Origin: Desulfuromonas sp.
GTDB lineage: Bacteria; Desulfobacterota; Desulfuromonadia; Desulfuromonadales; Desulfuromonadaceae
Length of the DNA: 35,869 nt
Assembly (NCBI GenBank): GCA_021162745.1
Contig: JAGGYC010000151.1
Location: forward strand, 1-35,869
Reading direction: 5' to 3'
Shown here: piece by piece, positions 1-35,869 of the stretch
Position numbering within the stretch: the stretch's first letter is position 1
Layout of the letters: every line of letters starts with the position of its first letter
Translations under genes and position numbers: made by a program
Notes under the pieces: model-generated
The model's input: only the letters and a program-made list of their open reading frames with translations
Database searches by the model: none
Told to the model about the DNA's origin: nothing

Positions 1-305
1 CGCAAATAGGGGAACATCACTGTTGAACAGTGGTTGTTGGTCAGCACGTCGAGTTCGGCATCGGTGAATGATCGATGTAATTCAAACAGGCCGACCCCTT
101 CGAGCAAGATAGAAAATGGAGCCGATTTGTCATCGAAGTTGATACTGAGAAAAACCTTGAGACGATTCTGACGGGATTCGTGACGAATCTTAAATTCGGT
201 CTGAACCTTGGCTTCAGTCAGGTTGCTGTTGAATTTGTCGTTCAGGGAAAAGTTGAGGCGATGGATGCGGAAATCGATAAATGAAAAATCTGATGTTGAA
301 TTCAT
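1..305 (-). CDS. SecB-like chaperone, N-terminal part (gene cut by window edge)
   Basis: Reading the minus strand from an ATG at 305 gives about 101 residues with no stop before the window edge. The start reads MNSTSDFSFIDFRIHRLNFS. Further on come a stretch resembling the SecB core (EGVGLFEL) and the motif HCSTVMFPYL, which matches the SecB family signature of an N-C-P..LFPYAR type. SecB proteins are cytosolic tetrameric chaperones that hold unfolded preproteins, and SecB-like members also occur as chaperones of toxin-antitoxin systems. No strong ribosome site precedes the ATG, so a different start is possible. It is too incomplete to tell canonical SecB from a SecB-like paralogue. The next gene on the same strand is 154 bp upstream. 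Confidence 0.6.
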   Translation of the reverse strand, partial: MNSTSDFSFIDFRIHRLNFSLNDKFNSNLTEAKVQTEFKIRHESRQNRLKVFLSINFDDKSAPFSILLEGVGLFELHRSFTDAELDVLTNNHCSTVMFPYL

Positions 306-458
306 GCGCTTGTTTTAGCATTGGCGACCTGTTTACGCAACCTTCAAATCGGCTTAAATCTGATAGGATTGTTGTCTGCCGTGGCCTGTCATGTCGCTGA
401 AAATCAACACTGAGACAACTGTGAAACGGGTCGTGGCAAAGAATGTGCTACGGTGATT

Positions 459-704
459 TTAAATAGAAATTGAGTCGGATTCGCGACTGTGGATATAGAT
501 GGCGGGAACGAGGGCACTGTTTTTATCTTGAGTGGGGAGTGTCTCTTTGTGATTACATAAGAAATTTACTGCCGCCAGACTCAAGCTGGAGATTGTAATC
601 AAGATAAGCACGATTGAAATTATATTTTCAGTAAAACGCCTGAAGCGGTGGTCAGAATACGGTTGTTGACGTACTGAAAATGGTTTGTGTTGTGCTGATC
701 GCAT
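459..704 (-). CDS. Small single-helix membrane protein, function unknown
   Basis: An 81-codon frame on the minus strand with a good ribosome site (AAAGGA, 7 nt before the ATG). The first 25 residues are rich in Arg, Lys and His. Residues about 28-50 form one hydrophobic helix, followed by a polar tail of about 30 residues, so the N terminus is predicted inside and the tail outside. I do not recognise a family. It could be a bitopic accessory protein or a spurious frame, but the ribosome site and clean helix favour a real gene. A 15-bp palindrome (AGTAAA-GTG-TTTACT) lies 20-34 bp before its start. Confidence 0.45.
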   Translation of the reverse strand: MRSAQHKPFSVRQQPYSDHRFRRFTENIISIVLILITISSLSLAAVNFLCNHKETLPTQDKNSALVPAIYIHSRESDSISI

Positions 705-723
705 GAGAGAATCCTTTAGTCGC

Positions 724-738
724 AGTAAAGTGTTTACT
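724..738. promoter_or_regulatory. Short palindrome between divergent genes, possible operator
   Basis: AGTAAA and TTTACT flank a 3-nt centre. The site lies between the minus-strand small membrane protein gene and lepA, close to where a promoter for the former would sit. No regulator can be named. Confidence 0.25.
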
Positions 739-790
739 ACTTGTCGGTTCGATGATGCAAAAGGATTAGGGATATTTGGGGGATTATTTC

Positions 791-819
791 TTTACAAAAA
801 AAATGAATCTGACTAGTCT
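791..819 (+). promoter_or_regulatory. Candidate sigma-70 promoter for lepA
   Basis: TTTACA at 791-796 is a good -35 box. TAGTCT at 814-819 follows a 17-nt spacer but is a poor -10 box. The lepA ATG is 37 nt further on. The call is weak and rests on spacing. Confidence 0.25.
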
Positions 820-855
820 TACACGCTCAGAAAAATGTACACCATATGAGGATTT

Positions 856-2655
856 ATGAACCAGAAGAATATTCGAAATTTTTCCATTATTGCCCATATT
901 GATCATGGTAAATCTACCTTGGCAGACCGCCTGCTCGAAGAGACGGGAACCCTGACGGATCGGGAAAAAGCAGATCAGTTTCTCGACAAGATGGATATAG
1001 AGCGGGAGCGTGGCATCACCATTAAGGCTCAGGCTGTGTGCCTTAACTATAAGGCCGACAACGGTGAAGATTACACCCTTAACCTGATTGACACTCCCGG
1101 CCATGTCGATTTCACCTATGAGGTCAGTCGTTCGTTGACTGCCTGTGAGGGTGCGCTGCTGGTTGTCGATGCCTCTCAGGGGGTTGAAGCGCAGACCCTG
1201 GCGAACGTTTACCTGGCTTTGGATGAAGATCTTGAAATCTTCCCGGTGCTGAACAAGGTGGACCTGCCTGGTGCTGAACCGGAGCGGGTCAAGGAAGAGA
1301 TTGAGGAGATCATCGGCTTGGATACCAGTGACGCCATTGTCGCCAGTGCCAAGGAGGGGATTGGCATTCATGACATCCTTGAGCGCATTGTTGAACGGGT
1401 TCCGCCTCCACAGGGGGATCCCAGTGCCCCTCTTAAGGCGTTGATCTTTGATTCCTGGTACGACTCCTATCAGGGCGTTGTCGTCATGATTCGCATTGTT
1501 GATGGCGAACTGAAAAAGGGCGACAAGATTGAGTTGATGGCCAGTAAGGGAACCTATGAAGTTCTCAAAGTCGGTGTCTTTTCCCCTGAGGCGACTCCTT
1601 GCGATGCGTTGCGGGCCGGCGATGTCGGATTTATGATCGCCGGGATCAAGGTGGTTCAGGACGCCAAGGTGGGTGATACCATTACCCATTTACACCGTCG
1701 CGCTGACCAGGCTCTGCCTGGTTTTAAAGAGGTGAAGCCGATGGTGTTCTCCGGGTTGTACCCCATTGACACCAGCGAATATGAGATGCTGCGCGATGCG
1801 TTGGAGAAGCTGCAGCTCAACGATGCCGCAATCAGTTATGAGCCGGAAAATTCGATGGCGCTTGGTTTCGGCTTTCGCTGCGGGTTTCTCGGTCTGCTCC
1901 ACATGGAGATTATTCAGGAACGCTTGGAGCGTGAATTCAATATCGACCTGATCACCACCGCGCCAACAGTTGTCTACAATGTGACCACGGTCAAGAACGA
2001 GTTGCTCAGGGTGGATAGCGCCAACAAACTGCCTGAAGTCCAATATATTGATAAAATCGAGGAACCCTTTATCCTTGCCTCAATCCATGTGCCGAATGAG
2101 TTTGTCGGTTCAATTCTGGCGTTGTGTGAAGAAAAGCGTGGCGTTCAGCGGGAGATCAAGTACCTGACTGAGAGCCGGGTGATGATCGTCTATGAATTGC
2201 CTCTCAACGAGATTGTGATGGATTTTTATGATCGTCTTAAGTCGATCAGTCGTGGTTATGCTTCTCTGGACTACGAACATCTCGATTATCGTCCGAGTAA
2301 GCTGGTAAGAATGAATGTCATGATCAACGGTGAGGTCGTTGATGCCCTGTCGTTGATCGTTCATCAGGATAAGGCTCAGCTGCGGGGTCGTGACCTGGTC
2401 TCCAAGATGAAAGAATTTATTCCGCGGCAGCAATACGTTGTGGCCATTCAGGCGGCCATCGGTGGCAAAATCATTGCCCGTGAAACGGTCAAGGCGCTGC
2501 GTAAGGATGTAACGGCAAAATGTTATGGCGGCGATATCAGCCGTAAACGCAAATTGCTGGAAAAACAAAAAGCGGGTAAAAAGCGGATGAAGCAGATCGG
2601 CAGTGTTGAATTGCCTCAGGAAGCGTTCCTGGCCATCCTTAAAGTTAAAGAGTGA
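856..2655 (+). CDS. lepA: Elongation factor 4 (LepA), back-translocating ribosomal GTPase
   Basis: A 599-aa protein of the usual LepA length. It is a translational GTPase that acts on ribosomes and can move tRNAs backward, or aid initiation and assembly. The G domain shows AHIDHGKST (13-21), the DTPGH motif at about 79-83 and NKVD at 133-136. Domains II and III follow, and the LepA-specific C-terminal domain ends with the basic stretch [25 protein letters not shown] sits just before the ATG. The gene is followed by a palindromic repeat and then lepB, the same lepA-lepB pairing as in E. coli. A 301-codon antisense frame over it is a coding shadow. Confidence 0.97.
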
Positions 2656-2777
2656 TGGCGTCGCAAAAAGTCCGCCCTACTGCGTTACAGTATTTTTTCA
2701 AGACCTCGACATACTCTGTATGCCTTCGCCCTTGAAAAAACACTAAGCCTTGTTGGACGAAATTTTTGCTTAGCCAT
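2655..2777. repeat. Dispersed palindromic intergenic repeat, copy 1
   Basis: A 123-bp element that begins on the last base of the lepA stop codon and ends 15 bp before the lepB ATG. The left end starts ATGGCGTCGCAAAAAGTCCG. The right end, read in reverse complement, starts ATGGCTAAGCAAAAATTTCG, so the element is an imperfect palindrome. An internal inverted pair (TTTTTTCAAG and CTTGAAAAAA) adds a central hairpin. A closely similar copy lies at 22151-22276. It has no coding capacity and resembles a REP/MITE-type element. Confidence 0.85.
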
Positions 2778-2792
2778 CAAAGAATGGAAACA

Positions 2793-3455
2793 ATGTCTAA
2801 ACAAGAAAAAATTGTCATAAAAAAGCCATGGTATCGTGAATATGCCGAGGCACTGTTTGTTGCCGCGATTCTGGCGCTGATTATTCGCACCTTTGTTGTC
2901 CAGGCGTTTAAAATTCCATCGGGTTCGATGGAGGATACCTTGTTGATCGGCGACCATTTGCTGGTCTGCAAGTTTATCTACGGTACGGATATCCCCTTTA
3001 TGGATAAGGATGTTTTCCCTTTGACCGACCCTGAGCGCGGGGATGTTATTGTCTTTGAATTTCCCGTTGATGAGGGCAAGCCGTGGCTTGAGCGTAGAGA
3101 TTTCATAAAACGGATTGTCGGTATCCCCGGTGATGTTATTGAGGTACGCAACAAACAGGTTTACGTCAATGGCGTCCATCAGGATATCCCCCAAGCCGTC
3201 CATAAAGAGTCGACGCTGGTTCTACCGGGCAGCCGGATTTCACCAGAAGATCAACGCGACTTCATGCCGCCGGTTACGGTTCCGGAGGGGAATTATTTCG
3301 TTATGGGCGATAATCGTGACCGCTCCTATGACAGCCGTTTCTGGGGATTTGTCGATCGCCGGAAAATCAAGGGTAAGGCTTTTATCAAATACTGGTCATG
3401 GGACAGAGAAGAACATATGCCCCGTTTAAATCGGATCGGTCGTTTGATTGATTGA
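2793..3455 (+). CDS. lepB: Signal peptidase I
   Basis: A 220-aa inner-membrane serine protease that removes signal peptides from exported proteins. A hydrophobic N-terminal helix (about 18-38) is followed by the catalytic Ser in IPSGSM (Ser45), the general-base Lys in RRDFIKRIVGIPGD (Lys106) and the conserved MGDNRDRSYDSR box near 180-190. This is the S26 Ser/Lys dyad architecture. I chose the ATG at 2793 (MSKQEK) because GGA lies 4-6 nt upstream. The ATG at 2784 has no ribosome site, and a TTG further up falls inside the palindromic repeat. The stop lies in a short tetranucleotide (TGAT) repeat. Confidence 0.95.
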   Translation: MSKQEKIVIKKPWYREYAEALFVAAILALIIRTFVVQAFKIPSGSMEDTLLIGDHLLVCKFIYGTDIPFMDKDVFPLTDPERGDVIVFEFPVDEGKPWLERRDFIKRIVGIPGDVIEVRNKQVYVNGVHQDIPQAVHKESTLVLPGSRISPEDQRDFMPPVTVPEGNYFVMGDNRDRSYDSRFWGFVDRRKIKGKAFIKYWSWDREEHMPRLNRIGRLID

Positions 3456-3472
3456 TTGATACAAACGTTTCA

Positions 3473-3518
3473 ACACAGGATGCCTGATTTGAGAGTCAGG
3501 CATCCTGTGTTTTCGTTT
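3473..3518 (+). terminator. Rho-independent terminator after lepB
   Basis: A 15-bp perfect stem (ACACAGGATGCCTGA with TCAGGCATCCTGTGT, 3473-3510) with an 8-nt loop, followed by a T-rich tail. It closes the lepA-lepB unit before mutS. Confidence 0.9.
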
Positions 3519-3555
3519 AACTCCTACCTCTCTTTTCCCTTCAGTTGAGGTCTCA

Positions 3556-6168
3556 ATGGCTGCGCCCACACCCATGATGCGTCAGTATCTTGAAATTAAA
3601 AGCCAGTATCCTGATGCGATCCTTTTTTTTCGCCTTGGCGACTTTTATGAGATGTTTCTCGACGATGCCGTTACCGCATCGCGCGTTCTCGATATCACCC
3701 TGACATCACGTAATAAAAATTCCGATGATGAGGTGCCCTTGTGTGGCATCCCCTACCACAGTGCCCAACCCTATATCGCCAAATTGGTCAGCCATGGTTA
3801 CAAGGTGGCGGTATGTGAACAAGTAGAGGATCCCAAAGAGGTCAAGGGGATCGTTCGTCGCGAAGTGGTGCGGGTTGTAACGCCGGGAATGGTTCTTGAG
3901 AGCGACATGTTGACCCCGGATGAGAACAACTATCTGCTGGTGGTGTCGGTGGTCAATGGCCGCTTCGGTATTGCCGTACTCGATATTTCAACGGGGGAAT
4001 TTCGCGTTACGACCGGAAAAGAGTTCGGAGATGTCGGTCGTGAAATCGCCGGCATCTCACCGAAAGAGATTCTGCTCTGTGAAGCTGAGGGCGAGGTGTT
4101 GCGCCGGGGACTCGGTGTGCTATTGCAGGATCGGATGGTAAGTGATCTTCCGGACTGGGCGTTTGATGTCGATGATGCTGAACAGCGCCTAAGGCGGTTT
4201 TTCCGTGCCGAAAGCCTCGATGTTTTTGGCTGCCAGAGGATGCCGGAAGCGATCAGTGCTGCCGGTGCGGCGCTGTACTATGTTGAAGAAACACAAAAAA
4301 CCGCCGTAGACCATGTGCGGACGCTGAAAACCTACCATGTCAGTGACCATATGGTTCTCGACGATTCGACCCGGCGCAATTTGGAGTTGACGGCAACCTT
4401 GATCGACGGTAAGCGTGCCGGGTCATTGCTCGGCGCTATGGATCGCACCGTTACCGCCATGGGCGGGCGCAAACTCCGCCAGTGGATCAACCAGCCTCTG
4501 CTCGATTGTCGATCCATTGTCTTGCGCCATCAACTGGTGAGCGAATTGGTTGATAAGCCGCTGTTGCGCGACGAACTGCGTGACTGCCTCGATGGTGTCT
4601 ATGACCTCGAACGCCTCAGCGCCCGGATCTCCATGGCCAGTGCCAACGCCAAAGATCTGATGGCTCTGCGTCATTCTCTGGAACAATTGCCGATTGTGTT
4701 ACGCCACAGCGCTGAATTGACCTCACCTTTAGGTCAACAGATCCTGGCTGAAATCGACCCGATGGATGACATTCATGCTGTGATTGCCGAGGCCATCGCT
4801 GACAATCCCCCCTTTGTGTTGCGTGATGGCGGTCTGATTCGTGACGGCTTCCATGCCGAACTGGATGAGCTGCGTCTGATCAGCCGTGAGGGCAAGGGCT
4901 GGATTGCCCGGCTGGAAAAAACTGAGCGGGAACGAACGGCGATTACCACCCTCAAAGTACGTTTCAACAAGGTGTTTGGATACTACATCGAAGTTCCAAG
5001 GACCCAGGTTGCCAAAGTCCCCGATGACTATGAGCGCAAGCAGACCCTGGCAAATTCCGAGCGGTATTTCACCCCGGAGCTGAAAGAGTACGAGGATAAG
5101 GTTCTCGGTGCCGAAGAGCGACTGGTGGCACTGGAATACGATCTGTTTCAGCAGATCCGCCAGCAGGTGGCTTTGCAGGGCGCCCGCATTCAAAGCACTG
5201 CCGAGGCTTTAGCGCGCCTCGATGTCCTGCTGTGTTTTGCGGTGGTGGCTCATGAGCGCAACTATGTGCAGCCGCAGATGGACGAGGGGACACGGCTGGA
5301 TATTGAGGAGGGGCGTCATCCGGTCATTGAGAGCATGAACCTCGGCGAGCGTTTTATCCCCAATGATGTGCAACTCGATACCGAATCGGATCAATTGTTG
5401 ATCATTACCGGCCCCAATATGGCAGGTAAGTCGACCTTTATGCGTCAGGTTGCCCTGATCACACTGATGGCGCAAATTGGTTCACTGATACCCGCTAAAT
5501 CAGCCCATATCGGTGTTGTTGACCGCATCTTTACCCGCGTTGGTGCCAGCGACAATCTGGCGCGGGGTCAATCCACCTTTATGGTTGAGATGAGCGAAAC
5601 GGCTCACATCCTTAATCATGCGACATCACGCAGCTTGATTATCCTCGATGAGATCGGTCGTGGCACCTCCACCTTCGACGGTGTCAGTATTGCCTGGGCA
5701 GTGGCCGAATATTTGCATGACAACAAGGATGTTGCGGCAAAAACACTTTTTGCCACCCATTACCACGAGCTGACTGATCTGGCGTTAACCCGTGACGGCA
5801 TCGAAAATTTCAACATCGCCGTACGGGAGTGGAATGATCAGATTGTTTTTCTGCGCAAGATCATTCCCGGCGGTGCCAGCCATTCGTATGGTATTCAGGT
5901 GGCGCGTCTGGCCGGCTTGCCTGATGTGGTGATAAATCGCGCCAAAGAGGTGTTGAGCAATCTCGAAGGGGGAGAGTACTCCGGGGAGGGTGAGCCTCGT
6001 CTGGCCAGGCGTCGAGGAGAGCTGCACACTGATCAAAAAAGTCCACAGCTGTCGCTTTTCAGTGCCGCTGACGATCCGTTGCGCTGTCGTTTGCAACAGC
6101 TTGACCTGAACAGCCTGACACCCCTTGAGGCTCTAAATCTGGTGGATGAACTGAAGAAAATGGTCTAG
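3556..6168 (+). CDS. mutS: DNA mismatch repair ATPase MutS
   Basis: An 870-aa protein of full family length. It recognises base mismatches and small loops and recruits MutL. The N-terminal mismatch-reading motif is present as GDFYEMF, with the intercalating Phe30 and Glu32. Connector, lever and clamp domains fill the middle. The C-terminal ABC-type ATPase has Walker [10 protein letters not shown] (619-627), Walker B LDE (698-699 acidic pair) and the downstream ATHYHEL motif. The C terminus ([11 protein letters not shown]) resembles the usual tail. GAGG precedes the ATG. A run of eight T at 3623-3630 in codons 23-25 is a possible slippage site. No mutL is in the window. It heads a long same-strand gene array. 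Confidence 0.97.
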
Positions 6169-6226
6169 AACATTCGCGGTCAGAATGTGATTTCCTGTCT
6201 ATTTGTCGAATTTTTCAAGAGGTCAA

Positions 6227-7975
6227 ATGTCACGGTTTCTTCGCTATAGCGTTCTATTGATTTTGTTGTGTGTTACCGTCGTCGCCCATGCCGGCCCTGT
6301 TGAAGATTACCGCGCGGCACGCAATTCCTATCAGCAACTACTCACCTCACCCAGCAAACAGCAGTACCGACATCATTGGGATAAGGTCTTTTCCAAGCTC
6401 CAGCGCTATGTCGAACGTTATCCGTCGCATAACAAGGCACCATCGGCCTACTATCTGCTCGGCCAGTCCTATGAGAAACTCTACGAGATTTCCAGGGCGA
6501 AAAAAGATGCGCGTACCGCTGTCGATTATTATCAGCGCCTGGCCCGGCGCTATCCGTCCAGCAGCCTCGCTGACGATGCTTTACTGTACAGTGCCCGGTT
6601 GCAATGCACGAGCCTCGGTGAAGATCAGGGTGCCAGAACAGACTGCGAAGCGATTATGCTGCGCTACAATAAAGGGGACATGCGCTCCGAAGCAAAGTCT
6701 CTGTTGCAAAGATTGCCAAAAGCGGCTGCCATCAAAAAGCCTGCCGACATTTCCAGAACAACGGCCCGATCAACCGTCCAAGCTCCGGCCCGATTCGCTG
6801 GTATCCGCGTTGACAAAATCCGTCATTCAACGGATAACGACCATACTCGGGTGGTCATTGAACTGAACCAGTTGCCGACTTACACTGTCAATACTCTGCC
6901 CTCAAGTCAAAAAAACAACACGTCAGCCCGGCTCTATGTTGATCTGTATCAAACCAAAATAAACAAATCGCTACCGATTACACAAAAACCGCCACAGGGG
7001 ATTGTCCGCAAAATAAGGATTGGCGTAAACAGCAAGACGACACGGGTGGTCTGTGATCTGGAAAAACTGACCCGCTATAAGGTGGTGACGCTGGACAATC
7101 CGCCACGTATTGTGATTGATTTTGCCCGCCACCAAGGGGCGGTATTCCGGTCGAATCGGCCCCAGTTGGAAGTGACACCAACCATTATCGCTAAAGATAT
7201 CAGCAGTGTTTTGCAGCAGGTTCCGGCGGATCAACCGCTTCGGGTGCGTTTACCGGATGTTGCCGGCAAATCCCGTGGCCGACTAAGGATTGTTGTTGAT
7301 GCGGGTCACGGTGGCAAAGATCCGGGCGCTGTTGGTCGCGGTAAGCTTTACGAAAAGGATGTTGTGCTTAAGCTGGCAAAAAAACTGGCGTCACGCCTGA
7401 GAACCAAGCTCGATTGCGAGGTGTTAATGACTCGTGATCGCGATATCTATCTTCCGCTATTACAGCGAACCGCCTACGCCAATGAAGTCGATGCAGATCT
7501 GTTTATTTCGATTCATGCCAATGCCAGTAAGAATAAAAAAGCTCATGGTGTTGAGACCTTTTATCTGAATTTTTCTAAAAATGACAAGGCAGTTGCCGTT
7601 GTGGCGCGTGAAAATGGCATGAGCCTGCAGGAAGTTGGCGATCTGGAGTTGATCCTCTTCGACTTGATGGCCAATGCCAAAATCAACGAATCCAGCCGTC
7701 TCGCCGCTGAGATCCAGACATCGCTGATTGATAAGCTCAGTCGTAAATATTCGAACGTTAAGGATTTGGGTGTAAAGCAGGGCCCATTCCATGTGCTGCT
7801 GGGAGCAACGATGCCTTCCGTTTTGGTCGAGGTGGCATTTATCAGTAACTCCATGGAAGCAAAGCGTTTAAATAGTAGTACGTATCATGAGCGTACTGCT
7901 GAAGCGATCGTTGATGGCGTACAGAAGTATTTGCAATCTCAAAACATGTTAGCGAAACGACCGGCCGGACAATGA
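6227..7975 (+). CDS. N-acetylmuramoyl-L-alanine amidase with TPR-like and AMIN domains
   Basis: A 582-aa exported murein amidase that cuts the amide bond between N-acetylmuramic acid and the stem peptide, as AmiC-type enzymes do at cell division. The start at 6227 is preceded by GAGG and gives a clean signal peptide cut after AHA near residue 22. Residues about 25-160 hold tetratricopeptide-like helices with repeated (R)YPS..A..A motifs. Residues about 193-297 form an AMIN domain, which targets amidases to septal murein. The Amidase_3 domain starts near 352, with zinc ligands His361 (DAGHGG), Glu376 and His430 (SIHAN) and catalytic Glu535 (VEVAF). The stop overlaps glnD by 4 nt (ATGA), so they are translationally coupled. 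Confidence 0.93.
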   Translation: MSRFLRYSVLLILLCVTVVAHAGPVEDYRAARNSYQQLLTSPSKQQYRHHWDKVFSKLQRYVERYPSHNKAPSAYYLLGQSYEKLYEISRAKKDARTAVDYYQRLARRYPSSSLADDALLYSARLQCTSLGEDQGARTDCEAIMLRYNKGDMRSEAKSLLQRLPKAAAIKKPADISRTTARSTVQAPARFAGIRVDKIRHSTDNDHTRVVIELNQLPTYTVNTLPSSQKNNTSARLYVDLYQTKINKSLPITQKPPQGIVRKIRIGVNSKTTRVVCDLEKLTRYKVVTLDNPPRIVIDFARHQGAVFRSNRPQLEVTPTIIAKDISSVLQQVPADQPLRVRLPDVAGKSRGRLRIVVDAGHGGKDPGAVGRGKLYEKDVVLKLAKKLASRLRTKLDCEVLMTRDRDIYLPLLQRTAYANEVDADLFISIHANASKNKKAHGVETFYLNFSKNDKAVAVVARENGMSLQEVGDLELILFDLMANAKINESSRLAAEIQTSLIDKLSRKYSNVKDLGVKQGPFHVLLGATMPSVLVEVAFISNSMEAKRLNSSTYHERTAEAIVDGVQKYLQSQNMLAKRPAGQ

Positions 7976-10659
7976 TTGATATTGATGATGTGAAACTACT
8001 CGCTTTCTCACATTTAGCTCAGGATCAAGGTGGTTTTGATGCTCATCGTGCCGATTTTCTCAGCGCAAGCAGTGAATTTCGTGATCACCATCAGACTCTG
8101 ATTCAACAACTGCACCGTGATGGTGGGTCTGGTCGCGATGTTGTGGCGATGATCACATTGATGACGGATCGGTTGATCGAAGCGCTGTTTAATTTTTCTG
8201 TTGCCGATTTGCCGCTGACGCAAGCTTGCACGCTGATTGCATTAGGTGGTTATGGACGATCGGAGATGAATCCCCGCTCTGATATTGATCTGATGTTTTT
8301 TTGTGAGCATTCCGACACACCCTATATACTTCAATTGTCAGAACGGATGTTGTATCTACTCTGGGATCTTAGCTTTGATGTCGGCCACTGTGTGCGCAAT
8401 GAAAAAGAGTGTCTGGATATTGCCGAAAAAGACCTTACGGCCTGTACCGCGTTGCTCGATTCCCGTTTTGTATGTGGAGATAAGGCACTGTATAAGCATT
8501 ATGAACGTGTTGTTTTGCCAACGGTGATGAGTCGCAACAGTCGCTCATTTGTTCGTGAAAAAATGGCTGAACATGCCAAACGGATAAGAAAATACGGATC
8601 GTCCGTTTACATCCTTGAACCCAACATTAAAGAGGGGGAGGGGGGACTACGAGATTTGCATACCACGTTATGGATCTCGAAAATGAAATACAAGGTCCAT
8701 ACCCTGCGTGGCTTGGTTATCAAAGGGGTGATGAGTGAGAGCGAAGCGAAAAGTTTTCTCGACTCACTCGATTATCTGTGGCGCATTCGCAATGAACTCC
8801 ATTATTTGTCCTCGCGAAAAAACGATCAGCTTCACTTCGAACAACAGGAGCAGATTGCTGAGTTCCTTGGCTATAAAAGTAATAAAAATGCTCTGGCCGT
8901 TGAGCAATTTATGCAGGATTACTACGAACAGGCGACCCGTGTTGAGCACTTCTCATCCACCTTGATTTCCCGTGCCGCAAATCGTGAACGAGAAGACACA
9001 AAGTTTGCCGGTTATCTACGTCGACGAATGATCGAAGATGGCTTCTATGCCCTGCGTGGCGAACTTAATGTTACCCATGACGAGGTCATTGTTGATCAGC
9101 CGGAAATGATGATGCAAGCGTTCTGGTTAAGCCAGCGCCACCAACTGAAAATGACTCTGCACCTTAAAACTCTGATTCGTGACAATCTCCACCTGATCAA
9201 TGACCGTTTGCGTCGATCACGCAAAATGAGTCAGGTTTTTCTCGACATCCTGCGCTATAAACGAGGGGTTTATGAAACTCTGTCATTGATGCATCACCTG
9301 CTGTTCTTGAACCATTTTATCCCGGAATTCAAGCGGATTTACTGTCAGGTTCAGCACGATGCTTATCATATCTATACCGTTGATACGCATACGTTGTTTG
9401 CCGTCAAAGAGATCGTTCGTCTGTGGCAGGGTGCATATGAAGAAAGCAAGCCGTTACTGACACAAGTAGCGAATGAAATTGAAAAACCGGAACTACTGGT
9501 TCTGGCTGTTCTTATGCACGACATTGGTAAAGGGGAGGGGCACCAGCATTGTGAAAAAGGGGCGTTGATGATCCCGACCATCGCGCGACGGCTGGGTTTA
9601 CATAAAGAAGACAGCCAGCGACTGGAATTTCTCGTTCGTCATCACTTGCAAATGGCTCACATCTCTCAGCGTCGTGACCTTCATGATGACCAGCTCATTG
9701 CCCAGTTTGCGACGACCATGGGGATGAGTGAAAACCTGAAGATGTTGTATCTGTTGACGTTTGCCGACATCAAAGCGGTGGGGCCGAATGTCTGGTCGGC
9801 ATGGAAGGGTTTTCTACTCCAGGAGCTGTATGAAAAAACTTATGAAGTGATGGAGAAAGGAAATTTCTTCAAAGATCAACGTTCTGAGAAAATTCGTAAC
9901 CGTAAGCGCAAGGTGGTTAAGCTGCTGTCCGACGAGTATGGCAGTAAAACGATCAAGGATTGTCTGCGGAATTTTTCGACGCGTTATTTAATGACATACC
10001 GTTCAGCGCAGATTATTGAGCATATCCGTCTGATCCTTGATCGTGGTGATCAGCCGCTATCGCTACGCGTGGTCTATAATCACGAGTTGAGTTACACTGA
10101 AGTCACCATTGTTACATTGGATTTTCCGGGTTTATTCGCTAAAGTTGCCGGAGTGATGGCTGCCAATGGTGTCAACATCCTCGCTGCACAAATATTTACG
10201 CAGAAAAATGGGATTGCCGTTGATATCTTACAGGTCGGTCGCGATGGTGTTATTTACGATGATGATCGTAAATGGAAATCGATTAAAGAGGATTTGATCT
10301 GGTTCCTTGAAGAACGAGGACAGGTTGACGATCTGGTACAAAAACGCAAGAACTCTATTCTGGATCTGTCTCATCCCGTTCCGACGATTCCTCAACGGGT
10401 CGATATCGACAATGAGGTTTCCAACGAATACACCGTTATCGATATTACCGCCATGGACCGCGTAGGCTTGTTGTACGAGATTACCAATAGTTTGATACGG
10501 ATTGGTGTCTATGTCGGTGTATCGAAGATCACGACAAAGGGCGACCGTGCCGGAGATACTTTTTATGTGCAAGACATTTTCGGCCATAAAATTGTCCAGC
10601 CGGAAAAAATTGACGAATTACGTGACACCTTACTCAAGGATTTAAGTGAACAGAGCTGA
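7972..10659 (+). CDS. glnD: PII uridylyltransferase / uridylyl-removing enzyme
   Basis: An 895-aa bifunctional nitrogen sensor. It uridylylates PII (GlnB/GlnK) when glutamine is low and removes UMP when glutamine is high. The N-terminal nucleotidyltransferase domain shows GGYGRSEMNPRSDIDLMFF (about 92-110). The HD hydrolase domain has VLMHDIGKGEGH (His516-Asp517). Two C-terminal ACT domains (about 710-790 and 820-893), which sense glutamine, each carry a D-x-x-G-L pattern (DFPGLF, DRVGLL). Length and order match the family. It overlaps the amidase by 4 nt and xerD by 14 nt. No PII or glutamine synthetase gene is in the window. Confidence 0.96.
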   Translation: MIDIDDVKLLAFSHLAQDQGGFDAHRADFLSASSEFRDHHQTLIQQLHRDGGSGRDVVAMITLMTDRLIEALFNFSVADLPLTQACTLIALGGYGRSEMNPRSDIDLMFFCEHSDTPYILQLSERMLYLLWDLSFDVGHCVRNEKECLDIAEKDLTACTALLDSRFVCGDKALYKHYERVVLPTVMSRNSRSFVREKMAEHAKRIRKYGSSVYILEPNIKEGEGGLRDLHTTLWISKMKYKVHTLRGLVIKGVMSESEAKSFLDSLDYLWRIRNELHYLSSRKNDQLHFEQQEQIAEFLGYKSNKNALAVEQFMQDYYEQATRVEHFSSTLISRAANREREDTKFAGYLRRRMIEDGFYALRGELNVTHDEVIVDQPEMMMQAFWLSQRHQLKMTLHLKTLIRDNLHLINDRLRRSRKMSQVFLDILRYKRGVYETLSLMHHLLFLNHFIPEFKRIYCQVQHDAYHIYTVDTHTLFAVKEIVRLWQGAYEESKPLLTQVANEIEKPELLVLAVLMHDIGKGEGHQHCEKGALMIPTIARRLGLHKEDSQRLEFLVRHHLQMAHISQRRDLHDDQLIAQFATTMGMSENLKMLYLLTFADIKAVGPNVWSAWKGFLLQELYEKTYEVMEKGNFFKDQRSEKIRNRKRKVVKLLSDEYGSKTIKDCLRNFSTRYLMTYRSAQIIEHIRLILDRGDQPLSLRVVYNHELSYTEVTIVTLDFPGLFAKVAGVMAANGVNILAAQIFTQKNGIAVDILQVGRDGVIYDDDRKWKSIKEDLIWFLEERGQVDDLVQKRKNSILDLSHPVPTIPQRVDIDNEVSNEYTVIDITAMDRVGLLYEITNSLIRIGVYVGVSKITTKGDRAGDTFYVQDIFGHKIVQPEKIDELRDTLLKDLSEQS

Positions 10660-11551
10660 GCCGATACAGATACTTGAAAGCTTTCTCAACTATCTGAGTG
10701 TTGAGCGCGGGCTATCTGATAATACGCTCGAATCTTATGCACGCGATTTGCAACGCTACCTGACCTTTCTTGATCAGCATGGCCGACAAGATCTCGACAG
10801 TGTTATACAGCGAGATGTGCTGGATTTTTTTACCCAGGTAAAAGATGAGGGTCTCGGAGTACGAAGTCGAGCGCGACTGCTTGCTGCCATGCGTGGCTAC
10901 CACAGTTTTGCCGTTGAGGAATGTCAGTTAACCAACAATCCATTGATTCGATTGACGACACCGCGGATGTTGCAAACCCTCCCTGACACATTGAGTGTTA
11001 AGGAGGTTGAGAAATTATTGCAAATCGGCGATGATGGCCAACTACTCACCCATCGGGATCAGGCCATGCTTGAGCTGTTGTATGCAACAGGCTTGCGGGT
11101 CTCAGAGTTGGTGGGATTGCAACTCAGCGATGTTCATCTGAATAGCGGTTATTTGCGTACTCTTGGCAAGGGAGACAAGCAACGGATTGTTCCCATCGGT
11201 GAGGTCTCGATTGAGCTGTTAACAGATTATCTGCAATCGGTTCGTCCGGCACTGGCTAAAGGGCGGATGCTCAGTGACTGCGTGTTCCTGAACCGCTCGG
11301 GCAAGGGATTGACACGCCAGGGTTTCTGGAAGATGATAAAACGCCGTGCCTTGCAGGCCGGCATTCGCAAAAATGTCACGCCTCACACGTTGCGCCATTC
11401 GTTTGCTACCCACCTGCTGGAAAACGGTGCGGATCTGCGGGTGGTACAGATGCTGTTGGGGCATGTGGATATCGCAACAACGCAAATTTATACTCATGTA
11501 ACACGTGAACATGTACGTCGTGTTCATAAAACATTTCATCCCCGCGGCTAG
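10646..11551 (+). CDS. xerD: Tyrosine site-specific recombinase XerD
   Basis: A 301-aa recombinase that, with XerC, resolves chromosome dimers at dif. The N-terminal SAM-like core-binding domain spans 5-95. The catalytic set is complete: Arg151 (ATGLRVSEL), Lys175 (GKGDKQR), His247 and Arg250 (HTLRHSFATHLL), His273 (LGHVDIATTQ) and nucleophile Tyr282 (IYTHV). The spacing equals that of E. coli XerD. The start is a GTG with AAGGA 5 nt upstream, lying inside the 3' end of glnD. XerC versus XerD is assigned by similarity of the N and C termini and is less certain than the family call. Confidence 0.92.
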   Translation: MNRAEPIQILESFLNYLSVERGLSDNTLESYARDLQRYLTFLDQHGRQDLDSVIQRDVLDFFTQVKDEGLGVRSRARLLAAMRGYHSFAVEECQLTNNPLIRLTTPRMLQTLPDTLSVKEVEKLLQIGDDGQLLTHRDQAMLELLYATGLRVSELVGLQLSDVHLNSGYLRTLGKGDKQRIVPIGEVSIELLTDYLQSVRPALAKGRMLSDCVFLNRSGKGLTRQGFWKMIKRRALQAGIRKNVTPHTLRHSFATHLLENGADLRVVQMLLGHVDIATTQIYTHVTREHVRRVHKTFHPRG

Positions 11552-11571
11552 TCGCGGATTACGAGGATTGT

Positions 11572-12777
11572 ATGAAATATCTGGTATTGCTTGGCGACGG
11601 TATGGCTGATGAACCTCTGGAGGAGCTTGATGGTAAAACTCCACTGGATTATGCCAAAACTCCCAATATGGATCGACTGGCCGCCGGCGGTGAATTAGGT
11701 CTGGCGGAGACGGTGCCGGACGGGTTCCATCCCGGCAGTGATATCGCTAATTTGTCCGTATTCGGTTACGATCCGGCCAGCTGTTACAGTGGGCGCTCTC
11801 CCCTGGAAGCGGCAAGCATGAATGTTGCTCTGGGCCCGAACGATGTGGCGTTTCGCCTTAACCTGGTGGATATCATTCACCATTACGGCAAGCTCTATAT
11901 GGAAGATTTTGCTGCCGGGCATATCTCTACCGAGGACGCCCGACAGATTATCGACACTTTGCAGGCGGAACTGGGCGATGAGAACTTCGAGTTTTACACC
12001 GGCGTCTCCTATCGTCATCTGCTGGTGTGGCGCAACGGCAAAGATCAGATGACCTTTGTTCCACCCCACGATATTATCAACCAGAGCATTGAAGATAAGC
12101 TGCCGAAAGGGGAGGGTTCTGATGAGCTGATCCTGCTGATGAATACAGCACAGATGTTGCTCAGTAATCACCCCGTTAATATCCGCCGTCTCAATGAAGG
12201 CAAGGTACCAGCTACCTCCATCTGGTTATGGGGACATGGCAAAGCGCCGCAGATGGAGACCTATCAACAGAAATTTGACCTGAGCGGTGCTGTGATCTCA
12301 GCGGTTGATTTGATCAAAGGGATCGGTATCTATGCCGGTCTTGAGGTGATCGAAGTGCCGGGGGCAACAGGCTACATCGACACCAATTATGTCGGCAAGG
12401 CCGAGGCGGCCATTGACGCGTTGCAGCGCCACGATTTTGTCTATGTTCATGTTGAAGCGCCTGACGAAGCGGGTCATTCCGGTGATCTACAGGAAAAGAT
12501 CAAGGCGATTGAGCTGTTTGATGAGCAGGTGGTCGGCACCATCCTCGCAGCGGGAGATCGTCTGGGCGATTACCGGGTGCTGGTGATGCCGGACCATCCA
12601 ACGCCGGTCAGCTTGCGTACCCACACCCAGGATCCGGTTCCTTATATCCTCTATGCCTCGGATGGCAGTCTGGCTGAAAATGACAATCAGACCTATTGCG
12701 AGCGGACGGCCGGGCTGTCAGGCCACAAGTTTGAGTATGGGTACCTGTTGCTGCCCCACCTGCTGGGACGGAGTTAA
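11572..12777 (+). CDS. apgM: 2,3-bisphosphoglycerate-independent phosphoglycerate mutase, archaeal-type
   Basis: A 401-aa cytosolic enzyme that interconverts 3- and 2-phosphoglycerate in glycolysis and gluconeogenesis. It opens with MKYLVLLGDGMADEP (metal-binding Asp9). The phosphorylated Ser is in HPGSDIANLSVFGYDP (Ser56). The C-terminal metal sites HVEAPDEAGHSGD and MPDHPTP belong to the alkaline-phosphatase superfamily. Length and motifs fit the ApgM branch rather than the 510-aa GpmI branch. Some close relatives were once annotated as homoserine kinases, but the mutase call is favoured. GAGG precedes the ATG, 20 bp after xerD. Confidence 0.93.
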   Translation: MKYLVLLGDGMADEPLEELDGKTPLDYAKTPNMDRLAAGGELGLAETVPDGFHPGSDIANLSVFGYDPASCYSGRSPLEAASMNVALGPNDVAFRLNLVDIIHHYGKLYMEDFAAGHISTEDARQIIDTLQAELGDENFEFYTGVSYRHLLVWRNGKDQMTFVPPHDIINQSIEDKLPKGEGSDELILLMNTAQMLLSNHPVNIRRLNEGKVPATSIWLWGHGKAPQMETYQQKFDLSGAVISAVDLIKGIGIYAGLEVIEVPGATGYIDTNYVGKAEAAIDALQRHDFVYVHVEAPDEAGHSGDLQEKIKAIELFDEQVVGTILAAGDRLGDYRVLVMPDHPTPVSLRTHTQDPVPYILYASDGSLAENDNQTYCERTAGLSGHKFEYGYLLLPHLLGRS

Positions 12778-12781
12778 CTCC
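12770..12781 (+). promoter_or_regulatory. Palindrome holding the ribosome site of the ABC permease gene
   Basis: GGAGTTAACTCC is a perfect 12-bp palindrome that contains the only GGAG upstream of the ATG at 12784 and also the apgM stop TAA (12775-12777). A four-pair hairpin could mask the ribosome site until a ribosome finishes apgM. This is an inference from position. Confidence 0.3.
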
Positions 12782-12783
12782 TG

Positions 12784-13635
12784 ATGGTGTCCCCAAAAGT
12801 GCAATTGCGGGCGCAACTGTGGCGACAGATTGCCGCCAACAAGATGGCGATGGCCGGTGCAATCATGATTTTGAGCATGTTTGTACTGGCGGCTCTGGCT
12901 CCGCTGATTGCGGCGGACCCCGGTGCCGTTGATGTGTCGCGCCAGCTACAACCACCGAGTTTCCATGCCTGGTTGGGTACGGACGATCTCGGTCGGGATG
13001 TCTTTTCCCGCATTGCCTACGGGGCACGTATTTCGTTGTTGGTCGGTTTTGTTGCCGTCGGTATCGCCACAGTTGTTGGCATTGCCGTTGGTGCCTTAGC
13101 CGGATACTATGGTGGTTGGGTCGATACCATTGTCATGCGCTTTGTCGATATCATGCTCTGTTTTCCGTCCTTTTTTCTCATCCTGGCGGTGATTGCCTTT
13201 CTGGAACCATCGATTTGGAACATCATGATCATCATCGGTCTGACCGGCTGGATGGGAGTCGCTCGTCTGGTACGGGCGGAGTTTCTCTCTTTGCGTGAGC
13301 GTGATTTCGTTCTGGCGATCCGTTCTCTTGGAGCGAGCGACACACGCATCATCCTGCGCCATATCCTCCCTAATGCCCTGTCACCGGTGCTTGTTTCGGC
13401 GGCCCTCGGTATCGCCGGGGCGATCCTTACCGAGAGTGCCCTTTCTTTTCTCGGCATTGGTGTCCAGCCGCCAACCCCGTCATGGGGAAACATGCTGATT
13501 GTCGGCAAACAGACCCTGGGCACGGCCTGGTGGTTGTCGTTTTTTCCCGGCATGGCAATTCTTATTACGGTATTGGGTTATAACTTGTTGGGGGAAGGTT
13601 TACGTGATGCTCTCGACCCTCGTTTGAAAAGATAA
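12784..13635 (+). CDS. Dipeptide/oligopeptide-type ABC transporter permease (DppC/OppC family), without partners
   Basis: A 283-aa inner-membrane protein with about six hydrophobic segments. The N-terminal OppC_N helix (about 20-44) is followed by HAWLGTDDLGRDVFSRIAYG, a hallmark of the DppC/OppC subfamily. The cytoplasmic EAA loop is recognisable as AIRSLGASDTRIILRHILPN (about 180-199), which docks on the ATPase. The C terminus (LGEGLRDALDPRLKR) is the usual DppC ending. DppC normally works with DppB, two ATPases and a binding protein, and none of these is next to it here. The substrate (peptide, nickel or other) cannot be told. Its ribosome site GGAG lies in a 12-bp palindrome across the apgM stop. 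Confidence 0.88.
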   Translation: MVSPKVQLRAQLWRQIAANKMAMAGAIMILSMFVLAALAPLIAADPGAVDVSRQLQPPSFHAWLGTDDLGRDVFSRIAYGARISLLVGFVAVGIATVVGIAVGALAGYYGGWVDTIVMRFVDIMLCFPSFFLILAVIAFLEPSIWNIMIIIGLTGWMGVARLVRAEFLSLRERDFVLAIRSLGASDTRIILRHILPNALSPVLVSAALGIAGAILTESALSFLGIGVQPPTPSWGNMLIVGKQTLGTAWWLSFFPGMAILITVLGYNLLGEGLRDALDPRLKR

Positions 13636-13638
13636 TAA

Positions 13639-14151
13639 ATGAAAATTGGTCGCAACGAACCTTGCCCGTGCGGCAGTGGTAAAAAATTCAAAAAATGTTG
13701 TTCTGCACCATCCTGCCCCCAGGTTGTAGAGATAGAGCTATCACCATCAGAACTTGTCGAGGCCAGAGCTTCCGCTTTTTTGCGTAATGATTTCGGATTT
13801 ATATACGACACCTTTCATCCAGATTCTAGCTTCCGAAAACAATTTCCTGTTCGCGATGAATATCTCGAATACGGGCGTTCTACCCTGACGGATGACTATC
13901 GGATTGAAGATTGTCGGGTGTTGCAGGAAAAGATTGATGGCCACATGGATGGCACAGGGGCCCAGGTGCTGTTTTATCTCCGTGTCCATTATCAGGGGCA
14001 GTTGCTAGAGTATTTTGAACTGTCTGAATTCCAGCAGATCAATGATCGCTGGTATTATCTGCAAAGCCATAAACTGGAACGACAGGAGTTTGATGGCAAG
14101 TTGGACGATATCACCTTTGAAGACGTGCTTAAAGGCGGCATCTGTTTTTAA
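13639..14151 (+). CDS. YchJ-like protein with N-terminal SEC-C zinc motif
   Basis: A 170-aa protein that begins MKIGRNEPCPCGSGKKFKKCC, a SEC-C metal-binding motif (CxC and CC ligands binding zinc), as at the C terminus of SecA. The remainder matches the NTF2-like YchJ (UPF0225) fold, with ARASAFLRNDFGFIYDTFHP near 36-55 followed by an alternating beta-rich region. The family's molecular role is not established. The start is 3 bp after the permease stop, in a dense gene array. It is slightly longer than typical 150-aa relatives. Confidence 0.82.
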   Translation: MKIGRNEPCPCGSGKKFKKCCSAPSCPQVVEIELSPSELVEARASAFLRNDFGFIYDTFHPDSSFRKQFPVRDEYLEYGRSTLTDDYRIEDCRVLQEKIDGHMDGTGAQVLFYLRVHYQGQLLEYFELSEFQQINDRWYYLQSHKLERQEFDGKLDDITFEDVLKGGICF

Positions 14152-14172
14152 CCGCACGCGGAGGGCAGGGGT

Positions 14173-15537
14173 GTGAATCAGCGGATACCTCAAAGAGCGC
14201 AGTGGGCATCGCGACTGGGATTCATTCTTGCTGCATCCGGCAGCGCCATTGGTCTGGGCAACATCTGGAAATTCCCCTATGTTGTCGGCCAAAATGGCGG
14301 CAGCGCTTTCGTGCTGGTTTATCTTGCCGCTATCGTTCTTGTCGGTGTGCCGATCATGATGGCCGAATTTCTGCTCGGCCGTGAAGGTCAACGCGATGCC
14401 ATCGGCACCTTTTCCCGCCTGGCGGGGCCGCGCAGTCCATGGTGCCTGGTCGGCTGGGTCGGTGTCACTGCCGCCTTTATCCTGTTTTCATTCTACGCTG
14501 TTGTTGCCGGCTGGAGCTTTGACTATGTGTTCAAATCTCTCGGTGGAAGGATCAGTGGCCAGTCGCCGGCGCAGATCAAAGCGATCTTCGGAACGCTCCT
14601 CGATTCTCCCGGACAAATGATCATCTGGCAGGCGCTGTTTGTCATGGCAACAGCAGGCATTGTTTCACGCGGTATCCGTGGTGGTATCGAACGCTGTAGC
14701 AAGATCCTCATGCCGACCCTCTTTGCTTTGCTGTTTTACCTGTTTATCCACGGTATCCGTTCTGACGGTGCATCACAAGCGCTGGCTTTTTTGTTCTCAT
14801 CTGACTTTTCCTTGCTGACACCCAAGGTTATTCTCGAAGCGGTCGGCCATGCCTTTTTTACCCTCTCTTTGGGGGCCGGGGTGATGATCACCTATGGTTC
14901 GTATCTGGATCGACGCGCCAATCTGTTCAGCTTGGCGGTCAAGGTGTCGTTCTTGGATACTCTGGTGGCCTTGATGGCAGGAATGGCGATTTTCCCGGTG
15001 GTCTTTTCAGCCGGCCTTGACCCTGCTGCCGGACCGGGACTGGTTTTTCAAACCATCCCAATTGTTTTCGCCCAAGCGCCATTCGGTCAACTGCTCTCGG
15101 TGTTATTTTTCCTGTTGCTGGCATTCGCCGCACTTTCCTCGTCAATCTCCATGCTTGAGGTTGCCGTGGCCTGGCTGGTTGATGAAAAACAATGGTCGCG
15201 CATCCGTTCTACATGGTTGTTGTCATTGCTGGCGTTTTTGTTGGGGATTCCGTCGGCACTCTCTTTCAATGTGCTGAAATCCACACCATTTCTTGGTTCG
15301 CCAACCTTTTTCGACTTTTGCGATAAGCTGATCAGTTCCTATCTGTTGCCCCTCGGCGGTTTAGCCGTTGCGATCTACTGTGGCTGGTTTTTAAAACGGA
15401 CAGCAACGCAGCAGCAAGAAGCGATATGCTGCCCATCGCGCTGGGTTTATCCCTGCTGGCATATCTTGATCCGCTATATCGCTCCGCTGGCGTTAACCTT
15501 TGTTTTTATCCAGCAGTCCGGCTTGATCAATGGTTGA
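14173..15537 (+). CDS. Neurotransmitter:sodium symporter (NSS/SNF) family transporter
   Basis: A 454-aa membrane protein with about eleven to twelve hydrophobic segments, the usual size for bacterial LeuT relatives that import amino acids with Na+. The TM1 signature GSAIGLGNIWKFPY (about 23-36) holds the Na+ and substrate site. The GAGVMITYGSY motif near 236-246 matches TM6, which also lines the site. The start is a GTG with GGAGGG 7 nt upstream. The likely substrate is a neutral or aromatic amino acid, but that is family knowledge only. It runs nearly into mutM (14 bp gap), so the two are probably co-transcribed. Confidence 0.92.
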   Translation: MNQRIPQRAQWASRLGFILAASGSAIGLGNIWKFPYVVGQNGGSAFVLVYLAAIVLVGVPIMMAEFLLGREGQRDAIGTFSRLAGPRSPWCLVGWVGVTAAFILFSFYAVVAGWSFDYVFKSLGGRISGQSPAQIKAIFGTLLDSPGQMIIWQALFVMATAGIVSRGIRGGIERCSKILMPTLFALLFYLFIHGIRSDGASQALAFLFSSDFSLLTPKVILEAVGHAFFTLSLGAGVMITYGSYLDRRANLFSLAVKVSFLDTLVALMAGMAIFPVVFSAGLDPAAGPGLVFQTIPIVFAQAPFGQLLSVLFFLLLAFAALSSSISMLEVAVAWLVDEKQWSRIRSTWLLSLLAFLLGIPSALSFNVLKSTPFLGSPTFFDFCDKLISSYLLPLGGLAVAIYCGWFLKRTATQQQEAICCPSRWVYPCWHILIRYIAPLALTFVFIQQSGLING

Positions 15538-15551
15538 TCTGGAGAGTTATC

Positions 15552-16373
15552 ATGCCTGAGTTGCCCGAGGTTGAAACCGTCCGTGCTGGTCTATGTGATT
15601 TGATCACATCCCAGACCATTCGTGAGGTCAAGGTTTACCAGTCAAAGCTGCGCTATCCTGTCCCTGCCGATATTTCAGCACGGATTTCAGGGCAGGTTGT
15701 GCAGGGGTTCGAGCGCAGGGCCAAATATCTGCTGCTGAAGATGCCCCACGAAGCCGTCATTATCCATTTGGGGATGAGTGGCTCTCTGCGTTGGCTGTCG
15801 GCGTGTACGGCACCGGAAAAACACGACCACGTCGATATTCTCTTCACCAATGGCGGTTGTCTCCGTTATCGCGATCCACGCCGGTTCGGATTAATCGTTC
15901 TCAGCCCCTATCCGCCAGCACAGCATCGTCTGCTCAGCAGCCTTGGCCCCGAGCCGTTGTCCGACCGTTTCGATGCGCTCTATCTGTATGAAAAGAGCCG
16001 ATCACGACGCCTGCCGATCAAGTCTTTTATTATGGACAATCACTGTGTCGTCGGTGTCGGTAATATCTATGCAAACGAGGCGCTGTTCAGCAGTGGCTTG
16101 CATCCCAAGCTGCCTGCAGAACGATTAACCATGGAGCAATGTTATGCGTTGGTCGGGACGATAAAGGATGTTCTCAGCGCAGCGATTGCTGCCGGTGGCA
16201 CCACCCTGCAGGACTTTGTCAACGGTCATGGCCAACCAGGTTATTTTCAGCAGCAGTTGTACGTGTATGGTCGGGCCGAACAGCCGTGTCTGAAATGCGG
16301 CACATTTATTGAAACGGTTCGCATCGGCCAGCGTTCCAGTTATTATTGTCCCGAGTGCCAAATCAAGGAGTAG
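15552..16373 (+). CDS. mutM: Formamidopyrimidine-DNA glycosylase (Fpg/MutM)
   Basis: A 273-aa bifunctional base-excision repair enzyme that removes 8-oxoguanine and formamidopyrimidines and nicks the abasic site. After Met removal the catalytic Pro is N-terminal (MPELPEVETVRAGL, Pro2-Glu3). The helix-two-turn-helix region has VVGVGNIYANEALF. The C-terminal zinc finger is intact, with Cys246, Cys249, Cys266 and Cys269. GGAGAG lies just upstream of the ATG. An in-frame extension up to 15426 lacks a ribosome site and overlaps the symporter, so I reject it. The stop is 4 bp before the thioesterase gene. Confidence 0.96.
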   Translation: MPELPEVETVRAGLCDLITSQTIREVKVYQSKLRYPVPADISARISGQVVQGFERRAKYLLLKMPHEAVIIHLGMSGSLRWLSACTAPEKHDHVDILFTNGGCLRYRDPRRFGLIVLSPYPPAQHRLLSSLGPEPLSDRFDALYLYEKSRSRRLPIKSFIMDNHCVVGVGNIYANEALFSSGLHPKLPAERLTMEQCYALVGTIKDVLSAAIAAGGTTLQDFVNGHGQPGYFQQQLYVYGRAEQPCLKCGTFIETVRIGQRSSYYCPECQIKE

Positions 16374-16377
16374 TGTT

Positions 16378-16806
16378 ATGGATGGATTCACTTTTGTTAT
16401 CGATTACAGCGTTCGTATTGCCGACATCAATTACGGTGGACACGTTGCAAATTCGGCTGTTCTGAACTTCTTCCAGGACGCTCGCATTGCCTTTCTTGAC
16501 CATCTGGGCGGTTTCAGCGAAATGGATATCGGCGGTTGCGGGGTGATCCTGCCGGAAGCCCATGTCTATTATCGCCAGGAGATGTTGTTGGGTGACCAGT
16601 TGAAAATCGGTGTTCGGATCAAGGAACTGAAGCGTTCTTCTCTGGTTTTAGAGTATCGCATCGAGCGTGATGGGGTAGTGACGGCGGAAGGGGATACGGC
16701 GCTTGTTGCCTACGACTATGACAAAAAAAAGCCCCGGCGTTTACCCGAGGCTTTTGTGGATGGATGCCGGAATATATCAGGTGCCATCAATGGGGAGGAG
16801 GGGTGA
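16378..16806 (+). CDS. Hotdog-fold acyl-CoA thioesterase family protein
   Basis: A 142-aa protein of the 4-hydroxybenzoyl-CoA thioesterase/YbgC type, expected to hydrolyse acyl-CoA thioesters. The N-terminal active-site segment RIADINYGGHVANSAVLNFF has the family's Asp and GHV-N pattern, and the central helix (QDARIAFLDHL) follows. The substrate is unknown. AAGGAG is 7 nt before the ATG. The last 30 bp overlap, tail to tail, the pilin-like gene on the other strand. A run of eight A with a hairpin after it (16723-16756) lies in the coding region and is best explained as the opposite-strand terminator. Confidence 0.85.
   Translation: MDGFTFVIDYSVRIADINYGGHVANSAVLNFFQDARIAFLDHLGGFSEMDIGGCGVILPEAHVYYRQEMLLGDQLKIGVRIKELKRSSLVLEYRIERDGVVTAEGDTALVAYDYDKKKPRRLPEAFVDGCRNISGAINGEEG
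16723..16756 (-). terminator. Rho-independent terminator of the minus-strand pilin-like operon, inside the thioesterase gene
   Basis: Read on the minus strand, AAAAGCCTCGGG and the facing arm ending in GGGGCTTTT form a stem (7 bp, one mismatch, then 3 bp), followed by eight T (16730 to 16723). It lies 20 bp past the pilin stop. The hairpin is wholly within plus-strand coding sequence. Confidence 0.75.
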
Positions 16807-17253
16807 GATGTCTGATTCAGCAATGGTTTCGCCGCTGTTACTTGCTTTTTTGAAGTAGCGATATCGATCCTTTAAACCATTTTGGTTTCTGTCGAAGTCT
16901 GTTTGAATAACAACTGTATACTGTATGGTGCCATCTCCTGGAATCGATATGATCCACTGTTGTCCCCGGGGAATGGCAATCGCAAGGTCTGTTCCTGTAA
17001 CCGGAACAATCTGAGATCCTTCGATAATCGCTCCACCCTGAAGAGAAAAGTAGGTTTGAAAATCCGTGAAATAGACTTCTTGAGCCAGACGTACATGGCG
17101 CAATGTGGTAGTGACGACGACCATTTTGGCCTTGTCGCGATAGCCCATATAATTGGGGATCGCAATTGTCGCCAGAATACCGATGATGGTTATGACAGTG
17201 AGCAGCTCAATCAGTGTGTAGCCATCCTCATTGGATATTTTCTGCAATTTCAT
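16777..17253 (-). CDS. Type IV pilin-like / pseudopilin protein
   Basis: A 158-aa protein with a classic prepilin N terminus. Leader MKLQKISNEDG is cut before Tyr12, then comes YTLIELLTVITIIGILATIA with the key Glu at mature position 5 and a long hydrophobic helix. The first mature residue is Tyr instead of the usual Phe. The C-terminal half is a beta-rich head (GTDLAIAIPRGQQW, DGTIQYTVVIQTDFDRNQNG) with one D-x-N-x-N-G loop that could bind calcium, as in type II secretion major pseudopilins. No assembly ATPase, platform or prepilin peptidase gene is nearby. The start overlaps the upstream gene by 4 nt (ATGA). Confidence 0.88.
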   Translation of the reverse strand: MKLQKISNEDGYTLIELLTVITIIGILATIAIPNYMGYRDKAKMVVVTTTLRHVRLAQEVYFTDFQTYFSLQGGAIIEGSQIVPVTGTDLAIAIPRGQQWIISIPGDGTIQYTVVIQTDFDRNQNGLKDRYRYFKKASNSGETIAESDISPLLPIDGT

Positions 17254-17804
17254 TGGGCTTTCCCCTCTGTCGTCTCTTCTTTTTTGTTCGTTTCCAGCAA
17301 TGTCAAAACAGGAGTCAAATCCGCTTCCAAGTGATAGGAGAACTGACTGAAGCTCCGGGCAAAGACAGAGGGGAGATAGTCGGGGACAAGTTGCTTGAGC
17401 GTTTTTGGTGGTTGTGGGTGATCTTTCTGATAATTGTGAATGGCCAGCAAAATAAGTGATTGTGTTACGTAGATATTTTGCTGAGGATCAATTTTTTGCG
17501 AAGCCACCGGTTCCGGCTTGCTGTAATAAACAAATGCCTGGACAGCGATAAAAATTAAAAGACAGATGACAAAAATCAATGCAGTGCGATGGCGATACTG
17601 TTTCTGCGCCTCTTTTTTCTGTTGTTCAGAAACCTCCTGCCGCAGTTCGTTGACAATGGTTTCGGCTTGCTTTACTTCTTTGTTGGTCTGTTTGACCACA
17701 CAGTCACCGCAAAGGGTGAAATCATCCTCTTCATAGGCGCACTTTTCTAATATATGTGCACCACATTGGTCACAAACCGTATATTTTTCCTGTTCTTCAT
17801 TCAT
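17250..17804 (-). CDS. Zinc-ribbon, coiled-coil, single-helix membrane protein of unknown function
   Basis: A 184-aa protein that I cannot assign to a family. Residues 11-35 form a four-cysteine zinc ribbon (C11-x-x-C14 and C32-x-x-C35). Residues about 40-70 are charged and heptad-like (coiled coil). Residues about 74-93 are a membrane helix. The remaining 90 residues, predicted periplasmic, include NIYVTQSLILLAIHNYQKDH and a Pro-rich region that resemble small prepilin-head-like segments. AGGAG lies 6 nt before the ATG. It overlaps the pilin-like gene by 4 nt, so the pair is an operon and the protein may assist that pilin. This is inferred from context only. Confidence 0.75.
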   Translation of the reverse strand: MNEEQEKYTVCDQCGAHILEKCAYEEDDFTLCGDCVVKQTNKEVKQAETIVNELRQEVSEQQKKEAQKQYRHRTALIFVICLLIFIAVQAFVYYSKPEPVASQKIDPQQNIYVTQSLILLAIHNYQKDHPQPPKTLKQLVPDYLPSVFARSFSQFSYHLEADLTPVLTLLETNKKEETTEGKAQ

Positions 17805-17845
17805 TTTCGCTCCTGCCTGCTTATCAACTATAAAGATATCATTTA

Positions 17846-17872
17846 ATTATCCACACTTTTGTACTTCGTCAA
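17846..17872 (-). promoter_or_regulatory. Candidate promoter of the zinc-ribbon/pilin operon
   Basis: On the minus strand TTGACG (17872-17867) and GATAAT (17851-17846) are good -35 and -10 boxes, but the spacer is 15 nt, shorter than the usual 17. Confidence 0.3.
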
Positions 17873-17942
17873 GGATTTTAACATGTTGCTTGGGACTTAA
17901 TCCTAATTAATCAGGAAATTGCTGGCATCCCTGACAAAAAAG

Positions 17943-17971
17943 TTGATTTCGAAAGCACCGAACGTTAAACT
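17943..17971 (+). promoter_or_regulatory. Candidate sigma-70 promoter of the moa cluster
   Basis: TTGATT (17943-17948), a 17-nt spacer and TAAACT (17966-17971), each matching four of six consensus bases, lie about 65 nt before the chosen moaA start. I saw no recognisable Moco riboswitch in this leader. Confidence 0.35.
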
Positions 17972-18034
17972 TACCAATAAAGAACTTTTTCTAACATGGA
18001 TCGCTCAAAACAAAACATTCTTGGTGGATTTATA

Positions 18035-19015
18035 ATGATGAACCCTCTCTATGATCGCTATCAGCGGCGGATTAATTATTTACGACTCTCCATAACGGAT
18101 CGTTGTAACTTTCGTTGTATCTATTGTATGCCATCTGCCGGTGTTGACAAATGCACCCATGGTGACATCCTGAGCTACGAAAAATTCTTAATGATTTCTG
18201 AAACGGCACTCTCTCTGGGCGTGGAGAAAATTCGCATTACGGGTGGCGAGCCACTGGTTCGTAAAGGGATCCTCCCTTTTCTTGACCAATTAAGTTCTCT
18301 CCAAGGGCTTAAGCAGCTTGTTTTGACAACCAATGGATTTAATCTCTTACAGATGGCGGGTTCATTGCGTGAAATAGGTATTCAGCGCTTAAATGTCAGT
18401 CTTGATACACTCAAGCCATCCCGTTTTGAATCAATCACCCGAATAGGGACGTTCGAGCCTGTCTGGAATGGGATTTTGCATGCCGATTCACTTGGGCTGC
18501 CCCTTAAACTTAATATGGTCGTCATGAAGGGGATTAATGATGATGAAATTATAGACTTCGCAGCCCTGACATTAAAATACAACTGGTCGGTTCGTTTTAT
18601 TGAATACATGCCTAATTCGGACGGTAGTCAGCAGGAGCGTGGACTTTCTGCTGATGATATCTATCAGCGAATAAATGCCATTTATCCTCTTGAAAAGATT
18701 GACAGTCATGAACTGGCTGGTCCGGCGAGCAACTATCGGATCAATGGGGCCAGGGGGAGTATTGGCATCATCTCAGCACTTTCTTGTTCTTTTTGCTCCT
18801 CCTGTAATCGTATACGTGTTACCTCTACGGGGATGATGCGTAACTGCCTTTTTGCTGACAGCGAAACCGACCTGCGTCCATACTTGGAAGTCAGCGACAG
18901 GGAAGGGCTCAAAGCTGCCATCAAGTCAAATGTCGATAAGAAACCTCGCAGGCATCATGTTGGCTGGGGTAATAATCATTCACCGGCATTACACATGTCA
19001 AAGGTCGGCGGATAA
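18035..19015 (+). CDS. moaA: GTP 3',8-cyclase (MoaA), radical SAM enzyme of molybdenum cofactor synthesis
   Basis: A 326-aa enzyme that turns GTP into 3',8-cyclo-dihydro-GTP, the first Moco step. The radical-SAM cluster site is C24-N-F-R-C28-I-Y-C31. The second 4Fe-4S site is Cys254, Cys257 and Cys271, in the C-x2-C-x13-C pattern. The C-terminal Gly-Gly (KVGG), needed for activity in the family, is present. I chose the ATG at 18035 because GGTGGA precedes it. An ATG at 17996 adds 13 residues and has no ribosome site. It heads moaA, moaE-like, moaC and mogA. The region is more AT-rich than the lepA-mutM array. Confidence 0.95.
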   Translation: MMNPLYDRYQRRINYLRLSITDRCNFRCIYCMPSAGVDKCTHGDILSYEKFLMISETALSLGVEKIRITGGEPLVRKGILPFLDQLSSLQGLKQLVLTTNGFNLLQMAGSLREIGIQRLNVSLDTLKPSRFESITRIGTFEPVWNGILHADSLGLPLKLNMVVMKGINDDEIIDFAALTLKYNWSVRFIEYMPNSDGSQQERGLSADDIYQRINAIYPLEKIDSHELAGPASNYRINGARGSIGIISALSCSFCSSCNRIRVTSTGMMRNCLFADSETDLRPYLEVSDREGLKAAIKSNVDKKPRRHHVGWGNNHSPALHMSKVGG

Positions 19016-19036
19016 GAGACTATTGAGGAGTTGGGG

Positions 19037-19411
19037 ATGGATATATCGCAAACCATTGCTGAGATGAAACAGGATCCAAATTTTGCTGACAATGTTGGTA
19101 TGGTGCTGATTCATAACGGTATCGTACGTGGTTGGTCGAGAAGTGATGGCTCTTCCATCTGCGAGATGGAAGTTAATTCAGATCTGGATAAAATTGAATC
19201 GATCCGTTGTGATATCGAGCAGATGGAGGGGATCTACAAGGTGGCCGTTGAGGCGCATTCGGGCATTATGAAGCCTGGCGATGATGTTCTGTTCCTTGTT
19301 GTCGCCGGTGATATCCGGGAAAATGTTAAACCCGCCCTGGCATTGATGCTCGATCGCGTCAAGACTGAAGCCGTTTCTAAAAGGGAAGTGTACCGAGAGG
19401 ATGCCTCATGA
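19037..19411 (+). CDS. Diverged MoaE-like protein (molybdopterin synthase large-subunit family)
   Basis: A 124-aa protein placed between moaA and moaC. It aligns loosely with MoaE, with an N-terminal strand (VGMVLIHNGIVRGWSR) matching the family's G-x-V-x-F-x-G-x-V-R and a C-terminal LDRVKTEAVSKRE matching the catalytic YLKTRAPFWKRE region of E. coli MoaE. The usual HR-x-G segment is HSGIMKPGD here, the later HR-x-x-AF motif is missing, and the spacing between the two lysines is one residue shorter. MoaE inserts sulfur into precursor Z with MoaD, and no moaD gene is in the window. It may be a non-catalytic paralogue. GAGGAG precedes the ATG, and it overlaps moaC by 4 nt. Confidence 0.65.
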   Translation: MDISQTIAEMKQDPNFADNVGMVLIHNGIVRGWSRSDGSSICEMEVNSDLDKIESIRCDIEQMEGIYKVAVEAHSGIMKPGDDVLFLVVAGDIRENVKPALALMLDRVKTEAVSKREVYREDAS

Positions 19412-19887
19412 GTTTTAATCATTTTGATGATCGTGGCCAAGCTATTATGGTTGATGTCAGCGCCAAGCAAAAGACCATGCGTACGGCAACAGCCTCTGCG
19501 CAGGTTTATATGTCATCAGATATTTTACAGGCAATTCTTGATGGCAAAAGTAATAAGGGCGATGTTCTTGGCGTTGCCCGTCTGGCAGGGATTGCCGCCA
19601 GTAAAAAGACATCCGATTTGATTCCGTTGTCCCATCCGCTCTCGATTCATCATGCCGCAGTGGAATTTAACTGCGATGTCGATCGTGGTATCATTGAGGC
19701 CTGCGCAACTGTTCGTGCTTATGAACGAACGGGTGTCGAGATGGAAGCGATGGTGTCAGCCTCCCTTGCCGCTTTGACGATTTACGATATGTGTAAAGGT
19801 GCTGATAAGAGTATCCGCATTGAACAGGTGAAGTTGCTGTTTAAAGAGGGTGGGAAAAGCGGAACCTATCGTGCGAAGGAAGCATGA
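19408..19887 (+). CDS. moaC: Cyclic pyranopterin monophosphate synthase (MoaC)
   Basis: A 159-aa enzyme that converts the MoaA product to cyclic pyranopterin monophosphate. Conserved stretches are present: MVDVSAKQKTMRTATA, KGDVLGVARLAGI(A)ASKKTSDLIPLSHPL and YERTGVEMEAMVSASLAALTIYDMCK, which includes the active-site Lys and Asp pair near the last motif. Length is normal. The usual Cys in LIPLCHPL is Ser here. It overlaps its neighbours by 4 nt on both sides (ATGA), so the cluster is translationally coupled. Confidence 0.95.
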   Translation: MSFNHFDDRGQAIMVDVSAKQKTMRTATASAQVYMSSDILQAILDGKSNKGDVLGVARLAGIAASKKTSDLIPLSHPLSIHHAAVEFNCDVDRGIIEACATVRAYERTGVEMEAMVSASLAALTIYDMCKGADKSIRIEQVKLLFKEGGKSGTYRAKEA

Positions 19888-20402
19888 AGGCCGCCGTCCT
19901 TATTCTGTCCGACAAGGGGGCTGCCGGTGAACGAGAAGATCTCAGTGGTCCGGCATTGATCAATTGGCTCTCACAGCAAGATGTGGAAACCGTTCGCTAT
20001 GAAATGATTCCTGATGATTTCGATATTATCGTCGCAACTTTGACGAATTGGGCCGATGATGAATTTTGTCAGCTCATTATTACATGCGGCGGCACAGGTG
20101 TGTCACCGCGCGACGTAACCCCTGAAGCAACATTGCAGGTTGTCGATCGTACGTTACCTGGTTTTGGCGAACTGATGCGTGCCGAAAGCCTGAAAATTAC
20201 ACCGATGGCGATTTTGTCACGAGCAATGGCCGGTATTCGCGGCAAATGCCTGATTATTAATCTTCCAGGTAGCCCCAAGGCTGCCCTGGAAAATCTTGAA
20301 GCGGTGTGGGCAGCAATCCCGCACGCTGTTGACAAAATCTGCGGTGACAAAGGTGATTGTGCTGATCTTTATCGTCAGATTCGAGAGAGTAAGTCCAGAT
20401 AA
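19884..20402 (+). CDS. mogA: Molybdopterin adenylyltransferase (MogA/MoaB family)
   Basis: A 172-aa protein that activates molybdopterin with AMP before molybdate insertion. Motifs are AVLILSDKGAAGEREDLSGP at the start, ITCGGTGVSPRDVTPEA (about 69-85), and the late LIINLPGSPKAALENLEAV. MogA and MoaB share these and I cannot separate them by sight, though the SDKG(A) start and length favour MogA-type. It overlaps moaC by 4 nt. No moeA is in the window, so the adenylylated product must be used by an enzyme coded elsewhere. Confidence 0.9.
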   Translation: MKAAVLILSDKGAAGEREDLSGPALINWLSQQDVETVRYEMIPDDFDIIVATLTNWADDEFCQLIITCGGTGVSPRDVTPEATLQVVDRTLPGFGELMRAESLKITPMAILSRAMAGIRGKCLIINLPGSPKAALENLEAVWAAIPHAVDKICGDKGDCADLYRQIRESKSR

Positions 20403-20487
20403 AAGACTTGCGACCTTTGTAAACATCACTCATTATGTTTGCTTTCGCAGCAACTGTTACGGAAGTATTTCATAAGGATAAATAGTT

Positions 20488-21252
20488 ATGAGTTGGTTGT
20501 CAGGAGTTATAGGCGGTGGTCTTGGAGCGATGATTGCCGGGCCATTCGGTGCGGTGATCGGTGCTGCTCTCGGTGCCGGGATGGGTAATACCCAAGGGCT
20601 TCCGCAAGGACGGACAGGCGGATTTAATCAGTCTCAGCAACGTCAGACCATCTTTTTTACCGCAGCTTTTTCCATGGTTGGAAAACTGGCCAAGGCTGAT
20701 GGGCGAGTCTGCCCAGATGAAATTGCCGCCATCGAAAAAATCTCAAAAGAAGCTCTGGGGCTGGATGACCAGACCCGCGCTTATGCGATCAATGTTTTCA
20801 CCCAGGCCAAGGATAGCCCCGAATCTTTCAGCGATTACGCCAGGCAGTTCGGTAGCCTGTTTTCGCAGGATCAGCAGCTGTGCAGTTTCATGATCAGCTT
20901 CCTGTTCCAGGTCGCTATGGCCGACGGTGAACTGCACCCCCAGGAAGAGAGCATGCTGCTGGAAGCGAAGGCAGCTTTCCGCATTCCGGAAGCCCTCTAC
21001 CAGTCATTGCGTAGTCGTTATGTCGGACTGCATTCTTCGGGCGTCAGTCTGAAAAAACACTATGAGAACCTTGGTGTTTCCAGCGATACATCGAGTGCAG
21101 ACATCAAAAAAGCGTATCGCCAGAAAGCCATTGAATTTCATCCGGACAAGATCGAGGGAAAAGGTCTGCCACCGGAATTTATCAAGTTTGCCAATGACCG
21201 ACTGGCGGAAATCAACGAGTCGTACGATGCCATTATGTCGGCAAGAAAATAG
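20488..21252 (+). CDS. Glycine-zipper / TerB / DnaJ-domain protein (DjlA-like)
   Basis: A 254-aa protein with three parts. Residues 6-33 are a Gly/Ala-rich hydrophobic zipper (GGGLGAMIAGPFGAVIGAAL), suggesting membrane association. Residues about 54-165 match the TerB/DjlA N-terminal helical domain (AAFSMVGKLAKADGRVCPDE and VAMADGELHPQEE, two acidic metal-binding-like loops). Residues about 190-252 are a J domain (HYENLGVSSDTSSADIKKAY) with the HPD triad at 218-220, which stimulates Hsp70 ATPase. DjlA works as a DnaK co-chaperone at the inner membrane. AAGGA is upstream with a long spacer of about 10 nt. It stands alone between the moa cluster and the pyr leader. Confidence 0.85.
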   Translation: MSWLSGVIGGGLGAMIAGPFGAVIGAALGAGMGNTQGLPQGRTGGFNQSQQRQTIFFTAAFSMVGKLAKADGRVCPDEIAAIEKISKEALGLDDQTRAYAINVFTQAKDSPESFSDYARQFGSLFSQDQQLCSFMISFLFQVAMADGELHPQEESMLLEAKAAFRIPEALYQSLRSRYVGLHSSGVSLKKHYENLGVSSDTSSADIKKAYRQKAIEFHPDKIEGKGLPPEFIKFANDRLAEINESYDAIMSARK

Positions 21253-21278
21253 TAACTCCTGAACGGTTTCCTAGTGAT

Positions 21279-21307
21279 CCTCCCCACAATTCCAATGTGT
21301 GGGGAGG
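21279..21307 (+). terminator. Strong hairpin after the J-domain gene, terminator without a T-tract
   Basis: CCTCCCCACA and TGTGGGGAGG form a 10-bp GC-rich stem with a 9-nt loop, 27 bp after the stop. It is followed by a G-rich tract, not T, so it may end transcription poorly or act as an mRNA-stabilising hairpin. Confidence 0.5.
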
Positions 21308-21356
21308 GGCAGGGGGCTCAGTTTGATTGAATACCTCTTTCTTCACAGATAATCCG

Positions 21357-21404
21357 CAATGCTGACAGGGAATCTTTTCTCTTGACTTAACCCTGTCGGC
21401 ATTG
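21357..21404 (+). promoter_or_regulatory. Inverted repeat over a candidate pyr promoter
   Basis: CAATGCTGACAGGG (21357-21370) and CCCTGTCGGCATTG (21391-21404) can pair over 14 bp with one wobble. The 20-nt loop holds TTGACT (21382-21387), a good -35 box. The matching -10 is unclear (TACTTT at 21406-21411 with an 18-nt spacer, or TAAAAT at 21415-21420 with a different -35). It may be an operator or a structured leader. Confidence 0.4.
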
Positions 21405-21434
21405 TTACTTTCGCTAAAATTTATCTTTTCTCCA

Positions 21435-21467
21435 CCTTTTAATTTGATCCAGAGAGATCAGCAAAGG
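21435..21467 (+). promoter_or_regulatory. PyrR RNA-binding hairpin in the pyr operon leader
   Basis: The stretch GATCCAGAGAGATC (21446-21459) closely follows the Bacillus PyrR binding consensus ARUCCNGNGAGGYU. TGATC and GATCA form the upper stem around a CAGAGA hexaloop. CCTTT (21435-21439) pairs with AAAGG (21463-21467) as the lower stem, with an internal loop between. In Bacillus this hairpin is the anti-antiterminator that UMP-bound PyrR stabilises. pyrR is the first gene downstream, so autoregulation is the natural reading. The mismatches to consensus (A for G, C for U) preserve pairing in the stem. Confidence 0.8.
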
Positions 21468-21476
21468 CGGCACAAA

Positions 21477-21587
21477 ATGCACGTGCGAACACCACAGTTA
21501 TATTCAGATGCCTTTTCACTTTATTTAGTGGAGAGGTATTTTTTTTGTCCGTCATGTCAGATCATGCCTGAAAATATCGTTCATTGA
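21477..21587 (+). CDS. Candidate pyr leader ORF, 36 codons, crossing the attenuator
   Basis: An ATG at 21477 opens a 36-codon frame (MHVRTPQLYSDAFSLYLVER and so on) that runs through the terminator hairpin and ends at a TGA 8 nt before the pyrR ATG. AAAGG at 21463-21467, 9 nt upstream, could be its ribosome site, and the same AAAGG is part of the PyrR hairpin. pyrR itself has no clear ribosome site, which fits coupling from this frame. No homologue is recognised and the frame could be chance, because the T8 tract yields two Phe codons in any case. Confidence 0.35.
   Translation: MHVRTPQLYSDAFSLYLVERYFFCPSCQIMPENIVH
21508..21546 (+). terminator. Intrinsic terminator of the PyrR attenuator
   Basis: Thirteen consecutive base pairs (three of them G-U) form between 21508-21520 (ATGCCTTTTCACT) and 21527-21539 (AGTGGAGAGGTAT), with a 6-nt loop and a run of eight T to 21546. 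GCCTTT in the left arm (21510-21515) can instead pair with AAAGGC (21463-21468), giving an antiterminator that excludes both the terminator and the PyrR hairpin. Confidence 0.85.
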
Positions 21588-21595
21588 GTTTGTAG

Positions 21596-22150
21596 ATGGG
21601 GGTGGCTTTGCAGGAAACCGTAGGGGAAACAGTCCTTTTGGATAGTGACGCAATCAAGCGCGCTATGACGCGGATTGCTCATGAAATTCTGGAAAAAAAC
21701 AGGGGTTGTGAAGGTCTTGTTCTGATTGGAATTCGTACTGGTGGTGACCATTTAGCGCACCTGCTTCGCCAACGTATTTATGACATTGAAGGGATCGAGG
21801 TTCCTTTAGGGGCTGTGGATGTCACCATGTATCGTGATGATGTCGCCAGTGGTGTTACCCGTCCGATGGGAAAGACAGATATTCCGTTTGCCCTGGATGA
21901 TTGTCATGTCATTTTGGTTGACGAAGTGCTCTATACCGGTCGTACTATACGTGCCGCCATGGATGCCCTGATGGATATTGGTCGGCCCAGCAGTATTCAA
22001 CTAGCGGTGCTGGTTGATCGCGGTCATCGGGAACTGCCGATCCGTGCCGATTATGTCGGTCGCAATGTGCCCTCGGCGCGGGAAGAAAAGATTGAAGTTA
22101 CTTTTGATGAGGCATTATTGCCGTTAGAGGTTCGTTTGCTCAAGCCTTGA
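21596..22150 (+). CDS. pyrR: Pyrimidine operon regulator PyrR / uracil phosphoribosyltransferase
   Basis: A 184-aa protein of the type I phosphoribosyltransferase fold. PyrR binds the pyr leader RNA when UMP is high and, in many members, also makes UMP from uracil and PRPP. The PRPP-binding signature is VILVDEVLYTGRTIRAAM (about 104-121). Other PyrR stretches are GIRTGGDHLA near 45-54 and YRDDVASGVTRPMGKTDIPF. The ATG at 21596 has no good ribosome site. A GTG at 21602 is an alternative start, and coupling to the leader frame is possible. The gene opens pyrR-pyrB-pyrC-carA-carB. A palindromic repeat starts right after its stop codon. Confidence 0.93.
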   Translation: MGVALQETVGETVLLDSDAIKRAMTRIAHEILEKNRGCEGLVLIGIRTGGDHLAHLLRQRIYDIEGIEVPLGAVDVTMYRDDVASGVTRPMGKTDIPFALDDCHVILVDEVLYTGRTIRAAMDALMDIGRPSSIQLAVLVDRGHRELPIRADYVGRNVPSAREEKIEVTFDEALLPLEVRLLKP

Positions 22151-22276
22151 ATGGCGTCGCAAAAAGTCCGTTCTGCTGCGTTACAGCGGGTTTTCAAAAC
22201 CTCGACATACAACATCGTATGCCTTCGTCCTTGAAAAACCACTAAGCCTTGCTGAACGAAGTTTTTGCTTAGCCAT
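22151..22276. repeat. Dispersed palindromic intergenic repeat, copy 2
   Basis: A 126-bp copy of the element at 2655-2777, starting on the base after the pyrR stop. Both ends are the same as in copy 1 (ATGGCGTCGCAAAAAGTCCG at the left and TTTTTGCTTAGCCAT at the right). The central CTCGACATAC and GTATGCCTTCG segments are shared, with differences concentrated in the loops. It lies inside the pyr operon, 56 bp before pyrB. Confidence 0.85.
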
Positions 22277-22332
22277 TATCGTTTATAAAGTTCATTTTTG
22301 CGAGATTGAGTAGAGATAAAGGGGGACGTAGT

Positions 22333-23280
22333 ATGGCGTTTTTGCACAAGCACATTATCGGAACAAAACAGCTGTCCAAAGAGGATATTGAACTGATTCT
22401 CGAAACGGCTGAAAGTTTCAAGGAAGTCAACCAGCGTGAGATTAAAAAAGTTCCTACGTTGCGTGGCAAAACCATCATCAATCTGTTTTATGAAAACAGT
22501 ACCCGCACCCGGACCTCTTTTGAGTTGGCCGGCAAACGGATGTCGGCGGATACCATCAATATCTCGGCCTCCGGCTCTTCGGTAACCAAAGGGGAGACAT
22601 TGGAAGATACGGCCAAGAATATTGAAGCCATGGATGCCGATGTGATCATCATGCGCCACTCCTGTTCCGGGGCTCCGGAGTACTTGGCCAAGCGTTTGAC
22701 CAAGTGTTCGGTAGTCAATGCCGGTGACGGTTTCCATGAACATCCCAGTCAGGCGCTGCTTGACCTGATGACCATCAAGGAGCACAAGGGGAAAATCGAG
22801 GGATTGACTGTTGCCATCATCGGCGACATTGCCCGTAGCCGTGTTGCCCGTTCCAACCTCTACGCCCTGAAGACCATGGGCGCTACGGTTCGACTGGCTG
22901 GACCCGCAACCATGTTGCCGACCGGTCTTGAAGAGATGGGGGCCGAAGTCTATACCGACATCAATAAGGCGATCAAGGATGCCGACGTTGTTATGATGTT
23001 GCGGATCCAGATGGAGCGGGAAGGGGGCAACACCCTGATGCCGACTCTGCGAGAATATGCACAGTTCTTTGCTCTGAATACCGAGAACATCAAGTTGGCC
23101 AAGCCGGATGCGATCGTCATGCACCCTGGTCCCCTGAACCGTGGTGTTGAGATCTCCTCATACGTCGCTGACGGTGAGCAGAATGTCATTCTCGAACAGG
23201 TTGAAAACGGCGTTGCCGTCCGTATGGCCTTGCTGTACTTGCTGGCCGGCGGCAGTGACGAAGAGAAGAACGATTCGTAA
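22333..23280 (+). CDS. pyrB: Aspartate carbamoyltransferase catalytic subunit
   Basis: A 315-aa enzyme that joins carbamoyl phosphate and aspartate, the committed pyrimidine step. The carbamoyl-phosphate site S56-T-R-T-R60 lies in [13 protein letters not shown], the [12 protein letters not shown] motif is near 136-147, and the aspartate-site residues are in [11 protein letters not shown]. Length is normal for the catalytic chain, and no pyrI regulatory subunit is present. I chose the ATG at 22333 ([15 protein letters not shown]) with GGGGG about 7 nt upstream over a start at 22306 that adds nine unlikely residues. A 282-codon antisense frame is a shadow. Confidence 0.95.
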
Positions 23281-23284
23281 CTTG

Positions 23285-23414
23285 TTCAGCTGGATGGGAT
23301 CGTGACACCCTTATCAATGGACGCAAAATCCCATCCGTGGGGCTTGTCGTCGCTGTCCATGGCGACAAACATCCTTGCTATGGCTGTCACAATCCCATCA
23401 GGCGAAATGCTGAA
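23285..23414 (+). ncRNA. Structured element between pyrB and pyrC with alternative pairings
   Basis: GATGGGATCGTGACA (23293-23307) pairs with TGTCACAATCCCATC (23385-23399), with a single C-A mismatch over 15 positions. Flanking TTCAGC (23285-23290) and GCTGAA (23409-23414) extend the stem. A second ATCCCATC at 23328-23335 can capture the same left arm, so two exclusive folds exist. TTGTCG (23344-23349) and CGACAA (23363-23368) form an inner hairpin. There is no T-tract and no convincing reading frame. It may be a regulatory RNA or a small MITE-like repeat. Confidence 0.5.
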
Positions 23415-23453
23415 AAGTTACAAACGATAAAATTTCTCGCAAAGAGGTGCAAA

Positions 23454-24737
23454 ATGAAGATGTTGATTAAAAACGGCAGAGTGATTGATCCCTCCCAGGA
23501 GCTCGATTCCTGTCTGGATATATTGATCGAAGATGGTTTGATTGTTGAGTTGGCGGAAGATATTGATGCCGACGGTATTGATGAAGTGATTGATGCTGAC
23601 GGACTCGTGGTCACTCCGGGGCTGATTGATATCCATGTCCACTTGCGCGAACCCGGCCATGAATATAAAGAGGATATCATTACCGGAACGCGGGCGGCAG
23701 CTGCCGGTGGTTTTACTTCGGTAGCCTGCATGCCGAACACCAATCCGGTGAATGACAATAAGGCGTTGACGGCCTACATGATCAACAAAGGTGAGCAGGA
23801 AGGTTCTGCCAATGTTTTTCCGATCTGCACCATCACTAAGGGGCAGGAAGGGAAATCACTGGTTGAGATGGGCGATCTCAAACTGGCTGGTTGTGTCGGT
23901 TTCTCCGACGACGGGCTCAATGTCGAGTGCGGTGAAGTGTTGCGCCGGGCCATGGAGTACGCTTCGGGCTTTGACATGCCGATCATCGCTCACGCTGAAG
24001 ATGAGGCGATCAAGGCCGGTGGGGTGATGAACGAGGGCCGTGTTGCGACCGAGCTGGGCTTGACGGGAAACCCCTGGGTTGCCGAAGCGTCTACCGTTGC
24101 CCGCGATCTGATGCTGGCTGAATTTACCGGTGCCCGCTTGCACGTTTGTCACATCTCAACCCGGCGTACCGTTGAGCTGATTCGTGAAGCCAAGGCGCGC
24201 GGTATCAAAGTGACCTGTGAGGTGACCCCTCATCACTTCACCCTGACCGAAGAAGCGGTTCGCGGTTATGATGTCAATGCCAAGATGGGGCCGCCATTAC
24301 GGACGGCGGATGATGTTCAAGCGATGAAAGAGGGCCTGGCTGACGGTACCATTGATGCCATCGCCACCGATCATGCGCCGCATCACATTGATGACAAAAA
24401 TATTGAGTTCAATGTTGCTGCCAACGGCTTGATTGGCCTCGAAACAGCGCTGTCGCTGACCTTGAATCTGGTTGCCGAGGAGAGCATCTCCCTATCTCAG
24501 GCCATTAACTGCCTGAGTACCGCCGCTGCCAACACGCTTAGGATTCCACGCGGGACGCTGCAAAAAGGGGTGCCGGCCGATGTGACAGTTATCGATCCTG
24601 AATATAAATGGGCCGTAAATGCCCAGCAGCTGCAATCCAAAGCGCACAACACTCCCTTTGATGGCTGGGAGATGACAGGTGCAGCGATGCTGACCATCCG
24701 CAATGGTCAGGTCACTTTTGAACGTAAAGATAACTAA
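23454..24737 (+). CDS. pyrC: Dihydroorotase (class I, PyrC)
   Basis: A 427-aa zinc amidohydrolase that closes carbamoyl aspartate to dihydroorotate. The metal motif HVHLREPG has His61 and His63, and the Asp metal ligand is in ATDHAPH (Asp306). The DIHVHLREPGHEYKEDI segment and the C-terminal PADVTVIDPEYKW place it in the long class I branch that often teams with PyrB. The start at 23454 follows AAGAGG by 6 nt. The upstream in-frame extension to 23337 runs through the structured element and is rejected. It is 57 bp before carA. Confidence 0.94.
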   Translation: MKMLIKNGRVIDPSQELDSCLDILIEDGLIVELAEDIDADGIDEVIDADGLVVTPGLIDIHVHLREPGHEYKEDIITGTRAAAAGGFTSVACMPNTNPVNDNKALTAYMINKGEQEGSANVFPICTITKGQEGKSLVEMGDLKLAGCVGFSDDGLNVECGEVLRRAMEYASGFDMPIIAHAEDEAIKAGGVMNEGRVATELGLTGNPWVAEASTVARDLMLAEFTGARLHVCHISTRRTVELIREAKARGIKVTCEVTPHHFTLTEEAVRGYDVNAKMGPPLRTADDVQAMKEGLADGTIDAIATDHAPHHIDDKNIEFNVAANGLIGLETALSLTLNLVAEESISLSQAINCLSTAAANTLRIPRGTLQKGVPADVTVIDPEYKWAVNAQQLQSKAHNTPFDGWEMTGAAMLTIRNGQVTFERKDN

Positions 24738-24794
24738 CAATTGATTAGATAGCTAAGTGCCATCATTAACACAATACAAGGAGCACACTAGAGC

Positions 24795-25925
24795 ATGAAA
24801 GCAATTCTGGCTCTTGCAGACGGTCGAATTTTTCACGGCCAGAGCATCGGTGCCGTCGGGGAAACCTGCGGTGAGGTCGTTTTTAATACCAGCCTTAGCG
24901 GCTATCAGGAGATCTTGACCGATCCCTCCTACCGTGGTGAGATTGTTACCATGACCTACCCGCTGATCGGCAATTCCGGCATCAACAGTGAAGATGTTGA
25001 ATCTTCCAAGCCACATCTGTCCGGCTTTGTCGTTAAAGAATGTTGTAAATTCCCCAGTAACTGGCGCTCGGAGATGACTCTTGATGCCTACCTGAAGGAA
25101 AATAACATCGTCGGCATTGAAGGTGTCGATACCCGTGCGCTGGTTAAGCATATCCGTGATCATGGTGCTCAAACCGGGATCATCTCATCGCTTGATCTTG
25201 ATCCTGCCAGTCTGGTGGAAAAAGCGCGCCAAGCTCCTGAGCTGATTGGCCGCGACTTGGTCAAAGGGGTATCAACAACAGAAAATTACACCTGGACCGA
25301 AGGGTTGTGGGATCTGGATGAAGGTTATCGGCAGGCCGATGCGGCCCCAAAGTTCAATGTCGTGGCCTATGACTTTGGTATTAAACGCAATATTTTGCGT
25401 AATCTGATCAGTGGCGGCTGCGCGGTAACCGTGGTTCCTGCCGATACCCCGGCACAGCAGGTGCTGGAGATGAATCCTGACGGCGTGTTCCTGAGTAATG
25501 GTCCCGGCGACCCGGAGCCGATCAGCTATGCACAGGACAATATCCGCCAGTTGCTCGGCAAGGTACCGCTGTTTGGTATCTGTCTTGGTCATCAACTGCT
25601 ATCCATTGCCCTCGGCGCCAAGACCTATAAGCTCAAGTTCGGTCATCGCGGCGGCAATCAACCGGTGCAGCAAAAAGCAAACGGCAAGGTTGAAATCACC
25701 TCGCAAAACCATGGTTTTGCCGTCGATGCTTCAAGCCTTGGCGATGATATCAGCGTGACCCATATCAATCTCAATGACAACACGGTTGAGGGGATTTGCC
25801 ACAATGCACTCCCGGCATTCTCGGTTCAATATCATCCTGAAGCCTCTCCCGGTCCTCACGATGCGCACTATCTGTTTGACCGCTTTATCGAGATAATGGA
25901 CAACTTCAAGCGAAACGTGAAATAA
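24795..25925 (+). CDS. carA: Carbamoyl-phosphate synthase, glutamine-hydrolysing small subunit
   Basis: A 376-aa subunit that releases ammonia from glutamine and channels it to CarB. The N-terminal domain contains [24 protein letters not shown]. The class I glutamine amidotransferase domain begins near 190 and has the nucleophile Cys263 in [10 protein letters not shown] and the catalytic His-x-Glu in [11 protein letters not shown] near the C terminus. Length is normal. AAGGAG lies 11 nt before the ATG, a rather wide gap, so initiation may be modest. It is 10 bp before carB, so the two subunits are made together. Confidence 0.96.
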
Positions 25926-25935
25926 GGACAGCTAA

Positions 25936-28900
25936 ATGCCTAAACGTACTGACATAAATAAGATATTGATTATCGGTGCCGGACCCATCGTTATTGGTCA
26001 GGCCTGCGAGTTTGACTATTCCGGTACTCAGGCCTGCAAGGCGCTGAAGGATGAAGGCTACGAGGTCGTTCTGCTCAATTCCAATCCGGCGACTATCATG
26101 ACCGATCCAGATTTTGCTGATCGTACCTATATCGAACCGGTGACACCGGCGGTATTGGCCAAGATCATTGAAAAAGAACGTCCTGATGCGGTCTTGCCGA
26201 CCCTCGGTGGCCAGACGGCCCTGAATACCGCCGTTGCTGTGGCCAAAGACGGTACGCTGGATAAATTTGGTGTTGAGCTGATCGGCGCCAAGCTGCCGGC
26301 CATTGAAAAAGCGGAAGACCGTACCCTGTTCAAGCAGGCGATGGACAATATCGGCATCGCAGTGCCACGTTCCGGTCTGGCACATAATTATGAAGAAGCG
26401 ATGGCGGTCATCGAAGATATCGGCTATCCGGCGATCATTCGGCCATCCTTTACTCTGGGTGGTACCGGTGGCGGCATTGCCTACAATCGTGAAGAATATG
26501 AAATCATGGCCGTCGGTGGCATTGATGCGTCACCGACCGATGAGATTCTGATTGAAGAATCGGTTATCGGTTGGAAAGAGTACGAGCTGGAAGTGATGCG
26601 CGACCTGGCAGACAATGTCGTCATCATCTGCTCTATCGAAAACTTCGACGCCATGGGCGTTCATACCGGCGATTCCATCACCGTTGCACCGGCCCAGACG
26701 TTGACCGACAAGGAATATCAGATTCTGCGTGATGCTTCCTTGAAGATTATTCGTGAGATCGGTGTTGAAACAGGTGGTTCCAATATCCAGTTCGGCATCA
26801 ACCCAAAAGATGGCCACCTAGTTGTTATCGAGATGAATCCGCGCGTTTCCCGCTCCTCGGCTTTGGCATCCAAAGCAACCGGTTTCCCGATTGCCAAGAT
26901 TGCCGCCAAGCTGTCGGTGGGTTACACCCTGGATGAGATCCGTAACGATATCACTCGCGAAACCTACGCCGCCTTTGAACCAACCATCGACTATGTCGTC
27001 ACCAAGGTGCCGCGTTTTACCTTTGAAAAGTTCCCCAGCACCGATCCGACCTTGACCACACAGATGAAGTCGGTCGGTGAGGCGATGGCCATTGGCCGCA
27101 CCTTCAAGGAGAGTTTCCAGAAAGCGTTGCGCTCCATGGAGATCGGTTCCGATGGTTTCGAAAGTCGCCTGTTTGAAAGTCCAGCCGATTTTAAGCGCCC
27201 ATTGACCGCTAGTGAGCAGGAACAACTACGCGACAAGCTGCGTGTTCCCAATGTTGACCGGGTCTGGTATCTCGGTGATGCGCTACGGGCCGGTTTTGCA
27301 CTCGATGAGATTTATGAGATCAGTGGGCTCGATCCGTGGTTCCTCTACAACATCCAGCAGATCATCAATAAAGAATTTGAGCTGTATGCGGATCGCCAGC
27401 AAATCCTCAGTGGCAGTGAGGCGGGTCAAGGGAAACTGCGCGAAGCCAAACAATATGGATTTTCCGACCGCCGTCTGGCTTATCTGTTTGAAAGCAATGA
27501 GAACGTCATTCGCGAACTGCGCCACACTCACAACATCCGTCCGGTGTACAAGCGGGTCGATACCTGTGGTGCTGAGTTTGAAGCCTTCACCCCTTACATG
27601 TACTCCAGCTATGAGGAGGAGTGTGAGGCCGATCCCACGGACAAGAAGAAGATCATGATCCTCGGTGGCGGTCCCAACCGTATTGGCCAAGGAATTGAGT
27701 TTGATTATTGCTGCGTCCACGGTGCCTTTGCTTTGAGTGCGGATGGCTTTGAGACCATCATGGTTAACTGTAACCCTGAGACGGTATCAACGGACTATGA
27801 CACCTCGGATCGGCTCTATTTTGAACCGTTGACCCTCGAAGATGTGCTTGAGATCGTCCATATCGAAAAACCGACCGGTGTCATCGTCCAGTTCGGTGGT
27901 CAGACTCCACTTAAATTGGCCGTTGCTCTGGAAGAAGCCGGTGTGCCGGTGATCGGCACCAGCCCGGATGCCATTGACCGCGCTGAAGACCGTGAACGCT
28001 TTCAGGCCCTATTGCACAAGCTTGATCTGAAGCAGCCCGAGAATGGTCTGGCCCGTTCTTTCGAAGAAGCCGAAACCATCGCTGAGAAGATTGGTTACCC
28101 CGTTGTGGTACGGCCTTCTTATGTTCTGGGTGGCCGGGCCATGGAGATCGTCTATGGCATTGACCAACTGCAAAATTACATGAAATTTGCCGTACAGGCG
28201 TCGCCGGAGCATCCAATCCTGATCGATAAATTCCTCGATCATGCCATTGAGATTGACGTTGATGCCCTGGCCGATGGTACCGATGTGGTGATCGGCGGCA
28301 TCATGCAACATATCGAAGAGGCCGGAATTCACTCTGGTGATTCAGCCTGTTCGTTGCCTCCATACTCGTTGCCGCAAGATCAGATCGAGGAGGTGCGCCG
28401 TCAGACTCGTGCGCTGGCTTTGGAGTTGAACGTTATCGGTTTGATGAATATCCAGTTTGCCCTCAAGGACGGGGTGATCTACCTGATTGAGGTTAATCCC
28501 CGTGCCAGCCGGACATCGCCATTCGTTTCCAAGGCGACAGGACGTCCTCTGGCTAAGATTGCTGCACGGTTGATGGCAGGTAAAACTCTGAAAGAGCTCG
28601 GCATTGAAGGCGATATTGTCCCGGATCATGTTGCCGTCAAGGAATCGGTGTTCCCGTTTGCCAAATTCCCCGGCGTCGATACGTTGCTTGGTCCCGAAAT
28701 GAAGTCGACCGGTGAAGTGATGGGTCTCGACAAGGATTTCGGCAAAGCCTTTGCCAAAGCGCAACTGGGTGCCGGAGTCAATCTGCCTCTTTCCGGTAAA
28801 GTTTTTGTCAGCATTAAAGACAGCGATAAACCGGCAACCATAGAGATCGCCAAGAAACTGGTCGAAGCCGGATTCAGCCTAGTTGCCACCGAAGGAACCG

Positions 28901-29187
28901 CTAAAATTCTGGAAGACAATGGTCTTGCAGTGGAAAAGGTCAACAAAGTAAAAGAGGGGCGGCCTCATTGTGTTGATGCCATCAAGAATGGCGATATTGC
29001 CATGGTGTTCAATACTACCTTTGGGATTCAGTCCATCGCCGATTCCTACTCCATTCGCCGTTCGGCACTGATGCACAGTGTGGCCTATTTCACCACCGTT
29101 ACCGGAATGGATGCAGCCGTCGATGGCATTATGGCCATGCAGCGAGAAAGTCTTGACGCTGTAGCACTGCAAGAGTATAGTTTTTAA
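25936..29187 (+). CDS. carB: Carbamoyl-phosphate synthase large subunit
   Basis: A 1083-aa enzyme that makes carbamoyl phosphate from bicarbonate, two ATP and ammonia from CarA. It has the internal duplication typical of the family. The first half opens [20 protein letters not shown] and has an ATP-grasp domain (about 130-340). The second half opens [20 protein letters not shown] (near 573) with its own ATP-grasp domain. The C-terminal MGS-like domain (about 935-1083) is the allosteric site for UMP, ornithine or IMP in other bacteria. AAGGA precedes the ATG. A terminator lies about 40 bp after the stop. Confidence 0.97.
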
Positions 29188-29226
29188 ACTTTAGGCAACT
29201 GAGGATAACCTAATAAAAACTTCATT

Positions 29227-29267
29227 GGTTGCGGGCAGATTATTTCTGCCCGTAACCTTCTTTTTTT
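29227..29267 (+). terminator. Rho-independent terminator after carB
   Basis: GGTTGCGGGCAGA (29227-29239) pairs with TCTGCCCGTAACC (29245-29257) over 13 bp including one wobble, with a 5-nt loop and a T-rich tail. It separates the pyr operon from greA, or limits read-through into it. Confidence 0.9.
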
Positions 29268-29287
29268 GAGAAAAAGGAAAAGTATCA

Positions 29288-29764
29288 ATGTCCGATTCTG
29301 TTCCAATGACCCCGGAATGTTATGCACGACTACAGGAAGAACTGAAAACCCGTATTCGCGTTGATCGTCCCAAAGTCGTACAAGATATCGCTGAAGCCCG
29401 TTCGCATGGTGATTTGTCTGAAAATGCTGAATACGATGCCGCCAAAGAAAATCAGGCTCATATTGAAGGACGCATTATCGAGTTGAATGACAGGATAGCG
29501 CGCGCTGAAGTGATCGATCCTAAAAAAATCAATTCAGAAAAAATTGTCTTCGGTGCCACAGTTACACTGTTCGATATCGATCAGGACGCTGAGGTTATTT
29601 ATCAGATTGTAGGCGAAGACGAGACCGACATTAAGCAGGGTAAGATCTCAGTAACGTCTCCTGTTGGTAAGGCACTGATTGGTCATGCCATCGATGATGA
29701 AGTACGCATCAGCGTCCCATCCGGCACCAAAGTCTATGAAGTCACCGAGATCGAATATAAATAA
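29288..29764 (+). CDS. greA: Transcription elongation factor GreA
   Basis: A 158-aa factor that enters the RNA polymerase secondary channel and prompts cleavage of backtracked RNA. The coiled-coil tip shows the acidic loop DLSENAEYDAAKE (Asp and Glu that coordinate the catalytic Mg2+). The C-terminal globular domain contains SVTSPVGKALIGHAIDDEV and ends IEYK. AAGGA lies upstream of the ATG with a spacer of about 9 nt. The gene follows the carB terminator and is 11 bp before the DUF1858 gene, so these two are likely one unit. Confidence 0.95.
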   Translation: MSDSVPMTPECYARLQEELKTRIRVDRPKVVQDIAEARSHGDLSENAEYDAAKENQAHIEGRIIELNDRIARAEVIDPKKINSEKIVFGATVTLFDIDQDAEVIYQIVGEDETDIKQGKISVTSPVGKALIGHAIDDEVRISVPSGTKVYEVTEIEYK

Positions 29765-29775
29765 GGACGACAGTT

Positions 29776-29979
29776 GTGATCGATAAAACAACAAAGATGG
29801 CAGAAATTCTTAAGATGCATCCCGAAGCGATAACGGTTCTGGAAAGCTTTGGTCTATGTTGTTCCACCTGCTCGGGGGCTAAACATGAGTCCCTGCAGCA
29901 GGGGGCCATCAATCACGGTTTAGATGCCAATGAGTTGCTCAGCCAATTGAATGCCCTTTTTTCTGATCGGGATGCGTAA
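29776..29979 (+). CDS. DUF1858 redox-disulfide domain protein
   Basis: A 67-aa protein with a GTG start preceded by AAGGAC 7 nt upstream. It has the DUF1858 pattern: IDKTTKMAEILKMHPEAITV, then FGLCCSTCSGA with a Cys29-x-x-Cys32 pair, then a helix ending SQLNALF. The family is linked to redox disulfides and often found beside hybrid-cluster or iron-sulfur proteins in anaerobes. Its partner and role are unknown. It sits between greA and recG with short gaps, suggesting co-transcription. Confidence 0.8.
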   Translation: MIDKTTKMAEILKMHPEAITVLESFGLCCSTCSGAKHESLQQGAINHGLDANELLSQLNALFSDRDA

Positions 29980-30004
29980 ACAGATCCCAGCCAATTAATT
30001 CCGT

Positions 30005-32122
30005 ATGACAGGTGCAAACCCACATGCCGCATGTTTGCAGGCCCCGCTCAGCACATTAAAAGGGGTGGGCCCACGGCTGTCTGAAAAGCTCCTTCGCCTA
30101 GGGCTACGCACCGTTGAAGATCTCCTCTATTTCCTCCCATTTCGCTATGAAGATCGGCGAAGCCTTGCCCAGATATCCCAGCTGACACCCGGTGAGAGTT
30201 ATCTATTCAAAGGCGAAATTATCAGCGCTGATGAAGTGACGTCAGGGCATGGGCGTAAAAAAATATTTGAAGTTATCGTCGGGGATCAGAGTGGGCAAGT
30301 CCTGCTCAAATGGTTTCACTACCGTCGTGACTGGATGAAGCGTCGCTATCAAAATGGCCGACAACTGCTTATATATGGCGAGGTTAAATTTTTCTCTGGT
30401 CGGCGGGAAATCCTTCACCCCGAAATCGAATTCTGCACAGCTGAAGAGTTACCGACTGAGCAGTTACGTATTTTGCCGGTCTATCCACTGACCGAGGGCC
30501 TGTCGCAAAAACAGCTTAGAGCTCTGTGTCAGCAGGCTGCAGGTGATTATGCTTCCTGTGTTGAGACGCAACTTCCCGAAGAGCTACGCCGGCGCCACCA
30601 ACTTTTACCGCTATCTCAGGCGCTTCTCCATCTCCATTGCCCGACTATTGACTGCGATTTTTACGCTTTGCAACAAGGCCGCGATCAAAACCGCCGCACC
30701 TTGGTTTATGATGAGTTTTTTTATTTTCAGCTTGGACTGGCTCTGCGCCGTCAGGGCGTTCAACTAGAACAGGGCAGGGCATTCAATGTCGCCCACACCT
30801 ACACCCGCCCTTTAGCCAAACTGCTACCGTTTAACCTGACTGCGGCACAGAAACGGGTCCTTGGTGAAATCAAGAACGATATGATGGCGCAGCATCCGAT
30901 GAATCGCCTGCTGCAAGGCGATGTCGGCAGCGGAAAAACAATTGTCGCCTTAATGGCGTGTCTGATTGCGATTGAAAACGGGGCGCAGGCGGTTGTAGTC
31001 GCGCCAACAGAGATTCTTGCTGAACAGCATTATTGCCAGTTTCAACATTGGATTACGGAACTCGGTCTAAGTGTGGCATTGCTGACGGGATCGATGGCGA
31101 AAAAACAACGTCGGAAAATTCTTGAACAACTGGCGACAGGGGAACTCCATCTTCTGGTCGGAACCCATGCCGTTTTTCAACCCGACGTTATTTTTCATGA
31201 CTTGGGACTGGCCATTATTGATGAACAACATCGTTTCGGCGTTAAACAACGGCATGAACTGCGTAAAAAAGGGCCCAATCCAGACACCCTAGTGATGACG
31301 GCAACCCCTATACCGCGCACCCTTTCCTTGACTCTGTATGGCGACTTAGCTGTTTCTGTCATTGATGAATTGCCCCCTGGGCGGCCCCCCATCAAAACCC
31401 GCATCGCCAATAAGAACCAACGCCAGGCGCTGATCAACTTCGTCCGTCGCGAACTGGATAAAGGGCACCAGGTCTATTTTGTCTACCCGTTGGTGGAAGA
31501 AAGTGAAAACTCTGAGCTCAAAGCGGCGACAGAAGCCCTTGAAACGCTATCCGCTGAACTTGGCGATTATCGCCTCGGCTTACTCCATGGCCGTCTCCAT
31601 TCACGAGACAAGGAAGCGGTGATGCAGCAATTCAAAGCCAAAGAACTCGATATTCTCGTTGCAACAACCGTTATTGAGGTCGGAATTGATGTGCCAAATG
31701 CCTCGGTGATGGTGATTGAACACGCTGAACGCTTCGGGTTAGCGCAACTGCATCAGCTTAGAGGCCGGGTAGGGCGCGGCTCGACGCAAAGCTACTGTAT
31801 CTTAGTGCGTTCAGCGCAATGCAGTCATGATGGCATTAAACGATTATCTGTCATGGAGCGATCCAATGATGGCTTTGCCATCGCTGAAGCCGATCTTGAA
31901 CAACGTGGCCCCGGCGAGTTCTTGGGAACCAGACAGGCCGGGCTGGCCGATTTCCGCATTGCAGATATTATTCGCGACACGCGATTGCTAGAACTGGCGC
32001 GTCATGATGCCTTTGAATTGGCCAGGGAACCTGATTTTATGCACGATCCTCGTTTTGCCAACGTACGTGAAACCCTGAAACAACGTTGGGGAACACGACT
32101 GGAACTTGCCAGTGTCGGTTAG
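30005..32122 (+). CDS. recG: ATP-dependent DNA helicase RecG
   Basis: A 705-aa branched-DNA translocase that reverses stalled replication forks and processes Holliday junctions. The N-terminal wedge domain starts after LSTLKGVGPRLSEKLLRLG and contains an OB fold (about 60-160). The helicase core has Walker A GDVGSGKT (305-312), the DEQH box (406-409) with HRFG, TATPIPRTLSLTLYGD and the C-terminal QLRGRVGRG motif VI. No clear ribosome site precedes the ATG, so a later start is possible, but the conserved LKGVG segment lies only 18 codons in. Length is normal. Confidence 0.95.
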   Translation: MTGANPHAACLQAPLSTLKGVGPRLSEKLLRLGLRTVEDLLYFLPFRYEDRRSLAQISQLTPGESYLFKGEIISADEVTSGHGRKKIFEVIVGDQSGQVLLKWFHYRRDWMKRRYQNGRQLLIYGEVKFFSGRREILHPEIEFCTAEELPTEQLRILPVYPLTEGLSQKQLRALCQQAAGDYASCVETQLPEELRRRHQLLPLSQALLHLHCPTIDCDFYALQQGRDQNRRTLVYDEFFYFQLGLALRRQGVQLEQGRAFNVAHTYTRPLAKLLPFNLTAAQKRVLGEIKNDMMAQHPMNRLLQGDVGSGKTIVALMACLIAIENGAQAVVVAPTEILAEQHYCQFQHWITELGLSVALLTGSMAKKQRRKILEQLATGELHLLVGTHAVFQPDVIFHDLGLAIIDEQHRFGVKQRHELRKKGPNPDTLVMTATPIPRTLSLTLYGDLAVSVIDELPPGRPPIKTRIANKNQRQALINFVRRELDKGHQVYFVYPLVEESENSELKAATEALETLSAELGDYRLGLLHGRLHSRDKEAVMQQFKAKELDILVATTVIEVGIDVPNASVMVIEHAERFGLAQLHQLRGRVGRGSTQSYCILVRSAQCSHDGIKRLSVMERSNDGFAIAEADLEQRGPGEFLGTRQAGLADFRIADIIRDTRLLELARHDAFELAREPDFMHDPRFANVRETLKQRWGTRLELASVG

Positions 32123-32203
32123 CCCGGATGTTTTTCGAGGGTAACGCAGCAGACATGGTACTTCCGGGCTTCGTAGCAGATTGCTTGTGAGAAATCCGGG
32201 TTA
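32120..32203. repeat. REP-like inverted element after recG
   Basis: TAGCCCGGAT (32120-32129, starting on the recG stop) faces ATCCGGGTTA (32194-32203), giving 10 bp with one wobble. A third CCGGGC occurs at 32164-32169. The pattern resembles the AGCCCGGAT...ATCCGGGCT elements common between genes in many Proteobacteria. Its right arm ends next to the AGGAG ribosome site of the next gene. Confidence 0.5.
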
Positions 32204-32212
32204 GGAGTTAAA

Positions 32213-33445
32213 ATGAATTCTCAACGATTTCAGGATGATTTTTGCACCATCGCCCAATTTGGTGTCCTTGATAACGGCGGCGTGACTCGACTTGCATTCA
32301 GCAAAGAGGATCAGGATGCCCGTAATTATCTGATCCGGCAAATGCAAGCGGCTGGGCTGACCGTTGTCGTTGATGGTTTTGGCAATATCCGAGGTCGAAG
32401 AGCTGGAAAAGATAATACATTACCGGCTGTTATGGTTGGTTCGCACCTGGACACCGTACCACACGGCGGTCACTATGATGGTGTTGTCGGTGTGTTGGCC
32501 GGGCTGGAGATTATTCGCAGCCTGAATGATGCCCAGATCGTCACCAAACATCCCATTGAGATTATCAACTTTGCCGCTGAAGAATCGAGCCGTTTCGGCA
32601 TCGCCACATTAGGCAGTAAAGGATTAACCGGCCAGTTATCCGTTGATGAGATCAAGAACATCAGCGATAGTGACGAAATCACACTCTATCAGGTGTTGAG
32701 CAATGCAGGATATGACGTTGATCACTGTACTGATGCCGTCTTAACCAGCGATCAGGTTCATGCTTTTCTCGAACTCCACATCGAACAAGGGCCAATTCTT
32801 GAGGCAAATCAGTTGGATGTCGGTCTTGTTACAGCGATTGCGGCACCAAGCCGATTTAGATTGACCATCACTGGCCGTAACGATCATTCCGGTACGACAC
32901 CCATGACAATGCGCCAAGATGCTTTGATACCGGCGGCGGAAATCATTACAGCGGTCGAACAAATGGCGCTGGAAAGCTCACAGAGCACGGTGGCAACCGT
33001 TGGAGTTCTGAACGTCCATCCCAATGCTATGAATGTTGTCCCTGGCCAAGTCAGCATGGGAGTCGACATACGAGATACTGATTTGCAACGCAAACAACAT
33101 GTCGTGGCTAAATTTAAAGCGTTGATACAACAGGTCGAAGAAAGGCGTCACATCACAATCAATTGTCAGACACTCTGTGACGATTCTCCGATCCAGCTCA
33201 ACGCTGAATTACTGGCAAAGCTCGAACGAGTTGCCGACAGCCAAGGTTGCTCTTACTGTGTCATGCCCAGTGGCGCCGGCCACGACGCCATGCATTTGGC
33301 CAACATTACGCCAACCGCACTTGTTTTTATCCCCAGCATTAATGGTTTAAGTCATAATGTGCAGGAGAAAACGTCACTTGATGCAATTATGAAAGGCGCC
33401 AATGTGCTGTATGAGATGGTTGTTCAACTTGCTCAGGGTGATTGA
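32213..33445 (+). CDS. M20-family N-carbamoyl-L-amino-acid hydrolase / allantoate amidohydrolase-like enzyme
   Basis: A 410-aa binuclear-metal amidase of the hydantoinase/carbamoylase family. It cleaves N-carbamoyl-L-amino acids, allantoate or ureidoglycine, and the substrate cannot be told here. Metal and catalytic sites are in order: His78 in SHLDTV, Asp89 in GGHYDG, Glu123-Glu124 in AAEESSRFG, His189 in ELHIEQGP, His225 in NDHSGTTPM and the late GAGHDAM (His357). No hydantoinase or uric-acid gene is in the window. AGGAG is close before the ATG. The gene stands alone after recG. Confidence 0.9.
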   Translation: MNSQRFQDDFCTIAQFGVLDNGGVTRLAFSKEDQDARNYLIRQMQAAGLTVVVDGFGNIRGRRAGKDNTLPAVMVGSHLDTVPHGGHYDGVVGVLAGLEIIRSLNDAQIVTKHPIEIINFAAEESSRFGIATLGSKGLTGQLSVDEIKNISDSDEITLYQVLSNAGYDVDHCTDAVLTSDQVHAFLELHIEQGPILEANQLDVGLVTAIAAPSRFRLTITGRNDHSGTTPMTMRQDALIPAAEIITAVEQMALESSQSTVATVGVLNVHPNAMNVVPGQVSMGVDIRDTDLQRKQHVVAKFKALIQQVEERRHITINCQTLCDDSPIQLNAELLAKLERVADSQGCSYCVMPSGAGHDAMHLANITPTALVFIPSINGLSHNVQEKTSLDAIMKGANVLYEMVVQLAQGD

Positions 33446-33499
33446 TCTATTCAAGCCTATCCTTGCTTGCAGTTCGACGTTTATCAAAGTTTACATAAT

Positions 33500-33667
33500 G
33501 TATCTTATGCGACATAGACTGTGCGCCAACTGATGACACTTTCGGGATTAAAGCCATGTGGCGTACTATGTGAAGTGACTTTGACCAATGCTCAAATGGC
33601 ACGCTTGACAGGATTGATCGACTTTTATATCGCTCAGTACCGGTTAGCGAAACATGCGACGGGTTGA
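33500..33667 (+). pseudogene. Decayed 3' fragment of ribB (3,4-dihydroxy-2-butanone 4-phosphate synthase)
   Basis: This 316-bp stretch has no normal gene. One plus-strand frame from after a TAA at 33497 to a TGA at 33665 has no Met near its start but contains SGLKPCGVLCEVTLTNAQMA then RLTGLIDFYIAQYRLAKHATG. The first part matches the RibB segment GLxPAGVxCE(I)MN-x-D-G-TMARL, and the end looks like its terminal DLIxYR. RibB makes the four-carbon precursor of riboflavin, but this fragment (about 55 codons of a roughly 210-codon gene) lacks the active-site N-terminal half. It looks like a relic of deletion. Confidence 0.55.
33605..33633 (+). promoter_or_regulatory. Candidate promoter for the HDOD-GGDEF gene
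   Basis: A perfect TTGACA at 33605-33610 is followed by TATATC (15-nt spacer) or TATCGC (17-nt spacer), about 130 nt before the ATG. It lies within the ribB relic, so the -35 match may be chance. Confidence 0.3.
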
Positions 33668-33761
33668 ATCTTTTCACGCAGATAGAGAGTTTTTTTCTGT
33701 AGCTTTTCATTCCTATGTTATCTTATTTATTCAATCTTATTTTAATGTTGGAGAATGCATC

Positions 33762-35306
33762 ATGACTCAAGAAGAAGTTCTCAAAACTGTTCTTAATTCG
33801 GATGGATTACCTACCCTTTCGACCGTCGCATCACGTTTGATCTCAATTACGGCTGAAGAGGACACGACGATTGGCGATATCGCATCCTTGATCTCTAAAG
33901 ATATTTCGCTATCGACTAAAATTCTCAAGGTGGTTAACTCCTCTTTCTATAGTTTCCCACAGCAAATTGGCACAATCCATCAGGCAGCTTCTATTCTTGG
34001 AACCAATGCGGTACGTAGTTTGGTGCTTTCATTCTCTTTTTTGAAACCGGATAAACAACAAAAAGATGGTTTTGACTACGCCAGTTTCTGGGAAAAATCC
34101 TTATCCGAAGCCGTAGCCTCACGGATGTTGATGACGGCTATGGATGCCGACGACTCAGAGGAAGGATTTGTCGCTGGGCTTTTGCAAAACCTCGGTGTTC
34201 TTATCTTGGCCAAGGCGTTTCCAGAAGAGTATCAAAATGTCGATAAAGCAGTACTCATTGATGGTGTAGATCGCGTCAAGGCAGAAATTCAGTTCATTGG
34301 CGCTGATCATGCGTATGTTGCCAGTGAGGTGGTACAGAACTGGGGGTTCCCACCAACATTGGTTGAACCGATACGCTATCATCACGAGCCTCATAAGCTG
34401 CCCGGTAACGATAAAAAGCTTCGGCAGTTATGTGAAATCGCATACCTCTCTGGAATACTATCAACCGTTTATCTGGCAAAAAAGCCAGATGAGGTTATCA
34501 CCCTCTTCAAATCACAGGCTAAACGTCGTCTCAACCTGACGGATAAAGTTTTAGAGGATTTTCTTGATCAAGTTCACACTGAAGTTGAACAAATCGCCAA
34601 GTTTTTTGATCTTAAAATCAAACATCAAAAATCCATCGCTGAAGTCCTGCAAATCGCTAATGCCGAGTTGAGCGTATTGAATCTCAGTTATGAACAGATG
34701 AACCGATCTTTGATCGAAAAAACAGTTCAACTCGAAATGTTAACGGTTGAGCTGGAGAAAAATAATAAGCTTCTTGAACGTCTTGCAAATGTTGATGGTT
34801 TAACGGAGGCTTACAATCATCGCTATTTCCAGAACTTTCTCGACCGTGAAATAAAACGGGCCGATCGTAATACGTACACCTTGAGTGTCGTAATGGTTGA
34901 TATCGATAATTTCAAAAAGTTTAACGACACACACGGTCACCAGATGGGTGACTATGTTTTACGTGAGTTTGCTGATATTGCTCGCGGGTTATTGCGTGAG
35001 TATGATCTTTTTGCCCGTTATGGTGGTGAGGAATTTGTCCTTGTCCTGCCGGAGACGACGGCCAGTGAAGCTGAAGTTGTTGCAGAAAAGTTCTGCAGCA
35101 CCATCGGCGGACATAGTTTCAGCCATGATCGGGAGACCTATCATATTACCGCCAGCTTTGGGGTTGCTGACATGACGCCCTCCACGGATAAATTCAACAA
35201 GAATGAACTGATCTCTCGTGCGGATGCAGCATTGTATGAGTCAAAGAAAAGGGGCCGCAACCGAGTAACGGTCTATAGTAGTAAAAAGAAATGGTTTGGC
35301 CGTTAA
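33762..35306 (+). CDS. HDOD-GGDEF diguanylate cyclase
   Basis: A 514-aa cytosolic signalling protein. Residues about 10-210 form an HDOD domain (LSTKILKVVNSSFYSFPQQI, DAS-type helical core). A helical linker of about 60 residues (heptad-like EKTVQLEMLTVELEKNNKLLERLANVDGLT) leads to a GGDEF domain (about 350-510). The active-site loop GGEEF (421-425) is intact, so it should make cyclic di-GMP from GTP. REYD (412-415), five residues before it, is a product-inhibition I-site (RxxD). GGAG sits 8 nt before the ATG at 33762. An upstream in-frame ATG at 33654 overlaps the ribB relic and has no ribosome site. The input to the HDOD domain is unknown. Confidence 0.92.
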   Translation: MTQEEVLKTVLNSDGLPTLSTVASRLISITAEEDTTIGDIASLISKDISLSTKILKVVNSSFYSFPQQIGTIHQAASILGTNAVRSLVLSFSFLKPDKQQKDGFDYASFWEKSLSEAVASRMLMTAMDADDSEEGFVAGLLQNLGVLILAKAFPEEYQNVDKAVLIDGVDRVKAEIQFIGADHAYVASEVVQNWGFPPTLVEPIRYHHEPHKLPGNDKKLRQLCEIAYLSGILSTVYLAKKPDEVITLFKSQAKRRLNLTDKVLEDFLDQVHTEVEQIAKFFDLKIKHQKSIAEVLQIANAELSVLNLSYEQMNRSLIEKTVQLEMLTVELEKNNKLLERLANVDGLTEAYNHRYFQNFLDREIKRADRNTYTLSVVMVDIDNFKKFNDTHGHQMGDYVLREFADIARGLLREYDLFARYGGEEFVLVLPETTASEAEVVAEKFCSTIGGHSFSHDRETYHITASFGVADMTPSTDKFNKNELISRADAALYESKKRGRNRVTVYSSKKKWFGR

Positions 35307-35324
35307 TGCGACTAAGTACTTAAA

Positions 35325-35366
35325 GAACAAAAAGGCCCAGCGAATATTCGCTGGGCCTTTTTGTTC
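35325..35366. terminator. Perfect 42-nt palindrome, bidirectional terminator
   Basis: 21 bases either side of the centre at 35345/35346 are exactly complementary. The core stem is AAGGCCCAGCGAAT with its complement, flanked by A- and T-runs, so it works as an intrinsic terminator on both strands. It lies 18 bp after the diguanylate cyclase stop. Confidence 0.9.
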
Positions 35367-35629
35367 AACTTATATGTGGGGAGAGCCACAGTCGTAGACA
35401 CTGTGATCACGTAAAAAATGACCAAACGTCATATCTGTTTCAGTGATATGATCCAATAACCATATAGTGGACCCCATATTCTGGACAATAGTTTAAGATA
35501 GCTGGACTTTAGAGTTCTGTTCCACTATTCGGAGGAAAGAAATACAATAAAAAGTTGTTAATAATCAAACAATAGCGTGCGGCCGCGGCTTCTAGAAGAA
35601 GTTATGTACTCTTTCTTCTGGAGGCCGCT
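35367..35629. other. Gene-poor stretch with small hairpins and possible insertion-sequence remnant
   Basis: No gene is visible. CACAGT/ACTGTG (35387-35405) and TCATATC/GATATGA (35429-35451) form short hairpins. From about 35465 the text (GTGGACCCCATATTCTGGAC, later a GTTCTGTTCCACTATTCGGA box and a GGAGGAAAGAAATAC ribosome-site-like run) resembles the left end of an IS3-type element whose start codon is lost. A third hairpin (GCGGCC and GGCCGC, with AGAAGAA and TTCTTCT inside, 35579-35628) ends at the next frame. The IS assignment is by pattern memory only. Confidence 0.35.
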
Positions 35630-35791
35630 ATGGACATCAAGGGATACCGATATGTCCCCAGAAGCCTTTTCGAGGCTATCACATTTCTCTGCCAAGCTCT
35701 GCCTAAACGTGCGGTTCCTACTTTTTTGGAATTACTTTTTGGCAGTAGTGTCCGGTTAGGTTCTTGCAGACAGCCTATGTTTAAAAAATAG
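35630..35791 (+). pseudogene. Truncated N-terminal fragment of a transposase-like protein
   Basis: An ATG with GGAGG 5 nt upstream opens a 53-codon frame beginning MDIKGYRYVPRSLFEAITFL and continuing CQALPKRAVPTFLELLFGSS. The LPKR-x-VPTF-x-ELL pattern resembles the N-terminal helices of IS4-type DDE transposases. After LLFGSS the sequence loses that character, at AGTGTCCGGTTAGG, which itself looks like an IS terminal repeat, then stops at TAG (35789). The likely story is a transposase gene cut by a second insertion. A catalytic domain would lie beyond the edge or be lost. Confidence 0.4.
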
Positions 35792-35869
35792 TAAACATTT
35801 TAGCATGTTGCACCGTTTTTGCTTGACAAATCGCAATAAGGCGGCGCGGCGATTTTCGTAAATACTAGA

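Follow-up and report, generated by a model that had tools for sequence, protein, structure and literature searches.

ERIC, NEMIS, and similar sequences are short palindromic intergenic repeats that are cotranscribed inside operons. Another family of small structured RNAs, TwoAYGGAY (Rfam RF01731), has been linked to the global RNA regulator CsrA in a proposal reportedly made by Gardner and Eldai. In the accessible part of the source, CsrA binding by TwoAYGGAY is put forward as a proposal and not as a demonstration (PMC4333381). Rfam types the family as cis-regulatory, while its discoverers, in the available part of their description, judged cis-regulation improbable (PMC2864571). High-affinity CsrA sites are described, in the text accessible to us, as hairpins with an ANGGAN hexaloop in which extra loop bases can reduce affinity; a CsrA dimer bridges two such sites separated by 10-63 nt, with spacings above 18 nt working best, and its residues L4 and R44 are critical (PMC7652899). 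For Geobacter, the available sections of two papers report that no CsrA-regulating sRNAs were found experimentally (PMC5568370) and that such sRNAs amount to three predictions only (PMC11934962). Among transposable elements, IS66 is characterized, in the part of the source at hand, by ends starting with GTAAGCG and by 8-bp repeats (PMC11946415).

In the window (the whole 35,869-nucleotide stretch of Desulfuromonas sp. DNA that was analysed), we identified a 145-bp element at 23277..23421 on the minus strand, bounded by inverted ends and predicted to adopt a TwoAYGGAY-like fold. R1, a covariance model built from 20 copies in the same genome, scored it at 119.9 bits on the minus strand and 27.9 bits on the plus strand. 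The 5′ terminal inverted repeat of the RNA strand occupies 23409..23421 (GTAACTTTTCAGC on the minus strand), and the 3′ terminal inverted repeat occupies 23277..23290 (GTAACTTGTTCAGC on the plus strand). Inside them, the outer stem is formed by a 5′ arm at 23375..23399 and a 3′ arm at 23293..23317 (both minus strand, the latter containing GATGGGAT), an inverted repeat whose pairs covary across copies. Two further minus-strand hairpins were assigned from sequence, fold, and family loop statistics: hairpin 1 at 23349..23366 (GTCGCC-ATGGAC-AGCGAC), whose loop is widened to 8 nt by a C-A mismatch in the predicted fold of the window copy, and hairpin 2 at 23329..23342 (CCCC-ACGGAT-GGGA), with an ANGGAN loop. 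The minus-strand RNA thus has two GGA-loop hairpins ~20 nt apart, which resemble paired CsrA sites. On balance, we favour the interpretation that the element is a MITE whose RNA probably binds CsrA, and that at this site it lies antisense to the pyr operon and is probably passive.

This region had been described in the earlier note as a switch-like fold at 23285-23414, in which one arm could pair with either of two complements. The letters behind that description are present, with the arm GATGGGAT at 23293 and two ATCCCATC complements at 23328 and 23392, and the region is strongly folded, reaching −49.4 kcal/mol on the plus strand (z −3.4) and beating 200/200 shuffles. The fold is therefore real, but its span was drawn too short, since the element covers 23277-23421, and the better fold is on the minus strand: 23270-23430 gave a z of −7.1 there, and the same 145 nt reached −64.2 kcal/mol on the minus strand versus −56.3 kcal/mol on the plus strand. 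The proposed pair of exclusive folds did not hold, as the near pairing, at −45.6 kcal/mol, falls 3.8 kcal/mol short of the far one (−49.4), and its pairs have a mean probability of 0.001 versus 0.988. Nor is that pairing common to the family, for the match between outer arm and interior is 9 nt long in the window copy and at most 7 nt in 36 other full copies.

The repeat nature of the element is near certain. A second small repeat family, which the earlier note had mentioned as an alternative, was indeed what the genome contained: R1 matched 40 places at E <= 0.1, and for 38 of these E was at most 4e-10, while a DNA self-search of the genome returned 8 matches to the stretch, itself included. 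The genome is a 2.9-Mb draft in 163 contigs, and the R1 search scored 150 of its 1107 candidates, so that the counts are a lower bound (at least 38 copies). Comparison of copies placed the family ends at GTAACTATTCAGC ... GCTGAATAGTTAC; the 13-mer GCTGAATAGTTAC had 59 genome matches at no more than one mismatch versus 5 for a reversed control, often in facing pairs ~130-150 bp apart. The features expected of a MITE were found, namely terminal inverted repeats, insufficient length to encode a transposase, numerous dispersed copies, and a target duplication of fixed length (8 bp), which was perfect and in register in 9 of the 38 copies. At the window copy, a possible left remnant of the duplication (23269..23276, AACGATTC) and a possible right one (23423..23430, AACGATAA, one base off the repeat end) share 6 of 8 positions with this one-base shift, a resemblance that is weak alone; the window copy is probably a somewhat decayed MITE copy. 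Among 98 copies, no preference of orientation relative to the neighbouring genes was seen (AA 32, SS 28), with orientations called by a simple ORF caller that was wrong for the pyr copy. Many own-genome copies abut the 3′ ends of genes, and as the end sequence GTAAC contains a stop codon, insertion at gene tails may be tolerated.

The search for a larger partner with the same ends (0.4-6 kb, target duplication of at least 7/8) found no autonomous element among the loci searched, and a wider search of 12 own-genome loci of this draft, allowing up to 4 mismatches, returned short elements only. One full copy had no match in the plasmid and phage collections. Like IS66-type MITEs, the element has ends that begin with GTAA and an 8-bp target duplication, but its ends (GTAACTATTCAGC) depart from GTAAGCG after GTAA, and the IS66 transposase domain (DDE_Tnp_IS66) had no match in the own draft genome. 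A derivation from the IS66 family was rejected on these two grounds, the lack of a transposase match and the different ends. In the open-access literature, we found nothing on IS66-family MITEs with 8-bp duplications, and among the papers carrying 11-mers of the ends, none was recognised by title as dealing with such a repeat. A 165-bp element of the own genome (L204:1472-1636) shares the ends of the family and has a 7/8 target duplication but a different palindromic interior, and L017:1501-1540 is a 40-bp remnant with scarcely more than both ends.

We then examined the outer stem, which in ten genomes varies in sequence and keeps its pairing. In the 20 own-genome copies, 90.3% of the cells at 48 pairs were paired and 18 pairs showed double changes, with a covariation score of 0.258 versus 0.134 for shuffled and at most 0.090 for slid controls. 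Stem mismatches, in a strand-neutral count over 143 copies in seven sets, comprised 284 G-U and 66 A-C, to be read with the caveats that the copies are related, that their cells are not independent, and that the rows from other genomes are the first-listed best matches to a model preferring G-U over A-C. The count took rows of at least 115 nt (37/39, 18/21, 13/13, 15/16, 12/12, 13/13, and 35/35 rows of the sets); set A3 has 39 distinct rows, two of which are cut pieces of one copy and were retained in the end and loop counts. G-U exceeded A-C in all seven sets, least in G039 (26 vs 17), and the own-genome stem gave 61 vs 10 (37 of the 38 good copies). By contrast, the inverted ends showed no such excess (15 G-U vs 24 A-C in five sets). 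An excess in the stem and not in the ends indicates that selection acted on the stem as minus-strand RNA, and we regard RNA-level selection on the stem as well supported.

When the mismatches were divided by orientation, with the pyr copy set antisense by hand, the excess appeared both where a copy lies antisense to its two neighbours (32 G-U vs 7 A-C) and where it lies sense to them (15 vs 2). Since antisense copies show it too, the excess reflects the past of the family and not the window copy, and it probably arose in source copies and not where the copies now lie. For the same reason, the data do not support the idea that local transcription produced the excess by mutation.

The loops were likewise compared with CsrA sites. 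Of 149 rows, 139 carry GGA in each of the two loops. The second loop is nearly always A-N-G-G-A-N, with a pyrimidine as its last base and position 2 free; the first loop is ANGGAN in 96/149 rows (those with six-base loops) and has five bases, lacking the A, in 51/149. When three closing Watson-Crick pairs were demanded for both GGA-loop hairpins, 101/143 copies qualified. The GGA-GGA spacing was 18-21 nt in 133/149 rows, as counted from the fitting pair closest to 19 nt, with 15 rows having no fitting pair. The GGA loops and their spacing, read from sequence, make CsrA binding by the minus-strand RNA plausible.

The own genome encodes one CsrA match, with L4 and R44, and csrA was found in 31/58 genomes of the group. 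Among the 17 element-bearing genomes, csrA was found in 12 and not in 5, so that it does not occur wherever the RNA is kept. Four genomes without a csrA match (G003, G005, G006, and G012) have 15-26 element matches each (both strands counted); both GGA are kept in 30/35 of their rows, and loop decay was not seen in genomes without a csrA match. Genome incompleteness alone would produce the four absences with a chance of ~0.0002, and in these genomes either csrA was recently lost or the loops serve something else. In high-quality genomes, csrA was present in 11/13 with the element versus 16/33 without it (one-sided Fisher p 0.025), and over all genomes the association had p 0.08, relatedness being ignored in both tests. 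Our search of the open-access literature found nothing on CsrA in Desulfuromonas; in the parts of the papers accessible, CsrA and miniature inverted-repeat were mentioned together only in separate contexts, and one paper found on CsrA with GGA-motif repeat elements concerns two Alcanivorax sRNAs.

With CsrB, RsmY, and RsmZ, the element shares GGA in hairpin loops and paired sites at bridging distance. It differs from them in having only two putative sites per copy and in being spread as a mobile repeat; moreover, a sequence scan of the window copy found neither a minus-strand promoter-like site nor a terminator-like site, with one promoter-like site on the plus strand versus 0.5 expected. ERIC and NEMIS are distinguished from it by its branched fold, two conserved GGA loops, and RNA-strand asymmetry.

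The likeness to TwoAYGGAY lies in the long variable outer stem, the branch with two hairpins, and the AYGGAY-type loops. On the window copy, the whole RF01731 model (1-168) was aligned at 26.5 bits, below its cut-off of 43, and no other RNA family matched within 23200-23500 at E values up to 5. The own genome had six RF01731 matches at E <= 10 (best 30.9 bits), a limit at which 1/14 control genomes matched, and in other genomes of the group 7/20 loci scored 31.4-37.6 bits. The element departs from TwoAYGGAY by scoring under this cut-off and by being multicopy with inverted ends and target duplications. At E <= 0.1, the Rfam model matched in 3 of 22 genomes chosen for carrying the ends: a Lachnospiraceae genome has a single match (112.3 bits), a Methylococcaceae genome has six (best 48.4), and a gammaproteobacterial genome has 19 (best 41.7). 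R1 also finds the elements of the gammaproteobacterial genome with 19 matches (up to 67.7 bits), and neither the Lachnospiraceae nor the Methylococcaceae matches; the Rfam model finds none at E <= 0.1 in G076, although R1 detects elements there. None of 11 stretches read from RF01731-matching genomes had ends like GTAACTATTCAGC; the TwoAYGGAY-like architecture, judged from these stretches, is therefore not tied to such ends and may predate them. In one gammaproteobacterial genome (G068; L274, L275, L279, and L281), TwoAYGGAY-like elements often form inverted pairs, ~260-330 bp from start to start.

When we examined the distribution of the element, R1 matches were found in 17/58 genomes, the own genome included, with a pattern that is patchy even within the genus; 55 candidates were scored per genome, and matches ranged from none to 50-55, which are lower bounds. 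Across the phylum, R1 matched in 6/395 genomes, all of the same order, under stricter filters and with scoring limited to 8 candidates in each genome. By themselves, the ends are much more widespread: a pattern scan of named genomes returned at least 119 stretches, which among the matches listed came from gamma- and deltaproteobacteria, Lachnospiraceae, a spirochaete, Bacteroidetes, and others. Of 125 elements with these ends, 123 had both flanks, and 72 of the 123 had perfect 8-bp duplications, with 19 more at 7/8. R1, run on 100 of the at least 119 end-bearing loci, gave 8 matches with E below 1e-18 and a ninth of only 0.055; most elements bounded by the same ends have other interiors. Loci L075-L193 are 126-156 bp elements with ends GTAACTATTCAGC from several phyla, mostly with 8-bp target duplications and mostly with unrelated interiors.

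If the favoured interpretation is correct, the minus-strand RNA would bind a CsrA dimer via its two loops, transcribed copies would jointly constitute scattered CsrA decoys, and copies lying sense in an mRNA would act as CsrA handles. Several findings weigh against it: the element-bearing genomes with no csrA match, the five-base first loops, the widened first loop of the window copy, the indifferent orientation, and the lack of an autonomous partner among the loci searched. The same inverted ends, target duplications, and indifferent orientation would also be expected of a purely selfish MITE, whose palindrome and loops serve its own transposition or survival (as transposase recognition or as a DNA or RNA hairpin) and whose GGA loops are read by a factor other than CsrA. 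The element-rich genomes lacking a csrA match and the unrelated interiors in most other elements with the same ends point in this direction. Such an explanation fits poorly with an RNA-strand asymmetry that is seen in the stem and absent from the ends, with second loops and six-base first loops that fit ANGGAN with position 2 free, and with the same architecture being bounded by different ends in one Lachnospiraceae copy and in two gammaproteobacterial genomes; we regard it as doubtful, if still credible. For the MITE with CsrA-type sites, a broader proposal can be offered tentatively, and with a little less doubt: TwoAYGGAY-type CsrA sites may be cargo of transposon-like ends, so that a MITE lineage would spread dozens of two-site CsrA decoys or handles, repeatedly connecting new operons to a global regulator or else titrating that regulator, and an Rfam family now typed as cis-regulatory would consist in part of mobile elements. 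If paired CsrA-type sites are indeed carried by a mobile multicopy element, this would show how transposition can add targets to a global RNA regulator or remove them, and one direct binding test would bear both on CsrA-regulating sRNAs in Geobacter and on the TwoAYGGAY proposal.

At the pyr operon, the gene order is pyrB, element, pyrC, carA, and carB, as assigned from Pfam domains. pyrB (aspartate carbamoyltransferase, 22333..23280, plus strand) ends inside the repeat, its TAA stop (23278-23280) coming from the end of the element, and pyrC (dihydroorotase, 23454..24737, plus strand) starts 32 nt past it. pyrB was matched in 54 relatives, and the loci of 29 of them were searched; R1 found no match in these 29 loci, and in the 16 gaps that were read down to pyrC, pyrC follows pyrB without such an element in every case. 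The insertion is thus, as far as these sequences indicate, specific to this lineage among the relatives examined, and antisense to the operon. A switch that senses a ligand or pyrimidines through two exclusive folds, suggested by the two exact complements of one arm, is extremely improbable here, given the pairing probability of 0.001 for the alternative, a complement peculiar to the window copy, at least 38 copies in the genome, and absence from the 29 pyrB loci. Many copies across the genome are what the earlier note had itself named as grounds for refutation, and its switch for pyrC-carAB is unsupported. In addition, no Rfam family reached its cut-off in the window, and no riboswitch was present among the weak RNA-family matches of 22000-25000. 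A pyrimidine switch at pyrB-pyrC was rejected on the pairing probability and the absence from relatives' loci, and no switch annotation is warranted at the operon. A cis effect, compatible with the other readings, would have the hairpin serve as a processing or stability site that shifts pyrC-carAB output relative to pyrB; the element does lie between two genes of the same direction, and its plus strand is strongly folded too (−56.3 kcal/mol). We consider such an effect unlikely, in view of the lack of a terminator-like site, the position of the likely pyrC ribosome site outside the element, and the lack of conservation at pyrB-pyrC. As for the MITE with CsrA-type sites, its copy here is antisense, so that pyr mRNA holds only the complement, whose loops lack GGA, and probably escapes regulation by this copy; a role of the element in pyr regulation is unlikely.

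The C-terminus of pyrB in relatives is GGSDEE in 4/16 cases, and the others have similar or different short tails. Two relatives' loci without the element, L253 and L249, have a single end-like stretch in the pyrB-pyrC gap (CTGAACAGTTAC and GTTATTCAGC, respectively), and these are perhaps traces of lost insertions. A second dispersed repeat lies just upstream of pyrB, at 22150-22276 of the window (and at 2655-2777); the copy at 22150-22276 resembles 32 other places in the own genome with 76-89% identity, and one of these lies in the window.
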